Part shown: piece after piece, positions 1 through 64,000 of the stretch
Layout: each line of letters starts with the position of its first letter
Numbering within the stretch: the first letter of the stretch is position 1
Assembly (NCBI RefSeq): GCF_000092405.1
Contig: NC_014220.1
Coordinates: forward strand, 1,302,001 to 1,366,000
DNA from: Syntrophothermus lipocalidus DSM 12680
GTDB taxonomy: Bacteria > Bacillota > Syntrophomonadia > Syntrophomonadales > Syntrophothermaceae
Length of the DNA: 64,000 nt
Direction of reading: 5' to 3'
Program-made: the position numbers and the translations under genes
Notes under the pieces: model-generated
Databases searched by the model: none
Told to the model about the DNA's origin: nothing
What the model saw: the letters and a program-made list of their open reading frames with translations, nothing else

Positions 1-56
1 ATCTGTAAGTTTCTAGTGTTGGAAATCATGGTAGAATAGTAACCAGGAGGGTGGTG
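1..56 (+). repeat. Left copy of a ~56-bp flank repeat (promoter/RBS of the DUF433 module)
   Basis: This stretch matches 15413-15468 with about five or six differences and includes the AGGAGGG ribosome site of the DUF433 gene. The match starts at the first base of the window, so the repeat may extend further left. At the right-hand copy no DUF433 gene follows, so that copy looks like an orphaned leader. Confidence 0.8.
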
Positions 57-59
57 TTT

Positions 60-299
60 GTGAAGCTTGACCGCATAACTGTAAACCCCCAAATATGCAT
101 GGGCCAGCCCACCATACGCGATACGCGTTTTACAGTCGCTTTTATTTTGAAGCTTCTGGCTTCCGGTATGGATATTCCTGCCATTATTAACGCTTATCCG
201 GAACTGGAGAAAGAAGACATTCAGCAGAGCCTGATGTACGGTGCCTGGCTTGCTGCAGAGCAGACAAGACCTATACCTTGGGAGGCCCAGGGGTCTTGA
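60..299 (+). CDS. DUF433 family antitoxin
   Basis: A 79-residue protein of the DUF433 family, small winged-helix-like proteins that pair with PIN-like toxins and are presumed to be antitoxins and autorepressors. The conserved opening (KLDRITVNPQICMGQPTIR) and the later segment with LLASGMDIPAIINAYPELEKED-type spacing are typical. I place the start at GTG 60 because AGGAGGG lies 8 bases upstream; the in-frame GTGs at 51 and 54 are too close to it. The stop overlaps the toxin start in a TTGA junction at 296-299, so the two genes are translationally coupled. The promoter region is shared, as a repeat, with 15413-15468. Family assignment is confident; the antitoxin role is inferred from the pairing. 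Confidence 0.85.
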   Translation: MKLDRITVNPQICMGQPTIRDTRFTVAFILKLLASGMDIPAIINAYPELEKEDIQQSLMYGAWLAAEQTRPIPWEAQGS

Positions 300-670
300 A
301 AACTTTACGGTATCTGGCGGACCTTCATATTTCGCCTCTCACGTGTGAATTGCTACGCGAAGCGGGTTATTTCGTAGTCAGAGTAAGCGACGTTCTTTGT
401 CCCGCAGCTTCAGACGAAGAAATTCTACGTTACGCACGCAAGCACCAGATGATCATTATAACCCAAGACTTAGATTTTTCAGCCCTTCTCGCCATTACTA
501 ATGCTTCACAGCCGAGTGTTATAACCCTCCGCTTAGCCATACCTCACCCACACTCCGTAGCCAAGATTCTTTGCCAGGTACTACCAGGAGTCGAACCCGA
601 TCTGGTAAGAGGAGCTATAATTTCTGTGACCGAAGACAAAGTTAAGGTAAGGACACTCCCTGTCCACTGA
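296..670 (+). CDS. DUF5615 family PIN-like toxin
   Basis: A 124-residue protein of the DUF5615 / Mut7-C-like PIN family, the usual partner of DUF433. Visible signatures are the N-terminal YLADLHISPLTCELLREAGY (aspartate in 'LADLHIS'), the 'AASDEEILRYARKH' segment and 'IITQDLDFSALL' with its acidic pair, as expected for a metal-dependent RNase fold. I chose TTG 296 as start because GGAGG at 281-285 is well spaced and the codon overlaps the antitoxin stop; an in-frame TTG at 278 lies before this site. Directly downstream, from 681, is a scar of a different toxin-antitoxin module. Toxicity is inferred from family, not shown. Confidence 0.85.
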   Translation: MKTLRYLADLHISPLTCELLREAGYFVVRVSDVLCPAASDEEILRYARKHQMIIITQDLDFSALLAITNASQPSVITLRLAIPHPHSVAKILCQVLPGVEPDLVRGAIISVTEDKVKVRTLPVH

Positions 671-680
671 AGACGGGCTA

Positions 681-731
681 GGGAAAGAATTGGCCACTGC
701 TGAAGAATTTTTGGAAAATGAAAGTGGCTGA
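681..731 (+). pseudogene. Scar of a UPF0175/DUF3368 toxin-antitoxin module
   Basis: Bases 681-729 align without gaps to 15821-15869, which is the last part of the UPF0175 antitoxin gene and the first codons (ATG AAA GTG) of the overlapping DUF3368 toxin gene. Immediately afterwards, at 732, the sequence jumps to the last codons of the toxin gene (16317 onward) in a different frame. Almost the whole toxin gene and most of the antitoxin gene are therefore missing here. The scar begins about 10 bases after the DUF5615 stop. Confidence 0.8.
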
Positions 732-1186
732 ATTAGGAAAGAAATTGGGAAATAAGCTGGCGGCGGAAACTTATACCAGACCCTCCACCAGTAAGGTGAA
801 GGGTTTTTTGTCTCGCCGCCTTTTCCCTAGTTTTCCCTGCCCAGGATCAGGTATGTGTGGTTCTGGCACCAACAGAGCCAACATATCTATTAGAAGCATG
901 AACCGAGAACGGAGGTAGGAGGTTGTGACGCGAATTCGACATTTGTTTCCAGGAGGCAACACCTGCAACGGGTTTCATTCCTTCTACGAGTTCATCGTGC
1001 CGAACCAGGCCCGGTTGAAACTGGTCTTGAAAGGCGGCCCGGGAGTTGGCAAGTCGACCCTGATGAAAAAACTAGGCGAAGAGTTTATCGACCTGGGTTA
1101 TCGTGTGGAGTTTCACTGGTGTTCATCTGACAACGAATCCCTGGACGCCATCGCACTGCCGGACTACGATATCGCGGTCGTCGACG
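732..1186 (+). repeat. 455-bp direct repeat, left copy
   Basis: Matches 16317-16771 at a constant offset of 15585. Reading both copies I found only two differences, both in the coding part (AAAAAA/AAGAAA and GAAGAG/GAGGAG). The repeat covers the last toxin codons, a terminator, an intergenic leader and the first 87 codons of the two-P-loop ATPase gene. The two copies bracket the 15-kb defence island. Confidence 0.93.
780..809 (+). terminator. Rho-independent terminator after the toxin scar
   Basis: A 10-bp stem (ACCCTCCACC / GGTGAAGGGT, one mismatch, 5-base loop) is followed by six T residues. It is inside the direct repeat and has an identical twin at 16365-16394. Confidence 0.75.
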
Positions 1187-1251
1187 CCGCACAGGGTCGT
1201 GTTTACCATAGAAATGGTGGACAAGCCTTCAAAGTAGTGGTTTTTAAATGA
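925..1251 (+). pseudogene. 5' fragment of the two-P-loop ATPase gene
   Basis: The first 87 codons are a near-exact copy of the gene at 16510, including the GTG start, the GGAGG site and the Walker A motif GGPGVGKST. Homology ends at 1186 after the codons for 'AVVDG/A'. The frame then runs through 21 unrelated codons to a stop at 1251. The Walker-B-like 'DYDIAVVD' is at the break, so the product would lack most of the first ATPase domain and all of the second. I take it as non-functional debris left by the event that created the direct repeat. The unrelated tail (1187-1251) is not recognised. Confidence 0.85.
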
Positions 1252-1274
1252 GCTTTACGGCGGTTCCTCATTAC

Positions 1275-1312
1275 CGGCATGTTTCAGCCGTTGGCTGAAA
1301 GATGCCGCTTTT
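1275..1312 (+). terminator. Strong hairpin terminator, plus strand
   Basis: Stem CGGCAT-g-TTTCAGCC with GGCTGAAA-g-ATGCCG around a 3-base loop, followed by CTTTTCCC. It would end transcription of the truncated ATPase fragment. Confidence 0.65.
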
Positions 1313-1391
1313 CCCCCGCCGGGGTCGCTGCGTAGGCGCGACGATCTGGCGGCCTTTTTTCGTACCACTCAACAGGGGAACTCCTCGTCGT

Positions 1392-1432
1392 AAAAAGCTG
1401 AGCGAGCAGCCTCCGCTATAGGCTACTCGCTC
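1392..1432 (-). terminator. Hairpin terminator, minus strand
   Basis: On the minus strand GAGCGAG-t-AGCC pairs with GGCT-g-CTCGCTC around a short loop and is followed by AGCTTTTT. It sits 25 bases after the stop of the minus-strand gene at 1458 and is the natural end of the minus-strand defence-island transcript. Confidence 0.75.
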
Positions 1433-1457
1433 CCCTAGGACAAACCCATAAACGCTG

Positions 1458-1757
1458 TTAACCATAATGATAACCCCTACGCCCGAATTCCCGCTGACAG
1501 AACTCATAGAGTTCTTCAGTAGAATTGAATTCTGGAACAGGTCCTACCAAATACGGGCGCACTTTTTTGTTATATTCTTCAAGTGTAAGAGCCTTAAACT
1601 CTATGAGCCCGAAGTCCTCGAGCCCTTCCTCAAAGGTGTCTTCCACGCGATGCCAGATAAAACCGTCCTTAGTCTCCTTCACAAGCTTCCCAAAGAATTG
1701 GTGCCCGCGGTTGGTGTCGTGAAAGCCGACCCAGTCATCGTGAACTTCCACCCCCAA
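1458..1757 (-). CDS. Hypothetical protein, possibly a 3' gene fragment
   Basis: A 99-residue frame rich in acidic and aromatic residues (HDDWVGFHD, GLIEFKALTLEEY, LYEFCQREFGRRGYHYG) that reads like a genuine protein but that I do not recognise. The first possible start is TTG 1757; a stop codon lies only three codons upstream (1767-1769) and I see no ribosome site, so it may be the C-terminal part of a broken gene. A good terminator follows the stop, which supports it being or having been transcribed. It is the last frame of the decayed stretch at the end of the defence island. Confidence 0.4.
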   Translation of the reverse strand: MGVEVHDDWVGFHDTNRGHQFFGKLVKETKDGFIWHRVEDTFEEGLEDFGLIEFKALTLEEYNKKVRPYLVGPVPEFNSTEELYEFCQREFGRRGYHYG

Positions 1758-1822
1758 TGACCAGCATTAAAGGAGGCCACACTCCAAATGAACTGTCTTT
1801 TACAAGATACAACACCTTATCG

Positions 1823-2462
1823 CTAATCATTCATATCAACTCCTGCGTTCGGTAGGCGGTTTCTGTTTTCGAAATTCTCGTTATGCTCGATCGGCGTCTC
1901 GGTAAAGGCAATAAAGGAATCGTTGGGCAGGACGTCACGCATGTAACGGACAAAGCGTTCCATGCAGCATTGCTGGCTACGCTGGACCTCATGGTTAATC
2001 AGCATACGGCCAAAGGGGGAAACGCACGATGACTTCAGCCAGTCTACTATCCGCTCCGTGTAGCCACCAGAGGCGGCATATGCTATGCAGGCTTCATCCG
2101 CAAGGGCGGCAATGAGTTCGTTGCGGCGCAGAGCAGATTCCCGGGGTAACGCGCCTCGGCTGCAAACTGAACTAGGACACAAAGAGAGGGCGGCCAGCCC
2201 CGCTCTGCAGAGCCGCATTTCTCAACATACTCGCGCCCCGCGTCGGTGATCTCCCAGATGCCACGGGGAGAATCGGCGTTTTGAAGTTTGGCAAAAAGGT
2301 TCTTGCCGGTATTCGTTCCTCCTTACTCTCTGCATCCCTTCCCATGCGGTATTTGATGCGGGAAGTAATAATCAGACCCAGGTGCTCCACCGTCAGTCCA
2401 TCTAGCATGGTTATTTGATCATTATCGGTTAATACCCTTTCTTTAACGCAGACACGAGTCAC
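1823..2462 (-). pseudogene. Decayed minus-strand gene(s) with a winged-helix (Mrr-N-like) segment
   Basis: No single frame runs through this stretch, but protein-like text jumps between frames. The first part (2462-2320) overlaps the end of the OLD-family gene by 4 bases and reads 'LTVEHLGLIITSRIKYRM'. In a second frame (about 2310-2230) the segment GIWEITDAGREYVEK resembles the wing of the Mrr N-terminal winged-helix domain of restriction enzymes. In a third frame (1823-2130) there is a ~100-residue tail (ELIAALADEACIAYAASGG, SPFGRMLINHEVQR, VLPNDSFIAFTETPIE) that I do not recognise. I read this as one or two frameshifted genes. The Mrr link is suggestive only. Confidence 0.45.
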
Positions 2463-4069
2463 CTGGTAACAAAACTAACGATTTCTCCCATGAGCCTCTT
2501 AAGCTCCACACTGACTCCATTCCAATCTCCGGCAGCATCGAGGTGCACCATCATATGCTCAGGCTTGTCATGCTTTCGCGGCTCTTCGATTCCCGCCACG
2601 GCCTCAAAGCAGGGATCGCACTTGAACGTCAAAGCTGAACCATGTACTTTGACTGCTTGTTGAATGTCCCTTTCACGCTTCTCGTTGGTAGCTACGTCCT
2701 GCGGGTCAGTTTTGTCTGAATCCGTATCGTAAATGACCATCACAGGCTTTTCGATAGCTGCCATGATCCTTACAAGGATAGGAATAGCGGTCTTGCTTCC
2801 AGCTTCAATCACGGAACAATCATATAGGTCAAGCTCCAAAGTCGGTTCCATCATACCAGCGAGCCGTCGGATGGCTAAGTGCTCAGTTGGACCTTCGACG
2901 ATAATTACCTTTCGAGCAAAAAAGGCTTCGTTTTTTGGCTCGGCGAGGTGCTTAACTCGTGATTTCCAATCTCCTGTTACTTTAGATACATCTGGAGTCT
3001 TCACCTTTGTGCCGGCGTCCTTAGTTTTATAAACCAGTCTCACTGACTCAAAAGATTCCAGGTCAACGAAATCCTGGCTATGCGTCGTGTAAATTATCTG
3101 AAGGCCATTTTCGGAAAGTTCCTTGAGAAGACGAAACAGGTGTCGGCGTCCGTGCGGATGAAGATAGAGCTCAGGTTCCTCAAGGAGTAATATGGCGTTT
3201 TCTTTCTTCATCTCACGATAGACCTGAAGCAAGCTCATCACAAGAGCGGATTGAACACCTGAGCCCATGCGCTCAAAATCGACCAATTCCGGGGTATCGG
3301 GATCCTTGAACAAGATTGAAAAGTTCTTGTACAGATTTATAGGGTCGAGGCCATCCAACTGAAGCGACAGGTCCCGTAAGCCAGTGTGGCGCTTTAATTG
3401 TTCAGCAAGATTTTTCTCAAGTTCCTCGAACTCTTTCGTTCGCAGGAGTTCTCTGGCTTCTTCAAATTTATCCAGGAATGCTTTGAACCTTTTAGAATCC
3501 TTTTTTAGTTCTTTCGCGATATCAGCCAGCATGCGCCCGAAGATAGAACGCGAACTGCCGGACAAATGATAGCTAGCATTCCTGTCCACATCGACAATTA
3601 CCGCAGGTAGTTCGCCACGAATGTCGCTAGTAACTTGCGCAGGGCTCTGGTACGGCTTCGCCTGTGGATTCGGACGTTTCAGTATGTTGACGGGGTTGCC
3701 ATCCTTGTCTACACACACAAACGATGACTTCAGGTCACCAGGTTCTTTTTCCCCTGTTTTTCTCTTATATCTACCGATTTTGAACTGTATCCCCGAATAC
3801 TTCACGGGACTCCCAACATCTCCCCGCGTCTCACGCTCTTGATCGAACCAAACGGTGATCACCATGTTCCCGTCCGAATAAGCGTAAAAGTCCGCGAGCT
3901 CAATGGCTCTGGTCGTTGGCCACGTTTCTCCCAGCACTAAAGCAAGGGCACTGAGAATGTTGGACTTGCCCACGTTGTTAGGACCAATCAGGGCGCAAAG
4001 GTCCCCAACCTCGAATTCTAGCTCCTTGATGCTTCTGTAATTCTGGATTTTGACTCGTTCAAGCTTCAT
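2459..4069 (-). CDS. OLD-family ATPase/TOPRIM endonuclease
   Basis: A 536-residue protein with the OLD (overcoming lysogenization defect) layout: an ABC/SMC-like ATPase followed by a TOPRIM nuclease domain. The N-terminus LERVKIQNYRSIKELEFEV is the typical first strand. Walker A is GPNNVGKSN at about 29-37, and the Walker B/D-loop region reads AILLLEEPELYLHPHGRR. The TOPRIM domain starts at VIIVEGPTEHLAIRR, and the acidic YDTDSD follows. GAGGAG is 6 bases before ATG. OLD nucleases act on DNA and occur alone or with partners, for example a UvrD-like helicase in Gabija. No helicase neighbour is visible here; the neighbours are a HEPN gene and BREX genes, so a defence role is inferred from context. 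Confidence 0.85.
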   Translation of the reverse strand: MKLERVKIQNYRSIKELEFEVGDLCALIGPNNVGKSNILSALALVLGETWPTTRAIELADFYAYSDGNMVITVWFDQERETRGDVGSPVKYSGIQFKIGRYKRKTGEKEPGDLKSSFVCVDKDGNPVNILKRPNPQAKPYQSPAQVTSDIRGELPAVIVDVDRNASYHLSGSSRSIFGRMLADIAKELKKDSKRFKAFLDKFEEARELLRTKEFEELEKNLAEQLKRHTGLRDLSLQLDGLDPINLYKNFSILFKDPDTPELVDFERMGSGVQSALVMSLLQVYREMKKENAILLLEEPELYLHPHGRRHLFRLLKELSENGLQIIYTTHSQDFVDLESFESVRLVYKTKDAGTKVKTPDVSKVTGDWKSRVKHLAEPKNEAFFARKVIIVEGPTEHLAIRRLAGMMEPTLELDLYDCSVIEAGSKTAIPILVRIMAAIEKPVMVIYDTDSDKTDPQDVATNEKRERDIQQAVKVHGSALTFKCDPCFEAVAGIEEPRKHDKPEHMMVHLDAAGDWNGVSVELKRLMGEIVSFVTR

Positions 4070-4217
4070 AGCTCACTCCTCTTCTCCCGCATTCTTGTCC
4101 ATACGGTACTTGATGTTGCAGTTGACGATATATAACAACTATCTGTAAATGAGAAGCCGTAAGAAGAAAGACAGCAGATAATCACGATGATTATAACCTG
4201 GATGTCATTAACGATAG

Positions 4218-5288
4218 TTACTTACAAGGGCGCAGGCGCAACGTAGCTTCGTGCAGCCTATTCACGAAACGGTTGAAACAATCGACGGCCTTTTCCACCA
4301 GCTTTTGATCTGAGAGCTCAGGCTCCCCCGAGGCAACTGGGAGGTAGCTTTCCCACGGACTGAAATGCACCACCCTGTGGCGGTGATGAATGAGCCGTTG
4401 GAGCAGCGCCAGATCATTGGAGGAAACTCCTATCTCGCCAAACTTTATGCCGTAGGCCCTACGGTACGCCTTCTTCGCCTCCTCGTAATCCTGGAAGTTT
4501 ATACGTCGATCCCCGACTATCTTCTGAAGTACTGTCCGGTTCCTGGTGACTGCCTCCTCTTTCAAATCGTCTGCGGTGAAATGTGCCCTTTCCCGTTGGG
4601 AGTAAAAGGCAGTTATTAAGGCCTCAAGGTCGGGGTTAATACCTTCCGACTCCAGCTCCAGGAACCTTGTTTTGCAGTAGGCCTCAAAGCCTGTCACCAG
4701 CGTAACAATTATGAAGTTGCTCAAAATCACTTCGAAAGCGTAACCCTCTTCTGACTTTGCTTTTCTAAGCAACTCCACCGCTTGCACCGTGTTCCGCCAG
4801 GCCTCTATGGCTGTAGGCTGTAACACCAAATGCCCGCCCAGGCGCACGGAGTAGTGGCCCACCGCCAAGCTGGTATCGCCGATCCTGTAAACACGACCAT
4901 CATCGCCCACCCTGAGTTGTACCGGGGACGGTCGCCCCTCAGCCCGCACCAGCTTTCCCCCTGAAACCCTCGGACCTACATGCAACCTTGTTTCCGAAGG
5001 AGACCACACAAGCGCGATATATACCCGAAAACAGGGGGTAACAGACGTTAGATCTACCGTGGCCACGCGGGTTCCAGTGCCGGGAGCGGAATGATAAAAC
5101 AATAACTCTAACCGCTCGTTGCGCACCAATTGGAAAACGTGAGCTCCGGCAGCCACTTCCAAAATTACCTCCTGAGGCAGAGCTGTATCAAAAAGCGTTT
5201 CAGAAACGTAATCGAACTCAACCGTCCCTTCCGGGCGACACATTTCCTCCTGAATCTTTTTCAGCACTTCTGGCGGAATGTTTCGCAC
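4218..5288 (-). CDS. HEPN-domain protein with an N-terminal beta-rich domain (putative defence RNase)
   Basis: A 356-residue protein of no named family that I can assign. Roughly residues 20-150 are rich in beta-strand patterns (VILEVAAGAHVFQLVRNERLE, VGDDGRVYRIGDTSLAVGHY) reminiscent of concanavalin/LamG-like sandwiches. From about residue 190 the chain is helical (NFIIVTLVTGFEAYCKTRF) and ends with RHRVVH at about 303-308, which fits the R-x4-H motif of HEPN ribonucleases. GTG 5288 is preceded by GGAAGGTGAG. It lies 125 bases downstream of brxA on the same strand and upstream of the OLD gene. HEPN proteins with a conserved R-x4-H are often abortive-infection RNases; that role here is inferred. 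Confidence 0.7.
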   Translation of the reverse strand: MRNIPPEVLKKIQEEMCRPEGTVEFDYVSETLFDTALPQEVILEVAAGAHVFQLVRNERLELLFYHSAPGTGTRVATVDLTSVTPCFRVYIALVWSPSETRLHVGPRVSGGKLVRAEGRPSPVQLRVGDDGRVYRIGDTSLAVGHYSVRLGGHLVLQPTAIEAWRNTVQAVELLRKAKSEEGYAFEVILSNFIIVTLVTGFEAYCKTRFLELESEGINPDLEALITAFYSQRERAHFTADDLKEEAVTRNRTVLQKIVGDRRINFQDYEEAKKAYRRAYGIKFGEIGVSSNDLALLQRLIHHRHRVVHFSPWESYLPVASGEPELSDQKLVEKAVDCFNRFVNRLHEATLRLRPCK

Positions 5289-5413
5289 TGTCTCACCTTC
5301 CTTGTCGGGTCGTAGCGTTTGAGGTAGCAGGCAACTTCCTTACCCAAGAGTGGACCCCACACTTTCCAGGCCCGGCTACGGGCTCCACCACTAAAAAGAT
5401 ATAGACCCGACCA

Positions 5414-6136
5414 TTACCGGTGTACGATTGTAACCATGTCTAAATCCAAACCCTGACGCTGTATTTCAAACCGTTTAGATTGCCGTATATTCGCCACCGA
5501 AATATCCAGGTGAAACGGAAAAGCTGTGGGCAGCTGGGGTAATTGTTGCAGGATCACCGCTTGGGTTGCTTCCGAACACAACAGGGCTTCTAAAAACCAT
5601 AACTGAACACTAGCGCTGGCCGGGCCTTTTTTGGCGGTGGGGATATAAACGCCTTTTAGGGCCGTATCCTGGAGAACGCCCCAGTCTACCATCGAACGCA
5701 CCACTCGTTGGCTCGCCCGGCGAACAGTTGATCTTTCTCCCCACCGTTCTGCCAGCCGGCGGTAAATCTGCTCTAGAGAAACTTCATTCTGCAATGTCAA
5801 CAGACGACCAATAATATCCGCTATATCGCGAAAAAATGGATAGGCTAGAAGTGTCATGCCCCAGTGCAACCAGAGTCTTGTATCGGGGTCGTCCTCGGTT
5901 AAAATTCTTAAAGCCCGCTCCTGTAATGACCGGTGCTTCTGCGGTAACCTGACCCAAATCCGAGTTAATACGGTTATGGTCTTCCTGCGTGCCTCTCTAC
6001 TTCGACATTCTGACTGCAAGAAATCATCAAGGTATTTCCGTACCTCAGCAATGTCTGTTTCCGTTGCGGCTTTCCAGGCGGCGGCATCCAGCCATTCCAG
6101 CTTAACTCTCCGGTCAAAACCGATATTTAAGGCCAT
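5414..6136 (-). CDS. brxA: BREX protein BrxA (DUF1819)
   Basis: A 240-residue helical protein matching the DUF1819/BrxA family. The opening (ALNIGFDRRVKLEWLDAAA), the conserved central HWGMTLLAYPFFRDI and the wHTH-like C-terminal half ending in RVVRSMVDWGVL are recognisable. BrxA is a DNA-binding accessory protein of BREX phage-defence systems. I place the start at ATG 6136, 2 bases after the pglZ stop, with GGGAGGAG 8 bases upstream; an in-frame TTG at 6154 would overlap pglZ. As last gene of the brxF-brxC-pglX-pglZ-brxA run its position matches BREX type 3. Confidence 0.88.
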   Translation of the reverse strand: MALNIGFDRRVKLEWLDAAAWKAATETDIAEVRKYLDDFLQSECRSREARRKTITVLTRIWVRLPQKHRSLQERALRILTEDDPDTRLWLHWGMTLLAYPFFRDIADIIGRLLTLQNEVSLEQIYRRLAERWGERSTVRRASQRVVRSMVDWGVLQDTALKGVYIPTAKKGPASASVQLWFLEALLCSEATQAVILQQLPQLPTAFPFHLDISVANIRQSKRFEIQRQGLDLDMVTIVHR

Positions 6137-6138
6137 GA

Positions 6139-8088
6139 TCAATGCTCCTCCCAAATCCTGACAAAAGGAACGACAACCTCTTCCAAAGATATTCCGCCGT
6201 GGCTTACGATTTCTTCACCATTTGAGACAAAGGCTGACCGGCCCCTGGCCAGCAGCACGGAGTAACCCTGGGGTAAACCAAAACCAGGCCAACAGATGGC
6301 ATTTTCTATTTCTTCCATCATCTGCTGTCGAAAAACGTCGTAATGATAAATTCTGGCCCGCTCACCACGGGTTTCAGCCAGGACCCCGTCCGGCAAACGG
6401 CCTATTCCCCTGGCCGTAATATTACCGTGATCCGAAGTCAGATAGACGGCAAATTTATTTTTAAGGAGATAATCAATTAGCTGTATCAGGTAACCCTGTT
6501 CGGCCCACAACCTGACTTGCTGGTGCATACCTGCTGTCCCCAGCTCCATGCCGTGCATGATTCTGTCCACTTTATCTATAACCAGACCCACGATCTCGAA
6601 CTGTGATCCTAAAAATTCTCCAATTTCACTTACCGACTCGTCACCCAAACCTTTATGGTAGTAGGTATTTCCTCTCCTGACCCCGCTGTCTTCCCAAAAT
6701 TTGTGCCAGTGCTGTTCTTCTTTCGAGGTTGTCGTCAGAGTGTCCTTGAAATACAGGGGCGGCTCTGCAGCGAACAGCGCCTGCCGTGAGATAGAAGTTA
6801 AGGTCGGTACCCAGGCAAAGACCTGGTTTTCCTCGATTCGCCGCGCCGGGTACCTGTCTCTCAGGAAATTGCGGATAACCAGCCATTGATCCAATGCCAG
6901 GCCGTCAGTGACGATCAGGGCGATCTTTTTTGCTCCCTCTTTGAGGCGCAGATGGGCGAGATAGCGGGGGATGTGGTGCACCATCACCGGTCTGGAAGTA
7001 TAGGGGAGGTTGGCCAGGGAGCCGTAGCGCACGAGCATCCAGCTCGCAAAGCGCTCTTCCAATTGATCGTGCAATTCCTCAATTTTTAGTTTGCTTTCAG
7101 CTTCTATGTCCTGATTCAGTTCCCGGCTAAGCACAAGCAATTCCGCCCACAGAACGGCCAGGCGCTGCCAGTCCCTGTGGGACGCTGTTTCTCCAGGCAA
7201 ATCTTGTCGTATCTTCTCTAATAGCCACTTAATCCTGCGCCTTTCGTTAGCCTGCTTATCTAAGAGCACACCTGCCAGGACCCACGCGGGCATACCTTCC
7301 GTACTCGCAACCGGAACAGGCCTTAAACTGCCTTCCAAGAACAGGTTGTCGATGTACACCCGTATGTCATAATGCTCAAAGGGGACCTCGGTGAAATTCT
7401 CTCCTTTGGCCGTGCTCTCCAGGAAGCGACGCCATTTTTCTTGCAGGAAAGCAAAAAAGGCTTCCCTCCTGGGAATGATGTCTTCCAGCGGCCAATTCTT
7501 AAAAACGCTCTTTTCTCTTAAACAATGGATAAGGTGTTCGTCCAAAACCGAGGGCACAGTCACAAAATTGCAATGCCGCGATAACAATATCTTCATCAGT
7601 TCGACCGGTGAATTGATAAGGTCGGGTATTATGCCAAAAACATGTTTTAAGATAAAATCCTTGGTCGCCTTCTCCCCCAGCGTAGGGCCATTGTAATTCT
7701 GGTATGCACTGTAAAGCTTATCCAGGTCGGACTTCTCCACAGCCGCAACTACCGGATAGCTGAGTTTGGGAAAGATATCGGCTAAGCTGAAGAAAAGCTT
7801 ATGGCCCCTCTGCCATACATCGAAGGGGAGGCGGCGCAGTTCCTGCGGGCCGCCTTTTACCACCACTATTAAATGTGCCGCTTCGCCCCGATCCCATCTT
7901 GAGCGATAGTTTACTTCATACACATAACGAAAGGTGATGGGATCACTAAAAACAAGGACATCAAACCCCATTTCCCCTAGGGCTGAGAGAATATCTTCTT
8001 CCAGGAGCAAGCCGTCGGGGTCAGCCGCTAAAGTAAGTCTTGATACGCCTGGCTGTAAGTTTTTAAGAATGTGGTCGCGCCAGTTCAT
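6139..8088 (-). CDS. pglZ: BREX protein PglZ (alkaline-phosphatase superfamily)
   Basis: A 649-residue PglZ protein. PglZ is the signature component of all BREX/Pgl systems, a predicted metal-dependent hydrolase of the alkaline phosphatase fold; its substrate is unknown. The N-terminal ~330 residues are the family's variable part. The PglZ core begins near KKIALIVTDGLALDQW, with the first metal-binding aspartate, and carries YLTSDHGNITARG and the late VSHGGISLEEVVVPF motif. The start ATG 8088 lies 54 bases after the pglX stop, with AAGGTG upstream. In the standard type 3 order a helicase gene (brxHII) would sit between pglX and pglZ, and there is no room for it here. Confidence 0.9.
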   Translation of the reverse strand: MNWRDHILKNLQPGVSRLTLAADPDGLLLEEDILSALGEMGFDVLVFSDPITFRYVYEVNYRSRWDRGEAAHLIVVVKGGPQELRRLPFDVWQRGHKLFFSLADIFPKLSYPVVAAVEKSDLDKLYSAYQNYNGPTLGEKATKDFILKHVFGIIPDLINSPVELMKILLSRHCNFVTVPSVLDEHLIHCLREKSVFKNWPLEDIIPRREAFFAFLQEKWRRFLESTAKGENFTEVPFEHYDIRVYIDNLFLEGSLRPVPVASTEGMPAWVLAGVLLDKQANERRRIKWLLEKIRQDLPGETASHRDWQRLAVLWAELLVLSRELNQDIEAESKLKIEELHDQLEERFASWMLVRYGSLANLPYTSRPVMVHHIPRYLAHLRLKEGAKKIALIVTDGLALDQWLVIRNFLRDRYPARRIEENQVFAWVPTLTSISRQALFAAEPPLYFKDTLTTTSKEEQHWHKFWEDSGVRRGNTYYHKGLGDESVSEIGEFLGSQFEIVGLVIDKVDRIMHGMELGTAGMHQQVRLWAEQGYLIQLIDYLLKNKFAVYLTSDHGNITARGIGRLPDGVLAETRGERARIYHYDVFRQQMMEEIENAICWPGFGLPQGYSVLLARGRSAFVSNGEEIVSHGGISLEEVVVPFVRIWEEH

Positions 8089-8142
8089 AAAACTACACCT
8101 TCTACGTATGTTATCGAGGATAATTCGTTACCGGCGGATAAA

Positions 8143-10782
8143 TCATTCATCCAGCCGCATCAGGGCGTTGTCGTAGTACATCAGGAGAGTGGTATCTTCC
8201 TGGAGGACGGTATCCGGTATGCGCCTGGCCACCTCTACGATGGTCTTGTAGTCTTTAGCAGCCCAGCAGGCCTTGAATCCGGCCCGTAAGGCTTCGGTGC
8301 GGAATACTTTCAGCCTGCCCCTGCCTTCCTTGTACTCCTCGAACTCTTTGAGGAGGGCCTTCTCGCGCATCTTCTCCAGGTCGGACTGCCTGCCGGGGTC
8401 GGGGACGTACCAGCGGCCGTAATCGTCTTTAAGGAAGTTCTGCTCCAGCAGTTCGGAGAGCTCCGGCAGCTTTTCGTGCCTTGCCTTGTGCAATTCCCGC
8501 AGGAATTTGGGGTGGATTTCCTGGTATGTCTGCGGCTTCTTTTCGAGTTCGCTGCGCAGCCACTGGATAGCCGACTTTTCATCAATCACGAACAGCGACA
8601 GTTGTTCAAACTCCCTAACTGATAGCCGTTTTTTATCATACTCGTTTACCTGGTCCGGCAGAAAATACATTCCGTCCCGCTCGGGGAAGCGCTGCTTCAA
8701 GCCGGCGTAAAACTCCGCCGCTCCCATAGGCACGGCAACTCCCCGCTGGACGTGGAAGGCCACCATCCGGTCGTAGAGAAGGAAATTCTGCCGCTCGGCA
8801 ATGACCTCCGCTTTGCCGTTTTTCTCCACGAAGACCGGCAGCTGTTTGAGGTGGGTGCGGACAAAATCCCAGACTCCTTCTTCGGTTCCAGCCTCCAGGT
8901 GAAATCGCTTTTCCAGGCCGCCGTTGGGCTTGTAGGCGGAGATGACCAGGTCCTGCTTCACCGCGGTGGTCGAAGTAACCTGCTTGAAGGTCCCCTGCTT
9001 TTTGTCCAGGGTCCGCACGTCGGCAATAACGAACCCGGCCCGCATAATGGCCTCCTGGATGGCGTTCCAGATCCGGTTCTGCGAGTTGTGAAACACCACC
9101 GTCATCCACCGGCCGGGCTTTAAGACCCGGTAGTACTCGGCAAAGCACTTCTCCATGAGCTCCTGGTATTCCCGCGGGCCTTTGCCCTGGGCTTTGTTTT
9201 CTACGGCTTCGGGCTTATTGTTGGTAAAGACCCTGAGCCAGGCTTCCCAGAGGAAATTGAGCTCAGAGTACATCAGGTTGCCGCCAAAGGGAGGGTCGGT
9301 GAAAATGTAGTCTATATAATTTTTGGGGATACTGGTATTGGTGGCCGAAGTTGTTTCCACCAGAACATATCCTTTTTCTGGGTATCGAACTTTGCAAAAG
9401 TCTAACAGCTTATATTTCAAAAGCTTCAACGGGCTATTTTCCGTCCATAATGAAGGAATGTAAAGGGTACCACTTACTGTCCCCATTTTCCGGTCCAGGG
9501 TAAACTTGTACATTTTTGTCGTTCTTATCAGGGAAGAAGTTAGCCAAATTAGGAGTAGTTTTAACGGCAAGGCTTTGGCCATATTTAAAACGAGCGCCAA
9601 AACCCACAAATTCCGCCTCGTGTAAAAATGGTGAACATGAGTAATCCCATGTGACACTTTAGGCTGTTCGGTATTGTAGCCCTCCGGCATGCGGTCGGTA
9701 GGATACCAGTACGGTATCTCGCTCTCCTCAATCTTCCGGATCAGGTCCAGGTCGTACTCGTCGGGCTTTTTCTCATACCTCTTATTCCCCACCGAATAGT
9801 TAATGAGCACCGGCACCTGGCGGGCACGGGTGACGGTCTGCCCGATGTCCCGGTCATACACCCTTTCCGTGGCCCTCTCCAGGGTCCGCTTGGTGAGGTC
9901 CGCCCCGCAGTGGGGGCAGGGAAACTCGTCCCTGACTTTACCTTCTTCTTTGTCTACCGCCACTTCCCAGAAGACAAGCTCCGCTGAACAATGGGGGCAG
10001 ATAAACACGTCGGACCAGACGGTGTAGTTGATTTTACCCATGATGGGGCTGCCCTTGGCGCCTTTCTGCACCTTTCCGCCCACCACGTGCTGCGTTTCGT
10101 ACATCCAGCCGCATTCTCTTTCCACTTCCTCCAGAATCCGCCGGGCTTCGCGTTCGAAGGCCTGAACATCAACCGGCGTGTTGTAGTTGTAGGCAATGAA
10201 AGTGGCTGCCGGCGAAAGGTCGATTAATATAGCCTTGCGTGCTCCAAGCTTAGAAAAGGGCCGGCCTTTTTCGTCCAGGATGGTCCCGTCATCCAGAACG
10301 CGGTAGCCCAGGGATTCAACGGCCTTGCGGTCCCCACATAAGCTTGCCGCCACGCCGGTCATGCCCGTGCCGCAGAAACCGTCAAAGACGATGTCTCCCG
10401 GCTCGGTGTAGTGGAGGATATAGCGCATGATGGCCCTGTGGGGCACCTTGGTGTGATAGGAATGGGCGTTGTAAATGGGATCGTTCTTACCCTCCGATAC
10501 ATCCGCCGCAAACGGTTGCCTGCGGTAATCGTCGTTATCCGGGTCGTACGGCTTGCCATGCTCTTTAATGAAATCCTCGATGAACGGGTTCGGGCAGGCA
10601 GTGTAATAGGGCGGGTCGGAAAGGTTGATGATGTCCTCATCTTTAGCAATGGGAAACCCCTCGATCTGCCTGACCCGGTCCAGGCGTTCTTTGGTGAGCC
10701 CGAAACGCCGGCGCTTTTGCTTCTGCTGTCCTTCTTCGTTTCCTTCCGGAATGTCCATAAAAAGCTGCTCTTCCTGGGCCAT
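8143..10782 (-). CDS. pglX: BREX type 3 adenine-specific DNA methyltransferase PglX
   Basis: An 879-residue methyltransferase with a first catalytic-type motif DPPY at 56-59, a SAM-binding motif I FDGFCGTGMT at about 133-142, and a second DPPF motif near residue 510 (YIFTDPPFGGNLMYSELNF). A zinc ribbon with two CPHC pairs lies at about 260-300. This arrangement matches the BREX type 3 (PglXI-type) enzymes that methylate adenine in a non-palindromic site to mark host DNA. The start ATG 10782 lies 14 bases after the brxC stop, behind GAGGGG. The C-terminal ~230 residues are probably target recognition or protein contacts. No break in the frame is seen. Confidence 0.88.
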   Translation of the reverse strand: MAQEEQLFMDIPEGNEEGQQKQKRRRFGLTKERLDRVRQIEGFPIAKDEDIINLSDPPYYTACPNPFIEDFIKEHGKPYDPDNDDYRRQPFAADVSEGKNDPIYNAHSYHTKVPHRAIMRYILHYTEPGDIVFDGFCGTGMTGVAASLCGDRKAVESLGYRVLDDGTILDEKGRPFSKLGARKAILIDLSPAATFIAYNYNTPVDVQAFEREARRILEEVERECGWMYETQHVVGGKVQKGAKGSPIMGKINYTVWSDVFICPHCSAELVFWEVAVDKEEGKVRDEFPCPHCGADLTKRTLERATERVYDRDIGQTVTRARQVPVLINYSVGNKRYEKKPDEYDLDLIRKIEESEIPYWYPTDRMPEGYNTEQPKVSHGITHVHHFYTRRNLWVLALVLNMAKALPLKLLLIWLTSSLIRTTKMYKFTLDRKMGTVSGTLYIPSLWTENSPLKLLKYKLLDFCKVRYPEKGYVLVETTSATNTSIPKNYIDYIFTDPPFGGNLMYSELNFLWEAWLRVFTNNKPEAVENKAQGKGPREYQELMEKCFAEYYRVLKPGRWMTVVFHNSQNRIWNAIQEAIMRAGFVIADVRTLDKKQGTFKQVTSTTAVKQDLVISAYKPNGGLEKRFHLEAGTEEGVWDFVRTHLKQLPVFVEKNGKAEVIAERQNFLLYDRMVAFHVQRGVAVPMGAAEFYAGLKQRFPERDGMYFLPDQVNEYDKKRLSVREFEQLSLFVIDEKSAIQWLRSELEKKPQTYQEIHPKFLRELHKARHEKLPELSELLEQNFLKDDYGRWYVPDPGRQSDLEKMREKALLKEFEEYKEGRGRLKVFRTEALRAGFKACWAAKDYKTIVEVARRIPDTVLQEDTTLLMYYDNALMRLDE

Positions 10783-10796
10783 AACTCTTCACCCCT

Positions 10797-13700
10797 CTAT
10801 TCCAGGACGATCCTTACCTTCTGCGGGTCCCTGCCCCGCGTGAGAGACCGGATATAATCCTCAAAGCGCTGCTGAAACTCAGATACTGTGCAGGGCGTTC
10901 CGCCTTGAGTCAAAGCTTTCTTTAAGTCGGCTGCGGTAACCGAAACCTTTTCCATGCCGGAGAGCACTTCCTGAACGGCCTTTACAAATGATGCGTCCAC
11001 CGTGTAGGGCAGCTGCTGTTCTTTGACCACCTGATCCAGTGCTTTTCGCTGCTCCGGCTTCAAAAGATAGATGTTTTCCTTTACCGTCGGGTCTTCCAGG
11101 TTGGCGATCAATGTCCTTTCCCAATCCTCGCACAGTCTTTCCAGGTCTTCCTCCAACCGCCTGAGCGCCGCGTCAGCCGGCAGCTTAATTTGCTCCTGTG
11201 CCGGCCGGTAGCTGCAGTGAGGACAGACGGGCGTTTTTTCCAAATCCTCTCTGGTGAGGCTGAAACACGTTTTCAGCTCCGCCAGACGGTTTTGGAAGTC
11301 CGTAAGCTGGGCCCGGGGCATCAACTCTATACCAGCCAGCCTGTTGAGTTTGCTCAACCGCTCATCTTTGAGAAGTTCGGATTTTTTCTGATCCCCGGTC
11401 GCATTTAACCGGGCCCTGGCATGGGCCTGCAGGTAAGTCTCAATGTACGAGTTCTTGAGTTCCACCAGCACCTGCACGAGTTCCCGTCGCAGGCTGGGGT
11501 CGGATGCTTCGTCCAGGCCGGATAGTTTTGCCTTGAGCTCTTCACGCCGCTCCCGGGCTTTTACCGTCCAACCGGCATCCGCAGGAAGCACGGCTTCGGC
11601 GGTGCTGAGGTAGGAGAGCAGAGGCTGGACTTCACTTGCCAGGCCGGCCAGCTCTTCAACCCTCTTCAGGGTGGCAAGGTACGTCTTCTGCTTATTTATA
11701 TCCCGCTCGGAGTAGCGGAAGTTTTTCAACTTCCCGGGAGTGTTAAAAACCCGGAGTAATTCCAGAAATCCTTTGAAACTTGCCAGTTTATCCCTTAAAC
11801 CGGCTTTATTTTTCTCATCAAACAAAGAAATACCCCACAAAGATAACTCTTGCTGTATCACCTGCTGGGCTTGCACGGTGCGCTCCAGGAGCTGATCCAC
11901 CGCTTTCTGAAGCTGCCTTACCCCTTCTTCACGAGTAGATTGATTGACGATCAGCCCGGGCGGCAGCCCCAAAAATTCAAACAGAGCCTGTAGGGGACCG
12001 AGGGGCAGGTCCTTGGGACGCTCGATATGCTTGAACTTAATAAGTTCCTCCAGGGGAATTTTGCCCAGCTCCTCCAGGTTGGAAGCATCTATCTTCTTCC
12101 CCGGAATGCTTAAAGTAACATCGCCGCTGTAGATCAAGCTCGCCAGGATGACGACCACCCACTCCGGCTCCAATCTGAAACGGGTTTCGTACTCCACACC
12201 GCGAAACTCGGCTATTATTTCGCCCCGGTTGAGGACCTGACCCGGGCCCTTTTTGTCCAGCTGTCCCAGGATGTGTTTGGCATAACGGGAATTTTGCGGC
12301 CTTAACTTATCTCCGTCCAGAAGTTCCAGGGCATCGAGGACGGCTGCCCCCTGCCTGGTCCTGATGCTGCCGAGGATCCACTTTATCGCCTCCTGGGCAG
12401 CCTGAGGCCGGTTCTTTACGGTAACCAGGATGGAGAAGGCCGGGTATTCGGGCGCCAGCTCCCGGAAGTAGGGCGCCAGGCAAAGGGAACCCACCATGTT
12501 CACCAGATCCCGAACCGAGGCATGAGAAGTGGCACTGTGCTTAATCCACTCGACGAATTTTTTAGTTGCTCCCCGGTAGGTAACTTCATAAGCCGTGGTG
12601 ATGTTGTTCCGCAGCCATTCGACTATCTTTTTCAGCTGGTCGTTGGCCTTATTTTCATAGACCTGCCGCGTTCCTTTGGAAGCCGTGCTGGCCATCTCGC
12701 AGGCGCCGGCGTAGAACTTAAGGGCACGGTCAAAGTTCTCGTCACGCTGCACCAGCCGGAAAAACACCTCATCGGGCTTTTTCTCATCCTCAAAAAGCGG
12801 CGGGTCAAAGGGCTGCAGAAAATAGAGGTAAAAGTCCCTGGGCGGGTGGGCGGTAGAACGCTCGTTGGGAGCCCCGAAGAATAAATACCCTAACCGGGTG
12901 GCCTTTTTCTCGCGCCACTCAATTTCGTGCTCCCAAATCTGGAAATTGGGAACATACGTGGCTTCGGGGCACTCCATGGCCCGGGCGAGGGCCTTAAAAT
13001 AGTAGCGGTCCAACTGGTTGGGGGTCAAGACTTCCGCTTTCTGCTCAATTAGAGAATCAAAGTCGATGTCTTTTTTCAGGTCAAGGTAGTACTGGCCGTT
13101 GTCCTGGTTGAAAGAAATAAACTGGCCGCTCACCGTCCTTAAGATCTCGCGCAAGATTGATTCTATAATGGTTTTAAGAAACTCGGCATCCTCTTCCGGC
13201 AAGGGCAAGTAAAGGCAGAGGTCGTCGCGGAGTTCTTCAGCCGTGACCCCTATGGGAGCGTAAATATCTCCTGTTGTCAGCCGGTGAACGCTCAAAGCGT
13301 GAATGATGCGGAGGGCCACAGGCTTATACTGCGGCCTTGTAAAGGCCTGCTGGACACGGTATTCCAGTACCTGGCTCTTCTCAATCACTTCGCGAATGTC
13401 CGGGTCGCTGCGGAAAGAAGGATTGTCCTTTAAGTTTTGCCAGTAAGAGTCATAAGCGATGAGGCCGGGGTCATTTTCCGGAACTTCTTTGTCCAGGAGT
13501 TTTTTCATGGCAAAACTTATGGTTTTCAGCACCTCGCGCTTTTCGGCTACATAGACCCGCTCAAAAGTTTCCAGGTATGCCGGATGCACGGGGAAAAGAA
13601 CGACGAATTCGTCCATGCGCTCGGCCAGGGTGCCGTATAGTTTGGTGAAACGCTGCAGGTGCTCCCTTATGAGAGCCTTCTGCCTGTCATCCTTGCGCAG

Positions 13701-14477
13701 TAACCTCTGGGCAACTACGTAGGCTATGTCCTCACGGACAATTCGTATCTGCTCAAAACGGTCTTTGACCCGGCGCAGGGTTTCAGCCACAAACTGAAAG
13801 CGCGGGCTGTCAAAAATGGCTTCCTGCACCCCGGCCACGAAGCGAAACCGGGTGAGCCGGCAAACCTCCCCGATTTCCCGCAAGAAGTTTAAGTCGAGGA
13901 TTAGCTCCTGATCTTTGCGCGTGCGCAGGTAGTCCAGGAGTTCATCGACAACCAGCAAGAGCCCGTGATCCGGGTAAACTTCCTGGAAAGCGTTCATCAT
14001 CTCAATAAAAGGGTCTTTGTTGTTGGTAATTTTATCGGCTTCAGGAAAACGGTATTTCACCCCGAGATTAGCCAGCTGTTCTTCCAGCTCGGCACAAATG
14101 ATGTTCCTGAGAGACATCGTGGTGGAACCGATCTCGGTCCTGACAACCTTGAACTTGCCAGCGATAGCCTGCGCTTTTGCGGCCACAGCGGGATGCCGTA
14201 TCTCCGTGACCAGGTCTGGATATTCGGCTATAGCAGATAGTACCGACATTAAATGCGATTTGCCGGTACCATAGTTACCGACGATCAAAAGCCCCTTATT
14301 ATCCTGGGGATGGCCGTATTGAAGCTGCGGAAAGACAACTTCCGTAATCTGCTCGGCCATCCGTTCCGAGATCACGTAGCTTTTTACCAACTCCCCGGCC
14401 CTGCTTTTGGCATCAGCTTCCCGTAACTGCACTATAGTTTCGACCGGTTCAAAATGTATGAGGTCAGCGTACTTCAC
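10797..14477 (-). CDS. brxC: BREX protein BrxC/PglY (DUF6079-type ATPase)
   Basis: A 1226-residue ATPase, the size expected of BrxC. Walker A is [10 protein letters not shown] at 67-76, and Walker B is [14 protein letters not shown] near 180. A long helical middle and C-terminal region follows, containing a CPHCSY zinc-type motif near residue 1100. BrxC is essential in BREX systems studied so far and resembles AAA+/ORC-type ATPases; its mechanism is not settled. The start GTG 14477 follows AAGGTGGGG. It lies 30 bases downstream of brxF and 14 bases upstream of pglX, so these genes form one operon. Confidence 0.88.
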
Positions 14478-14507
14478 AGTATTTCCCCACCTTTTCCTAA
14501 AATCCCT

Positions 14508-14966
14508 TCACTCCAGAGGACAAATAAGGGCATCGACTTCATAATATTTTCGGTACTCCGGGTGATCTGGCTCCGCATAGACCAGCGCACCGCCCTCGAA
14601 CTTGCCGTTCCATGCGGCAACGATAGTTCGATTGCGGCTGACTTGTTGAAGCAAACGTAAAGGGTCCTGTTGAAGTACAGGATCAAAAAGTATTTCTGTG
14701 TTATCGAGAAGGACCGTATTCTTTCCCGTTTCGCCTATGATCGTCTCCACTATTCTCGGCAGGCGTAACGCTCGCATTCTTGCGGGGTATTCCAGGAGTT
14801 TCTGACTCAGCGCGAGGTTCAGATTAATATAGGGATAACCCTCATCTCTGGCTGTTTGAACAAGGATTTCGGTTTTTCCGGTTGCAGCTGACCCAACCAG
14901 TAATACCAGTCGATAATACCTCGACCGGGCTGCTGCTATTTGTTTTTTGAGCTCATCTGTTTTCAT
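14508..14966 (-). CDS. brxF: BREX type 3 P-loop protein BrxF
   Basis: A 152-residue P-loop protein, the marker of BREX type 3 that precedes brxC. Walker A is GSAATGKT at 25-32, and a Walker B-like IIGETGKNTVLLDNTEILF follows. I use ATG 14966 as start because the family is about 150 residues and begins shortly before the P-loop. A longer in-frame start at 15044 would overlap the upstream AbrB-like gene and add 26 residues that do not look conserved. The ribosome site is weak (GGGA). It is the second gene of the operon after the AbrB-like regulator. Confidence 0.82.
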   Translation of the reverse strand: MKTDELKKQIAAARSRYYRLVLLVGSAATGKTEILVQTARDEGYPYINLNLALSQKLLEYPARMRALRLPRIVETIIGETGKNTVLLDNTEILFDPVLQQDPLRLLQQVSRNRTIVAAWNGKFEGGALVYAEPDHPEYRKYYEVDALICPLE

Positions 14967-15015
14967 GGCAATCCCAGCACCTGCCTGTATATCCCCTCGA
15001 TAACCACTAAAAGCA

Positions 15016-15219
15016 TCAGGTCTCAGCAGCTTCCCCAAACCCATCTTTCTTGCTGGCGGGAATAATTATCGCCTTCTCCAGGACGACCTTCCCATCGCCT
15101 TCGATTCTGAGAAGAACCCGGTCGCCCTCTTCAATTTCAAGAGCAGTCCGTATTTCTTTCGGCAACGTCATTTGACCTTTCGGTCCCATTTGGGGTGTAA
15201 AAATTTTCTTTTGGGCCAA
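15016..15219 (-). CDS. AbrB/MazE-type (SpoVT-AbrB) DNA-binding protein, first gene of the BREX operon
   Basis: A 67-residue swapped-hairpin AbrB protein; the core TPQMGPKGQMTLPKEIRTAL-EIEEGDRVLLRIE is typical of AbrB/MazE antitoxins and transition-state regulators. I place the start at TTG 15219, with AGGTGG 5 bases upstream; a frame back to 15273 adds residues outside the family. It is the most upstream gene of the minus-strand run and is followed 49 bases later by brxF. No toxin partner is adjacent, so a role as operon repressor is more likely than antitoxin. A perfect palindrome at 15288-15303 upstream is its candidate operator. Confidence 0.8.
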   Translation of the reverse strand: MAQKKIFTPQMGPKGQMTLPKEIRTALEIEEGDRVLLRIEGDGKVVLEKAIIIPASKKDGFGEAAET

Positions 15220-15287
15220 GAAAACCACCTGCCAGGAAGTATGGAAAACTGGATATGGAGATTTATTCGGCAAGAAAGCATGAAAAT

Positions 15288-15303
15288 CCTGCCAATTGGC
15301 AGG
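15288..15303. promoter_or_regulatory. 16-bp perfect palindrome upstream of the AbrB/BREX operon
   Basis: CCTGCCAATTGGCAGG, about 70 bases upstream of the AbrB-like gene. A further TGGCAGG half-site occurs at its ribosome-binding region (minus strand, about 15227-15234). This is a candidate operator for autoregulation; no convincing -35/-10 pair was found. Confidence 0.5.
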
Positions 15304-15412
15304 AAAACCTTACAAAAAGACAGCATGGCGGAAGCGCCAGCCGCAGGATTCGACTCGCGGAGGACTGTACCCGTCCCGACGTTGGTAAGTAGTGAAGTAG
15401 TACGGTTATTTA

Positions 15413-15468
15413 ACCTGTGAGTTTCTAGTGGTGGAAATCATGGTACAATAGTAACCAGGAGAGTGGTC
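15413..15468 (+). repeat. Right copy of the ~56-bp flank repeat
   Basis: Matches 1-56 with about five or six differences, including the AACCAGGAG ribosome-site region, but is followed by no DUF433 gene. It lies 115 bases upstream of the UPF0175 antitoxin start. Confidence 0.8.
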
Positions 15469-15535
15469 GGGAATTGGTTCTGTCATAGATTTTTTCAAGG
15501 TGACAATATCACAGATGGTTATAATAAATATAAAG

Positions 15536-15564
15536 TTGAGGACGTGTATCTCTTATGGTATGAT
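15536..15564 (+). promoter_or_regulatory. Sigma-A promoter of the UPF0175/DUF3368 module
   Basis: TTGAGG (15536-15541) and TATGAT (15559-15564) with a 17-base spacer, 20 bases upstream of the antitoxin start. Confidence 0.65.
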
Positions 15565-15583
15565 TTTACCGGGAGGCGATAAA

Positions 15584-15874
15584 ATGCCGGACCAAACTAT
15601 AAGGATTGATCTCGAGTTGCCAAAAGAACTGTTTATCAAAGGCCGGGAATCGGCTCAACGGGTAAAAATGGAGGCCTTGAAGAGGCTGGCGGCAACCTTT
15701 TACGCAGATGGGAGTTTATCCCTGGGGAAGGCGGCGGAACTGGCCAACCTTTCCAAACAGGAATTCCTCGATTTCTTGGCCGCACATAACATCCCTCTCA
15801 ACTATGATCTCAATGAGCTAGAGGAAGACTTGGCCACCGTTAAGGAGTTTTTACAAAATGAAAGTGGTCTCTAA
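15584..15874 (+). CDS. UPF0175 family antitoxin
   Basis: A 96-residue UPF0175 protein. After a ribbon-type N-terminus (IRIDLELPKELF) comes the family helix-turn-helix GSLSLGKAAELANLSKQEFLDFLAAHNIPLNY. These proteins are antitoxins of DUF3368-type PIN toxins and bind their own promoter. ATG 15584 has GGGAGG 7 bases upstream; the frame is open further up but without a ribosome site. The gene overlaps the toxin gene by 17 bases. A scar of its last ~15 codons exists at 681-720, showing that this module once existed also at the left end of the island. Confidence 0.87.
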   Translation: MPDQTIRIDLELPKELFIKGRESAQRVKMEALKRLAATFYADGSLSLGKAAELANLSKQEFLDFLAAHNIPLNYDLNELEEDLATVKEFLQNESGL

Positions 15875-16340
15875 TTCGACACCCCTCATTGCTTTAGCCC
15901 GGATTAAGCAAGTAGAACTCCTACACCACCTATTTGGACGAATCATGATTCCTCAATGTGTATACAATGAAGTGGTACTACCGGGAACTGAGCTTCCCGG
16001 CGTGAAGGAAATAGGAGAAGCTACCTGGATCGAGACCCTCCAAGTACAAAATGCTCTGGCGGTCTCCTTGCTTAAAACCGACCTTGATGGGGGAGAAGCG
16101 GAAGCCATCGTTTTAGCCAAGGAAGTTAATGCGGATTATCTTTTAGTTGATGAGAAAAAAGCCCGACGTATCGCCAGAAATTCGGGCTTAAGGATTATGG
16201 GTACCCTAGGCATTTTGGTACTTGGTGTGAAAAGGGAGTTGTTGCCTGCTATTGACCCAATCCTCGACAGCCTGGAACAGAATGGGTTCCGCTTTAGCGA
16301 AAAGGTAAGAACAAAGATTAGGAAAGAAATTGGGAAATAA
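15858..16340 (+). CDS. DUF3368 family PIN-domain toxin
   Basis: A 160-residue PIN-domain protein, predicted Mg-dependent ribonuclease toxin. Family landmarks are the opening VVSNSTPLIALARIK, the central acidic LDGGEAEAIVLAKE and the third acidic site YLLVDEKKARRIA. The start ATG 15858 lies inside the antitoxin gene, giving coupled translation. The last codons belong to the 455-bp repeat, and a terminator follows at 16365. The left-hand twin of this gene is deleted down to its first three and last few codons. Confidence 0.87.
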   Translation: MKVVSNSTPLIALARIKQVELLHHLFGRIMIPQCVYNEVVLPGTELPGVKEIGEATWIETLQVQNALAVSLLKTDLDGGEAEAIVLAKEVNADYLLVDEKKARRIARNSGLRIMGTLGILVLGVKRELLPAIDPILDSLEQNGFRFSEKVRTKIRKEIGK

Positions 16341-16771
16341 GCTGGCGGCGGAAACTTATACCAGACCCTCCACCAGTAAGGTGAAGGGTTTTTTGTCTCG
16401 CCGCCTTTTCCCTAGTTTTCCCTGCCCAGGATCAGGTATGTGTGGTTCTGGCACCAACAGAGCCAACATATCTATTAGAAGCATGAACCGAGAACGGAGG
16501 TAGGAGGTTGTGACGCGAATTCGACATTTGTTTCCAGGAGGCAACACCTGCAACGGGTTTCATTCCTTCTACGAGTTCATCGTGCCGAACCAGGCCCGGT
16601 TGAAACTGGTCTTGAAAGGCGGCCCGGGAGTTGGCAAGTCGACCCTGATGAAGAAACTAGGCGAGGAGTTTATCGACCTGGGTTATCGTGTGGAGTTTCA
16701 CTGGTGTTCATCTGACAACGAATCCCTGGACGCCATCGCACTGCCGGACTACGATATCGCGGTCGTCGACG
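16317..16771 (+). repeat. 455-bp direct repeat, right copy
   Basis: Twin of 732-1186. It begins inside the last codons of the DUF3368 toxin and ends in codon 87 of the intact two-P-loop ATPase gene. Confidence 0.93.
16365..16394 (+). terminator. Rho-independent terminator of the toxin-antitoxin module
   Basis: A 10-bp stem with one mismatch and a six-T tail, 24 bases after the toxin stop; identical to 780-809. Confidence 0.75.
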
Positions 16772-17622
16772 GTACCGCACCACATGTGGTGGATCCCCGC
16801 TTCCCCGGGGCCGTCGACGAGATCGTGAACCTCGGTGACTTCTGGGATAAGGAACACCTGCAGGGAAACCGCGAAGAAATAATCGCCGCCACCTCTTTAA
16901 ACGGCCGGTATTTCGCCCTGGCGTACAACCGTCTGCGCGAAGCCAAGGTTATCTACGACGAATGGGCTTCTTACTATGAAGAAGCGCTCGACAAGCGGGC
17001 TTGGCAGGAACTCGCTAACCATTTGATCAAAAAATTGGTTAACGCAGCAGAAAAACCGTCAAAGCCTTTGGCCCGCCGGCCCTGCCGCCATCTTTTTGCT
17101 GCAGCCATAACCCCGAACGGGGTGGTCAACAACATCACCTCACTGGTGAATACCGATTGTCGGACCTACCTCTTGAAGGGAAGCCCGGGCACAGGGACAG
17201 ATAAACTGCTGGCAGTCTTGAAGACCGTCGGAGAGTGCACCGGCCTGGCTCACGAATGCTACCATCATCCGTTTGTTCCAGACCGTATTCAAGCCCTGAT
17301 TTTCCCTGAAATAAGGATGGCGGTGGTCGACGAAACGCCGTGGCTGACTCGAGCCGAGCTTTTCTGGCCTGACCACCGGGATATCAGGACTATGCACCTG
17401 GATGAAATCGTGGAGCTTCCCCTTTTATCCCCTTTTCAGGCTGATATTGCAGATTGCCAGGAACGGTTCGCTTCCTGCCTGGCTACAGCCGTGAACCACC
17501 TAAAGCAGGCTAAAACCGTTCACGACCAGCTTGAAAGCTATTACACCCCGGCCATGAACATCTATGAACTGGAAGCCAAAAGAGAAGAGCTGAAGCAGAT
17601 GATCCTCCGCTACTACCTGTAA
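16510..17622 (+). CDS. Two-P-loop ATPase of the PRK06851 type, function unknown
   Basis: A 370-residue protein made of two homologous P-loop halves. The first half has a full Walker A, GGPGVGKST, and DYDIAVVD as Walker B. The second, from about residue 180, repeats the pattern (YLLKGSPGTGTDKLL, IRMAVVDETP), but the invariant lysine of Walker A is replaced (GSPGTGTD), so it probably does not hydrolyse ATP. Both halves share the introductory phrase on a filled-in substrate ('NGFHSFYEFI', 'NGVVNNITSL'). The family is widespread in Clostridia without a known role. GTG 16510 follows GGAGGTAGGAGG. A 5' fragment lies at 925-1186. The 8-bp inverted repeat CCTGTAAA/TTTACAGG over the convergent stops could end both this gene and the next. 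Confidence 0.75.
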   Translation: MTRIRHLFPGGNTCNGFHSFYEFIVPNQARLKLVLKGGPGVGKSTLMKKLGEEFIDLGYRVEFHWCSSDNESLDAIALPDYDIAVVDGTAPHVVDPRFPGAVDEIVNLGDFWDKEHLQGNREEIIAATSLNGRYFALAYNRLREAKVIYDEWASYYEEALDKRAWQELANHLIKKLVNAAEKPSKPLARRPCRHLFAAAITPNGVVNNITSLVNTDCRTYLLKGSPGTGTDKLLAVLKTVGECTGLAHECYHHPFVPDRIQALIFPEIRMAVVDETPWLTRAELFWPDHRDIRTMHLDEIVELPLLSPFQADIADCQERFASCLATAVNHLKQAKTVHDQLESYYTPAMNIYELEAKREELKQMILRYYL

Positions 17623-17640
17623 AACCATCGGTAAATACCT

Positions 17641-19002
17641 TTACAGGCCGCCTTCGACTAGCCTGAGAGCAACTCGGCCGGCCTCTTCTATGACCGTTCG
17701 CTCGTTTAGGCTCAGTAGCTGGCGGTTTTGCATGACCACCTTGCCGTCGATGATGACCGTGTCTACGTCCGAGGCCTGAGCGGAGTATGCCAGGTGAGCT
17801 ACCAGGTTGTGCGGGGGATGGAAATGAGGCTGGTCTACGTCTATGAGAATTATATCTGCCTTCATCCCGGGCTTTATACATCCTATTTCCTGATCCAGAC
17901 CTAAAACCCGGGCCCCGTTCACCGTGGCCATCTCCAAAGCCTGGTAAGCCGTAATGACCCTCGGGTCCATCTTACGGGCCTTTTGTAGCAGAGCCGCCGT
18001 TCTGGCCTCTTCGAACATGTCAAGGTTATTGTTGCTGGCGGCACCATCGGTTCCCAGAGCTACCGTTACTCCGGCCGCCATGAGTTCGGTAACCCTCGCT
18101 ATCCCGCTACCCAGTTTCATATTGCTTTGAGGGTTGTGCACAACTCCTACCTTGTTCTTAGCGAGGGTCTCGATGTCCTCATCGGTCAGGTGCACGCAAT
18201 GGGCTGCAACCACCCTGTGGTCAAACAGGCCTGCCTCGGCAAACATGGCTACCGGAGTCTTGCCGTATTCTTTTTTGATGGTTTCTACCTCAGCCATGGT
18301 CTCGGAAAGATGGGTGTGCATGTCAAGCCCCAGTTCCGAGGCCAGGTCCATAACCCTTCGCAGGTAAGGAGGGGGACAGGTGTAAGGTGCGTGGGGGCCC
18401 AGCATTATCTTTAGGCGCCCGTCAGCCTTCCCTTGCCATTTAGAGGCGAGATCCCTGCTTTCTCGCAAGGCTTTTTCGGCATTGGGGCCGACGCCGTTCA
18501 TTCCCCGGCATAGTACGGCCCGTATCCCGGTTTCCTCAACTGCCCGGGCTACATCATCCATGAATATGTACATATCGGCAAAAGTGGTCGTTCCAGATTT
18601 TATCATCTCCGCGATGCCCAGCATGGTTCCCCAGTAGACGTCTTGCCCGGTCAGGTTACACTCGAAAGGCTCGATCTTGTTTTGGAGCCATTCCATCAGT
18701 GGCAAATCATCGGCGTAACCCCGCATCAGTGTCATGGCCGCGTGAGTGTGGGCGTTTACAAAACCGGGCATGACCAGCTTGCCTTTACCGTCGATGATTT
18801 GTCCATTTTCCCGGACTAGCGAAGGCTTGCCGCTACCTACCTCGCGGATATGCTGTCCTTCGATCACTAGAAAACCTTCCGGGATAAAGTCATGCGGCCC
18901 GGTCATGGGCAGTATCTTTACATTCGTAACGAGCACTCGCCGGTTTTTGTTTACCGGATGCTTACCTGTCATTTCGCCTACCATCTCCCTATTTCCGTGC
19001 AT
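17641..19002 (-). CDS. mtaD: 5-methylthioadenosine/S-adenosylhomocysteine deaminase
   Basis: A 453-residue amidohydrolase of the MtaD/SsnA/TrzN group, which deaminates MTA or SAH to the inosyl forms. Metal-binding signatures are NAHTHAAMTLMRG (His 85 and 87), VAAHCVHL, and LGTDGAASNN with the catalytic aspartate; LDMHTHLSET supplies a substrate-side histidine. The start ATG 19002 has AAGGAG 7 bases upstream and overlaps the aldolase stop by 14 bases. It is the last gene of the phosphorylase-isomerase-aldolase-deaminase run, so MTA is the likely physiological substrate. SAH recycling remains possible. Confidence 0.85.
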   Translation of the reverse strand: MHGNREMVGEMTGKHPVNKNRRVLVTNVKILPMTGPHDFIPEGFLVIEGQHIREVGSGKPSLVRENGQIIDGKGKLVMPGFVNAHTHAAMTLMRGYADDLPLMEWLQNKIEPFECNLTGQDVYWGTMLGIAEMIKSGTTTFADMYIFMDDVARAVEETGIRAVLCRGMNGVGPNAEKALRESRDLASKWQGKADGRLKIMLGPHAPYTCPPPYLRRVMDLASELGLDMHTHLSETMAEVETIKKEYGKTPVAMFAEAGLFDHRVVAAHCVHLTDEDIETLAKNKVGVVHNPQSNMKLGSGIARVTELMAAGVTVALGTDGAASNNNLDMFEEARTAALLQKARKMDPRVITAYQALEMATVNGARVLGLDQEIGCIKPGMKADIILIDVDQPHFHPPHNLVAHLAYSAQASDVDTVIIDGKVVMQNRQLLSLNERTVIEEAGRVALRLVEGGL

Positions 19003-19660
19003 TCCCGTCTCCTTTGACCTGCCCGTAATGTTTGAAACCTTCAGCCAAGACCCGCACTTCTTCGGGCGACAGGAAGTTCACCTGTCCGAGCATCCGGGCG
19101 TATATGGTAACCTGAGCGGTCTTTTCGGCAACCAAGCAGGCCTTAAGGGCCCTGTCTACATCAGCCCCAACTCCTACCAGACCGTGGTTAGCGAGAAGAA
19201 CGGCGTTCTTTTGTCCCAAAGCTTCTACCGCAGCCCGGGCCAAACGCCTCGTCCCCGGAGGCTGGTATTCCGCCACTTCAATTTCCCCGCCTATGAGCTG
19301 GGCTGTCTCCTCCAAAGCCGCCGGTATCGCCATTCTTGCCACTGCAAAAGCCGATGCTGCTATGCTGTGAACGTGAACCACCCCCCAGACATCCAGACGA
19401 GCCCGGTAGACAGCGAGGTGGAGCGGAACCTCCACTGACGGTTTCCATTTTCCGTGGATCTTCCTACCCTCCATGTCGATGACAACCATGTCCTCAGGGG
19501 TTAACTTGGTATAATCCATACCGCTGGGAGTGATCACCACTTCTTCCCTACCCGGCAGGCAAGTGCTGACATTACCCCAAGTGCCCACAACCAGGCCTTG
19601 CTCATACATGGCCTGGGCAACCATCACCACTTCGCGGCATGCTTTGTGATACGATTCCAC
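18989..19660 (-). CDS. Class II aldolase, probable 5-methylthioribulose-1-phosphate aldolase
   Basis: A 223-residue zinc-dependent class II aldolase of the fuculose-1-phosphate aldolase family. Zinc ligands are His96 and His98 (VVHVHS) and His159 (ANHG), and the catalytic acid is Glu77. The phosphate-loop region reads GTWGNVS (26-32) and TPSGMDY. Alone the sequence could be an L-fuculose or ribulose phosphate aldolase. Its place between mtnA and the MTA deaminase points to the 'Ald2' role of the DHAP shunt, cleaving 5-methylthioribulose-1-phosphate to DHAP and methylthioacetaldehyde. It starts 15 bases downstream of mtnA. Substrate assignment is inference from context. Confidence 0.78.
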   Translation of the reverse strand: MESYHKACREVVMVAQAMYEQGLVVGTWGNVSTCLPGREEVVITPSGMDYTKLTPEDMVVIDMEGRKIHGKWKPSVEVPLHLAVYRARLDVWGVVHVHSIAASAFAVARMAIPAALEETAQLIGGEIEVAEYQPPGTRRLARAAVEALGQKNAVLLANHGLVGVGADVDRALKACLVAEKTAQVTIYARMLGQVNFLSPEEVRVLAEGFKHYGQVKGDGNARK

Positions 19661-19675
19661 CGCTATTCCCCCCTT

Positions 19676-20704
19676 TCACCCTCGAAGAGCAGCCAGGCTC
19701 GAATCGAAAGGCGGCAAAGCCACGCCTTTTTCGGTTATGATTCCGGAAATCAGGCGGTTGGGAGTAACATCGAAAGCGGGGTTAAACACCGGCACATCGG
19801 GAACCGTAATAGGAGTTCCCATCACCTTTCGAACCTCATCCGGATCCCGGTTCTCGATCGGTATTTCTTTCCCAGAAGACAGCGAAAAATCGACGGTAGA
19901 CATCGGAGCAGCCACATAGAAAGGCAGGCCGTGGTAATGGGCCAAAACCGCCAACATGTATGTCCCGATCTTATTGGCTGTATCACCGTTGGCCGCTATC
20001 CGGTCCGCCCCTACTACCACCCCGTCTACTTTGCTTTGCTGCATCAAGGTCCCGGCCATGTTGTCGGTGATCAGGGTAACAGGAATACCATCTTGGCACA
20101 GCTCCCACACGGTTAAGCGAGCTCCCTGCAGAACGGGCCTGGTTTCGCAGGCATATACCATAGCGAGTTTGCCCTCGCGGTGGCAAGAACGTATGACCCC
20201 TAAAGCCGTACCGTAGCCGCAGGTAGCCAGACTTCCGGCGTTACACACGGTCAGAAGCGTCACCCGTGGAGCAAACAGCTTTTCCCCAAAGTCGCCCATG
20301 GCCTGGTTGGTAGCCACGTCTTCGGCAAACATTTCTTCCGCCTCCTGCAAGAGAGCCACTGCCACCTGTTCCCGCCCCTGGGCCCTGTGTTCGGTATATA
20401 CCTTTTTCATCCGGTTCAGGGCCCAAAACAGGTTCACCGCCGTGGGGCGGGTGCTGGCCAGCAAATCGAAAACCTCCTGCATGCGCCGGTCAAAATCAGG
20501 CTCTGGGCCGTCAAATCCCCAGGCAGCCAGGGCAACTCCGTAGGCAGCAGTCACCCCAATCAAAGGGGCTCCCCTCACCACCAAATCCCGAATGGCTTGA
20601 GCCACTTCCTCGGCCTCCCGGCATGCCTGGTACCGAACCGTGCCCGGCAAAGCCGTTTGGTCCAGCAGATACAAGACTCCCTCTTGCCAATAAACAGTTT
20701 TCAC
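19676..20704 (-). CDS. mtnA: Methylthioribose-1-phosphate isomerase
   Basis: A 342-residue aldose-ketose isomerase of the eIF2B-alpha-like MtnA family. Landmarks are RGAPLIGVTAAYGVAL, NAGSLATCGYGTALGVI with the catalytic cysteine (residue 162), ETRPVLQGARLTVWEL, and VGADRIAANGDTANKIGTY with the catalytic aspartate (234). I start at GTG 20704, directly after the phosphorylase stop and behind GGGG; a start at 20767 would add 21 residues overlapping the upstream gene. It converts MTR-1-phosphate to MTRu-1-phosphate. No mtnB/C/D/E genes of the classical methionine salvage pathway are nearby. Confidence 0.9.
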   Translation of the reverse strand: MKTVYWQEGVLYLLDQTALPGTVRYQACREAEEVAQAIRDLVVRGAPLIGVTAAYGVALAAWGFDGPEPDFDRRMQEVFDLLASTRPTAVNLFWALNRMKKVYTEHRAQGREQVAVALLQEAEEMFAEDVATNQAMGDFGEKLFAPRVTLLTVCNAGSLATCGYGTALGVIRSCHREGKLAMVYACETRPVLQGARLTVWELCQDGIPVTLITDNMAGTLMQQSKVDGVVVGADRIAANGDTANKIGTYMLAVLAHYHGLPFYVAAPMSTVDFSLSSGKEIPIENRDPDEVRKVMGTPITVPDVPVFNPAFDVTPNRLISGIITEKGVALPPFDSSLAALRG

Positions 20705-20706
20705 CC

Positions 20707-21513
20707 CTACCCCTTCTTTCTCTCGCGTAGTCTCTCTATCTCTTGGCGTATACCGCCGCATTCGCATTCCGCTGTGACATCGATGAATTCCAGAGATTCC
20801 ATCAAAAGCCGGCTCAGCTTCGAAACATTAGCCGCCATGACCTCAAGAACCTCGGAGTGAGTGAGCCGGTCAGCGCCAATACCAGCAGCCATGTTTGTGA
20901 CCATGGCTACCGTAGCGTAACACATACCCGCTTCCCTCGCCAGTACGCACTCGGGAACACTGGTCATTCCGACCACGTCCCCGCCCAGCATTCTGAACAT
21001 CCTGATCTCCGCCGCGGTCTCGAAACGGGGACCTTCGGTGCAAACGTAGATCCCTTCGCGATGCAGTTTCAAACCGATGTCAGTACCAATCCTGTACAGG
21101 ACCTCACGCAGGTGGGGACAGTAAGGGTGAGTCATGTCGCAGTGGACTACCCCCTCTTCTCCCCCTTCGTAAAACGTGGCCGAGCGCTGTTTAGTAAAGT
21201 CCAAAAACTGATCCACAAGGACGAAATCTCCGGGTCTCATTAGAGGATTAAGTGAACCGACCGCGGCTGTAGCCACAACCCGCTGCACACCCAGAGCGCG
21301 CAAAGCCTCTATATTGGCCCGGTAGTTGATGAGATGGGGTGGCAACGAATGTCCCGCCCCGTGCCGGGCCAAAAATGCCACTTCCTGCCCGCGGTACGAA
21401 CCTACAGCCACGCGAGCCAGACCAAAGCGGGTATCAACCGTCTTTTCTGTAACATTATCCAGTATCCCCGGATCATACACTCCTGTACCACCGATTACTG
21501 CTATTCTTGGCAC
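20707..21513 (-). CDS. MTA phosphorylase family enzyme, probably 6-oxopurine (methylthioinosine) type
   Basis: A 268-residue type II nucleoside phosphorylase close to MtnP. Signatures are the opening AVIGGTGVYDP, LARHGAGHSLPPHLINYRANI, ATAAVGSL, CTEGPRFETAAEI, and VVGMTSVPECVLAREA. At the base-binding position the sequence reads MVTNMAAG with Asn207, where true MTA phosphorylases carry an aspartate (TDYD type). An asparagine is characteristic of 6-oxopurine enzymes, including methylthioinosine phosphorylase. With an MTA deaminase in the same cluster, methylthioinosine is a plausible substrate. GTG 21513 has GGGAGGGG upstream; the gene starts 28 bases after the ftsY stop. Confidence 0.82.
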   Translation of the reverse strand: MPRIAVIGGTGVYDPGILDNVTEKTVDTRFGLARVAVGSYRGQEVAFLARHGAGHSLPPHLINYRANIEALRALGVQRVVATAAVGSLNPLMRPGDFVLVDQFLDFTKQRSATFYEGGEEGVVHCDMTHPYCPHLREVLYRIGTDIGLKLHREGIYVCTEGPRFETAAEIRMFRMLGGDVVGMTSVPECVLAREAGMCYATVAMVTNMAAGIGADRLTHSEVLEVMAANVSKLSRLLMESLEFIDVTAECECGGIRQEIERLRERKKG

Positions 21514-21541
21514 AATACCCCTCCCTTTTTCTTCAACCCCC

Positions 21542-22639
21542 TTAATCTGAAAACAGGGCCTCTGCAAACTCTTCTGCTGAAAAATCCCTCAGGTCTTCCA
21601 AACCCTCTCCTATCCCAACCAGCTTGACTGGAATATCAAGCTCCTTGGCTATCGCGATGACAATTCCTCCCTTAGCGGTCCCATCCAGCTTGGTCAGGAC
21701 AATGCCGGTTACTCCGGTTACTTGTTTGAACAGGTTGGCCTGGCTGATAGCGTTCTGCCCGGTCGTAGCATCCAGCACCAGCAACACCTCATGCGGGGCG
21801 TCCGCATAAGTACGTTGGATAACCCTTTTGACCTTGGCTATCTCTTCCATAAGGTTGGTCTTGGTATGCAATCTTCCGGCCGTGTCCACGATGAGCACAT
21901 CGGCCCTTCTGGCCTGAGCCGCGTTGACCGCGTCGAAAACCACAGCCCCCGGGTCGGCTCCCTCTTGGTGTTTTATGAGGTCAGCCCCCACTCGTTCAGC
22001 CCAAATCTGCAGCTGGTCGATAGCAGCCGCGCGAAAGGTATCGGCAGCAGCGATAATGACCTTCTTACCTTCGCGTTTAAAGCGGTAGGCCAGCTTGCCG
22101 ATAGTAGTGGTTTTGCCCACCCCGTTTACCCCGACCACCATAATGACTGTTGGTCCTTCTGGGGCCTTGTTCAACGGGGCATCGCTTCCCTCCATTATAG
22201 AGACCACTTCTTGCTTGATAAGGCCTCTAACCTCGTCCACCTCGGTAATCTTCTTCTGTTTTACAGCCCGCCGCAGGTTATCGATCAGTTCCATGGCCGT
22301 ACTTACTCCCACGTCGGCCTGAATAAGGATCTCTTCCAATTCCTCGAAAAACTCGTCGTCGATACGGCGAGAGGTCTTGATGAGCCGCTCGACCTTTTCC
22401 GTGATGTTCTGGCGGGTCTTAGCCAGGCTTTTTTTTAGACGGGCAAAAAAACCCTCCTTAACCGGCTCCGCCGGTGGGGGTCCAACATTTGAAGCCTCGA
22501 AAGGCGACTCACTCCCGTTTGCCGTCTCTGCTGGCAGGTTTTCCCCCGTGTGTTCCCCGCGCGCCGTCAATTCCTCTTCTGGCGCGCCTGCCCTCTTATT
22601 TTTCCTAAGTTTCTCGAAGAATCCCAATCGCCACCCCAC
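21542..22639 (-). CDS. ftsY: Signal recognition particle receptor FtsY
   Basis: A 365-residue SRP GTPase receptor, which docks ribosome-SRP complexes at the membrane. After an acidic, low-complexity A-domain (about 1-60) come the N domain ([13 protein letters not shown]...) and the G domain with G1 [10 protein letters not shown], the insertion-box [14 protein letters not shown]3 DTAGRLHTK and G4 [13 protein letters not shown] 22639 is taken as start, but TTG 22627 (LGFFEKL) behind GGGGTGG is equally good. It lies 61 bases downstream of smc, the usual clostridial order, and is followed by the MTA-salvage genes, which may be co-transcribed. Confidence 0.93.
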
Positions 22640-22700
22640 CCTTTTCTATAAAGTGATTTCACTACAACCCCCCTCAGTTGACCGGTGTTGGCTTGTTGCG

Positions 22701-25700
22701 TTACCCGGCGAGCGCCTCTGCCTCTTCCATGGTCACCGAAAGCACTCGCGATACCCCCTCTTCCGGCATGGTTATTCCGTACAAAGCCTGCCCGATCTCG
22801 ATGGTCCCCTGACGGTGAGTTATAACAATGAACTGGATATCCTGGGATAATCTTTTCAAGAACCCGGCAAACCTTGCCAAATTCACGTCGTCTAAAGCGG
22901 CGTCGATCTCATCCAAAAGGCAAAACGGGCTGGGTCGAAGTGCCAGCAGGGCAAACACAAAAGCGATGCATGTAAGAGCCCTCTCCCCCCCGGACAACAG
23001 TTCCAGCAACTGTTTGCGCTTGCCCGGCATCTTCACCGCTATTTCTACCCCGCTGTCCAAATCCTCTATGGCCCCGTTGGAGTTTAGAAAGGCGCTGCCT
23101 CCACCGAACATTGCCAGAAAGGTGTGGTGAAAGCTCTGCGAGACACCTTTTAAGAACTCCACGAATTGAGAGGAAAGAACTGCCCTCGTTTCTTTAAGCA
23201 GCGCGTAAATGGCGTTTTTGGCCTCGGTTATGTCTTGGTACTGGTTGTTAAGAAAATCGTACCTGGCCCGAATCTCTTCGTATTCTGCCTCCGCTCCGTG
23301 ATCTACCGGTTCCAGTTCTGCAAGCTGCTTGGTTAGAACCTCTTTTCTTTGCCTGGCCTCCCTCTCCTTCTCGCCGTCCAGAATAATCCCGCTTCCCGGT
23401 ACGTATTCCTCACCATAACTATCGACCCACAATTTGATCTGGTTTTCCATATCTGCTTCCCTTCGGGCTATGCGGAGCTCCACTACCCGGGACTGCTCTT
23501 CCAACTGTCTGCAACACTGCCTCTCTTCCGTCAGTTTCTTTTCTATCCCGCGTGAGTCCTCCTCCAGCCCGGTTATAGCCCGGACCAGGGTTTCCATTTC
23601 TCCCCTCAGTTGGCCCATTTTTTCTTGAAAGCCGTCGCATCGCGTTTTTAACTCCAGTTGCAGTGACTCTTGCCTGTCCATTTCGACGGCCAAGGCTTTC
23701 TTTTCTTGAGCACACTTATCCAGAGCCTGTAGGTACGAGGCTTTTATCTTCTCCAGCTGAACGAGATTCTGCTTTAAGCTTTCAATTTCATGCTCTTTGC
23801 CTGCGACAAACTCCCTGTAAGACTTGGTTCGTTCCTTCAGAACCTCGTACTCGCGCAACATTTCTTCATGCCCCTGTTTTATTTCCTCCACTCTATCTGA
23901 CAAACGGCGAGCCTGGTCTGCTGCAGCCTGGTATTGCGCCTCCACATCCTTCATCGACTCCCGCAGGGAATCGATTTCGGCGCTGTAGCCTTTATTCTCA
24001 TACCGCAGGTCGTCGATGGCCTGTATCAACCTCTCCCGTTCCCCACAAGCATTCTCCAATTCCAGCATTAACATCTTCTCTTCCAGTTTCAGTTCTTCTT
24101 CTTGCTGCCTAATCTCCTGGAGCCCTCGCTCCAGCTCCGCTGCAGTGCTTCTCAGGTTCTCCAGCTGAGCCAGCAAAAGCTCGCATTCTTTCTGTTTCTC
24201 CGCCAATACTAGAGCCTGTTGCTTAGCCCAGTTCTTCCTCCTAAAATGCTGAACAGATCGGTTGCTGACTGTTCCCCCGGTTATAGCACCGGTGTACGTC
24301 AGTACCTCCCCCTCCAAAGTAACCAGCTTTACCGGTAACCCTGATTCACGGTAAACCTTCACCGCTGATTGTAGGGTCTCTACTACTACCACCCTCCCCA
24401 GCAGATACTTAACAACCTTTTCAAATCCCGCCGGATAATCGACCAACTCATGCCCCCATCCCACCACTCCCGGCATTTTCTCTGCTCTCCGGATTTTATC
24501 TCGCGGCAAGTCACTAACCCTCAACAAGTCCAGCGGCAGAAAAGTCGCCCTGCCCAGCTTCTTTTCTTTCAAAAACTCGATGGCCCGACGAGCATCCTTC
24601 TCTGACCTAACCACGATGTCTTGAATGCTGCGCCCAAGGGCAGTTTCTACCGCGGCCTCCAAACCCGGAGGAACCTCAATCAAGTCCCCTACCACCCCTA
24701 GTATCCCGTTCAAACCGTACTGTTTGTCCCTGGCTGCCCGCATGACCGCTCGAACTGCCTCCGGATAGGTCCTGCCGTCCCTTTCTTCATCGAAATATAA
24801 GTTGAGTTCCTGTTCCGCTTTATAAAGTTCAGCTTGTAACCGGGCAAGGTCCTGCTCTCTTTCTTTCGCACTAGTCAAAGCCCGATCATGTGCCTTCTCG
24901 GTGTCGGTTTTTTTTCGCTGCCAGTGATCCAGCCGGGCCCGGGCTTCATTTAGTTTTTCCCTGGTTCGGCTTTCAGCCTGTTCAAGCTCTTTCTCGTGGG
25001 CTTCTTTCTGCTTCAGGTCCTCCTGACACCGTTCAAGCCGGTCCTCCAGCCTTTTCAACCGCTCCTGTAAGACAGTCAGCTGGTTCTTATCCTCAGTCTC
25101 CTCCTTGAGTTTTTCTATCAACTCGGTCCGCAAATCCTCGTAATCGCGGTTATAATCAGCCAGCACGTTTTCCAGTTGCCCGACCCTCGACTCCACTTCT
25201 CGCAGGCTCTCTACTTTAGCCTTTAACTCTGCCTCCTCCTTTGCCAGCTTGTCTTCGCCCAGCCTTATATTTTCCTCCAGCTTGGCCAGCAATCCCTGGT
25301 AGTTTGCTTCCTCACCGGCTAAATCTTCCCGTCTCTGCCGGGCATTCATGAGGCGCTCGGCCGACAATCTAAGCTCGGCCTCGCAGCGCTGCAACTCGGA
25401 CTGCAACCGGTGTCGCTCCTCGTTGTAGAAGGACAAATTCTCTTTGACCTCGCCTGTCTTCGCCTTGAGCAAGGCCAGTTCCTGCTCCTTTTCCTGAATC
25501 AAAGTCCTTGCTTTTGCCAGCTCTGCCTTTACCTTATCGCGTTCGCCCAAGTAATCCTGCAACTCGCGGTATAACCGTTCGATCGCGGAAGCCAGCAAGT
25601 TTTGCTCTAGGTTCCGGAGTTCCCCGGCAAGTTCGCGGTAGCGCCGGCTCTTGGAGGCCTTCTCTGCCAGTACTTCCAGCCTGCCTTCGAGATCAGACAG

Positions 25701-26282
25701 CATCTTTTCGACCCTGGCCATATCCTCCTTGATAACCGCCAGCTTGGTTTCAGCTTCCTCCATGCGGTGTCGGTACTTTATTAAACCAGAAGCTTCTTCA
25801 AGCAGAAGACGGCGGTCAAAAGGTTTGAGGTTAAGTATCTGTTCGAGTTCTCCCTGGCCGATAATGGAGTACCCTTTTTTACCCAAACCTGTCCCCGCAA
25901 AAAGATCCTGAACGTCTTTCAACCGGGCCGGAACCCGGTTAATATAAAACTCGCTCTCACCCGAGCGGTGTACTTTCCTGGTAACGCTTACCTCGGCAAA
26001 GTCAAGGGGTAAAACCCTGTCGCAGTTGTCTATTGCCACGTCTACCTGAGCTAAGCCCAAGGGACGCCTCTTATCCGTACCGCTGAAAATAACATCATCG
26101 TTTCTCTGCCCCCTCAAGTGGCGAACGTTACTCTCGCCCAAAGCCCACCTGATCGCGTCTACTATGTTGCTCTTCCCGCACCCATTAGGCCCGACTATGA
26201 CGTTGACGCCGGGCATAAATTCGATTTCGGTTCGCTCGGCGAAAGATTTAAACCCTTTCAGTTCTAAACGTTTAAGGTACAC
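22701..26282 (-). CDS. smc: Chromosome segregation protein SMC
   Basis: A 1193-residue full-length SMC ATPase. The N-terminal head has LKGFKSFAERTEIEF and Walker A GPNGCGKSNI (32-41). Two long coiled coils flank a hinge at about 500-680 with DGRTYPEAV and GAITGGTVSN motifs. The C-terminal head has the ABC signature LLSGGERAL and Walker B FCLLDEIDAALDD. It works with ScpA/ScpB, not in this window, to organise and segregate the chromosome. The GTG start follows GGAGGAGTCAA and lies 26 bases after the birA stop, so birA, smc and ftsY probably share a transcript. Confidence 0.97.
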   Translation of the reverse strand: MYLKRLELKGFKSFAERTEIEFMPGVNVIVGPNGCGKSNIVDAIRWALGESNVRHLRGQRNDDVIFSGTDKRRPLGLAQVDVAIDNCDRVLPLDFAEVSVTRKVHRSGESEFYINRVPARLKDVQDLFAGTGLGKKGYSIIGQGELEQILNLKPFDRRLLLEEASGLIKYRHRMEEAETKLAVIKEDMARVEKMLSDLEGRLEVLAEKASKSRRYRELAGELRNLEQNLLASAIERLYRELQDYLGERDKVKAELAKARTLIQEKEQELALLKAKTGEVKENLSFYNEERHRLQSELQRCEAELRLSAERLMNARQRREDLAGEEANYQGLLAKLEENIRLGEDKLAKEEAELKAKVESLREVESRVGQLENVLADYNRDYEDLRTELIEKLKEETEDKNQLTVLQERLKRLEDRLERCQEDLKQKEAHEKELEQAESRTREKLNEARARLDHWQRKKTDTEKAHDRALTSAKEREQDLARLQAELYKAEQELNLYFDEERDGRTYPEAVRAVMRAARDKQYGLNGILGVVGDLIEVPPGLEAAVETALGRSIQDIVVRSEKDARRAIEFLKEKKLGRATFLPLDLLRVSDLPRDKIRRAEKMPGVVGWGHELVDYPAGFEKVVKYLLGRVVVVETLQSAVKVYRESGLPVKLVTLEGEVLTYTGAITGGTVSNRSVQHFRRKNWAKQQALVLAEKQKECELLLAQLENLRSTAAELERGLQEIRQQEEELKLEEKMLMLELENACGERERLIQAIDDLRYENKGYSAEIDSLRESMKDVEAQYQAAADQARRLSDRVEEIKQGHEEMLREYEVLKERTKSYREFVAGKEHEIESLKQNLVQLEKIKASYLQALDKCAQEKKALAVEMDRQESLQLELKTRCDGFQEKMGQLRGEMETLVRAITGLEEDSRGIEKKLTEERQCCRQLEEQSRVVELRIARREADMENQIKLWVDSYGEEYVPGSGIILDGEKEREARQRKEVLTKQLAELEPVDHGAEAEYEEIRARYDFLNNQYQDITEAKNAIYALLKETRAVLSSQFVEFLKGVSQSFHHTFLAMFGGGSAFLNSNGAIEDLDSGVEIAVKMPGKRKQLLELLSGGERALTCIAFVFALLALRPSPFCLLDEIDAALDDVNLARFAGFLKRLSQDIQFIVITHRQGTIEIGQALYGITMPEEGVSRVLSVTMEEAEALAG

Positions 26283-26308
26283 TTGACTCCTCCACCGTCC
26301 TCGGATTT

Positions 26309-27271
26309 TTAACCCGGCATTACATCCCCGGCCGTTACTCTTACTAGCCTACCGTCCTTGAGTTTCAGCCGCAGGCAGCCGTGGTCGTCAATCCCTTGGT
26401 CGATTCCGCTCAAATCCCGTCCTTGAGTATGCACAGTCACCGGTTGCCCGAAATGAGCACACCTCTCCATAAACTGACGCCGCAAACCCTTAAATCCCGT
26501 TTCTAGATACCGGGCGTATGCCTTTTCCAGTTCCGCGAGTATGGCTGAAAGCACTGCTTCCAAGTCGAACTCCTGTCCCGTTTCCAAATACAGGGAGGTA
26601 GCTTGGTCCCTCAACGCTGCTGGCAGATCTTCGGCCCTGAGATTCACGTTGACCCCGATCCCTGCCACTACATACTTAATCATATCGAATTCGGTGTTTA
26701 TCTCCAGGAGAATCCCCGCTACTTTCTTGCCACCGAGGAGCACGTCGTTCGGCCACTTCACTTTTACTGGAGCCGTTATAAACCTCTGGAGAGCACAGGC
26801 CACTGCTAGGGCAAAAACTAGGGAAAGAGGCACCACGTCTCTTACCTGCAACTCCGGGTACAAAACGATCGAAAGCCACAACCCTCCGGCCGGGGACTCC
26901 CATCTCCTACCGCGGCGGCCTTTACCTTGGGTTTGTCTTGCCGCTATTACTATTCCACCCTCCGCCAACCTCCCCTGATCCGCCATTTCCCAGGCTACAG
27001 TATTGGTAGAAGACGTTTCATCCAACTGCAACCGCTGGCTCCCAAACCTTACCTTTCTAGGCCCCGGCTCCAACCCCGGGCCCTCGCATCCTTCGTCTTC
27101 CAGACGGTAACCCTGATTGGGAATAGCGGTTATGCGGTAGCCTTCCTTTCTCAGACTGTCAATGTGTTTCCAAACCGCAGTCCGGCTTATCCCCAGCTCC
27201 CGAGCCAACTCGGCCCCAGACACCCACTCGCCCTGATTCTGTTGCAGCTTGGAAAGTATCCGGTATTTCAT
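26309..27271 (-). CDS. birA: Bifunctional biotin operon repressor / biotin-[acetyl-CoA-carboxylase] ligase
   Basis: A 320-residue group II biotin protein ligase. An N-terminal winged helix (WVSGAELARELGISRTAVWKHI) precedes the catalytic domain with GKGRRGRRW, the biotinyl-AMP-binding loop, and KWPNDVLLGGKKVAGILLE. A small C-terminal SH3-like domain follows. ATG 27271 has GAGGAGGGGG upstream; the frame is open to 27358 but the extra residues are not family-like. It attaches biotin to carboxylase carrier proteins and, because the HTH is intact, should also sense biotin and repress. The 300-base region upstream holds the crossing inverted repeats at 27446-27549. Confidence 0.93.
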   Translation of the reverse strand: MKYRILSKLQQNQGEWVSGAELARELGISRTAVWKHIDSLRKEGYRITAIPNQGYRLEDEGCEGPGLEPGPRKVRFGSQRLQLDETSSTNTVAWEMADQGRLAEGGIVIAARQTQGKGRRGRRWESPAGGLWLSIVLYPELQVRDVVPLSLVFALAVACALQRFITAPVKVKWPNDVLLGGKKVAGILLEINTEFDMIKYVVAGIGVNVNLRAEDLPAALRDQATSLYLETGQEFDLEAVLSAILAELEKAYARYLETGFKGLRRQFMERCAHFGQPVTVHTQGRDLSGIDQGIDDHGCLRLKLKDGRLVRVTAGDVMPG

Positions 27272-27445
27272 GATTCCCCCCTCCTCAACAAAAGAGGAAC
27301 GGTTCTCGCTTTTCATAGCTCCGTTTAGACGCTGATTTACGCAGACCTCCCGCGACACCTAAGAGTGCCGCCACTAGAGAATGAAAATCTTATTCTAATA
27401 ACAGCCGAGAAATCTTTAAGCAAAAACATAATCTGTGTTCATCAG

Positions 27446-27549
27446 CCCGGCACTCAGCTGGACGACATTGCAACATGCCAGTTGGTCCCGAAAACGCTAG
27501 TCGCTGATCAAGACTTGAGCTGAGTGCCGGGTCTGTGGCCCGTTTTCGG
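27446..27549. repeat. Two crossing inverted repeats between the radical SAM gene and birA
   Basis: Arm A, CCCGGCACTCAGCT at 27446-27459, pairs perfectly with 27518-27531. Arm B, CCGAAAACG at 27488-27496, pairs perfectly with 27541-27549. The order A-B-A'-B' means the two stems cannot nest, which in RNA would be a pseudoknot. There is no gene in 27272-27571. Confidence 0.7.
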
Positions 27550-27571
27550 AGCCGACTCTCGAACAACACAA

Positions 27572-28669
27572 TCATATGTGATTTTGTCCTGACCAGGCGC
27601 GGTAAAAGTCCTGCCGTGACAGCACAAACAGTGGCTTATCCGCCTCTGCCCTTCCAAGCCCAACCCAATCCCTCTCCTCGCTCTTGATCCCTGCTATCCT
27701 GAGCCTGTTCACCCCAAGCCCTCTTTTCAGCCGTTCACGGTTGCTCCTGTTTTGTCCAACCATCTTAGATAGATCCTTTTCATTAACAAAAACACCGAAA
27801 TCCTCTGTTTCCGGTTTTTCACTCCACAACCTCCAGGCAGTCAAAACCTGCCGAAAAAAAACCTCCGAAGCCACTAATTCCCCGAAGCTGGGGTGAAAAG
27901 GTCCTGCCAACAAAGTATCCGGGCTGTTCAGGTCACTAGTCGGTTGTAGACCCATCCTGATAACCTTGATGCCCTCCGCCTCCAACATGATGAACATGTC
28001 GGCGGTTATATCTACCGCTTCTTCCATGCTCAAGGGGGAGTACAGGCCTTGTTCCCACATCTGATGAAGACGAGTGCCCTTCAATACCAAGGTAGGGTAT
28101 ATACGGACCATCAGGGGTTTCATTTTGATAACGTCACGAGTGGTAGCCAGGTCTTTTTCCCGGGTATCTTTAGGCAAACCGATCATAAGCTGAATGCCCA
28201 GAGCAAGCCCGTGTTTTCTGATCAAACCCGCCGCTTCCCAAACCTGTCTGCCCGTATACCCTCTTTCGGCACAAGCCAAGACCTCAGGATCCAGCGACTG
28301 CACCCCTAACTCTACGGTGGTTACGCCGTGTTCAATAAGAAGGCGCAGGACCTCAACGCTTATGGCGTCCGGCCGGGTCGATACCCTTATCGAGGCAACC
28401 TTACCGGTAGCCAGATACGGTTGAACCGCCTTCAAGTACCCCTCCATCACTTGTACCGGCAGAGAGGTAAAGCTCCCCCCGTAAAAGGCCACCTCAACCG
28501 GCTCCGAAGCCGATGCCCCACTCTGCTGCAGCCCCTTCTCTATCGTTTCTGCCACGGCCAAGGGGGAAGGTGGTTTCTCGCTGCCGGTAATGCGGTACTG
28601 CTGACAAAAAACACACCGGTGCGGGCAACCGAGATGGGGAATAAATATTGGAATAATCCTGTGGAGCAT
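27572..28669 (-). CDS. Radical SAM protein, Elp3/HemN-like
   Basis: A 365-residue radical SAM enzyme. The Fe4S4-binding motif is CPHRCVFC near residue 15, and the SAM-binding and barrel landmarks are VAFYGGSFTSLP, IRVSTRPDAIS, TVELGVQSLDPEVL and IQLMIGLPKDTREKD. It belongs to the small Elp3-like family (without the acetyltransferase domain) that is regularly found next to rnc and smc in Firmicutes; the substrate is not established, and tRNA modification is the usual guess. The ATG start lies 5 bases after the rnc stop, so the two are in one operon. Confidence 0.85.
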   Translation of the reverse strand: MLHRIIPIFIPHLGCPHRCVFCQQYRITGSEKPPSPLAVAETIEKGLQQSGASASEPVEVAFYGGSFTSLPVQVMEGYLKAVQPYLATGKVASIRVSTRPDAISVEVLRLLIEHGVTTVELGVQSLDPEVLACAERGYTGRQVWEAAGLIRKHGLALGIQLMIGLPKDTREKDLATTRDVIKMKPLMVRIYPTLVLKGTRLHQMWEQGLYSPLSMEEAVDITADMFIMLEAEGIKVIRMGLQPTSDLNSPDTLLAGPFHPSFGELVASEVFFRQVLTAWRLWSEKPETEDFGVFVNEKDLSKMVGQNRSNRERLKRGLGVNRLRIAGIKSEERDWVGLGRAEADKPLFVLSRQDFYRAWSGQNHI

Positions 28670-28674
28670 GACCG

Positions 28675-29373
28675 TTACCCTTCAAATACCTTCATCTGGA
28701 GAACTTTTTCCGCTGCCTTCTGCTCGGCTTCTTTTTTGCTCTTGCCAACCCCCTGGGCCAGCAGCTTATGCCGGTAAAACACGCCGGCGATAAAAGTCTT
28801 ATCGTGAGCAGGCCCGCTTTCCTCCAGAATGGCATACGTCACGTTGTCTTTGCCCCGGCTCTGTACCAGTTCCTGTAGCTGGGACTTGTAGTCGTAGAAG
28901 TTGCCCTCCGCGACCTCGTGGATATCCTGGGCGAGATACCTGAGTATAAAGTCGCGAGCATACTCCAGCCCCTGGTCCAAGTATACCGCTCCCACCACCG
29001 CTTCTACCGTATCTGCCAGTATCGAATTGCGCTTGCGTCCCCCCGATAACTCTTCTCCCCGGCCTAGATACAGGTATTCGCCGACTTTCAAGGTGTTAGC
29101 CACTTTAACCAAGGCCTTTTCACAAACAACTTTGGCCCTTATGCGGGTAAGATCCCCTTCTGGCCGCTCTGGGAAATTCTTATAAAGATACTCCGCCACG
29201 ACCATATTCAACACCGCATCCCCTAGAAACTCCAGGCGCTGGTTGTTCTCAACCGCTTCATTTTCCTGGGAATAAGAAGGGTGGGTCAAAGCCTTTGTCA
29301 AAAGGCCTGTATCGACCTCGACAATACAGTTGGCGAGCTTAAACTGCTCGGCCAGTTTTCCCTTCCTGCTCAT
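28675..29373 (-). CDS. rnc: Ribonuclease III
   Basis: A 232-residue RNase III with the catalytic signature NQRLEFLGDAVLNMVV, the second metal-binding block (ILADTVEAVVGAVYLDQG) and a C-terminal double-stranded RNA-binding domain (YKSQLQELVQSRG ... GKSKKEAEQKAAEKVL). It processes rRNA precursors and structured RNAs. Upstream, plsX ends only 52 bases away; the acyl carrier protein and fab genes that often separate plsX from rnc are absent. Confidence 0.96.
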   Translation of the reverse strand: MSRKGKLAEQFKLANCIVEVDTGLLTKALTHPSYSQENEAVENNQRLEFLGDAVLNMVVAEYLYKNFPERPEGDLTRIRAKVVCEKALVKVANTLKVGEYLYLGRGEELSGGRKRNSILADTVEAVVGAVYLDQGLEYARDFILRYLAQDIHEVAEGNFYDYKSQLQELVQSRGKDNVTYAILEESGPAHDKTFIAGVFYRHKLLAQGVGKSKKEAEQKAAEKVLQMKVFEG

Positions 29374-29425
29374 GGTTTCACCTTATTCCCGTCACGCAAC
29401 CGAAAAACGACCTCGCAACTCCATT

Positions 29426-30382
29426 TTAATCAACTCCTAATGCTCGTTTTAGCTTCCCTACCATGTCGTTCTCGACACACTGCACTGCTGCCTTTACGCC
29501 GTTAGTAACCGTCTGGGCCTTCGAGCTGCCGTGACAGACTATGCTCACCCCGTTTACCCCTAATAGAGGAGCTCCCCCTACCTGGTTATAATCGAAGCTC
29601 TTTAGCAGCCGGAGTACCTCGGGAGACAACGCTTCCTTCAAGGTATCCATTAGCAAGCCCATAAAACCCTCTACTGCTTTCAAAACCACATTACCCACAA
29701 AACCATCGCAGACCACCACTTCACTCTTACCCACAAATATATCGCGGCCCTCTACGTTCCCTATAAAATTTATGCCCGTTTCCTTCTTCAACATCGCGTG
29801 AGCCTCGAGTACCGCTTGGTTACCTTTGCTCTCCTCTTCCCCGTTGGACAGCATCCCCACGCTCGGCTGCGAACTGCCATTCACAACCGAAGCATAAGCA
29901 CTTCCCATCAAAGCAAACTGGACCAGCTGTCGTGGTTTACAGTCCACATTAGCCCCTATATCGAGCAGAATAGTGTTCTGGCCGCTTCTAAGCGGTATGT
30001 TAGCGGCTATGGCCGGTCGCTCCACGCCTGCAACGGTTCCCAACACAAAAACTCCGGCTGCCATCTGGGCCCCGGTGTTTCCGCACGACACGACAGCCTG
30101 GGCCTCACCCGCTTTCACCAATCCGGTAGCCACAACGATGGACGAGTCTTTCTTCTTACGTAAAGCCAAGGCCGGATGCTCGTTCATACCTATTACTTGA
30201 GACGAGTGAACTACCGTCAGCTTGCCTCGGTCGTAATCGAGGCCGGACAACTCTCTGCCGACAATCTCTTGATCCCCGACCAATATCACTTCTATCCCTA
30301 GCTTATTTATAGCTTCAACCGCACCCCTGACCACCTCCCGGGGAGCATAGTCGCCACCCATAGCGTCGACTGCAACTCGCAC
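29426..30382 (-). CDS. plsX: Phosphate acyltransferase PlsX
   Basis: A 318-residue PlsX, which makes acyl-phosphate from acyl-ACP for phospholipid synthesis at the membrane surface. Typical blocks are VAVDAMGGDYAP at the start, IGMNEHPALALRKKKDSS, SCGNTGAQMAAG, LLDIGANVDCKP, GNVEGRDIF and CDGFVGNVVLK. GTG 30382 has GAGGGTGA upstream. A strong hairpin (30414-30457) lies between rpmF and this gene, so plsX may be expressed partly from its own promoter or by readthrough. Confidence 0.95.
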   Translation of the reverse strand: MRVAVDAMGGDYAPREVVRGAVEAINKLGIEVILVGDQEIVGRELSGLDYDRGKLTVVHSSQVIGMNEHPALALRKKKDSSIVVATGLVKAGEAQAVVSCGNTGAQMAAGVFVLGTVAGVERPAIAANIPLRSGQNTILLDIGANVDCKPRQLVQFALMGSAYASVVNGSSQPSVGMLSNGEEESKGNQAVLEAHAMLKKETGINFIGNVEGRDIFVGKSEVVVCDGFVGNVVLKAVEGFMGLLMDTLKEALSPEVLRLLKSFDYNQVGGAPLLGVNGVSIVCHGSSKAQTVTNGVKAAVQCVENDMVGKLKRALGVD

Positions 30383-30413
30383 AGCACTTCACCCTCTTTT
30401 CTAGCTATAAAAT

Positions 30414-30457
30414 AAAAAGTAAGCTAATGGCTGCTAACGCCCATTACCTTACTTTTT
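30414..30457 (-). terminator. Bidirectional-looking terminator between rpmF and plsX
   Basis: AAAAAGTAAG pairs with CTTACTTTTT and the inner TAATGG with CCATTA. On the minus strand the stem ends in CTTACTTTTTATTTTA. It would end or attenuate the DUF177-rpmF transcript before plsX. Confidence 0.75.
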
Positions 30458-30473
30458 GCCTCTGTAGAACAAG

Positions 30474-30647
30474 TTATTTCGTTACTGCTTTACCCTTGTA
30501 AAAACCGCAGTTCAAACAAACGCGATGAGGCATCTTCAGTTCGTGACACTGCGGGCACTCTACCAAGGTCGGATGCTCCATCTTCATCCACTCGCTCCTG
30601 CGCATGTTCTTGCGGGACTTCGATTGCCGGCGTTTAGGGACTCCCAT
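30474..30647 (-). CDS. rpmF: 50S ribosomal protein L32
   Basis: A 57-residue protein beginning MGVPKRRQSKSRKNMRR, the standard L32 N-terminus, with a zinc-binding CPQC ... CLNC pair in the C-terminal half. The start ATG 30647 follows AGGAGGAATTACG. It lies 18 bases after the DUF177 gene, the usual bacterial pairing, and ahead of plsX. The four cysteines mark it as the zinc-containing (C+) paralogue. Confidence 0.97.
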   Translation of the reverse strand: MGVPKRRQSKSRKNMRRSEWMKMEHPTLVECPQCHELKMPHRVCLNCGFYKGKAVTK

Positions 30648-30665
30648 CGTAATTCCTCCTCTGCA

Positions 30666-31187
30666 TCAGTTTTTGTTATCAAGCAAAGCTTTTAATGCCT
30701 CCCACCTGGGGTCAATCTCCTCCTCCTGGCAACGGCAAGCTTCCACAGCCAAGTCCACTCCGCACCCGGGACAGAATCCCCGGCAGTCTTCATTGCATAC
30801 GCGTACCAGTGGAAGATTGACGACAATGTTTTCGATAACCAGAGGTTCCAGGTCAACTTTTTCATCCCGGATGACCAGCACGTCCCCGGTTTCCACCTCA
30901 TCACGTGTTACAGCCGCCCCTTCTTCCACTAGCTGAACGTAGAAGTCAACCAGCATCGGCAATTGGTAAGGGCGAAGACACCGTCCACAGGTTAGTATGG
31001 CCACGGCGTTTATCTTACCGTTCCCCACTATCATGCGACCGGTATTGGTAAGAGTAAGATCCACATGAACCTCTTCGGGAAACGTCACTGTTTCACCAGC
31101 GATCTCGATTCCCTCGATTTTCTTGCTCAGGTGGAATACCTCAGTTTCGTGGGGATGATGCTGAAGCCACCCCACTTCAATCTTCAT
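30666..31187 (-). CDS. DUF177 (YceD) family protein
   Basis: A 173-residue DUF177 protein, encoded ahead of rpmF in most bacteria and linked to 23S rRNA accumulation and ribosome assembly. It carries the conserved CGRCLRPYQLP block and a cysteine-rich segment CNEDCRGFCPGCGVDL that probably binds zinc. ATG 31187 has GGTGGTGAG upstream; the frame continues to 31235 but that part holds the promoter (31219-31248). Confidence 0.9.
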   Translation of the reverse strand: MKIEVGWLQHHPHETEVFHLSKKIEGIEIAGETVTFPEEVHVDLTLTNTGRMIVGNGKINAVAILTCGRCLRPYQLPMLVDFYVQLVEEGAAVTRDEVETGDVLVIRDEKVDLEPLVIENIVVNLPLVRVCNEDCRGFCPGCGVDLAVEACRCQEEEIDPRWEALKALLDNKN

Positions 31188-31218
31188 ATACTCACCACCC
31201 CATAGGATAGCCAGGTTA

Positions 31219-31248
31219 ATTATATTCTTCCACAAAACCGTATGTCAA
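31219..31248 (-). promoter_or_regulatory. Sigma-A promoter of DUF177-rpmF
   Basis: On the minus strand a perfect TTGACA (31248-31243) and a perfect TATAAT (31224-31219) are separated by 18 bases, about 30 bases upstream of the DUF177 start. Confidence 0.88.
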
Positions 31249-31322
31249 GGAAACCTGCTGATAACGTGTTATCGATCTGTGATCTTGTCACCGCGAACAA
31301 CTACAACAATGCGATTTCCAGC

Positions 31323-32489
31323 TTAAAGCGAATTGGCCAGATCCTTTAGCAGCTCTGCCAAGCTGCTCATCTCGGTAATCGAGGCAGTAACCTCTTCTGT
31401 TGCGGCTGCCTGCTCTTGACTTTGTTTGACGTTCGTCTCAGAAGCAACTCGGACAGCTTTTATCTTATCTTCAATGTTCTGCGTGAGCTTTCTGATCTCT
31501 TCTGCGGTGGCTTTGGAATGGTCAGATAATTTTCGAATTTCTTCGGCCACTACGCCGAAACCTCGGCCGTGCTCTCCCGCCCGTGCCGCCTCGATAGCCG
31601 CATTCAACCCCAACATTTTGGTTTGATCAGCAACAGACTTGATAAAATCAAGTATTTCGTGTATTCGTCCCGAAATTGCCTGGACTTCCCTTACCAACTC
31701 TGCCAAATTCGATTCATTGACGTTGATATTGCTTGCCGCCAAAGCTATTTAGTGCATAACCTTGACTATTTCGCCGGTTGTACTGCTCAGTCGTTGCGCC
31801 ATCTCTTGTAGTTTGTAGGGCAATAGCCGGGGAGAGAATATGCCAAAGGAACCGAGAATTTCTCCGGTTTCATCATCTTTTAACGGAATTCCAACACACC
31901 TAACAACCTTGTACTGTTTAGAGGGCATGTCCACGACCGCAAACTCCCCGCGCCGCATAACTATTTTGCCGACATCGTCGTCCTTCATCGGCATTCCCAC
32001 TTTAATCCACGGAATGTCGAACTTATCTGACCCCAAGCGGTGGGTAATCTTCTCTTCATCGGTGGCCAATACCAAGGCTCCCTCCATCTGTGATTGCGCC
32101 ACGATGGGAGCAAACAAATCAAACGAGCGGTGGATGTCATGAACCTTACGCAACATGATGCCGCAGGTCCCTATAAGCCGTCCGTTACCGTCAACAATAG
32201 GGGAAACTCTTATTTTTGAAGGAAAACCGTATACCTTTTTCCTGATGGTACCGCTTTGCTTCTGTCCGGTCAGAATGCAGGCCCTGACCAAATCCACAGT
32301 GTCAATCGTGTCTCCCACACGCAAAGGCACATCGAGGTTTGAACTCCTCACAAAATCGAAAACTTCCAGGTCGCTGGTAAAAACCAACCCTCCTTCTGCA
32401 AACATCTCCAGGAAACAAGGTGCGGCAAGCTGCCAAGCCCGCTTTTCATCGACACCGACGTTATTCTGGCCCTCGAACGAATTATCCAT
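31323..32489 (-). pseudogene. Soluble methyl-accepting chemotaxis-type sensor, split by one in-frame stop
   Basis: Two frames, 32489-31749 (246 residues) and 31742-31323, lie in the same reading frame with a single TAA at 31751-31749 between them. The first half is a cytoplasmic sensory region (SKIRVSPIVDGNGRLIGTCG and GIPLKDDETGEILGSFGIFS are two PAS-like repeats). The second half is the MCP hairpin with [39 protein letters not shown]. It has no membrane segment and would be about 388 residues without the stop. A TTG start two codons after the stop could restart translation of the signalling half, but no ribosome site is evident. I treat it as a recent nonsense mutation or an assembly error. 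The ATG start follows GAGGGAGAG. Confidence 0.8.
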
Positions 32490-32676
32490 ACCTCTCCCTC
32501 CTCTGTCGAATACCGATAAAAACCTCCAAATCCTCCAGCTAGCTACCTTATTTACTATATTTATGTACTTTTCGATAACATCTTTATTTTTCCTGCACAG
32601 ACTATTAAAAGAGCAAACAGTTTTTCAAAACAGGAACAACCTGACTCTTTGGTCAGGCAGCACAATACCGCAGTTA

Positions 32677-33000
32677 AGTCCTTACAATTGTGCAAAAATG
32701 GTGAGCCAAGGGTCCAGGTTGAAATGGTATTTTACAACGGCCCAATACCATGTCACCATCGATTCCCAATTATGGCAGCAACTCTTCTTGTCGGATGCCA
32801 AGGAGAGAGGTGTGCACAAACACTTCAATCAGTCTTGAAACAGGTGTCGGAGGCTGAAGCTAGCGAGCAGCTCTAAGCACAGTGTACGAGCGCACAGACA
32901 AACGTGTGAGTTGCCGTAACGGGACTTATACAAACATCCTAGAAACGATGAAATTCTGTAAGAGGGAGGAATTACCTTTATCAGGGGCGAAGTTGTTTTG
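32677..33000 (+). mobile_element. IS256-family insertion sequence remnant (5' end)
   Basis: From 32737 the sequence encodes the start of a mutator-type transposase across several frames: AQYHVTIDSQLWQQLFLSDAK, then TLQSVLKQVSEAEASEQL, then ERTDKRVSCRNGTY. These are the first ~80 residues of IS256 transposases with at least two frameshifts and an ATG changed to ACG. The leader from 32677 (AGTCCTTACAATTGTGCAAA) also occurs at 46057-46080 on the other strand. The rest of the element is missing. Upstream, 32490-32676 shows no gene. Confidence 0.8.
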
Positions 33001-33051
33001 TACTTCCCGTTGATACGGTTGTATTCGACTCCCATCGATACAGGAGGTTAA

Positions 33052-33366
33052 AAGGGTTACGACTACCGGGCACTGGGACAGATTGCCGACCGGATTATCA
33101 TTATGGCCTACGACTACGGTTCTAAGCCGGAACCGGTGAGCCTTGTCACGCAAGCTGTGGAAATGGCTAAGGCTTCTGTCCCGCCGGAAAAGCTAGTGCT
33201 TGGAATTTCTGTCCCTACGGAAACGCCGGAAAGCATTCTAACCAAGGTGGGCATCGCTAAGCGGTACGGCCTTGAGGGTATTGCCATCTGGCGGTTGGGT
33301 CTGGTAACGGGCGAGATGTGGGATGCCTTGAGGGCTACCGTAATACCAAGGAGGTATGAAAGATGA
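33052..33366 (+). pseudogene. 3' fragment of a glycoside hydrolase family 18 gene
   Basis: The frame, closed by a stop at 33049, encodes YDYRALGQIADRIIIMAYDY at once, the strand of GH18 enzymes after the catalytic acid, and ends with RYGLEGIAIWRLG and a stop at 33366. Only the last ~100 residues of the barrel remain. Bacterial GH18 proteins with such a C-terminus are spore or cell-wall hydrolases, often fused to copper-amine-oxidase-N or LysM domains. The 5' part was presumably lost with the adjacent IS256 event. Confidence 0.8.
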
Positions 33367-33501
33367 AAGGCTACTTAACCAGTGAGCAGCGCGTGCCTAA
33401 CATATCAAACGGTACGTTGATGTTTTCTGGGCTCTTATCAAGAGCTGTGGGTCTGATTTATATCCTTAACCTTCCTGGACTAACCGGGGATGCTACGCCG
33501 A

Positions 33502-34521
33502 CTACGAAAACAAGAATTTCACAAATTTCAAGCCTGCCCCCAAAAGAAGGTAAGGTACGAAGAAGCCTGTGCCTACCAGTAGCAGGAAACCCAGGGGGCC
33601 GGTGTTGCCGGCCGCAGCCGAGGCCGTCCACAGGGCCGCCGCCGCCCCTACCACCAACTGGAGCACCCTCGCGGTATCTCCGAACACCAATATCTGGCCG
33701 TTTCTTTCCAGGGGACTGCGGTCAAAAAGCCAGACTGACAGGTAGTAAAGCCCTACACACAGCAAGGCCAGCAAGAAACAAGCCGGCAGCGACGGGAGGG
33801 CGGCATGCGGTCCCCCTAACACCACACTCCCCAACGTGTCCGCTGCATATGCTATTCTCTCCAGCACTCGTCCCAGGCCATATTCCAGGCGAATCAATCC
33901 CAACCCGTACAAGAAATTGCGGAAGCCCAGCAGAACCGGGGCAGGCCCAAAAATCAATCCGGCACTTATAATACCGGCCGATACTGCGTTTCCGGCCACC
34001 GTGGAAGCCGCAAAAGAAATGCTGAAAACTGCGGCCAGAACCGCGGCCTGGCGGGCACACCAGACCCATACGTCGAACAGGGTATACGGGGTGGAGATGA
34101 ATTGAACCAGGCCTGACAGGTAAACGGCGACTGCCAGCACGTTCAGAACCAGCACTGTCATTCCGGTTACATACTTGGCCTTGACCACCTGACGCCGGGT
34201 TACCGGGGTGGCCAGCAAAAACTCCAGGGTACCGTTTTTCTTTTCGTCCGACAGCAGGAAGATGCCGAGGCCAAAGGCGATCATCCACCCCAGAAATCCA
34301 AAACCGGTGGTACCCGCGTCGCTCCCGATGGTACTGTGAACTAAGCCAACCAGGTCAATATCCCAGGGCTGTCCGGCCCGGGCGTTGAGCCCTGCGACTA
34401 GAAACGGTCCCGCGATATACATACCGCTCAGGAGCAACGTGTAGATAACAAACTTGAGCTGGTGCTGATGCAGTTCCTTCAAGGCCAGCATGGGATGCAG
34501 CCCAAAAACCCGGCTAAACAC
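33502..34521 (-). CDS. ABC-2 type membrane permease
   Basis: A 339-residue membrane protein with about six or seven hydrophobic segments and the ABC-2 pattern FLLSDEKKNGTLEFLLATPVTRRQVVKAKY between the first ones. I choose GTG 34521, inside a GTGTTTAG junction with the ATPase stop and 8 bases behind GGAGG; longer frames reach back into the ATPase gene. It forms a transporter with the ATPase encoded just upstream. YtrA-regulated transporters respond to cell-envelope stress or antibiotics; the substrate is unknown. Confidence 0.85.
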   Translation of the reverse strand: MFSRVFGLHPMLALKELHQHQLKFVIYTLLLSGMYIAGPFLVAGLNARAGQPWDIDLVGLVHSTIGSDAGTTGFGFLGWMIAFGLGIFLLSDEKKNGTLEFLLATPVTRRQVVKAKYVTGMTVLVLNVLAVAVYLSGLVQFISTPYTLFDVWVWCARQAAVLAAVFSISFAASTVAGNAVSAGIISAGLIFGPAPVLLGFRNFLYGLGLIRLEYGLGRVLERIAYAADTLGSVVLGGPHAALPSLPACFLLALLCVGLYYLSVWLFDRSPLERNGQILVFGDTARVLQLVVGAAAALWTASAAAGNTGPLGFLLLVGTGFFVPYLLLGAGLKFVKFLFS

Positions 34522-35401
34522 GATGTTCACCTCCAACAGCGTAGTAGAAGATTTCATCCAGTGATAGATCCTGCACCTCGACAAAGGCTGGATTGAACTC
34601 CCGTACCCTGGCCAGGATCCGGTCGGCATCCCGGTTTACAATCAGCGAACAGACGTGCTCCGCTCTCTCCACTTTCAATACGCCGGGAAGCCGGGACAGT
34701 TCGGCAGGCAACCCGCCCGGGAAGACCGTCTGGATACGCCGGAAGCTCCGCTTGAGGTCGTCCATGTCCTGGCAGAAGACCAGTCGGCCTTTATCCAGCA
34801 AGGCAATCTGGTCGGCCAGTCTCTCCAAGTCGCCCAGGTGGTGGGTGGACAGAAACACGGTGGTTCCCTCCCCGGCCACTTCCTCCAGCACTAACTGAAA
34901 GAATTGCCGCCGCTTGATAGGATCCAGGCCGGTGGTCGGCTCGTCCAGAATCAAGAGCCGGGGACGGATGGAAAGGGCGATGGTCAGAGCTACCAGGGTG
35001 GTCGTACCTTGAGATAGGTTGCGGATGCGCCTTTCCACCGGCAGGTTGAACTTTGATTGCAGGTGCTTGACCCGGCCCCAATCCCAGTTTTGATAGAACC
35101 CGGAACACAGAAAAAAGATCTCCTCCACCCTAAACCAGGGATACATCTTCTGGGTGTCCGGCACGTACCCGATGCGGTGCCGGGCAACGGCATCTTTTGC
35201 CTCATGGCCCAGTACCCATGCACTTCCCCTCGTCGGCTGCAGCAGTCCCAGCAACATCTTGATGGTGGTGGTCTTGCCCGCCCCGTTCGGCCCCACCAGG
35301 CCGAACACCGACCCTTCCGGTACCGCCAGGTTCAGGCCGTCAACCACCGTGACCCGGTTGAACCGCTTGGTCAACTCCCAGGTTTCAATCGCCAGCACCA
35401 T
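34514..35401 (-). CDS. ABC transporter ATP-binding protein
   Basis: A 295-residue ABC ATPase. Walker A is GPNGAGKTTT, the Q-loop region reads GYVPDTQKMYPW, the signature is the unusual NLSQGTTTL in place of LSGGQ, Walker B is LLILDEPTTGLDP, and the switch histidine is in FLSTHHL. A ~90-residue C-terminal extension follows. The start ATG 35401 overlaps the GntR gene by 17 bases and has AAGGGGG upstream. The order regulator-ATPase-permease is that of the YtrA operons. Confidence 0.9.
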   Translation of the reverse strand: MVLAIETWELTKRFNRVTVVDGLNLAVPEGSVFGLVGPNGAGKTTTIKMLLGLLQPTRGSAWVLGHEAKDAVARHRIGYVPDTQKMYPWFRVEEIFFLCSGFYQNWDWGRVKHLQSKFNLPVERRIRNLSQGTTTLVALTIALSIRPRLLILDEPTTGLDPIKRRQFFQLVLEEVAGEGTTVFLSTHHLGDLERLADQIALLDKGRLVFCQDMDDLKRSFRRIQTVFPGGLPAELSRLPGVLKVERAEHVCSLIVNRDADRILARVREFNPAFVEVQDLSLDEIFYYAVGGEHRV

Positions 35402-35786
35402 TCTTGCCCCCTTCCCATTTCTCGAGCACCTCGTGGAAGCAGGCTTCCATCTCCTCCCGCCCGAGCTGCAGGTGATGGCTTTCTTCCAGCAGCCTCTCCA
35501 TCATCCGCTTCAACATCTCCATTCTTTCCTCCCGGCTGGCCATACGGGCTGATGACGAAACATAGGTACCCCGGCCCCGCGAGGTGGCAATAACCCCTTC
35601 CCACTCCAGTTCCTGGTAGGCCTTGGCCACGGTATTGGGGTTTATCAGCAGCCGGGACGCCAGTTCGCGTACCGACGGCAACCGGGCCCCGGGCTCAAGG
35701 AGCCCCCCGTCGATACCTCTCTTGACCTGTTCCTTAATCTGCTGGTAAATAGGCACACTCGACCGGGTATCGATACGAAACCACAA
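35385..35786 (-). CDS. GntR-family transcriptional regulator, YtrA subfamily
   Basis: A 133-residue regulator with a GntR winged helix (VPIYQQIKEQVKRGI, LPSVRELASRLLINPNTVAKAYQELE, GRGTYV) and the short (~60-residue) helical dimerisation tail of the YtrA subfamily. TTG 35786 is preceded by GGGGGT at 9 bases. A 22-bp inverted repeat at 35821-35842, between a -35/-10 pair and the gene, is its likely operator, so it should repress its own operon. Confidence 0.9.
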   Translation of the reverse strand: MWFRIDTRSSVPIYQQIKEQVKRGIDGGLLEPGARLPSVRELASRLLINPNTVAKAYQELEWEGVIATSRGRGTYVSSSARMASREERMEMLKRMMERLLEESHHLQLGREEMEACFHEVLEKWEGGKNGAGD

Positions 35787-35820
35787 ATCATGCTACCCCC
35801 GCTTCACCGCGACTATCCTA

Positions 35821-35875
35821 GTGTACTATGTCACTAATACACCTTTAGGTTATCAATCCCTGTAACAGTTGTCAA
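35821..35875 (-). promoter_or_regulatory. Promoter and YtrA-type operator
   Basis: On the minus strand TTGACA (35875-35870) is followed after 17 bases by TAACCT (35852-35847), and just downstream by GTGTA-N12-TACAC (35842-35821), the form of YtrA-subfamily operators. From 35876 to 36112 I see no gene. Confidence 0.75.
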
Positions 35876-36112
35876 TAGAGGGCTTTGGCGTGGCCAACAG
35901 AAATGCATAAGAAATTGGACCACTCTATCAACCAGGATTCCCTATCATTGGGTTTGGACAAAACAAGGCGCGGGAAGAAGCCTTTTTAGAAGGGCACAAA
36001 ACCGGCTTTGAATTCGAATATACCTTACTTAGTAACCTTTGCTTTCATTCTGCCTATTAGCTGAGAAATTGTGCGAGAAACAGGAAGCTAAGTGTAAGCC
36101 AGAGATGTGCAT

Positions 36113-36129
36113 AGTCGTATTATACGACT
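36113..36129. promoter_or_regulatory. 17-bp palindrome before the FG-GAP lipoprotein gene
   Basis: AGTCGTAT-T-ATACGACT, a perfect 8-1-8 inverted repeat directly upstream of the ribosome site GAGGAGG and 18 bases before the start. It could be an operator overlapping a promoter or a leader hairpin. Confidence 0.5.
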
Positions 36130-36147
36130 GAGGAGGAAAAGTATACG

Positions 36148-38280
36148 ATGCTAAGAAAGCTCACCTGCTTCTTGCTCGTTATGGTACTGATAGCCGGTTG
36201 CGGCGGGCCGGGGGTCCCCGAACGGACCAATATCCCGGAGACTGCCAGCCAACTCCGGCAAGCGGCGCGGGAATTGATACCGGCCGGTTCTGAGTTACTG
36301 CGTCCGGGTTGCACCGAGCCGGGTGTCCAACCGCCCCCGGCGGTACAGGCGGTAGACCTGGACGGCGACGGAGACCGGGAACTGGTGGTCGCCTACCGGG
36401 TACCGGGCGAACCGACACAGGCCGGTGTGGTTATCGCGACCCCGGAAAAGGAGACGTACCGGACGGTTTGGCAGCAGGAATTGGGTTATGAGCTGGCGGA
36501 CCTGCGCTGTCTCGATGTTACTGGTGACGGAGTCCCCGATGTCGTGGTGGGAGGGGCTATAGGTGCGTCCGCCGGAAATTCATTGAAGGTGCTGCACTTT
36601 TCGCCGAATGATAAGGGCTTGCCAACGGTAAGGGTGGTATGGGAAAACGGGTATCACCGCATGGACATCGGCGACTTTGACCGGGACGGCCGCCGGGAAA
36701 TCGCGCTCTGGTCCAAAGATACGGGCTCCGCCTGTGCGGTGGTAGTGTACCGGGCCCATCCCGACCTATCGGGTTTTCATCCGGTGGAAAGTGCCTATGC
36801 GGCCTACTTTCCGCGCGTAGTCGCTTACTACGAAGCCGAGGTCAAAAGAATGCCGGAGTCACGCGTTCTCTGGTACTACCTGGCTGATGCCCAGGTGAAG
36901 GCAGGACAGGCGGAAAAAGCCCTGCAGTCTGCAGCTAAGGGGCGGCAGATGCAGGGCGAATATCCCCCTTGGGGGAACTTCAACCTGGTGGAAGGCAGGG
37001 CTCTTCTGGCTTTAGGGCGTTACGGTGAAGCTCTCAAGAAGTTTGCAGCGGTCACAGCCCAGGAGAAGCAAATCCTCCCACCTCCCCAGAAGGATAGGAA
37101 CAGCTCTATCGGCAGTATGCTCAACATGCCGGTGGGTGAGTTTGACCTGGCCGACGCTTATGTGGGCCTGGGACAGGCGTACGAGGCCCTGGGACAGTAC
37201 GCCGAGGCCGAAAAGGCGTACCGTCGGCCCCGGGAGTTCCTGCCTCCGGATAGCGTCCCCGTGGGGGAAAGAGAACTGCGCAGGCTGGCAGCCCGTCCCG
37301 CAGTAAATGCCGTCATCAAGTACCTTGCAGCTCTGCAGCCCGAAGATAGGGACCGGGGCATCAAAGACATAGAAAATTGGGCGCGCAACCATGGTCTTGC
37401 AGTGCACGCCGTCGAACCTGAATGGGACAGATTCAGCGGGACCCCACGGGCGTTGATCCCGCAGGTGTTGCTGCTGGACGTGGGCAAGAGTTCTCCCCCT
37501 GACGGCTATGACGCGCACCTTATCTGCTGGTGGCAGTTCGACCGGGCTAGCAAACAGGAGCATTTCTACTGGCAAACGTTCTTTAGTGCGGACGAGATTG
37601 AACACGGATTGAGCAGAGACCATGGACTGCTAAAGGCCCGGCTTGTTGTTAACAGTGTTCATGGGGCTCCGGAAATGGGGGTATTTTTCGATACCGCGGC
37701 CTGGGGAAGCGGATCCCCTATACCCACCTACTATCTCTATCGTCTCGAGGGTCAACAATGGCAGGTGGTATGGAGAGCTCCGGCTGCCGGCAACCTCTGG
37801 CGGGGGTTTCACGGCACCGCCGAGTTCACCGGGCCCGGCCTTGACAGCTTCAACATCTCCGGCGAATTGTGGACGGAAGACGGGAAAGGCAACATCTTTC
37901 ACGAGGCTAACCCGGGCCCTCATCGCCGGTTCTCGGACACCTGGCAGCGCAAAGGGGATGTCTACCGTCGGACCAGAGCCACCGTCATGCCATCATCTTA
38001 CAACACCCTGGTGGAGTTTATCTGGTGTTTATCCACCGACAACATTAACCGGGCTACCCGCCTGGTAACGAGCAGCCGCCTGGTGCAGAAGGCCCGCGAA
38101 GCGAAGATGACACAATCACCGCTGGGGCAGTCCTGGGGTGTGGGCTTTAACGATGACACACAATTGCTAAAGGGACCTTTAACCATTACCTCCGGCCCCG
38201 CCGCCGGCACCACCATTACCTTCAAGAAGGTTGGTGACCAGTGGCTGATCGACTCCATCGACAAACCCGGAGAACATTAG
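36148..38280 (+). CDS. Lipoprotein with FG-GAP/VCBS-like and TPR repeats
   Basis: A 710-residue exported lipoprotein of unknown function. The signal peptide ends in the lipobox LIAGC (Cys 18). Three calcium-loop-like repeats follow at about 70-200: DLDGDGDRELVV, DVTGDGVPDVVV and DFDRDGRREIAL, as in FG-GAP propellers. Two or three TPR units (ALQSAAKGRQMQGEYPPWG, AYVGLGQAYEALGQYAEAEKAY) lie at about 250-370. A C-terminal region resembles small DUF4878-type domains. ATG 36148 has GAGGAGGAAAA upstream. Parts of this gene are copied elsewhere: 38080-38329 at 40239-40483, and about 36560-36625 at 52831-52897. Confidence 0.75.
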   Translation: MLRKLTCFLLVMVLIAGCGGPGVPERTNIPETASQLRQAARELIPAGSELLRPGCTEPGVQPPPAVQAVDLDGDGDRELVVAYRVPGEPTQAGVVIATPEKETYRTVWQQELGYELADLRCLDVTGDGVPDVVVGGAIGASAGNSLKVLHFSPNDKGLPTVRVVWENGYHRMDIGDFDRDGRREIALWSKDTGSACAVVVYRAHPDLSGFHPVESAYAAYFPRVVAYYEAEVKRMPESRVLWYYLADAQVKAGQAEKALQSAAKGRQMQGEYPPWGNFNLVEGRALLALGRYGEALKKFAAVTAQEKQILPPPQKDRNSSIGSMLNMPVGEFDLADAYVGLGQAYEALGQYAEAEKAYRRPREFLPPDSVPVGERELRRLAARPAVNAVIKYLAALQPEDRDRGIKDIENWARNHGLAVHAVEPEWDRFSGTPRALIPQVLLLDVGKSSPPDGYDAHLICWWQFDRASKQEHFYWQTFFSADEIEHGLSRDHGLLKARLVVNSVHGAPEMGVFFDTAAWGSGSPIPTYYLYRLEGQQWQVVWRAPAAGNLWRGFHGTAEFTGPGLDSFNISGELWTEDGKGNIFHEANPGPHRRFSDTWQRKGDVYRRTRATVMPSSYNTLVEFIWCLSTDNINRATRLVTSSRLVQKAREAKMTQSPLGQSWGVGFNDDTQLLKGPLTITSGPAAGTTITFKKVGDQWLIDSIDKPGEH

Positions 38281-38302
38281 TCCGGTTTTAATGCCAAATA
38301 AT

Positions 38303-38338
38303 CAAGTGGGGACTGCAAAGTGCGGCTATCATTGACTG
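38303..38338 (+). repeat. REP-like short repeat, divergent copy
   Basis: CAAGTGGGGACTGCAAAGTG followed by ...CATTGAC, related in layout to the repeats at 39531 and 40483. It lies just after the lipoprotein gene, and its first part is included in the copied block at 40239-40483. The rest of 38281-38517 holds no gene; a Fur-box-like ATGATCATTATCAT occurs at 38411-38424. Confidence 0.5.
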
Positions 38339-38517
38339 GTCCCTGGTATGTGGGGCAAGCCGGTCAACCGTGCGGAGGTAAGATAATAATTCGACGGTTG
38401 TCTCGCGCCCATGATCATTATCATGCTGCTTTCGATGGCGACGCGCGTAAACCTTTGATTGACCGGCGCGCTTTAGGTATTCTGTGAGCAGTACGGGTAC
38501 ATGGGGAGGGTTTGAAC

Positions 38518-39504
38518 ATGAAAAGATTACTGCTGGTTGCTTTCAGTGTCCTTACGGTGGTACTAACCTCTACCACCATTTCGGCCTGGGCCGCTGGCGC
38601 GGCTGAGGCCAGTTATACGCCTGCCAACATCGCGGTGCTGGTGAACGGTACGGCATTACCCGTTGACCAAGACCCGGTCCTGTCCCATAAAAGCATTATG
38701 GTGCCTCTGCGCGCCGTGGTCGAGCCCCTGGGAGCAACAGTGACCTGGACTGGCACCATTCCCCAGGTCAGAATTCAGCAAGGGGACACGGTGTTCAGCC
38801 TGAATATCGGCTCGGATCGAGCTTTCAAAGAACGCGCCGGGATTTTTTTCCTGGAAGAACCGCCGGTTCTGGTCAAAGGCCATACCATGGTATCCTTGCG
38901 GTTCCTGGCCGAGGGGCTGGGCACAAAGGTGGATTGGGACGAGACCCGCAAAACCGTTTTTATCTCGACAGGGGATTTCATGGGGCCGGAATATCCGCCC
39001 CCGGCGGTCAGCAAGCAGGAAATGCCGGCCACTGACAATTACTACAGACTGTATGACCTCGAGGTTGGACCCAATAGTGGCCCTTCGGCCGAGGAAGCTA
39101 AAGCTTATGTGTTAAAGCAGGGATTGCTGAAGACCGTGAAGGACGTTCAGTTCACCCCCATTCGCTTTTGTGAATACGGCGACACTGATACCATGGTAGT
39201 CGGAAATGATGAATTGGGCCGGGAAAAGGCCGTTTGGTTGACCAAGAACAGGTATGGAGGGACGGTGTCCGTCACCGGGTCTGTAGTGCTGGCAGAGGCG
39301 ATCTCCAGAGAAAAAGTGTACGACATGCTGCGGGCCAAAGGCATTAAGACTGAAAACATAAAGAAAATGTATCTGGCACCGTATGAAAAAGATAAAATTT
39401 ACTGGTTGGTCATTGCCGAGCAGGCCGATAAGACCTATCATAGTGCGTTTGACTGCAAAACCGGGACCATGGTTCTTGAAAACGTGGTTCCTCGAACTCC
39501 TTAG
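38518..39504 (+). CDS. Secreted protein with copper-amine-oxidase N-terminal (stalk) domain
   Basis: A 328-residue exported protein: a signal peptide (KRLLLVAFSVLTVVLTSTTI...AWAA), then a copper_amine_oxidN1 domain at about 35-145 (IAVLVNGTALPVDQDPVL, SIMVPLRAVVEPLGATVTW, VSLRFLAEGLGTKVDWDETRKTVFI), and a ~180-residue C-terminal region I do not recognise. ATG 38518 has GGAGG 8 bases upstream; an in-frame TTG at 38512 is too close. The domain is common in surface proteins of Clostridia, where it probably binds cell-wall polymer or other partners rather than copper. Confidence 0.8.
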   Translation: MKRLLLVAFSVLTVVLTSTTISAWAAGAAEASYTPANIAVLVNGTALPVDQDPVLSHKSIMVPLRAVVEPLGATVTWTGTIPQVRIQQGDTVFSLNIGSDRAFKERAGIFFLEEPPVLVKGHTMVSLRFLAEGLGTKVDWDETRKTVFISTGDFMGPEYPPPAVSKQEMPATDNYYRLYDLEVGPNSGPSAEEAKAYVLKQGLLKTVKDVQFTPIRFCEYGDTDTMVVGNDELGREKAVWLTKNRYGGTVSVTGSVVLAEAISREKVYDMLRAKGIKTENIKKMYLAPYEKDKIYWLVIAEQADKTYHSAFDCKTGTMVLENVVPRTP

Positions 39505-39530
39505 AGAGCACGGTATCTGCTCCGGATGCA

Positions 39531-39571
39531 AATGGGGACGGTTCTAGAGTTGCGCCAATTATTGACAAAAG
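39531..39571 (+). repeat. REP-like short repeat, copy 1
   Basis: Shares about 38 of 41 bases with 40483-40524: a GGGGACGGTTCTAGA core followed by TTGCGCCAATTATTGACAA. It lies 26 bases after the preceding gene and directly before the toxin stop. Confidence 0.75.
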
Positions 39572-39576
39572 CTAAC

Positions 39577-39837
39577 TTATGGATTCTTTAAGGTCTTGTC
39601 GTGCTCACCGATATTTCGCAATAGAATACCGTCTTCTACGTATTGCCAGGTCATCCGGATATTCGCGGTGATACTTGCCTCGAAAATATTAGCTTGCCCC
39701 CGAATTTTCTTAGTACGGAGCGAAGGGTGCCAGGGATTTTCAATCAACAGTTCAAGTTTAGTTTTTAAGGTTCGCCTAATTTCTATTGGCAGTTGCTTCG
39801 CTTTATCGGCGAAAAGCTCGGAATAGTATATATTCAT
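39577..39837 (-). CDS. RelE/ParE-superfamily toxin
   Basis: An 86-residue protein of the RelE/YafQ-like fold: AKQLPIEIRRTLKTKLELL, a central PSLRTKKIRG and the C-terminal ANIRMTWQYVEDGILLRNIGEHDKTL with the basic/aromatic residues of mRNA interferases. The start ATG overlaps the antitoxin stop by 4 bases. The pairing with an AbrB-type antitoxin, not with RelB or Phd, is less usual. The toxin role is inferred from fold and arrangement. Confidence 0.85.
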   Translation of the reverse strand: MNIYYSELFADKAKQLPIEIRRTLKTKLELLIENPWHPSLRTKKIRGQANIFEASITANIRMTWQYVEDGILLRNIGEHDKTLKNP

Positions 39838-40112
39838 AATTCAGTGAGCCCCAGGCCATCTAACAATTCTTCTTTGCTTTTTGCTGCTTTTACCCGGCCT
39901 TCCCGTATTTGTTGATCTACCTTCTGCTCGTCTGCCTGCCATTCTGACGAATAAAACCACATCTGATTCCGCGGAATAACCGCCACCGGAGTAATGATCA
40001 GGCAGCCATCCTTTTCTTCAATTTCCAGCTTGTCACCTGGCTTAAGTTTAAGTTTTTTCACCAACTCACTGGGAATAGTCACCTGAGACTTCCGTTTTAA
40101 TTCAACGAGCAT
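39834..40112 (-). CDS. AbrB-type antitoxin
   Basis: A 92-residue protein: an N-terminal SpoVT/AbrB domain (ELKRKSQVTIPSELVKKLKL-KPGDKLEIEEKDGCLIITPV) and a C-terminal tail (EQKVDQQIREGRVKAAKSKEELLDGLGL) that should wrap the toxin. It precedes the toxin gene and is preceded by AGATGGTAAC. Expected to bind its own promoter region at about 40113-40190, an AT-rich stretch. Confidence 0.85.
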   Translation of the reverse strand: MLVELKRKSQVTIPSELVKKLKLKPGDKLEIEEKDGCLIITPVAVIPRNQMWFYSSEWQADEQKVDQQIREGRVKAAKSKEELLDGLGLTEL

Positions 40113-40238
40113 GTTACCATCTCCATATTCAACGTTTAACTTTCTAACTTTTATTGTATTCCAACTTGTTTTTATTATCTACTGCTTTTTAGAGCGACAA
40201 AAGGTTTACCCCTTACACAATCAGGGGATGAGGACTAA

Positions 40239-40483
40239 CTGGTGCAGAGGGCCCGTGCAGCGAAGATGACACAATCACCGCTGGGGCAGTCCTGGGGTGT
40301 AGACTTTAACGATACAATTGCTAAAGGGACCTTTAACCATTACCTCCGGCCCCGCCGCCGGCACCACCATTACCTTCAAGAAGGTTGGTGACCAGTGGCT
40401 GATCGACTCCATCGACAAACCCGGAGAACATTAGTCCGGTTTTAATGCCAAATAATCAAGTGGGGACTGCAAAGTGCGGCTAT
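40239..40483 (+). repeat. Copied 3' end of the FG-GAP lipoprotein gene
   Basis: Matches 38080-38329, covering the last ~65 codons of the lipoprotein gene and 49 bases beyond it, with a few substitutions and a 5-base deletion (GATGACACACAATT to GATACAATT) that breaks the frame. It ends exactly where the second REP-like copy begins. Confidence 0.92.
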
Positions 40484-40524
40484 GCAAGTGGAGACGGTTC
40501 TAGACTTGCGCCAATTATTGACAA
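40483..40524 (+). repeat. REP-like short repeat, copy 2
   Basis: Near-identical to 39531-39571 and joined directly to the end of the copied lipoprotein block. From here to 40661 I see no gene. Confidence 0.75.
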
Positions 40525-40661
40525 GTGTCAAAAAACAGGCATTGAGCAATTTCCGTCATCCAGTGGTGGCTCCAGTACGGTGCCATGGGGGTTTGCCCTG
40601 GAGCCTGCTCAAGGGCCTGGACCTACCCGCGGCTATGGGTTCCGCCACGGATCACTCGAAA

Positions 40662-42524
40662 TTATTTCTCCGTTACCCCCAGACCGCCCGTGTTTTCAAA
40701 GTAGTAAGAGAATATTACCCGGCCGTCTTCCAGTATGCCCAAAACTGTTGGGCACCCGGCTTTGATGGATAGTAGTGTTTCCGCCTTAAGAGTCTTGAGG
40801 TCAACACGCACGATATGGTACACATTGTCGGCGCTATCACCGGTTTCAGCGTACTGAACTGACACATAGGCCAGGTATTTGTCGTTATGTGTTACAAGGG
40901 GCCAGAACTCGGCGGAGAGCGGAACCCTTTGCGCATCATCGGTCACCCTGACCTTGAACTGTTTCATTTCCATCTGACCGTAATCGAGCCTGGTGATGTA
41001 GATGTCAGGTTTGCTGGTGCCAGCACCGACAGTGCGGGCGGAAAGCCCGTAGGCATAGGGAAAATTGCTATCAAAGGTGTAAATGCCGTTGAAGGCGAGG
41101 TCGTCCATGGTTAGTTTCTTGGTCCGACCTGTTCTGAGATCAATGATTACGTACCCGCTGATGCTTTCATATCCAGCAACTCTGGCCACCACTTTGCTGT
41201 CGTGGTCGACAAAAGCTGGTCCCTGAATATACGGGACGTATTGGAATTTCGTGTTCTCGGGAAGATGTCTGGCCAGCAGCCTTTCGGTACCGGTCTTAAC
41301 ATCATACAGCTTCAGCCCCTGGCTCTGTGAACTGTAAACAAAGTACCTGCCATCTTTGGAGACGTCAAAACCACCCCACCAATCACTGCCGAATGCTTCT
41401 TTAGCAACGTCAGAAGGAATGTCAGTAATCTCTATCACTTTCAACTGTCGATCCAGTTTCAAGACGTTGCCGCGGCTCACGATTAGATAGCCTGATTGGG
41501 TGACCTTGACTGCCTCAAACTGCTTCGGTGACGCAAATGAAGCTAGCTCGTTAAAGTTTCGGGCATCGTACACCTTCAGAGTATCTTGATATGCACTGCC
41601 CTCCTTTCCATTGTCGGAGCGAGCAAAAACCTTGCCGTCAAAACTTGCCAGCACATGCAGCGGCCATTCTTTATCGGTAGAACTTACGTTTAGCCGGGTG
41701 GGGCTCAACTTTTGGTATCGGCCGTCGATGACAATGGATTGTGCACTGGTCGGATAGGCATGGTGAATGCTCTTGAAATACATAGTGCCGTCGGGACGCT
41801 CTTGTAGCACGCAGGTTGTTTCCCTTACGACCCGTGTGCTCTTGGCGGAGGCCAGCTGAACTAGTTTGACTGTATAGCTGCCCTCAGCCTCGTTCTTGGT
41901 GACCGAGTCTAGCCGGATGGCCCAGGGCGTCATTTCATTATATTTAACGTAGGAGGCCGATACGGCCATCTCCTCGATATCGAAAGCTTCTCTGTCGGTG
42001 TCATAATAAGCAGTGTAAGCAAAGTCTTTTGGTGGGTCGATATTGCTAATACAAGTATTAAGGTATTGACGAATGTACTGAGAGACTAGCTGCGGATCGA
42101 TGCGCCCGAAGCCGTCATTCAACTTTTGATATGCCTGCTTGCGACAGATGACCCGTATGGCGTACTGAATCGCGTAGTCGCGGTTGATCTGCTCTGGACT
42201 TGAAAATGGCTGATTGGCAATGGTCGGTATGGCGTCCTGAATGTATTCATCCCACAGATGGGCTATAACGCTCGGATCACTCACGGCATGGTAATCCACA
42301 GTTCGTTCATCGGCTGTCGGTCGAAATACGACTGCAGCGGCGAGGAATATGCCAACAGCTATTAAACACCACTTTACAGCTGGATTCCTGTTAAGCCACG
42401 AAGCAACCACTTTGTTAATCCCCCCACATGGTCCCTGAGCAAGTATACCTCTCTTCTCCAGGATTGCCAAAGGCGAAAATGTACCTCGATCAGAGTGAAT
42501 TTCTTGTTCGTCTAGGATAAACAT
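40662..42524 (-). CDS. Membrane-anchored beta-propeller protein
   Basis: A 620-residue protein with one N-terminal membrane segment (VKWCLIAVGIFLAAAVVF, about 50-67), a ~200-residue helical/beta region and, from about residue 290, repeated propeller blades (GKVFARSDNGKEG, LIVSRGNVLKLD, GGFDVSKDGRYFVYSSQSQG, ARVAGYESISGYVIIDLRTG, PLVTHNDKYLAYVS) of the TolB/WD40-like type. The function is not recognised. A GTG at 42410 behind GGGGGG is an attractive alternative start that puts the membrane segment at the N-terminus; ATG 42524 has a poor site but immediately follows the upstream stop. It forms an operon with the gene at 42529. Confidence 0.7.
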   Translation of the reverse strand: MFILDEQEIHSDRGTFSPLAILEKRGILAQGPCGGINKVVASWLNRNPAVKWCLIAVGIFLAAAVVFRPTADERTVDYHAVSDPSVIAHLWDEYIQDAIPTIANQPFSSPEQINRDYAIQYAIRVICRKQAYQKLNDGFGRIDPQLVSQYIRQYLNTCISNIDPPKDFAYTAYYDTDREAFDIEEMAVSASYVKYNEMTPWAIRLDSVTKNEAEGSYTVKLVQLASAKSTRVVRETTCVLQERPDGTMYFKSIHHAYPTSAQSIVIDGRYQKLSPTRLNVSSTDKEWPLHVLASFDGKVFARSDNGKEGSAYQDTLKVYDARNFNELASFASPKQFEAVKVTQSGYLIVSRGNVLKLDRQLKVIEITDIPSDVAKEAFGSDWWGGFDVSKDGRYFVYSSQSQGLKLYDVKTGTERLLARHLPENTKFQYVPYIQGPAFVDHDSKVVARVAGYESISGYVIIDLRTGRTKKLTMDDLAFNGIYTFDSNFPYAYGLSARTVGAGTSKPDIYITRLDYGQMEMKQFKVRVTDDAQRVPLSAEFWPLVTHNDKYLAYVSVQYAETGDSADNVYHIVRVDLKTLKAETLLSIKAGCPTVLGILEDGRVIFSYYFENTGGLGVTEK

Positions 42525-42528
42525 TCTC

Positions 42529-44289
42529 TCAACGAAGAACCCATTTTATGCTGACACTGTCCGGATAATAGTTTCCGTAAAATCCGGGATCAACTTGAAG
42601 ATTGTCCAACACCTTGACCTCCTGATTAGTCCCCAGATCCAGCAGGTACAGGGAACCCTGATCAAACCAGTCCAACCTTTCAAAAACCAAGAATTTACCG
42701 TCAGGCGATAAGGACAGCGGGTAGTCCGCTTGTGTGTTCTCGGGCACAGTAACCGGGTACTCTTCTGTCCATTTCCTACACCATACCTGCTGACCGGGAA
42801 CTCTTACTTCCTGGTGTCTGCCTTCTGCAAGCCAGGTCCCGCTTTCCCGGCCACGGGCATAGAAGAGATACTGCCCGTTTATCCCCCAAAAAGGCCGGGA
42901 ATCCACCATATCGGCCTCGCCCAGGTCTTGTTCCTGGAACCTGGAATTCACTATGTCGACCACTTTCAGACGTTTATTGGTACTGGCTATACGGTCGCAT
43001 CCTACTATACAAGCGAGCTTCCTGCTATCCGGAGACCAGGTCAGCCATTCCGGGTACCCCAATGCATCTCCTATCGTAAAAAGTTTTTGCGGGTTTTGCA
43101 GGTCAACCACCTGCAGGGTCATGCCATCGGCGTTCAGGGATTCCGAGTTGAGGGCCAGAAAATACGCCGCGTAACGCCCATCAGGCGACAGTTTAAGCCC
43201 TCTAATCTCGCAAGGGTATAAACCGCTCTCGTCGCTCTCTGCACCATTAGAAGGCAGGGTAAAAAGGCGGGTACATTTGCCGCCCAAGTCAATCCTGTCG
43301 ATAACTGGACCTTCTTTGCCGTCATCACCCCTCCTCCAGGTCACAGCTATGCTACAACCGCCCGGAAACCAGGATAATCCGGCTATTGTCCCCCTACAAT
43401 CAACCAATTTATTACTAACCCATTTCCCGTTTTCCAGCACGGCCAGCTTTAAAGATTGATCTGAGGCGTTCTTCCCAAGCATCATAGTTTGGTAGGCGAT
43501 GGCGTTTTCTGCCGGCGACCACGCAAGAGTTCCGCGCACTACGGGCTGATCATCCAGACACAGTGATTGCTCCCCGTCGGCCCGAACCACCCACAGGCGC
43601 GTATCATCTGAAAACTCGTCGTCAGACGTCCGTCGCAAGTAGGCCAGCCACTGCCCGTCCTCGGACCAACCTATGATCTGGTCTACATTTTCGCCGGGGA
43701 CGAGTTGCGGCTCAGCCTCGGCTCGATTCATGTCCAGCAGCCACAACCGTTCGTCATGAATAAAGGCCATTCGCAGAGGTAGCGCTGCTTTTGCAACCCT
43801 CTGAGGCATAGGAGCAGACTCAACTGGAACATCTATGTAGACGGCTCTGTTCTCTCCGTCCCACCGGACACCGCATCCCAGGGCTTCAAACAGGTCGCGA
43901 GCAGGTACTGCTATGCCGTACTCCCAGTACTGCAATCCACATCTCCATCGATATGATTTTCCATTAAGCGTGTAAGTATTGCTCCCTACTGTCGTTTTCA
44001 GCTGGCGTCCGTTTATGGCAAACCATGCCTGATTATCCTTTATGTCAAACCTTAATCCCGGGATGCCCTCAATAAGTGCGAGAGGAACTAGGGCTACCCC
44101 GCTCCCAGTGTCAATATAGGCAGTACTGCCACGATAATCAGCGTTACAGTACACTTTGATACCCGCTTCATCGCTTAAAGCATATGCCGCTGGACAACCT
44201 GTCACCCAGAGAAGCAGTCCGAAAATGGCTGCCAGCAGCCCTGCTGTTTTTCGCCACCGCCACATGTTCCCCCTCGAATTGTGCTCCAT
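42529..44289 (-). CDS. Secreted copper-amine-oxidase-N plus TolB-like propeller protein
   Basis: A 586-residue exported protein. The signal peptide contains a possible lipobox (LWVTGC). A copper_amine_oxidN1-like domain follows at about 40-150 (VALVPLALIEGIPGLRFD, AVPARDLFEALGCGVRWDGENRAVYI). Residues ~170-580 are PD40/TolB-like blades with the WSPD/SPDG signatures (IIGWSEDGQWLAYLRR, LAWSPAENAIAY, LKLSPDGRYAAYF, LTWSPDSRKLACI, LSLSPDGKFLVFE). ATG 44289 has AGGAGGG 7 bases upstream. It is followed 4 bases later by another propeller gene. Possibly an extracellular protein-binding scaffold. Confidence 0.75.
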   Translation of the reverse strand: MEHNSRGNMWRWRKTAGLLAAIFGLLLWVTGCPAAYALSDEAGIKVYCNADYRGSTAYIDTGSGVALVPLALIEGIPGLRFDIKDNQAWFAINGRQLKTTVGSNTYTLNGKSYRWRCGLQYWEYGIAVPARDLFEALGCGVRWDGENRAVYIDVPVESAPMPQRVAKAALPLRMAFIHDERLWLLDMNRAEAEPQLVPGENVDQIIGWSEDGQWLAYLRRTSDDEFSDDTRLWVVRADGEQSLCLDDQPVVRGTLAWSPAENAIAYQTMMLGKNASDQSLKLAVLENGKWVSNKLVDCRGTIAGLSWFPGGCSIAVTWRRGDDGKEGPVIDRIDLGGKCTRLFTLPSNGAESDESGLYPCEIRGLKLSPDGRYAAYFLALNSESLNADGMTLQVVDLQNPQKLFTIGDALGYPEWLTWSPDSRKLACIVGCDRIASTNKRLKVVDIVNSRFQEQDLGEADMVDSRPFWGINGQYLFYARGRESGTWLAEGRHQEVRVPGQQVWCRKWTEEYPVTVPENTQADYPLSLSPDGKFLVFERLDWFDQGSLYLLDLGTNQEVKVLDNLQVDPGFYGNYYPDSVSIKWVLR

Positions 44290-44418
44290 TTTGTTCCCTC
44301 CTGATGAGAGTGGTATTCCTAACCAACAATACGCAGAGGCGGGACGTTTCTTACATTAGAAAATTCATGCGTACCACCTGCTTTTTCTGTTAGGTTTGCT
44401 AAGGTTTTTAATTGCCAT

Positions 44419-45660
44419 TCAGGGAATCACCGCATAACTCGCCAGGCCTTTAACCTCAAGCAGGCGCTCAGGTTGTCCCTCTTGTGACGCCGCTCGATAA
44501 ACGCTTACACCGGCAGCATCCCGGCGTAGTGAGTAAACAACGCGATCGGGGTCTTTATCGAGGAAATAGATTTTTCCCCCCGGGTCGCACAGCGGCCAGT
44601 AGGAGTCTAAGTCCGGTGGAATGTGCCGGAGGTATGTGAGCCGCCCGGTTTCCGGTTCCAGAAGGACGACTTTAGCCCGGAAGGGGTCGGGCACATCCGG
44701 ACCCGTGTACTGGCTTCCTTCGCCCATGAACTCGCGATAATCCGGCTTGCCCCGAGAAATGAGATAGTGCTTCCCGTCCGGCGTAAAGCATCCGGGGGGA
44801 GTGTACAGCTGGGTAGTGCTCATTAGATCCCGCTTCTGACCGGTTTCAGGCTCCAAGATAACAAGCCATTCTTTACGGGGGTCGGCTGGACTTGTCGTCC
44901 CCACCACGATCCTTTTGCCGTCGGGACTCCAGGCGACGGAGGTGATGATCCGGTAAGCCACGTCTGGCGCACACGGATTGGTGAAAGATGGGAGCATTTC
45001 CCTTTCGCGCCCACTCGAGAGGTCAAGCACGACAAGTGCTGTCCCTTCGCCCTTTTTATCCTTTTTCCCGGAGGCTACCTGCCGGCCATCCGGGGAGAGG
45101 GCGGGCCAGTGAAAGACTCCATCTTTGAGACGGCGCAAGATAAATGCAGGTGCTTTTTCGGAGGAACGAGGCGCGCTACTTTCCTCCGCCGGCTGTACCA
45201 GATAAAGCGCCTTTTCAGTTGCAACGAGAAATTCCTCCCCCCTAGGGTGGGCACTAAGATAAGTGACACGCTCTGCGAACCGCCTGCGGAAAACCTCTTT
45301 CTGCGTCTGGTAATCGACGAGGATGACTTCTTGCTGTTCTGCCCCGCAATAGGCCACATGTTTTCCAGCCCAGGCGAAAAACCGCCGCGGGAAAAGGACC
45401 TACTCTTGCCTGGCCTCCCCTCCGGAGGGCGTGAACTTAAATAGCATCACTTCTTTGCCCCGGCTGTCGCGCAGCCGCCCGGTCCAGACTTCTTTGTCCC
45501 CTTCCTTCGTAATGGTCACGTAACCGAGAGATGGAGATAAGGCCGCTGCCCCTTTCTGTGCGCCGCGGCACCCACTCAGATCCGCGGCCACCGCAACAGA
45601 GCAGAGGAAGGCAAGGCCAAAGAAAATGAGCAACAATCTTCTGGGCAATAACCAGCTCAT
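44419..45660 (-). pseudogene. Secreted beta-propeller protein split by an in-frame amber stop
   Basis: Residues of one frame run from ATG 45660 (behind GGGAGG; MSWLLPRRLLLIFFGLAFLC signal peptide) to a TAG at 45402-45400. They continue in the same frame without a gap (VLFPRRFFAWAGKHVAYCGAE) to 44419. Downstream are propeller blades with WPALSPDGRQVAS, VAWSPDGKRIVVG and CFTPDGKHYLIS. Without the stop the product would be 413 residues. GTG 45357 could restart the C-terminal part, which would then lack a signal peptide. A CAG-to-TAG change is the simplest explanation; readthrough or an assembly error are alternatives. Confidence 0.75.
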
Positions 45661-45748
45661 CTCACAATTCCTCCCCGAAAATGGGATGAAGGAAGGGGAA
45701 GCCTCTCCTGAGCAGACTGCCGCCGCGGATTTCAACGATCTGCTGCAA

Positions 45749-45988
45749 CTACCTACCAGCGTCTAAAATAACCCATGGCGACTCCGGCTTTTCTTTGACC
45801 AGGATGTAGTCAATGTTGCTTTCGTCACGCCAGACTTCCTTTGAGTTTTCGTAGGCCCGGACCAGCAGCTGATCGACATTTAGTATGGCAACCTTATACC
45901 TATCAAGTCCCAATTCGTGTGTAAAAATGCACCGGTTAGATGGCATGTGCAACAATTCAGAATCGATGGTAACATGGTATTGAGCCAT
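45749..45988 (-). CDS. Chimeric small ORF with an IS256 transposase N-terminus
   Basis: A 79-residue frame whose first 13 residues, AQYHVTIDSELL after the initiator, are those of an IS256 transposase. The remaining ~65 residues (RCIFTHELGLDRYKVAILNVDQLL ... SPWVILDAGR) do not match a transposase and are not recognised. The start has GGAGGTCTTGCA upstream, the transposase's own site. It may be a fused fragment or an unknown gene driven by IS signals. Expression is uncertain. Confidence 0.4.
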   Translation of the reverse strand: MAQYHVTIDSELLHMPSNRCIFTHELGLDRYKVAILNVDQLLVRAYENSKEVWRDESNIDYILVKEKPESPWVILDAGR

Positions 45989-46080
45989 TGCAAGACCTCC
46001 GCGGCTTTTGGTTTGTAACTAATACCATTCTAACCAGCAGCGTTGCCTTGGCTCTCCATTTTTACACAATTATAAGGACT
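45950..46080 (-). mobile_element. IS256-family remnant, left end
   Basis: Inverted relative to 32677-32780: it shares the AGTCCTTA(T/C)AATTGTG...GAGCCAAGG leader and the transposase start AQYHVTIDS. Only the left end survives. The rest of 46081-46219 shows no gene. Confidence 0.75.
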
Positions 46081-46219
46081 TACCTCGCCCCTATCTGGAT
46101 ATCGCCTGTATCAATAGTCTGTCAAGCAGTAGGGTTAATTAAGAATTCCATGATTTCCCCCCTGAAGTAACTAAAATCTCCCGTTTCCAGGTGCCAAGTT
46201 CCTTCTGCTTAACGGAGTG

Positions 46220-47017
46220 CTAGCTCGGTTCGGATGGGGCTTTCTCCTTTGCTTTCTCCCTCAATGAAGCTTCGGCTCTGGCCAAGAGCTCTTCCCCGTT
46301 CTCTCCATCGTCAGGGTACACTGCGATCCCACATGTCCATACCCCCTGGAGCACGCCTGCTAGTTCTAGCTTATTCACGACTACCTGCGCTCCATCTCTC
46401 CCAGTTAGTGGAAGAACTAAGGCAATGGTGTTTTTCCCTAACTCCATAACTGTGTCTATTTCACGCAATTGCCGTGAAGCCTGTTCGGCGCACTCTATGA
46501 TTTTTCCCCTGCCTACTCCTTCGACCACGATAAGGACAAGAGTTGCCTTCGACCCACCCCTGTTTGCCCGGTTGATTTCATTTCTTAGCACTTTTCGAAG
46601 TAAGTCGAGGGGTGAAACTTCTTTCCTGGCACCAGTACCCAACAGTTTCTTTACACGGCGTACCAGCTCCTGCTCCGAAAACGGCTTGATGAGGTATTCC
46701 ACTGCTCCCAGTTCTATAGCCTGCTTGATTGTAGTGACTTTGCTTTCGACTGTAACCACCATGACTGGCACATGTCGGTATTCCGGCAGGCGTTCAAGAC
46801 TGTCCAGCACTGTCAGGCCGTCCATCCCCGGCAGGTGGATATCAAGTATCACCAAATCGTAAGGCCTTATCTTTTCCCGCGCCCTAGCCAGCGCTTCCTG
46901 ACCGCTCGCGGCCTCATCGACCAAGTAGCCCTTTTCCTCCAACGCTCTTCGAGTTGCAAACCTGGTTAGTGCCGAATCCTCGACGAGCAGGATACTCTTC
47001 TCTGGGAGAACCGCCAA
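46220..47017 (-). CDS. Response regulator with a degenerate GGDEF-like output domain
   Basis: A 265-residue two-domain protein. The CheY-like receiver covers residues 8-125 (LLVEDSALTRFATRRAL, phosphoacceptor Asp59 in VILDIHLPGMDG, switch residue region VVTVES, lysine in YLIKPFSEQEL). Residues ~140-255 are diguanylate-cyclase-like (ATLVLIVVEGVGRG, CGIAVYPDDGENGEELLARAEASLREK) but lack a GGDEF motif, so they are probably not catalytic. TTG 47017 follows GGGGAGG. No cognate kinase is adjacent. 47018-47311 appears to hold no gene. Confidence 0.8.
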   Translation of the reverse strand: MAVLPEKSILLVEDSALTRFATRRALEEKGYLVDEAASGQEALARAREKIRPYDLVILDIHLPGMDGLTVLDSLERLPEYRHVPVMVVTVESKVTTIKQAIELGAVEYLIKPFSEQELVRRVKKLLGTGARKEVSPLDLLRKVLRNEINRANRGGSKATLVLIVVEGVGRGKIIECAEQASRQLREIDTVMELGKNTIALVLPLTGRDGAQVVVNKLELAGVLQGVWTCGIAVYPDDGENGEELLARAEASLREKAKEKAPSEPS

Positions 47018-47311
47018 AAGAATTACCTCCCCTCCAACCGCTTCCCGACTTTAACGTTAAATAAGCCCGTTAAGCGTTATCATTTTGATGACTGGGGCCG
47101 CATCTACCTATAGGTTTCTCTTTTTCAATGTATCCAAAAGCTTCGTTCGGCTGCGTGTGTTAAACCTATGTAACCCAAATTCGACATAAAGTACCATTAT
47201 CCTCCTGTCGTTGACCTCGGGTCGTCGTCAAATAGGTGAGGGTAATGTGTCTCACATGATATGAGCTACTAACACATACTTCTGACCATAGGCGGTAGGT
47301 AAAACGGTGGG

Positions 47312-47905
47312 TCACAGGCGCGAGAATCCCCAGCCATTCCATCGCCATACCGAACGCTCGCGGCCTAAAGGAAATCTGCGGAGAGAACAAGAAAGCCAGC
47401 GGTAGCGGGATTCGGTTACTATCATTTCAAGGGCCTTGTTCCCATCTACGTCTCCCGCTTCCAGTTCGAGAACCGGCCGCTCCAAACCCGAGGACATCCA
47501 CACCGGCTTCATCTGGTTGCCCACCAGCCTGTAAAGGTAAAGGTGGTTCCACCACTTACCATCATCACCAGAAACCCAAAACGGCCTGTGCTTCCCGAAC
47601 CTGCCCCGCACCCACACCGTCATGACCAGCTCCTCCTGGCCATCATTCGTTACATCGGCGATCAAAAAGTCCTCTACTTTCCAATCCGACGGCGACTCCC
47701 ATATCAGCTTATCTTCCTCGCTGACGGTCAGGATGCGCCCTTTCAGTACATAGGTTTCCAGCACGCCGTCGCCGTCGAGGTCTCTCCCGCTAACCGTCAC
47801 TTCCCTGTCGATGCCAAAGAAGTAACCCAGCCACCAAAGAAAAAGCCCGGCCGCAAGAGCCAGGCCCAGCCATCTCCAACAACTCCGGTACCCTCGATGT
47901 TCCAT
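47312..47905 (-). CDS. Membrane-anchored FG-GAP-like protein
   Basis: A 197-residue protein with an N-terminal membrane segment (WLGLALAAGLFLWWLGYFFG) and calcium-loop-like repeats GRDLDGDGVLETYVL, IADVTNDGQEELVMT and AGDVDGNKALEMIVT, similar in style to the lipoprotein at 36148. ATG 47905 lies 11 bases after the upstream stop, with GAGGA; a frame back to 47935 would overlap the DUF3160 gene. The function is unknown; it is probably co-expressed with the DUF3160 lipoprotein. Confidence 0.7.
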   Translation of the reverse strand: MEHRGYRSCWRWLGLALAAGLFLWWLGYFFGIDREVTVSGRDLDGDGVLETYVLKGRILTVSEEDKLIWESPSDWKVEDFLIADVTNDGQEELVMTVWVRGRFGKHRPFWVSGDDGKWWNHLYLYRLVGNQMKPVWMSSGLERPVLELEAGDVDGNKALEMIVTESRYRWLSCSLRRFPLGRERSVWRWNGWGFSRL

Positions 47906-47915
47906 AACCTGGTCC

Positions 47916-50081
47916 TCACTGCCAAACCGGTACAATCGGCCACTCTTCCATTCTGGCGGTGAATATCCCGGTCCACTTCGGAGGTTCGGGAGCCTTCCCG
48001 GAGCGCAGCATTTCCTGCCATTTCTGGTCGGTCAGGCGATCGGCGGCAGACCAGGGAAACTCGTAGTAGGAATAGACCCCACCCCGGGCTATGCGGAGCT
48101 TCCCTTCCACGGGGACGACAACGTAAATGTCTGATATATAGCCCGTTCCCTCCTCCAATACCAGGTCGGGAGGGGCCGTAGCCACGTCTGCCACCACCGG
48201 AGCCGGGTTCTCCCATATCTGGGACCGGCTCTCGACCTCATCCCGCAAAGCTTCCAGCCAGAAATGCTCCAGTTGTCCGCCGAAAGTGCGGATGAGCTCG
48301 TAATCGGCTTCCGAGAGAGGTTCGTTATTCAGTTCCTTTACCGATATGTCCTTGAGGTCCAAAGCCAGTTTCTCCAGCCGGTTCAGGCTCTCTTTGTCCC
48401 TTTCCGCTAATAGTCCCCGACTTTGTAAACCTTCTCTGGTCATGGCCGTCAGAGCTGCCAGGCGGGCGTAGACTTCGGGGTTAGGCTCCACATAGCCCCG
48501 GTCATCTCCCTGTTCCCAGCCTCCCCCCATCTCGGCATAGACCTGTTTGGCGTAAAGAACAGTATCGTGCTTCAGTTCCGTCCAGCTACCGAGATAGGTG
48601 TTCAACTCTTTCCTCGCCCAGGCCTGGTTACGCATAAACGAAGGATAACCTTCGGGTTTTTCCTGTATGAGAGGCTTGAGGGTGTACAGCCAGCTCCAAT
48701 AAAGGTTCTGGGTCCAAGTGCTTTTATCCAGCCCTTTGATGTACTGTCTCATTTTGGCCATGTTCTCGGGGTAGTTGCGGTACCTGGTTTCTCCCATTTC
48801 TTTCAGAATGGCATAGGACTCACCGGAACCCATCGCCGCCGGAATATCCAGGCCTTTGGGCAGCACCCTCCTTTGTCCGTCCGGGTTCTCCTTCACTTCC
48901 CGGTAAACCAGGCGCTGGAATACCGAGGCATCGAGGGTAAACCTCTGTCCCATGAAGCGGAAGCCTTTTATCTCCCGTTCCCGATCCGGTTGGATAGTCT
49001 CGTCAAAGATGGGAATGGAGTTGATAGCCGGAGGACGGAGCTTTGCGGCTTTCTTCATAAAAAGTTCCCATTGAGAGGAGTCGGTAGCCAACTGCTTCAA
49101 GCTGACCGCGTTTCCGTAAACTTCGGCCAGTATCGGTTGAAAATCTAAATAACCCAGGTCATCGCTCTTGCCCACGAAGAACGCGGTTGTGCGGTAGATG
49201 TTCTCCCAGTTCTTTAGGTTCTCTCCCCGGTTAAGAGCCAAGGTCATCAGCACGGCAGACCTAATCTCATCCTGGTCTTTCAGGCGGAAAGTAAGACGCC
49301 CGTACCACGTCATGGTTTTGAAGTAGTTCTTCAACTCCTCGCTTTTAACATAGTGCCCGCGCGGGATGTATTGGGTGTAGTCTTCTTTAAGAGATTCCAA
49401 GACATCGGGAGACTTGCCCATCGTCATCACCGGAGAAACCGCGGTCTCCTGGTGGGCCTCGATCAGTGCCAGTTCCCGCTCTACCTCTTCTTTCACCTGT
49501 TCAGGGATCTTTGCTTGCGGGTCCAAAAGCCTGTTGCCTACCGCAAAAAAGGCTACGTTACGCCGGGCTGCATTTTCCCAAGCCGTGCCTTTCAAGCTTT
49601 CGTACTGTTTCTGAGATTCGGCCAGCATCCCTGTGTTCAGCTTCTTCAGTTCGGGGATCAAATACTGTGTTTCCACGGTCTTCAATAGCTGGTTGAAGAA
49701 GAGGTGATAGTTATGAAGCATGGCGTCGGTGGTGATGAAGTTCGGTATGCCGTCGTACCTGTTGGTTTCATAGACTATGAAGAATTCCGGGTTCTGAGCC
49801 GGAATCACGACGAAGCCGTTGTCGACCAGCAGCTTTTGAGCCTCCGAAGAGAATTTGAAGCGGTCCCGGTTCGTTACGTTCTCGAGATTTGTAGCTACCT
49901 TGTAGGCGGGCACCTGCGGGGTTACATCCACCTTGACTTCCTGATAGGTGGCAAAATCCGCAGCCAGTGCAGTCTCTGGCCCGGTAGGTATCGTGGCTGT
50001 CCCGCCGCCCCCGCACCCGGCAGCCAGAAACAATACCAGAACGACAGCACTCAGCCAAACAGGCCTCTCTTTCCTGATCAC
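47916..50081 (-). CDS. DUF3160 family lipoprotein
   Basis: A 721-residue exported lipoprotein (lipobox FLAAGC, followed by GGGG). The mature part matches the DUF3160 family by its length and the landmarks IPNFITTDAMLHNYHLFFNQLLKTVE, LDIPAAMGSGESYAIL, NLYWSWLYTLKPLI, and the end block YISDIYVVVPVEGKLRIARGGVYSYYEF. The function of the family is unknown; members are large surface proteins of bacteria and archaea. GTG 50081 follows GGGGAGGAAGAGG. Confidence 0.85.
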   Translation of the reverse strand: MIRKERPVWLSAVVLVLFLAAGCGGGGTATIPTGPETALAADFATYQEVKVDVTPQVPAYKVATNLENVTNRDRFKFSSEAQKLLVDNGFVVIPAQNPEFFIVYETNRYDGIPNFITTDAMLHNYHLFFNQLLKTVETQYLIPELKKLNTGMLAESQKQYESLKGTAWENAARRNVAFFAVGNRLLDPQAKIPEQVKEEVERELALIEAHQETAVSPVMTMGKSPDVLESLKEDYTQYIPRGHYVKSEELKNYFKTMTWYGRLTFRLKDQDEIRSAVLMTLALNRGENLKNWENIYRTTAFFVGKSDDLGYLDFQPILAEVYGNAVSLKQLATDSSQWELFMKKAAKLRPPAINSIPIFDETIQPDREREIKGFRFMGQRFTLDASVFQRLVYREVKENPDGQRRVLPKGLDIPAAMGSGESYAILKEMGETRYRNYPENMAKMRQYIKGLDKSTWTQNLYWSWLYTLKPLIQEKPEGYPSFMRNQAWARKELNTYLGSWTELKHDTVLYAKQVYAEMGGGWEQGDDRGYVEPNPEVYARLAALTAMTREGLQSRGLLAERDKESLNRLEKLALDLKDISVKELNNEPLSEADYELIRTFGGQLEHFWLEALRDEVESRSQIWENPAPVVADVATAPPDLVLEEGTGYISDIYVVVPVEGKLRIARGGVYSYYEFPWSAADRLTDQKWQEMLRSGKAPEPPKWTGIFTARMEEWPIVPVWQ

Positions 50082-50217
50082 GCCCTCTTCCTCCCCGCTC
50101 CCGTTGTTTTCTTATCGATATCTACGTTTCTTGAGGCCTATTTCTTGCGATCCCTTTCCTATTTCGGGACGTGCATCCACCTGCGCCACTTTCTCGTCCC
50201 CGCTCTCTTAGAACCGT

Positions 50218-50952
50218 TCACCTTATCTCAAAACTGCAGCTTACAACTGCGGTTATTTCCTTTTCCAACGAGCTTGTGTCATTGATACCGTAATCCGAAA
50301 TCTCATTAGAATAGCGAGGTGTAATCTGGAATACCCCCATACGGGCGGATCTCAGGGCTCCTACCTTGCTTCCGGCATTGCCCGCTATCTCCTCGGCTCT
50401 CCGCTTGGCGTCCTGGGTGGCTAGAGAGAGCATCTTTACCTTCAGCTCGGGAAGTTTTGTGTAAAAATACTGTGGGGGATAGGACTGGAACTCAAGGCCC
50501 TGATTCATCAGATCAGTTGCCTGGAGAGCCAGCTGCTTTAGCTTCTGAACATCCTTGGACTGAACTTTCACCTCTTCGTTCAAGACGTAACTTTCAATTT
50601 CACTCGTGTATTGACCGCTGGGTCCAATAACGTAGTTTGTACTGGTGTTGATGGAAGAAAACTCGATATCCTTTTCCGGTATCCCCTGCTCAATCAAATA
50701 TTTTTTCACCGTAGCTTCGTTGACCTTTAATTGATTGTAACCCGTTTTCAGGTCTTTGGTTCTCACGCTGAAGTTTCCCGTCCACACAGCAAGATCGGAT
50801 ACGATTTCTTTTTTGGCTGACCCCGTAACCGTTATTGTATTACCTGCGGCTTTAACCCTCAACAACCCCCAAGTCACAATAGATGACGAGACTATTAAGC
50901 CGAGGGCTAAAATGAATGCCACCCACACGTGCCAACTGTTTCGGTTTTCCAA
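50218..50952 (-). CDS. SIMPL domain (DUF541, YggE-like) exported protein
   Basis: A 244-residue protein with an N-terminal membrane anchor (VAFILALGLIVSSSIVTWGLL) and a SIMPL domain (ITVTGSAKKEIVSDLAVWTGNFSVR..., IEFSSINTSTNYV, ELKVKMLSLATQDAKRRAEEIAGNAGSKVG). YggE-type proteins are periplasmic or surface oligomers linked to oxidative and envelope stress. I use TTG 50952, with GAGAGGTG upstream; a frame back to 50973 has no ribosome site. Confidence 0.85.
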   Translation of the reverse strand: MENRNSWHVWVAFILALGLIVSSSIVTWGLLRVKAAGNTITVTGSAKKEIVSDLAVWTGNFSVRTKDLKTGYNQLKVNEATVKKYLIEQGIPEKDIEFSSINTSTNYVIGPSGQYTSEIESYVLNEEVKVQSKDVQKLKQLALQATDLMNQGLEFQSYPPQYFYTKLPELKVKMLSLATQDAKRRAEEIAGNAGSKVGALRSARMGVFQITPRYSNEISDYGINDTSSLEKEITAVVSCSFEIR

Positions 50953-51149
50953 GTCACCTCTCCCCTTTCGCAAGATAATACCGGAAATTCCTGTGAATTA
51001 TTAATTCTCTTCTCTCTCAGATTATTCCTCTTTTTTGGGACACGCTTTTTTGCTGTCGTTGGTTTTAGGTAGTTAACCCTTTCGTCATGCCTACGTCTCG
51101 TACATCTTACCTGTCGGGAAAGCATTGTTGTCAAAAAGGTACTTTTGGA

Positions 51150-51989
51150 CTATTTGATGTAGTTGTTTATTGCTTTCAGAGCAGTATTGCTGGGTATAGC
51201 GAAACCGATGCCCTGAGCTTCTGAGCTCACAGCGGTGTTGATCCCCACTACCTCTCCCTCCAGGTTCAGCAGTGGACCGCCACTGTTCCCCGGATTGATA
51301 GACGCATCTGTCTGCAAGAGGTTCTTATACTGTCGGTTTTCAATAGTGATCGGGCGGCTCTTGGCACTTATTACTCCGACAGTCACAGTATGGTCCAGAC
51401 CATAAGGATTACCGATAGCGATGACCCAATCGCCGACCCTGGTGCTGTCTGAATTTCCCAAAGATAAAGTCGGCAGATTACGGTCAGCGTCTATCTTAAG
51501 CACTGCCAAGTCGAGGTTGTAATCTGAGAAGACTTTGCGTGCCGAGTACGATTTGTCGTCACCAGAAAGACTTACCACGATTTCGTCCGCGCTGCTCACT
51601 ACGTGCTCGTTGGTTAGGATATAGCCGTCTTTAGAAATGATAAACCCAGACCCCAGCCCCTGTACGGTCTGAGACTGCGGTTGAGTCCGGAGCCGCCGCC
51701 CATAGAACTGACGAAAAAAAGGGTCCGTGAAGAAAGGGTTTTGATTGATACTGATGTTTTCAGTGGTGTTTATGGTGACGACCGCCGGACTAACCCGTGC
51801 CACTATCTCGGGAATCACAGAGGAATCCGTAACGGCTGCCGATGACGCAGCAGCTGCCCTCGTTCCTGAAGCAACTTCAACCGGGTTCGATATGACTCCT
51901 GAGCTTGACAAGAAGGCTAACATAGTTAAAGCGCCTAAAATAAAGTATGCTGCTTCCCTTACTCTGAATAGAATTCTTGACTTCCCCAT
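51150..51989 (-). CDS. HtrA/DegP-type serine protease lacking a PDZ domain
   Basis: A 279-residue membrane-anchored trypsin-like protease: an N-terminal membrane segment (AYFILGALTMLAFLSSSGV), a linker, then the protease domain with the triad His129 (LTNEHVV), Asp160 (YNLDLAVLKI) and Ser236 (NPGNSGGPL). The chain stops right after IGFAIPSNTALKAINNYIK, where usual HtrA proteins continue into a PDZ domain. No PDZ remnant is seen downstream in any frame. ATG 51989 has GGAGGT 7 bases upstream. It is probably a surface quality-control protease. Confidence 0.9.
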   Translation of the reverse strand: MGKSRILFRVREAAYFILGALTMLAFLSSSGVISNPVEVASGTRAAAASSAAVTDSSVIPEIVARVSPAVVTINTTENISINQNPFFTDPFFRQFYGRRLRTQPQSQTVQGLGSGFIISKDGYILTNEHVVSSADEIVVSLSGDDKSYSARKVFSDYNLDLAVLKIDADRNLPTLSLGNSDSTRVGDWVIAIGNPYGLDHTVTVGVISAKSRPITIENRQYKNLLQTDASINPGNSGGPLLNLEGEVVGINTAVSSEAQGIGFAIPSNTALKAINNYIK

Positions 51990-52302
51990 ACTTCGCACCT
52001 CCATCATCCGCTTTTACCCTAAAATAACTCACCGAAGTAGCCGTAGTCGCCGCCTCGAACCGCATCTATTACTGCCCGCGGCGATCAGGGCCTAAAGAGT
52101 CGCTCATGGTCAGGACAATACCGGTTTACAGGCTGCAATTCCAAAAATGCGCCACCATAAGTTCAGTCCACAAGTAAAACTTACACAGCGCTTCCAAACT
52201 TCTTCACTCCCCTGCTAAGTTCCCTCTTACCAACATATCCTATTTCTGTTGCCATTCTGTGAACAAACTTCAACGAAAATCCGAACTGTCTGAGATAAAC
52301 AG

Positions 52303-52491
52303 TTATCGCTCCCAACGCTCCCAACAACACAGACTTTCTTTCCTGCATTGCAGTCTGAAGTTATAATACGTGGCATAAGGCGGTGATGTTAGGTACTTGG
52401 GTTCTACTCCACTTATTATCAATCTCAACAAGCACTGCTCCAATTCTGCCTTAGAGACGTTTCGTTCGCAGTTGCTCAGTGGCCTGGGCAT
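52303..52491 (-). pseudogene. Possible transposase N-terminal fragment
   Basis: A 62-residue frame with SPPYATYYNFRLQCRKES ... WERWER, which faintly resembles the 'PPY..VYY.FR.W...GTWERI' region of IS5-family transposases. No other part of an element is visible, so this is a weak call. The surrounding 52008-52680 holds nothing else I can support. Confidence 0.25.
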
Positions 52492-52682
52492 CCAATACCT
52501 GGTTTAACACCCTTTAGATGAGTTTTGCCATACCTGCCTCCTTTATGTGATATGGGCTCAACTTTCGGAGGTAGCCTTTTTCGTTAAGGCATACGTGACT
52601 GGAGGAATCTGCTTAGAGACGGGGAATTATATAAATCAAAATCTATGCCAGCCGGGAACTGCGATAACTTCGGGGTGATGTT

Positions 52683-52802
52683 TTGAAGAACAATCCGAAA
52701 AGGCTTTGGATGGGTCTTGCTAACAATTTGCATGACAAACCGCACGTTGGGATTCTCGGCGTACCTTACGACGGCATAGTATCTTCCCGAGTTAAACGCT
52801 AG
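52683..52802 (+). pseudogene. 5' fragment of an agmatinase/arginase-family gene
   Basis: A 39-codon frame from TTG 52683 to a TAG, encoding NNPKRLWMGLANNLHDKPH and then VGILGVPYDGIVSSR. The latter is the conserved first strand and loop of ureohydrolases (GVPYDG.VS.RPG). The homology breaks exactly after the loop, where the family continues with RPGAR. The rest of the gene is absent. Confidence 0.55.
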
Positions 52803-52830
52803 AGTGCAGGCAAGTACACGGCTCGCACGC

Positions 52831-52897
52831 TAGGTGCCTCCGCCGGAAATTCATTGAAGGTGCTGCGCTTTTTCCTGAATGATAAAGGCTTGCCAGG
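52831..52897 (+). repeat. Copied internal piece of the FG-GAP lipoprotein gene
   Basis: About 67 bases match 36560-36625 (TCCGCCGGAAATTCATTGAA and following) with several substitutions. It directly follows the agmatinase fragment. Confidence 0.8.
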
Positions 52898-52933
52898 GGC
52901 ATAATCCGGCTAAGTGACATGGCTTTCAGCCTG

Positions 52934-54460
52934 TTAATCCTCCCCTTCCGGAACGAGTGTGAGAAAGATACTTACCAAGCGTGGGTCGAACTGGGTTCCG
53001 GCGCCCTGTTTTAGATTATTCAAGGCCTCTTGATGGGTAAGTGCTGGACGATATGGCCGCTGACACGTCATAGCGTCGTACGCATCTACTATGGAGAGTA
53101 TACGGCTCAATAGGTGTATGTCCTCCCCAGCTAACCGCTGCGGATACCCTGTTCCATCCCAACGTTCGTGGTGTTGGAGAATGTAAGGCGCTATGCGGGC
53201 CAATTCCCCGGAGGAGAGTGCTATGCGGTATCCGGTCTCGGGATGACGCTGAACCACCTTCATCTCCTCCTCAGTCAAAGGCCCTGGCTTACATAAAACG
53301 TCATCGGGAACGCCCAGTTTCCCAACGTCGTGCATCTCAACCAAAAGCCGAAGGCTGTCCATCTCTTCCTGGCAAAGCCCGACGGCATTCCCCAGGCTGC
53401 AAGCCAGTTCCTTCATGCGCTCCATATTATGAAAATCCTTTCCGGCCAAGGCAGTTTTCAGAGCGCTAATGGTCGCAGCCCGCAGGTCTCTGCCGTTTGC
53501 AAGTTTGTTGAGATACATGGCGTCGTCTGCTTCCTTATACAACTGACGTAGGGGACGGGAACCGTCTTCCGCTGTTGCCGATCCTACAGAAATACTCAGA
53601 GGAAAATCGGAATGCTTGGTATTATCTGTATCTACGGCCATCTTGATCCGTCTCATGACCTTCTCTGCCGTTTTCTTGTCCGCTCCCGGCAGAATAACGG
53701 CAAACTCGTCGCCTCCCACCCTGGCTACTATATCCGAAGCGCGAACACAGCCCTTAATCACAGAGGCGGCCCGTCGGAGCAGCTCGTCTCCCCGGTCGTG
53801 CCCCCATGCATCGTTAACCAGCTTGAGCCCATCTAAGTCGCAGATAATGAGACTTACCGGATAAAAGCGACCCCTCTCCAAACACAACAACTGCTCTTCA
53901 AAAAAGTTTCGATTATAAAGGCCTGTCAAAGCATCGCGCGTGCTCAAGCGTTTCAGTTCCTCTTCCATAAGCTTGCGCTCGCCGATATCCCGAATGCACT
54001 GAACAGCCCCCAATACGCGCCCATCATCGCCATAAATAGGGGCAGCCAGGGTCCAAAAATACAGCCCTTTGCCCTCACGTGCATGCGGGGCAAAACCTTC
54101 CCCGACTACAATGTGTCCTTTTCGGGTGAGTTTTTCGTAACTTTCCGTCCAGCTGTTACCTTTGCCTAAGGCAATATCTACAAGTATCGGCCTCCTCTCA
54201 CCAAAAAAAGGAACCGCGTAAACATAGTCACCTCGACCTAAAACCTCTTCGGCCTTAACTCCAGTCATGTCTTCCATTGCCCTGTTCCATACCAGTACTT
54301 TACCATCGGCAGCCACGGCCAGGGTCGCGTCAGGCAGAGAATCGACCAACCTTTGGAGAAACTCCAGTTTACTGTCCAGGGTATTGTCTTCACCACAGTC
54401 CCTCAACCCCTGCGGATAGCCTTCCTTACCAACGCCAGGGATGGGTATTGTCTTCACCAC
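52934..54460 (-). CDS. PAS-GGDEF-HD-GYP protein (cyclic-di-GMP turnover)
   Basis: A 508-residue cytoplasmic protein: a PAS domain at about 30-165 (LVDSLPDATLAVAADGKVLVWNRAMEDMTG), a diguanylate cyclase domain at 165-330 with an intact VGGDEF motif and TRDALTGLYNRNFFEE, and an HD-GYP phosphodiesterase domain with MHDVGKLGVPDDVL, HPETGY and HHERWDGTGYP. It could both make and degrade c-di-GMP. The start is either GTG 54460 or a downstream TTG behind the second copy of a tandem repeat (54379-54472); the N-terminal ~25 residues come from that duplication and are probably dispensable. Confidence 0.9.
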   Translation of the reverse strand: MVKTIPIPGVGKEGYPQGLRDCGEDNTLDSKLEFLQRLVDSLPDATLAVAADGKVLVWNRAMEDMTGVKAEEVLGRGDYVYAVPFFGERRPILVDIALGKGNSWTESYEKLTRKGHIVVGEGFAPHAREGKGLYFWTLAAPIYGDDGRVLGAVQCIRDIGERKLMEEELKRLSTRDALTGLYNRNFFEEQLLCLERGRFYPVSLIICDLDGLKLVNDAWGHDRGDELLRRAASVIKGCVRASDIVARVGGDEFAVILPGADKKTAEKVMRRIKMAVDTDNTKHSDFPLSISVGSATAEDGSRPLRQLYKEADDAMYLNKLANGRDLRAATISALKTALAGKDFHNMERMKELACSLGNAVGLCQEEMDSLRLLVEMHDVGKLGVPDDVLCKPGPLTEEEMKVVQRHPETGYRIALSSGELARIAPYILQHHERWDGTGYPQRLAGEDIHLLSRILSIVDAYDAMTCQRPYRPALTHQEALNNLKQGAGTQFDPRLVSIFLTLVPEGED

Positions 54461-54472
54461 AGTCCCTCAACC
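54379..54472. repeat. 64-bp tandem duplication at the start of the PAS-GGDEF-HD-GYP gene
   Basis: The 30 bases at 54379-54408 recur exactly at 54443-54472, 64 bases apart. The unit carries GAGGGACTGTGGTGAAGACA on the minus strand, that is, a ribosome site and start region, and since 64 is not a multiple of three the two copies lie in different frames. The stretch from 54477 to 54956 holds no gene I can support. Confidence 0.85.
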
Positions 54473-54956
54473 TCACCGCCCCCGTCACCTCAGTGATGGA
54501 ACTGCTTTATACGTCACTTCCGCTTCGACAGCTGTTAATCTTCCCGAGTCCAGCATGACTTTACAGTCCTGAAGTCTATTTCTTGCATTTCTATGCTTAT
54601 GCGCCAAATCCTGCCTCATTCTGTGAAATTTTTACTGAGATCGGCGCCCTGCAGCTCACGTAGCATTCAGCAGAGTAGGTCGTAGCCATCATTTGGAGAC
54701 AATCTCCTCAATCCTTACTTTTGTTCGACAGAAATAACTGGCAGAAGGTCGGACAGTCACGAAACCGCAGGGATCAAACATGAGGCGGGTTACCCCGCCC
54801 TTAAGCTATTGCCAGCATTGTACGCATCACTTCCATATGAAATCCTTCGCCGGCAATTCAATCCCTTTTTGATGCTTCTACAGCAAAAGCTTTACTCATA
54901 CCTGTGATCTTCTTGTATAAAGGAACGGATGAGCTTCTTCCCTGTTCGAGAATCCC

Positions 54957-57900
54957 TCACTCGAACTTGTGGTATTCTTGCAGTGATTTAGGCGGTTTCG
55001 GCGACACCAGGCTCTCTCTGTAAGCAGCAATGCCCTTCGAGCCGGCCAGAGCCGCCGCCATAGTCGTGATATACGTGACCTTGTTCTTGATGGCCGCCTT
55101 GCGGATGTAAGAGTCATCCTGTTTGCTCCGCTTGGTAGCCGGGGTGTTGATCACCAGCTGAATTTCTTTGTTGGTTATGACATCGAGAACATTCGGCCTG
55201 CCTTCAGCCAGTTTCTTGATATACTCGCACGGTACCCCGTGCTCCTGCAGGTACTTGTAAGTACCGGCAGTAGCCCTGATCCTGAAGCCCAGCTTGACGA
55301 ATTCCCTCGCGACTTCCAGAGCTGCTGGTTTGTCTCGGTCATTGACGCTGATAAACACGGTTCCTTCGGTAGGCAGCGGGGAAAGTGTCGCTTCTTGGGC
55401 TTTAAAGTAGGCGAGCTCGAAAGAATCAGCCAGCCCCAGCACTTCCCCGGTAGACCGCATCTCCGGACCAAGTATTGGGTCCACTTCGGGGAACATGTTG
55501 AAGGGAAAAACCGCTTCCTTGACCCCGAAATGGTTCAACCGGTTGCGTTTCAGACTTTCGATGGGGAACTCTTTGCCGGCCGCATGGGTCATCATGATCT
55601 CGGTAGCAATCTTGGCCATGGGTATGTTGCACACCTTTGAAACTAAAGGCACGGTGCGGGAAGCCCTCGGGTTGGCTTCAAGCACGTACACCTTGTCCTC
55701 GGCTATGGCATACTGGATGTTCATAAGACCGACGACGCCTAGCTCGCGGGCAATCTTTTTCGTGTAATCCTCGATGGTAGCGAGGTGCCGTTCCGGGATA
55801 GTGACCGGCGGGATGACGCACGCCGAATCCCCGGAATGAATACCGGCCAGTTCGATGTGCTCCATAACTGCCGGCACAAAGGCGTCTTTCCCATTGGCAA
55901 TGGCGTCGGCCTCGGCTTCAACCGCATTGCTCAAAAACTTATCGATCAAAATCGGTCTTTCCGGGGTCACACCCACTGCGGCCGTCACGTACTGGCGCAG
56001 CATCTCTTCATCATATACGATCTCCATACCCCTGCCGCCCAGAACGTAGGAAGGCCGAACCATTAAAGGATAACCTATGCGGGCGGCTACTTCTAAAGCC
56101 TCTTCCAGGTTGGCCGCCATCCCCGCTTCCGGCATCGGTATGCCTAAGCTTTCCATCATCCGGCGGAAACGATCACGGTCCTCTGCCAGGTCTATAGTGT
56201 CGGGAGTGGTTCCTAAAATCCTAACCCCCGCTGCAGCCAGCTCCTGAGCTATGTTCAGAGGTGTCTGCCCTCCGAACTGCACAATTATGCCGATGGGTTT
56301 TTCTTTTTCGTAAATACTCAGGACATCCTCCACAGTCACCGGTTCGAAATACAGCTTGTCGGAGGTGTCATAGTCGGTGGAAACCGTTTCGGGGTTACAG
56401 TTCACCATCACCGTCTCGTAGCCCAGCTCCTTCAGAGCGAAGACCGAGTGCACGCAGCAGTAGTCGAACTCTATTCCTTGACCGATGCGGTTAGGACCAC
56501 CGCCCAGGATCATGACCTTGGGCCGGCTACTGGTAGTAGTGCTGTCCGGCGCGTTGTAAGTCGAAAAGTAGTAAGCTGCATTTTCAACCCCGCTCACCGG
56601 TATAGCCTCCCAGGACTGCGACAGCCCCAATGCTAGTCGGCGCTCTCGGATCTCAGTCTCACCGACTCCGAGCAACATGGCCAGGTACTTATCGGAAAAC
56701 CCGTCTCTCTTGGCCTTTATGAAGAGCTCGTCCGGCAGGTGACTCCCCTCGTATTTCAGAATCTCCTCTTCTAGCTCTACCAGTTCTTTCATCTGTTGTA
56801 TGAACCACGGCTTAATATGGGTAAGGCGGTACAGCTCTTCAATGTCAGCGCCTTTGCGCAGGGCTTCGTACATTATGAACTGGCGCTCGCTCGTCGGTTC
56901 CGCCAGCATCGCCAGCAAATCTTCCAGCGGCCTCTCGTGGAAATCCTTCGCAAACCCGAGGCCGTAGCGGTTAATCTCGAGCGAACGAATCGCTTTTTGG
57001 AGGGCTTCCTTGTAGGTCTTGCCTATGCTCATGACCTCGCCCACGGCTTTCATCTGGGTTCCGAGTTTATCTATCGCCCCGGGGAACTTCTCGAAAGCCC
57101 AGCGGGCGAACTTGACTACCACATAGTCGCCCGAAGGGGTGTACTTCTCAAGCGTTCCATCTCTCCAATAGGGAATTTCATCGAGAGTCAGCCCTGCCGC
57201 CAGCAGGCAGGATACGAAAGCGATAGGAAAACCAGTGGCCTTCGAAGCCAGTGCCGAGGAACGGGAGGTGCGGGGGTTGATCTCGATGATAACCACCCGC
57301 CCGGTCTTCGGGTCGTGGGCGAACTGGATGTTGGTTCCTCCTATGACCCCGATGGCCTCTACTACCCGGTATGCATATTCCTGCAAACGTTCCTGCAGTT
57401 CCGGGCTTATCGTAAGCATGGGGGCCACACAGAACGAATCCCCGGTGTGCACCCCCATCGCATCCACATTCTCAATGAAACAGACGGTTATCTTTTGGTT
57501 CTTCGCATCCCTTACAACCTCTAGCTCCAGTTCTTCCCAACCCAACACGGATTCTTCTACCAGGACCTGTCCCACTAAGCTTGCGGCAAGCCCCCGGCTT
57601 ACGACGGTCCGCAATTCCTCTAAGTTGTATACCAGGCCGCCGCCGGTTCCTCCCAGAGTATAAGCCGGGCGTATCACCACCGGATAGCCCAGTTCTTTGG
57701 CGATTTCTTCTGCTTCTTCTACGCTGTAAGCTGCCTGGCTGCGCGGCATCTCTATGCCCAAACGTTCCATGGTTTCTTTAAAAACAGTACGGTCCTCGCC
57801 TTTTTCTATAGCATCCACCTGAACCCCGATAACCTTAACCCCGTATTTGTCCAGAACACCTTGCTTGTGAAGTTCGGATACCAGGTTCAACCCCGACTGA

Positions 57901-58175
57901 CCCCCGAGGTTGGGAAGCACGGCATCCGGCCTCTCCTTGGCTATGATGGCAGCGAGGGATTTTACGGTGAGGGGCTCGATGTAGGTTGTGTCTGCTATGC
58001 CGGGATCGGTCATTATAGTCGCGGGGTTAGAGTTGACCAAAACTATCTCGTACCCCAGCTTCTTAAGCGCCTTGCAGGCCTGGGTTCCTGAGTAATCGAA
58101 CTCGCAGGCCTGTCCGATTACTATCGGGCCTGACCCGATAATCAGTACCTTGTTGATGTCTGTCCTCTTGGGCAC
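54957..58175 (-). CDS. carB: Carbamoyl-phosphate synthase large subunit
   Basis: A 1072-residue full-length CarB. It has two homologous ATP-grasp halves, each opening with a VLIIGSGPIVIGQACEFDYSG / VMILGGGPNRIGQGIEFDYC block and carrying a RPAYTLGGTGGG / RPSYVLGGRGMEI glycine loop, plus a C-terminal MGS-like allosteric domain (VFISVNDRDKPAALEVAREF). It makes carbamoyl phosphate for pyrimidines and arginine with the glutaminase CarA. No carA gene lies on either side. I place the start at GTG 58175 because GGAGG at 58184-58188 fits it; an ATG at 58190 lies before that site. Confidence 0.96.
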   Translation of the reverse strand: MPKRTDINKVLIIGSGPIVIGQACEFDYSGTQACKALKKLGYEIVLVNSNPATIMTDPGIADTTYIEPLTVKSLAAIIAKERPDAVLPNLGGQSGLNLVSELHKQGVLDKYGVKVIGVQVDAIEKGEDRTVFKETMERLGIEMPRSQAAYSVEEAEEIAKELGYPVVIRPAYTLGGTGGGLVYNLEELRTVVSRGLAASLVGQVLVEESVLGWEELELEVVRDAKNQKITVCFIENVDAMGVHTGDSFCVAPMLTISPELQERLQEYAYRVVEAIGVIGGTNIQFAHDPKTGRVVIIEINPRTSRSSALASKATGFPIAFVSCLLAAGLTLDEIPYWRDGTLEKYTPSGDYVVVKFARWAFEKFPGAIDKLGTQMKAVGEVMSIGKTYKEALQKAIRSLEINRYGLGFAKDFHERPLEDLLAMLAEPTSERQFIMYEALRKGADIEELYRLTHIKPWFIQQMKELVELEEEILKYEGSHLPDELFIKAKRDGFSDKYLAMLLGVGETEIRERRLALGLSQSWEAIPVSGVENAAYYFSTYNAPDSTTTSSRPKVMILGGGPNRIGQGIEFDYCCVHSVFALKELGYETVMVNCNPETVSTDYDTSDKLYFEPVTVEDVLSIYEKEKPIGIIVQFGGQTPLNIAQELAAAGVRILGTTPDTIDLAEDRDRFRRMMESLGIPMPEAGMAANLEEALEVAARIGYPLMVRPSYVLGGRGMEIVYDEEMLRQYVTAAVGVTPERPILIDKFLSNAVEAEADAIANGKDAFVPAVMEHIELAGIHSGDSACVIPPVTIPERHLATIEDYTKKIARELGVVGLMNIQYAIAEDKVYVLEANPRASRTVPLVSKVCNIPMAKIATEIMMTHAAGKEFPIESLKRNRLNHFGVKEAVFPFNMFPEVDPILGPEMRSTGEVLGLADSFELAYFKAQEATLSPLPTEGTVFISVNDRDKPAALEVAREFVKLGFRIRATAGTYKYLQEHGVPCEYIKKLAEGRPNVLDVITNKEIQLVINTPATKRSKQDDSYIRKAAIKNKVTYITTMAAALAGSKGIAAYRESLVSPKPPKSLQEYHKFE

Positions 58176-58192
58176 GCGATCATCCTCCATTG

Positions 58193-58281
58193 AGCCGGTG
58201 TTACCCGGCTTTTATTTGTGAGTACGGCAGTTGGCTGTCGACCGCCTTTACGATTATACGGTTAATCCATTTGATCGTAAA
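58193..58281 (-). promoter_or_regulatory. carB promoter and leader hairpin
   Basis: On the minus strand TTTACG (58281-58276) and a perfect TATAAT (58258-58253) are 17 bases apart. A hairpin AGCCGG ... CCGGCT (58210-58193) ends 5 bases before the ribosome site and could affect translation. Confidence 0.7.
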
Positions 58282-58380
58282 GTATTTTGGGAGTATACTT
58301 TGGCAAGTATTCTAAATACAGAAAACAGGCCGCGACTTCGCGTTCTATAAAGCAGCCTACCCTTTTTCGTTACCGAAGAT

Positions 58381-59718
58381 TCAATTAGGCTGGACTTCAC
58401 GTGGTAGAGTCTCTATATCCTCTATTTCTTTCAGCTCCCTCTGGTTCTTGGTCACGCCGAGTTCCTGAAAGCGGCGGGCTGCCGGCAGCAGCCGGGTCTG
58501 CCACGACCCTACAACCTGGTTGAACGACTCCACGGCGCTTATGAGGCCCCGGCGCATGCCGGCCAAGTGTTCCGCAAAAACGCACACCCGCTCGAACAAC
58601 TGCCGACCTGCTTCGATAACCTGTTCGGCATTCTCGCTCGCCTGCTTCTGCTGCCAACTATAGGCTACCGCTTTCAACAAGGCCACAAGGGTTACCGGGG
58701 TAGCCAGTAACACCCTGCGGTTAAAAGCGTCTTCGATTAGAGCAGGGTCCTGTTCGACCGCAGCTCCGAAATACGGTTCGCCCGGCAGAAACATGACCAC
58801 GAAATCGAGGCTCGATTTGAATCGGCTCTGATAGTCCTTCGATCCCAACATCTGCATGTGGTTTCTCACTGCCCGCGCGTGCCGCTGCAAAGCCTTATTT
58901 TTAGCTTCTTCCTCCTCTACTTCCACTGCGTCGAGATACGCTTCCAGCGGTGTCTTGGCGTCGATGATAATCAGGCGCCCGTTGGGAAGGTGAACAACCA
59001 TGTCGGGACGCACGCGGCCATCCTCACTGTCCACCGAGAACTGGCTCGTGAAGTCACAGTAAGGCGACATCCCCACCATCTCTACTACCCGCTGCAAGGT
59101 TATCTCTCCCCAGCGGCCCCTGGTTCGGGGCGTTCTCAAGGCGGAGACCAGCTTCCTGGCCTCGCTCTGCAATAATTGCTGAGCCTGGCTCAGCTCTTCC
59201 AGGTGCCTGGTCAGGCTGCCGTAGGCTTCCCGCCGGGCTTTTTCCATCTCCTTTATTTCCCGTTCGTACTGCTCAAGTGCCTGTCTCAGTGATACGACCA
59301 GCGATTCTACCGCCTGCCGCCCCTGTCCCAGGTCTCCCCGGGCCCTCGCCATAATCGCCTCCACGTTCTGGCGGGCAAGGTCCAAGAATACCTGATTATT
59401 CTGCCGCAAGGCCTCCCCCGCCAGGCTCCGAAAAGAATCGGCCAGTTTCTGGGCAGCCTCGTCTAGAAACTTTCGCTCTTCTTCGATTTTTTTCTGACTT
59501 TCTGCCAAGAGTGTTTCGGCCCGTGTACGGGCAGTTCTCTCGACATCCAGTTGTTCCCTAGTAAGCCTGAGATCTTCCTCCGCCTCCACCAGCCGCTGTT
59601 TGGTCTCGGCCAGTAAGCCCTCGGCAACCCGTACGCGTACCCCGGCCCAAAGCCAGACCGCTAGCCCTCCTAGAATAAACCCTGCCGCTCCCCACAAAAA
59701 CTCCATACTTGTCACCAT
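58381..59718 (-). CDS. rmuC: DNA recombination protein RmuC
   Basis: A 445-residue RmuC: an N-terminal membrane segment (FLWGAAGFILGGLAVWLWAG), a long coiled coil (about 25-210) and the PD-(D/E)xK-like nuclease core with TRGRWGEITLQRVVEMVGM, VRPDMVVHLPNGRLIIIDAKTPLEAY and FVVMFLPGEPYFGAA. It limits inversions at short inverted repeats in E. coli; the biochemical role is not settled. ATG 59718 has GGGG upstream; ATG 59706 is also possible. It is transcribed separately from carB, with a TATAAT at about 59770 as a possible -10. Confidence 0.9.
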   Translation of the reverse strand: MVTSMEFLWGAAGFILGGLAVWLWAGVRVRVAEGLLAETKQRLVEAEEDLRLTREQLDVERTARTRAETLLAESQKKIEEERKFLDEAAQKLADSFRSLAGEALRQNNQVFLDLARQNVEAIMARARGDLGQGRQAVESLVVSLRQALEQYEREIKEMEKARREAYGSLTRHLEELSQAQQLLQSEARKLVSALRTPRTRGRWGEITLQRVVEMVGMSPYCDFTSQFSVDSEDGRVRPDMVVHLPNGRLIIIDAKTPLEAYLDAVEVEEEEAKNKALQRHARAVRNHMQMLGSKDYQSRFKSSLDFVVMFLPGEPYFGAAVEQDPALIEDAFNRRVLLATPVTLVALLKAVAYSWQQKQASENAEQVIEAGRQLFERVCVFAEHLAGMRRGLISAVESFNQVVGSWQTRLLPAARRFQELGVTKNQRELKEIEDIETLPREVQPN

Positions 59719-59796
59719 CACCGATCCCCAATTTGACTCGTTAGCGTTTATTGTGACTCAATCAACATTATAAAGCAATCACTGAAACCACAACCG

Positions 59797-60531
59797 TTAC
59801 AACGAGCTGGTACTATGCTGACTAACCATTTTGAGTACAAAGTAAACCGAGATGAGGGATATTATTACTACTGAAATGATTTGTGATGGGGACAAAACGC
59901 TGGTAATCAGGACTCCACGGTTATCCCCCCTCCCGAATTCCAGGAGGAACCTCGTTACCGGATACGCATAAAGGTAAAAGACTAGGCGGCGTTCCTTAAT
60001 AACGTACTGAGTTACGAAAAACCCAATAAACAGCAAGATCGCTTCGATCTCTCGCGCTGGGAACCTCTCAATAAAAATGGTATTAAATACGTTCCAGTTT
60101 ACGATTTTCCCGTAGCAGCATCCTCCTAAGGAACAGCCGATTCGTCCAAAACCATGGAACAAGAGCATGGATGGAACAACGGCGTTAAGATACATCCCAA
60201 CATCATACCTGAACGCCTTGAGGAGGAAGGCCGCCGTCCCCAAAAATCCGATCAAACCAAAGTAAAAACTCAACCCCGCGCTTTTTATTCTCAGCAGCAA
60301 AGGCAAATCTAACGCGCCCGGCATTATGAACCAGTTACCCACATTAGATAGCCCCATTCCGGTAACAAATGCTATTGCCAGCAACAATAAAAGTCGATCT
60401 TCTTCAGGCTTACAAAGATTATAATCTTTCAAGTTGTGCATCAACACCAGTAAAGCCGAAATCAGTCCGATACCTGCCATGACATTGTAGATCGGGAAGC
60501 TACCCATATCGATTAAAGGATGTCTAACCAT
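59797..60531 (-). CDS. Prolipoprotein diacylglyceryl transferase-like membrane protein
   Basis: A 244-residue polytopic membrane protein with about seven hydrophobic segments. The central HGFGRIGCSLGGCCYGK resembles the H-GR-G-F signature of Lgt but with the cysteine-rich form found in Lgt paralogues. The opening PLIDMGSFPIYNVMAGIGLI and the later YPVTRFLLEFGRGDNRG also match the family layout. Because the signature is atypical and several unrelated lipoproteins occur nearby, I call it Lgt-like, not the main Lgt. Confidence 0.75.
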   Translation of the reverse strand: MVRHPLIDMGSFPIYNVMAGIGLISALLVLMHNLKDYNLCKPEEDRLLLLLAIAFVTGMGLSNVGNWFIMPGALDLPLLLRIKSAGLSFYFGLIGFLGTAAFLLKAFRYDVGMYLNAVVPSMLLFHGFGRIGCSLGGCCYGKIVNWNVFNTIFIERFPAREIEAILLFIGFFVTQYVIKERRLVFYLYAYPVTRFLLEFGRGDNRGVLITSVLSPSQIISVVIISLISVYFVLKMVSQHSTSSL

Positions 60532-60673
60532 GTTTTTTCCCTTTCTATCGTTGTCCTTTCTGTAATCACAAGCTCACTATACACCCTTCTTGAATGTACA
60601 CTTGGGGTCAAGGTGCTCAAGGATGAAACAGCCGAAACAATATATGTTTATGAGACTGCTGTCTCTACCGATA

Positions 60674-61048
60674 TTAATTTTCCGGTATTTCCTCCATCGG
60701 TTGAACAAAAGCGATTATACCGGCGATTAAGAACAGTATCAAGGCAGCCCAGCCAAACAGGCTGGTAAATGCGGTCATGATTACAGTGATAAGCGATATG
60801 GCAGCGCAGATAAACATCGATATCCCACAAAAAGTAGGCTTGGACTTGCCGTAGAAAGCCGCAATAAATCCCAAGATAACCGGAATAAACCCCAAGGCAG
60901 CCCCCATACCAAGGCCTCCAGCCGAATCTGTCATTCCCGCCCCCACGACGGCCCCGCAGGTGCTGGCACAAAGGATGTTGGGCAATGAAACAAACGCCCC
61001 TACAATTCCTAATATCATAGGAGCATTTGATGTACCTCTTTTCGCCAC
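60674..61048 (-). CDS. Small membrane protein of unknown function
   Basis: A 124-residue protein with three or four hydrophobic segments (APMILGIVGAFVSLPNILC, GLGMGAALGFIPVILGFIAA, MFICAAISLITVIMTAF, GWAALILFLIAGIIAFV), reminiscent of DUF4064-type membrane proteins. GTG 61048 follows AAGGAGG. It lies between the Lgt-like gene and a TM2-domain gene and may be part of the same envelope-related group. No function assigned. Confidence 0.7.
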   Translation of the reverse strand: MAKRGTSNAPMILGIVGAFVSLPNILCASTCGAVVGAGMTDSAGGLGMGAALGFIPVILGFIAAFYGKSKPTFCGISMFICAAISLITVIMTAFTSLFGWAALILFLIAGIIAFVQPMEEIPEN

Positions 61049-61148
61049 TTCACTACCTCCTTAGATGCAATAATCTCGAGCACCTTGACCCATCAAGTAA
61101 CCCATGTTACCTTCTCTGACTCAGCGACTAATGTAACTGTAAGTCGCT

Positions 61149-61541
61149 TTACTCTCTAAGCGGCATGCCTTTCGCATCCTTGTCTATAACGTCGGTCAGT
61201 ATCATGATGCCTTCAATAAATCCCCAGATACCGCCAATTCCAAAAGTAATCAGAGTAACGATAATCTGGGCTATCCCGATACCGACATAGCCGAGATAGA
61301 AACGGTGTATGCCAAGACCTCCCAAGAATATACCGAGAAGGCCGGCAGCCAATTTTGACTTATCGCCCGTTTTTGCTACAACAGTGAGTTTAACCCCGCA
61401 TTTTAAGCAAACTTCTGCAGCTGGATTTGTTTCGGCTCCACAGTTCTGGCAGTAATTCTTCCCATTCCTGGGCGAACACCCACATGTAACACAGACCACG
61501 GCCTGTTCGGCGACTTCGCTTCCACAATTCCTACAAAACAC
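61149..61541 (-). CDS. Zinc-ribbon and TM2-domain membrane protein
   Basis: A 130-residue protein with two zinc ribbons (CRNCG ... CVTCGC and CQNCGAE ... CLKCGVKL) in residues 1-55, followed by a TM2 domain (KSKLAAGLLGIFLGGLGIHRFYLGYVGIGIAQIIVTL ..., GFIEGIMILTDVIDKDAKG), two membrane helices joined by a short loop. GTG 61541 starts it, with AGGGGG upstream. TM2 proteins are common in bacteria without an assigned role. It is encoded 29 bases downstream of another zinc-ribbon protein, so both are probably co-transcribed. Confidence 0.85.
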   Translation of the reverse strand: MFCRNCGSEVAEQAVVCVTCGCSPRNGKNYCQNCGAETNPAAEVCLKCGVKLTVVAKTGDKSKLAAGLLGIFLGGLGIHRFYLGYVGIGIAQIIVTLITFGIGGIWGFIEGIMILTDVIDKDAKGMPLRE

Positions 61542-61570
61542 CCGTATACCCCCTGTTGCTTTTTCTCTCG

Positions 61571-62248
61571 CTATTCCATGTCTATGATCCTCCAGCCGTC
61601 GTTAAACTGCTGTAAGTAAATCGCACCGTTTCCGCCATCCACTACCTTTCCAGTCTCATCCTTGACCTCTAAATTTACCACCACAGTTGCCTTATCACCA
61701 CTTATCTCTTCTGAAACTATGTCCTTTACCTCAAACCTAACGTCACTCGTATCCCCGCTCTCGTATTGGGCAAATTCAAACAAGGCAGGGAATAGGTCGG
61801 CAACGTCTTTGAGACTAATGCCGATAAAGGACTGCAGAATGTTGCTGGTGGCGTTGTACATCTTCTCGTACTTGGGATCAAGGCAGGTTATCGCGGTATT
61901 GAAATCTTTTTCGTTCAAGGCATTGAAGAACTTGTATACCACATCATGGGGCTTAGTTACGAAGAACATGTTATATAGAATGATACCAGCGGTAACAATA
62001 GCCGCTGTAAGAGCAACCGCCGTAAACTTTGCTCTTACAGCACCTCCTGCTGCCTGGGCGACCACCATGCCGGCAGCCCCGGCCGCCTGGTTGATACCCG
62101 AAGCAAGAAACCGGGCATCATTGATGGTTGGCTGACTTAACATTGAAGCGCCGTTACCTGGACCAGAATTGAACGCAGCCCTGGTACCGCAACCCGAACA
62201 AAACCTGGCTCCCGCAGGCAGTTCTGTACCACAATAAGGGCAAAACAC
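61571..62248 (-). CDS. Zinc-ribbon membrane protein with a C-terminal NTF2-like (DUF4878-type) domain
   Basis: A 225-residue protein: a zinc ribbon at the N-terminus (FCPYCGTELPAGARFCSGCG), an alanine/glycine-rich linker, one membrane helix (FTAVALTAAIVTAGIILYNMFF) and an extracellular domain (DVVYKFFNALNEKDFNTAITCLDPKY ... DKATVVVNLEVKDE ... FNDGWRIID) of the DUF4878/NTF2-like lipoprotein type. GTG 62248 has GGGGGGGAG upstream; the frame runs to 62308 without a better start. It groups with the next zinc-ribbon/TM2 gene. Confidence 0.78.
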   Translation of the reverse strand: MFCPYCGTELPAGARFCSGCGTRAAFNSGPGNGASMLSQPTINDARFLASGINQAAGAAGMVVAQAAGGAVRAKFTAVALTAAIVTAGIILYNMFFVTKPHDVVYKFFNALNEKDFNTAITCLDPKYEKMYNATSNILQSFIGISLKDVADLFPALFEFAQYESGDTSDVRFEVKDIVSEEISGDKATVVVNLEVKDETGKVVDGGNGAIYLQQFNDGWRIIDME

Positions 62249-62460
62249 GCCTACACTCCCCCCCTTCTTGACTTTAGTTAACCTCGATGGCTGGACCTGC
62301 CTTCGCACTAGCTGCCAAAATCGCTGCTCCTTTTCCAGCCTTTAAGTGAAGCCCGTAACCCGTTTCAGCGACCTTAGGTCGCGTCAATCTTCCACGTCAT
62401 GCAGGCATTCCACCACACTTGTTAAACGTTTTTGCCCCCTTTTCATGAAACTTGAGTCAC

Positions 62461-64000
62461 TCAGAACACCCTGTCGCTGGTAGGTACCCAGGAACCGTCG
62501 ACGTACTTCACAAAACCGTTACGGGATACATTCTCCTTGTATATATCCCCAGTAAGGCTGTTAACAGAGTAGCGTTCGAAGGTATTTGTGTGAGTTGTCA
62601 TGTCCCAATACGCCCAAAAGTCAAAAAACAGAGTCCCTTTAGAGTCAACATGCTTATCATAATCGACCACCCTGAAATTATCATACTGGGCGAGATACTG
62701 TTTAACTTCGGGAAGCGCCAGTACCATTTCCCTGGCCCTTTCCTGGGTTAGGGGGCTGATAACCGTGCTCCCCGCGGTTGCCGGAGCCGGGGCAGGACTG
62801 GGCTGGGACTCCGGTTGCTCGTTTTCTGAATTGCCCGCTGCCTCGTCGTTTCCTTTTGGAGATACTGATACCAGTTCAAGCGTATCCTCTTCTTGGCTGC
62901 CATTGTTATAGACGCAGATAGAAGTGGCTTTCACCATACCTAAACCCCGTACACACCACATATCTGTGCTTTCCTTAATCAGTGCCATTGGGTCTTCTGC
63001 ATTCTGTGTTTCCACATACCTGATATGGGCAGCATCCATGGTTTTTCCCATTACCTCTATTCTTTCGACCCCAAGGTATTTACTGGTTCTCGTATAGTTT
63101 TCAATGCTGGTTTCGTACGATTCTTCCTTCATGCGATAATTGCTGGTCCACTCTGTATTGGGATTTACAAACGCTAATACCATACATCTTTCGTTGCCCA
63201 GCGGCACATGGTTCCAGCTTTCACTGGCATACTGACCTGCTTCACCACCCGTCCAGGCAATACCCGAGGAGGTCACTTTATAATAGTCAGTGGAAAAGGA
63301 CGGGTATTTTACCCCAGCCTCGACCATATACCTGCTGTACAAACCGCCAGCATCCTTTTCCCATGATGTTTTGATCTCTCTCGATGTGCCCCCACAGCGG
63401 TCTTGATACGTATACTCATAATCCAGGCGGGGAATAAAGTAATCATAGGTAAGCCTGTTATTTTCCGGCTTTACAGGGGCCGGAAGTGAGTTCGCATACA
63501 TGTCCTCTTGCACAATATAGACCGGCTGCCATGTATAGATCAGGAGTCTCGTAATGTATCTGTTAGCAAGTTGCTCCTGCTCCTTTGTAGCAGCACTCAC
63601 TACTATCTTGAGCGCATCCAGGTTCTGTTCATTGGCTGCCAGGCTCCTGCCAGCCCAGGCCAAGGCCTTGTCTTTATCACCAGTCAGCAAATAGTACCCG
63701 GCTATATCGGCCATAATCCATTCATTGGCCGGCTTTTCAGCTATTTTCTGCACCAGTTCCCCGGCTTTTTGCTCATCTCCACTCCTGAACATGCAAGCCG
63801 CTGCCAATACCGCCGCTTTCTGGTTGGCCTCATCCTGCTTCAGCTCTTCTTCATACAGGCTCAAAGCCTCCTGGTACTGCCCGCTCTCGTACAGGGCATA
63901 GAACCTCATAATGTTCCCAATCCCCTGATCTTCAATACTTCCCGCTTTATCAATCAGTTCTGACCAGTCTTCACTGTACATGTCTTTGAGGATGCGATAA
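62461..64000 (-). CDS. TPR-containing protein, 5' end beyond the window
   Basis: The frame is open to the last base of the window, so only the C-terminal part (at least 512 residues) is seen. An internal ATG at 63981 lacks a ribosome site and the residues before it (YRILKD) read on. The N-terminal part contains tetratricopeptide-like repeats (FYALYESGQYQEALSLYEEEL, AAVLAAACMFRSGDEQKAGELV, IAGYYLLTGDKDKALAWAGRSL). A beta-rich region (about 180-390) and a Pro/Ser/Ala linker (QPESQPSPAPAPA) follow, then a ~100-residue C-terminal domain. The function is unknown; its zinc-ribbon neighbours suggest the full protein may also be a membrane-anchored zinc-ribbon protein. Confidence 0.75.
   Translation of the reverse strand, partial: YRILKDMYSEDWSELIDKAGSIEDQGIGNIMRFYALYESGQYQEALSLYEEELKQDEANQKAAVLAAACMFRSGDEQKAGELVQKIAEKPANEWIMADIAGYYLLTGDKDKALAWAGRSLAANEQNLDALKIVVSAATKEQEQLANRYITRLLIYTWQPVYIVQEDMYANSLPAPVKPENNRLTYDYFIPRLDYEYTYQDRCGGTSREIKTSWEKDAGGLYSRYMVEAGVKYPSFSTDYYKVTSSGIAWTGGEAGQYASESWNHVPLGNERCMVLAFVNPNTEWTSNYRMKEESYETSIENYTRTSKYLGVERIEVMGKTMDAAHIRYVETQNAEDPMALIKESTDMWCVRGLGMVKATSICVYNNGSQEEDTLELVSVSPKGNDEAAGNSENEQPESQPSPAPAPATAGSTVISPLTQERAREMVLALPEVKQYLAQYDNFRVVDYDKHVDSKGTLFFDFWAYWDMTTHTNTFERYSVNSLTGDIYKENVSRNGFVKYVDGSWVPTSDRVF

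Follow-up and report, generated by a model that had tools for sequence, protein, structure and literature searches.

HEPN genes accompanied by OLD ATPases were reported in Pgl operons in 2013 (in the text of PMC3710099), and backup effectors of BREX listed in the text of Rakesh and Krishnan (2026, PMC12839542) include both HEPN RNases and OLD-TOPRIM nucleases, so the concept of HEPN and OLD proteins as a backup to BREX is already known. The systems in these two texts occupy the same place beside the BREX core as the locus analysed here and belong to the same nuclease classes, but a HEPN family with a laminin LG-like domain is described in neither, supplementary gene lists aside. A literature search of open-access main texts returned no report of such a family.

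The nearest profile is that of the RiboL-PSP-HEPN family (PF18735; Anantharaman 2013, PMC3710099), which is distantly related to AbiF/AbiD. The C-terminal half of the HEPN protein studied here matches nearly the whole of this profile and shares its Rx4H motif, whereas it carries an LG-like N-terminal domain, lacks the endoRNase L-PSP fusion and scores below the gathering cut-off. The ApeA-NTD1 and MAE_18760-NTD1 HEPN proteins (PMC3710099) likewise join a β-rich N-terminal domain to a C-terminal HEPN domain; our protein has no match to ApeA or MAE_18760 in Pfam or PADLOC. Tha, the tail-activated HEPN protein of Staphylococcus aureus phages (PMC11087260), is also the product of a single gene, with a C-terminal HEPN domain, an Rx4H motif and a size of ~300–360 aa in common with the protein here. 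Homology to Tha was rejected, as hhalign against 80alpha Tha-1 gave a probability of 0.2%, with no detectable sequence relation.

The window analysed here is a 64,000-nucleotide stretch of Syntrophothermus lipocalidus DSM 12680. ORF calls place a HEPN gene and an OLD gene directly downstream of brxA on the same, minus strand, as a sequence-only reading had located them, and the BREX context given by that reading holds as well, with the type 3 components brxF, brxC, pglXI, pglZ-3 and brxA all present. The features are as follows.

732..1186, plus strand: 455-bp direct repeat, left copy, carrying the 5′ portion of a PRK06851-type gene
2459..4069, minus strand: OLD-family nuclease, 536 aa, ABC ATPase and TOPRIM in one chain
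4218..5288, minus strand: LG/ConA-like β-sandwich plus HEPN protein, as predicted, 356 aa, GTG start
4236..4811, minus strand: predicted C-terminal helical HEPN domain of this protein, residues 160-351 (Pfam, AlphaFold 2, Foldseek, motif)
4971..5228, minus strand: predicted N-terminal seven-stranded β-sandwich of this protein, residues 21-106 (AlphaFold 2, Foldseek)
5414..6154, minus strand: brxA (PADLOC BrxA, E 8.7e-105)
6139..8088, minus strand: pglZ of BREX type 3 (NCBIfam BREX_PglZ_3, 887.7 bits)
8143..10782, minus strand: pglXI methylase (PADLOC PglXI, 1484 bits)
10797..14477, minus strand: brxC, DUF6079 (PADLOC BrxC, 2067 bits)
14508..15044, minus strand: brxF (NCBIfam BREX_3_BrxF)
16317..16771, plus strand: 455-bp direct repeat, right copy, with the PRK06851-type gene intact (16510-17622)

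The two 455-bp copies differ by 2 mismatches and enclose the BREX–HEPN–OLD island of ~15.1 kb. The 5′ part of the PRK06851-type ATPase gene lies in the repeat and the gene is intact at the right end only; the repeat looks like the scar of an island insertion or duplication. A short PRK06851-like ORF (L070:1546-1896) is also found ~3.8 kb downstream of brxA in the BREX-3 locus of genome G247, and the gene may therefore be a recurrent insertion site of BREX-3 islands. A 53-bp repeat (92%; 3-55 and 15415-15467) stands ahead of two toxin–antitoxin-like gene pairs that flank the island, one DUF433/DUF5615 and the other an antitoxin-like ORF with a DUF3368 PIN gene.

Genes of the BREX core overlap (by 16 bp for brxA and pglZ) or have short gaps only, whereas intergenic gaps of 125 and 148 bp surround the HEPN gene. 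On direct reading, a purine-rich, ribosome-binding-like stretch precedes the start of both the HEPN and the OLD gene. A promoter and terminator scan gave promoter scores no higher than those of shuffles. The helicase gene brxHII is absent between pglXI and pglZ (8088-8143) and has no match in the whole genome. It is present in 15 of 19 readable BREX-3 loci and, according to the text of PMC12839542, in 77% of published type 3 BREX loci; BREX-3 relatives with ~89–95% identical BrxA retain it.

The β-rich N-terminal and helical C-terminal halves described from sequence were borne out by AlphaFold 2. A full-length fold search was convincing for the N-terminal domain only, and the C-terminal domain was therefore modelled and searched separately. 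The model of the C-terminal half is all-helical (pTM 0.81 for residues 150-356 alone), and its Foldseek matches in the PDB include 1ylm (YutE; probability 0.93), 7bxo_G (0.80), which we take to be the HepT-type toxin of a toxin–antitoxin entry, and the archaeal HEPN protein 1wol (0.54). Among the matches listed, all those with a probability >0.5 are HEPN proteins, as the earlier assignment of this half would have it, with weak E-values of 0.05–1.2. The Pfam profile HEPN_RiboL-PSP aligns to residues 188-348 with most of its length covered (E 2.7e-4); at 21.3 bits, under the curated cut-off of 28.4 bits, it marks the nearest family and not membership. Matches to it occur in four of eight family members (best E 1.6e-4), all below the gathering score. 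We regard the HEPN fold of the C-terminal half as established by prediction.

The catalytic-type motif R303-H-R-V-V-H308 lies exactly where the sequence-only reading had put it, and in a thin alignment of eight homologues from three phyla every sequence keeps the R and both H residues of RHxxxH; the domain would act as an RNase. Compared with a relative in each case, dN/dS is 0.23 for the HEPN gene and 0.17 for the OLD gene, indicating purifying selection, and the two are thus not chance ORFs. Searching the PDB by sequence with the HEPN protein found nothing, and a fold search of BFVD gave one high-probability match of two-domain size, an uncharacterised 311-aa phage protein.

Residues 21-106 are predicted as seven strands with a pLDDT of ~82–92. 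Their best Foldseek matches in the PDB, with probabilities of 1.00 and 0.98, are to LG domains of laminin; pentraxin, CBM40, GH43 accessory domains and galectins follow, and all these structures share the ConA-like fold. No Pfam model covers this LG-like domain, and its combination with HEPN is absent from the family libraries searched. Stand-alone relatives of 115–145 aa occur in four genomes (L014-L017), next to lon in three and near aminoacyl-tRNA synthetase genes in one, and apparently constitute a small housekeeping-linked family.

The neighbouring protein is a class 1-type OLD. Its ATPase/TOPRIM identity, proposed at the outset, is confirmed by PADLOC (Old, E 3.8e-62), Pfam (OLD-like_TOPRIM and AAA_15), a match to PDB 6p74 (E 3.4e-60) and intact motifs (Walker A GPNNVGKS, Walker B LLLEEPE, THS, and TOPRIM EGPTE and DTD). 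The 6p74 protein, presumably from Thermus scotoductus, is likewise a class 1 OLD nuclease of ~500 residues with ATPase and TOPRIM in one chain, but is only a distant relative (~30% identity by eye). Gabija (GajA plus UvrD-like GajB) was rejected on the absence of an adjacent helicase and on the OLD model outscoring GajA; PARIS, in which the AriA ATPase is paired with a separate AriB TOPRIM, was rejected on the single chain found here. The nearest relatives of the OLD protein (31%, G302 and G329) lie within type I restriction–modification operons, recognised from HsdM-, HsdS- and HsdR-like sequences on their flanks, and a search of plasmids gave no match to the OLD protein.

The HEPN family is spread over three phyla, alone or in varied contexts. 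Full-length proteins were found in 5 of 398 genomes of the phylum and in 1 of 63 of the class; among Pseudomonadota and Bacteroidota (398 and 296 genomes searched) they were confined to the two starting genomes, and plasmid, phage and viral-contig collections gave no match. The context of BREX-3 plus OLD is common to the window and G035, whose HEPN protein is 95% identical. In Pelotomaculum (L018, 94%) the gene accompanies BREX-3, with a broken DUF3644-like gene inserted ahead of it. The 48% identical copy of G341 (L012) follows brxA of an independent BREX-3, with Mrr in place of OLD; the pglXI methylase of that locus reads as two ORFs (L012:6991-9572), so this BREX may be damaged, and brxA, the HEPN gene and Mrr remain open. 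A frameshifted copy in Desulfovirgula lies downstream of a DISARM-like DrmD/DrmMI locus. Clostridia, Chryseobacterium and Nitrotoga have solo copies, the last of these downstream of a thiC-like gene, and for those of Nitrotoga, Chryseobacterium, G384 and G227 no defence genes were recognised in the kilobases covered, one of the four contigs extending only 1.4 kb upstream.

HEPN adjoins OLD only in the window and the near-identical G035 (95–97% identical). Because these two share one recent island, with ~88–97% DNA identity in shared blocks, the adjacency counts once. At E-values up to 1e-20, the OLD protein had no match in any of the seven other HEPN-bearing genomes, in a search that does recover the 31% relatives. 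The shared blocks break at two points, between brxA and HEPN, where L018 has an insertion of 1.9 kb, and between HEPN and OLD, where L010 has ~0.3 kb extra, so each gene travels together with the region upstream of it. HEPN and OLD are most likely separate add-ons, not a two-part system.

BREX-3 PglZ scored above its cut-off in 45 of 398 genomes, and the HEPN gene is present in 3 of these about 45, always immediately after brxA. With the window and G035 counted once, two of four lineages in the phylum have BREX-3 (binomial estimate ~0.07); genome-level co-occurrence of HEPN and BREX-3 is not strong, but the physical link is, since two distant lineages have the gene at the same slot. Elsewhere, brxA is followed by DSR1-like SIR2 plus PIN, HEPN-MNT (on the opposite strand), NsnAB-like, McrBC-like (AAA plus DUF2357/PD-(D/E)XK) or Snf2 helicase genes, and in several other BREX-3 genomes by nothing recognisable. 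Since different defence genes follow brxA in other genomes, we read the post-brxA position of type 3 BREX as a swap slot for cargo defence genes. The region just upstream of brxHII forms a second cargo position in two other BREX-3 loci, holding an OLD-like ATPase gene in one (G322, L100:2-1723) and a gene that is Mrr-like by its N-terminal sequence in the other (G223, L088:3025-3930).

The HEPN protein is probably a self-contained anti-phage RNase, an interchangeable cargo of the post-brxA slot of BREX-3, with OLD as a second, independent cargo. This reading starts from the predicted folds, the conserved motif, purifying selection, the mobile and mixed contexts and the lack of a fixed pairing. 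Independence is argued by family members from three phyla that stand alone or have other neighbours, by L018, where HEPN is retained behind BREX-3 although the genome has no match to OLD, and by the placement of OLD relatives inside type I restriction–modification operons. In the proposed mechanism, the lectin-fold N-terminal domain would keep HEPN inactive until an infection cue is bound; the C-terminal domain would dimerise and cut RNA through R303/H308, translation would stop and the infection would be aborted. Carried after brxA, the gene would step in when BREX is blocked. For the OLD protein, the probable role is that of a DNA nuclease, and its ATPase may sense damage or anti-restriction.

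We consider it rather unlikely that the HEPN protein works as an accessory of BREX, responding to a BREX-3 signal such as stalled BrxC/PglX or a lost helicase function and causing cell death solely under engagement or inhibition of BREX. The gene does follow brxA on the same strand at two loci, with 48% identity between their HEPN proteins, and with PglZ-3 in just 45 of 398 genomes this two-lineage adjacency is not random; HEPN and OLD proteins are also proposed as BREX backup effectors in the text of PMC12839542. However, most homologue lineages have no adjoining BREX, and the wide gaps on either side of the gene, set against the compact core, argue against a tight operon. The accessory role suggested from sequence survives as that of a modular cargo, which also follows brxA in L012, and fares poorly as a closer tie given only 3 of about 45 BREX-3 genomes and four homologues that stand alone.

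It is unlikely that the protein is an RNase of housekeeping or stress response, or a toxin unrelated to phage, caught in the island by chance. Four homologues lack defence genes in the kilobases covered, which leaves room for a toxin or stress function outside defence, and both the solo copies and the housekeeping-linked relatives of the N-terminal domain fit it, but the family is patchy across phyla, being found in a single genome of its own class, and recurs after brxA and near DISARM-like genes.

A direct-sensor reading strikes us as improbable: the lectin-fold domain would sense part of the phage, such as a protein of the tail or capsid or a phage molecule modified with sugar, and switch HEPN on, and HEPN and OLD together would offset the lost BrxHII as the RNA- and DNA-cleaving arms of a helicase-less BREX. 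The N-terminal domain need not be a phage sensor, as its stand-alone relatives adjoin housekeeping genes such as lon. G341 is also without brxHII, as are other members of its family (G201, G298 and G176), so the two loci establish no link between HEPN and helicase loss.

A single two-gene defence system of HEPN and OLD, an ATPase sensor with two nucleases as the sequence-only reading had entertained, is very improbable, for although the genes are adjacent, on the same strand and both under purifying selection in two genomes, the pairing failed the co-occurrence test, both adjacent cases being one recent island with extra DNA between the genes in L010, and OLD having no match in the seven other HEPN genomes and being related to proteins of type I restriction–modification loci.

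The outcome is a small single-gene candidate defence protein and not a two-gene pairing. It represents a putative HEPN effector family with an unusual lectin-like N-terminal domain, for which the libraries searched contain no dedicated model, and its locus points to the post-brxA site of type 3 BREX as a place where backup defence genes are exchanged.

Follow-up and report, generated by a model that had tools for sequence, protein, structure and literature searches.

The BREX type 3 operon of Syntrophothermus lipocalidus DSM 12680 that lies in the window analysed here (the whole stretch of 64,000 nucleotides, positions 1,302,001 to 1,366,000 of NC_014220.1) is best explained as a system whose helicase gene brxHII was deleted in frame and which would be modification-competent but restriction-weakened; we give this reading a probability of about 0.8.

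Five intact genes of a BREX type 3 operon

The five BREX genes are all on the minus strand. Their open reading frames are intact, as the first-pass annotation had described, and matches to PADLOC and NCBIfam models bore out its reading of brxF-brxC-pglX-pglZ-brxA as type 3. The brxF product (14508..15044, 178 aa, a BREX-3 P-loop/iSTAND protein) matched NCBIfam NF033453 (BREX_3_BrxF) with 183.5 bits against a cut-off of 50, and PADLOC BrxF with 213 bits over profile positions 2-154 of 158. The full-length BrxC ATPase (10797..14477, 1226 aa) matched PADLOC PDLC02482 over positions 1-1231 of 1231 (2067 bits) and is of the DUF6079 form (Pfam DUF6079, 1672.7 bits), and the NCBIfam BREX_BrxC model gave it 31.7 bits, below the cut-off of 400. 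The pglXI (BrxXI) gene (8143..10782) encodes an N6-adenine methyltransferase of 879 aa, identified by Pfam N6_N4_Mtase and by PADLOC PDLC02541 (PglXI; 1484 bits, best stretch 28-791 of 919). Full-length PglZ (6139..8088, 649 aa) scored 887.7 bits with NCBIfam NF033449 (BREX_PglZ_3; cut-off 250) and 1033.8 bits with PADLOC (profile 2-664 of 666), and BrxA (5414..6154, 246 aa) scored 347 bits with PADLOC PDLC02437 (BrxA; profile 3-237 of 238).

Compared with the type 3 arrangement brxF-brxC-pglXI-brxHII-pglZ-brxA, five of the six genes are thus present in identical order and direction, BrxF and PglZ_3 exceed their curated cut-offs, and the window PglZ is nested among type 3 loci in the PglZ tree. 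The differences are that brxHII is reduced to a 21-codon scar and that a HEPN-like gene and an OLD-TOPRIM gene follow brxA. Since the genome gave no BrxHII match and only the scar is left, we filed the operon under type 3 as a derivative with its helicase deleted rather than as a complete system.

A brxHII scar between pglX and pglZ

As the first-pass annotation had noted, there is no helicase gene between pglX and pglZ, and the distance from the pglX stop to the pglZ ATG is exactly 54 nt. Within this junction we found a mini-ORF of 21 codons (8085..8150, minus strand), MNDLSAG followed by NELSSITYVEGVVL, in which 7 codons from the start of brxHII are joined in frame to about 13 from its end. 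Its first 8 nt are shared with the end of pglX and its last 4 nt (ATGA) with the start of pglZ, and these start and stop overlaps are the same as those of the full brxHII in the relative L043, whose operon has 92-94% DNA identity to that of the window in four of five genes and 84% in pglX. Sliding DNA identity in pglXI was 39-47% in codons 400-500 and 74-98% elsewhere: codons ~400-500 are swapped relative to L043, in a TRD-like manner.

On the 5' side of the scar, 50 of 51 nt, mostly within pglX, were identical to L043. The 13 nt past the pglX stop matched L043 brxHII with one mismatch, and 17 of the final 20 nt before pglZ matched it as well; 0 of 200,000 shuffles were as good in the first case and 0 of 200,000 base shuffles in the second. 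Comparison of the 20 retained codons with L043, made by eye with a 2-codon gap and the joint codon left out, showed 8 differences, 6 of them synonymous, which is expected if these codons diverged while still coding. The local-alignment shuffle test at the protein level (60 shuffles) was not significant for the window scar (the C-terminal part scored 43, equal to the null maximum, and the N-terminal part 37, with a null maximum of 42), the query being a short peptide set against 68 references, so the case for the window is carried by the anchored DNA tests and the frame.

No assignment could be made for the central bases of the joint. The longest exact repeat that the opening 60 nt of L043 brxHII share with its final 100 nt is 6 bp, and TGCCGG occurs near both breakpoints in L043. 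We considered a microhomology deletion there, but the window joint is not a simple product of pairing at TGCCGG, and therefore we claim no deletion mechanism. Since both brxHII ends are present in frame, with overlaps like those of L043, the sequence shows that ~2.8 kb inside the gene was deleted in frame.

Recurrent loss of brxHII across BREX-3 loci

To place the window among related loci we annotated 121 loci, of which 112 were unique by PglZ; pglX was upstream of pglZ in 87 (81 after duplicate removal), and 65 of the 81 had full-length pglX and pglZ. PglZ_3 matches were present in 73 genomes, and 40 stretches from 38 of these were taken; weak matches were left out, as were several matches over the cut-off that were partial or near contig ends (G216, G154, G032, G083, G351, G044). 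At one step, 80 of 289 relatives were kept.

BrxHII was missing from 18 of the 65 loci, counted in the DNA stretch examined for each locus, so that outside the window a helicase beyond that stretch would escape the count. The first-pass annotation had named frequent absence of the helicase from type 3 systems as what would speak against its view, and such absence is what the count gives. A 2026 survey agrees: it counts BrxHII as a core type 3 component and reports it in 77% of type 3 systems (PMC12839542), which means that BrxHII is usual, not universal, in type 3.

Mapped onto a tree of PglZ from 81 loci, the presence and absence of BrxHII needed 13 changes. The window falls in a set of five tree rows with support of 99, the other four of which carry BrxHII, and its nearest relatives have a full BrxHII between pglX and pglZ. 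Taken with a scar that holds both brxHII ends, this nesting among helicase-bearing loci indicates a deletion derivative and not an ancestral helicase-free type. A second, independent brxHII scar was found in L144, a Magnetococcales contig; it was the only one of 16 short junctions above the protein-level null of 60 shuffles (C-terminal 54, null maximum 41). L051, L052, L134 and L141 have a helicase-less arrangement with no detectable scar. Loss of brxHII is thus recurrent, having happened many times across BREX-3 loci; the window case is genuine without being exotic.

G035, closely related in its HEPN-OLD block, lies outside the 81 loci, for which pglX upstream of pglZ was required. Its genome gave no PDLC02500 match, with a contig that ends inside pglZ and so does not cover the junction, and a pglX match of only 27% identity (E 3e-5).

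Downstream genes and restriction without the helicase

The HEPN-like candidate effector (4218..5288, minus strand, 356 aa) was recognised by alignment and by a Pfam HEPN_RiboL-PSP match of 21.3 bits, below the cut-off of 28.4; its R303-x4-H308 was conserved in all six homologues aligned. Among 398 genomes of the phylum, near full-length matches were found in five, its own included, and four more matched only about the first 100 residues. G384 and G227 carry the gene too, and neither belongs to the 73 genomes in which PglZ_3 was matched. The second gene (2459..4069, minus strand) encodes an OLD-family ATPase of 536 aa with a TOPRIM nuclease domain (Pfam AAA_15, 129 bits; OLD-like_TOPRIM, 54.9 bits, cut-off 23.2; PADLOC Old/GajA). 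It matches GajA models, but the adjoining ORFs are of 96 and 131 aa with no UvrD match, and Gabija (GajA-GajB) was rejected. Each of the two genes is likely a backup effector.

A working BREX-3 that restricts through PglZ and HEPN/OLD effectors, independent of a helicase, is a tentative alternative. These two genes stand directly downstream, constraint is maintained in helicase-less loci, and PglZ has been proposed, in PMC12839542, as the primary nuclease with such backups. Against it, no common replacement effector emerged from five families tested in 81 loci, with no significant enrichment in loci lacking BrxHII compared with those carrying it for Schlafen (4/23 and 9/58, p=1), OLD-TOPRIM (4/23 and 20/58, p=0.18), OLD-DUF3696 (1/23 and 11/58, p=0.16) or DUF3644 (1/23 and 1/58, p=0.49). 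The HEPN-like family gave 2/23 and 0/58 (p=0.078), both BrxHII-less matches being seeds of the profile, as were the four for Schlafen; seeding of profiles from some tested loci biases the counts towards association, and even so none was shown. Reduced restriction upon type 1 brxL deletion, reported in PMC9122589, also speaks against it.

Selection on the remaining genes

Pooled over pglX, pglZ and brxA, dN/dS on the window branch was 0.120, compared with 0.114-0.209 in four helicase-bearing relatives, so the three genes together are still constrained, much like those of the relatives. The window-branch value was 0.303 for pglZ alone, the highest of five, and 0.298 for brxA alone, the second highest of five, so slight relaxation in these two genes is possible. 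Six locus pairs without BrxHII had dN/dS of 0.05-0.30 wherever computable, and the helicase-bearing pair L050/L053 had 0.11-0.25.

That BREX here is dead and decaying, with the helicase lost first and the rest drifting toward loss, is somewhat doubtful. The values of about 0.30 for pglZ and brxA would fit it, as would the broken pglX of helicase-less L063 and L077, and the part-islands of G035 and the Pelotomaculum MAG L126, in which a part pglZ at a contig end and brxA are left with the HEPN-like gene and no brxC match was found in either genome (a search without a positive control). However, the five ORFs of the window are all intact, the pooled dN/dS is low, and helicase-less clades persist with low dN/dS. 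As pglX was also counted broken in helicase-bearing L045, L139 and L188, a damaged pglX is not peculiar to loci without the helicase.

Search for a helicase in the host genome

The first-pass annotation had suggested that another gene, in the island or elsewhere, might take the helicase role. Such supply in trans is improbable, although L066, L067 and L068, which likewise have no BrxHII between pglX and pglZ, carry a DrmD-type SNF2 helicase downstream of brxA (PDLC02620, 1245 bits in L067 and 1058 bits in L066; in L068 an SNF2-type match and a match to a profile that includes L068 itself). The host genome has none. It is a single contig of 2.4 Mb, 99.99% complete, and the search for a BrxHII homologue proposed in that annotation, with profile PDLC02500 at E<=0.001, gave 0 matches in the whole genome, close outside the window included; nor was there any match to DrmD-type or BrxL_ATPase helicases. 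The nine Helicase_C matches, mostly housekeeping or Cas3, were UvrB, RecG, Mfd, a DECH helicase, PriA, two Cas3, SecA and one weak ResIII-like ORF, none of BrxHII, DrmD or BrxL type. The 131-aa ORF at 1823-2218 has only a short SWI2/SNF2 (HsdR-like) match of 25.6 bits, below the cut-off of 26.7.

An assembly artefact that removed 2.8 kb is very unlikely, given the single-contig, nearly complete genome, the mere 6-bp repeat common to the brxHII ends in L043 and the mostly synonymous differences of the remnant codons. The helicase-free variant of the first-pass annotation, a lineage that never had brxHII, is the least probable reading and is already contradicted, for scarless arrangements are known (L051 and others) but the gap here contains both brxHII ends in frame and the locus nests among helicase-bearing ones.

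Function of the helicase-deleted operon

In this deletion derivative, the in-frame loss of ~2.8 kb left the 21-codon ORF with its overlaps kept, and these probably couple pglZ translation to pglX. The BrxF-BrxC-PglXI-PglZ-BrxA set would still methylate host DNA, and loss of the helicase would mainly remove or weaken the restriction step, by analogy with type 1 BrxL. Any remaining immunity would come from PglZ itself and the downstream HEPN-like and OLD-TOPRIM genes, which run in the same direction. Our analysis thus suggests a modification-competent system that is restriction-impaired or helicase-independent, perhaps backed up by these two genes.

In type 1 BREX with brxL deleted, the helicase-like part is lost and the methylation genes are kept, as here. 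In such laboratory constructs, methylation is unaffected and restriction falls (PMC9122589, PMC9009780); they differ from the window operon in being type 1, engineered, and lacking an AAA+ BrxL instead of an SNF2-type BrxHII. Our literature search found no type 3 experiment on BrxHII or its necessity, so the split between methylation and restriction is borrowed from type 1.

More speculatively, helicase loss may turn BREX-3 into a modification system that is stable and under selection, with immunity dropped or passed to interchangeable RNase/OLD effectors. Several lineages would then have deleted or swapped brxHII while maintaining the methylation complex, two of them with in-frame pglX-pglZ remnants. 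Natural in-frame deletions, together with selection on the other genes, suggest that the helicase is the part of BREX-3 that can be dispensed with, and the window operon and L043 form a ready-made pair for asking whether BrxHII serves restriction only, like BrxL, or nothing essential.

BREX type-3 operon without BrxHII

All five genes of the operon are intact, lie on the minus strand, and gave strong PADLOC matches: brxF (14508-15044), brxC (10797-14477), pglXI (8143-10782), pglZ (6139-8088), and brxA (5414-6154), and for brxF and pglZ the type-3 NCBIfam scores were also far above the curated cut-off. The distance from the pglX stop to the pglZ start was 54 nt. The first-pass annotation of a BREX type-3 operon without BrxHII between these two genes was correct. 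The source genome is a single contig of 2,405,559 bases, and the window covers its bases 1302001-1366000. Just upstream of the operon and divergent from brxF, the UPF0175 and DUF3368 genes (15500-16340, plus strand) are likely a toxin-antitoxin pair. At about codons 400-500 of pglX, the DNA identity to L043, a near relative with the full six-gene operon, was 39-47%, compared with 74-98% in the remainder, and this part is a swapped, TRD-like specificity region.

Helicase search in the genome

A BrxHII homologue elsewhere in the genome had been suggested as a check, and the PADLOC model PDLC02500 gave no match in the whole genome; the same model scored 1530.6 bits on the L043 helicase. The models for DrmD (PDLC02620) and BrxL_ATPase also had no match in the whole genome. 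As positive controls, the BrxHII, DrmD, and BrxL_ATPase models matched in 14/14, 13/14, and 2/14 control genomes, respectively. The nine Helicase_C matches in the genome were UvrB, RecG, Mfd, a DECH helicase, PriA, two Cas3, SecA, and one weak ResIII/Helicase_C ORF, and an SNF2 fragment of 193 aa at genome position 201403 resembled the SCO1167 helicase family. The Cas3 genes are outside the window (C1:1399286 and C1:1612026), suggesting two type I CRISPR loci there. In a 131-aa ORF of the window (1823-2218, minus strand), a SWI2/SNF2 or HsdR-like match was short and below threshold; this ORF is perhaps a type I restriction remnant.

Remnant of brxHII between pglX and pglZ

The pglZ DNA of three relatives (L043, L045, and L046) was 91-93% identical to that of the window, and all three have a gene of 945-948 aa between pglX and pglZ. 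This gene was identified as BrxHII by PADLOC in L043, and by the profile built here in L045 and L046, which are both seeds of that profile. In L043, brxHII overlaps the end of pglX by 8 nt, and the sequence ATGA contains both its stop and the pglZ start. The window has a mini-ORF of 21 in-frame codons (8150-8085) with the same start and stop overlaps, which reads MNDLSAG and then ELSSITYVEGVVL, and its L043 counterpart is ELSAITIIYVEGVVP. The first 13 nt past the pglX stop had one mismatch to L043 brxHII, and the last 20 nt ahead of the pglZ ATG matched it at 17/20; in each case none of 200,000 shuffles was as good. A weaker protein-level test of the window remnant was not significant. Estimated from L043, approximately 926 of the 948 brxHII codons are missing. 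Most codon differences between the remnant and L043 were synonymous, which means that the divergence took place mainly while the remnant was still coding, and this suggests that the deletion may be younger than the split between the window and L043. The system is of a known type, and its helicase gene has been genuinely and cleanly lost; deletion explains the gap.

In L144 (Magnetococcales, JADGCQ010000108.1), the ORF MPPSKAFTTREQALPELTPLMMIRLLGEKIDV lies between a pglX end and pglZ, and its last 78 nt matched the 3′ end of the brxHII of another locus, L145, at 62/78 positions. Judged from this alignment, L144 appears to carry a second brxHII scar, seen at the 3′ end. In L047 (1-1401; genome G391, same family as the window host), a TAG codon splits the end of brxHII, and pglZ and brxA are intact; this may reflect a further loss of the helicase, or an error in the sequencing of the MAG.

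Frequency and recurrence of BrxHII absence

The survey set consisted of 40 stretches from a sample of 398 phylum genomes, 80 named loci (of 289 relatives), and the window, and the loci were annotated with profiles built here. BrxHII was absent from the examined stretch in 23 of the 81 non-duplicate loci having pglX upstream of pglZ. When full-length pglX and pglZ were required, 18/65 loci were without it, and in 13 of these the two genes were directly adjacent, so the gap for which a survey had been proposed does recur. Full-length BrxHII was found in 46 of the remaining 47 loci. PMC12839542 reports BrxHII in 77% of type-3 systems, and our count agrees with this. In a quick PglZ tree, with L066-L068 scored as without BrxHII, the presence/absence label required 13 changes, at least 11 of them forced by starred branches; shuffled labels gave a mean of 20.3 changes, and 0 of 500 shuffles were as low as 13. 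Therefore, the absence of BrxHII is both clustered and recurrent. Loci without the helicase are already implied in the published literature, and our literature searches yielded no description of a brxHII deletion scar or of recurrent brxHII loss.

Other genes were seen at some of these loci. A DrmD-type SNF2 helicase follows brxA in 3 of the 23 loci without BrxHII, and these three form one clade (L066 15348-17717, L067 12623-15826, and L068 9661-12864). L132 has an OLD-TOPRIM and UvrD-helicase pair (Gabija-like, 5335-8951) between pglX and pglZ, where brxHII would be. In L134, L141, and L179, all without BrxHII, brxC and pglX are separated by Schlafen/AlbA-type genes of 497-630 aa, assigned by Pfam for L134 and by resemblance for the other two. 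Genome G201 has a helicase-less BREX-3 on contig C98. On its contig C4, a PglZ_3 match that falls below the cut-off lies next to a 914-bit BrxHII match.

Downstream effector candidates

Two effector candidates lie downstream of brxA on the minus strand, a HEPN-like protein (4218-5288) and an OLD-TOPRIM protein (2459-4069). R-x4-H was invariant in the alignment of the HEPN-like protein with its homologues (6/6). Neither gene had a significant association with helicase loss among the surveyed BREX-3 loci. Genome G035 (L205 13647-19925) has partial pglZ, brxA, HEPN, and OLD genes like the window block 1467-8088, with the contig ending inside pglZ, and a small ORF adjoining OLD resembles one in the window. 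TOPRIM/OLD and HEPN effectors are listed beside BREX loci in PMC12839542, so both are expected near the window operon.

Selection on the remaining genes

With pglX, pglZ, and brxA pooled, dN/dS was 0.120 on the window branch, and 0.114, 0.142, 0.209 (pglZ and brxA only), and 0.173 on the branches of the relatives L043, L044, L045, and L046, respectively. For single genes, the window branch had the highest value of the five for pglZ (0.303), 0.298 for brxA, and the lowest of the branches for pglX (0.075). Taken pooled, these three window genes are under constraint. Pairwise dN/dS between the window and L043 was 0.13-0.21 for the five genes; among the four relatives, L043 is the only one whose examined stretch includes both brxF and brxC. 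Six pairs without BrxHII (L051/L052, L063/L064, L134/L141, L067/L068, L066/L067, and L132/L133) had 0.05-0.30 where computable, with one brxC value saturated, and the helicase-bearing pair L050/L053 had 0.11-0.25.

Proposed working without the helicase

According to published work, deletion of brxL from an Acinetobacter type-1 BREX reduced restriction and left methylation unaffected (PMC9122589), BrxL of StySA is described as required for restriction only (PMC9009780), and in type 3 the DNA unwinding done by BrxL is presumed to fall to BrxHII (PMC12839542). By analogy, the Acinetobacter brxL removal may be regarded as an engineered counterpart of the natural brxHII loss in the window. The set of BrxF, BrxC, PglXI, PglZ, and BrxA would then keep modifying host DNA. 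Restriction may have been lost or weakened, or PglZ and the two effector candidates downstream may carry it. In our reasoning, the safe order would be for the attack step to go first, with modification retained.
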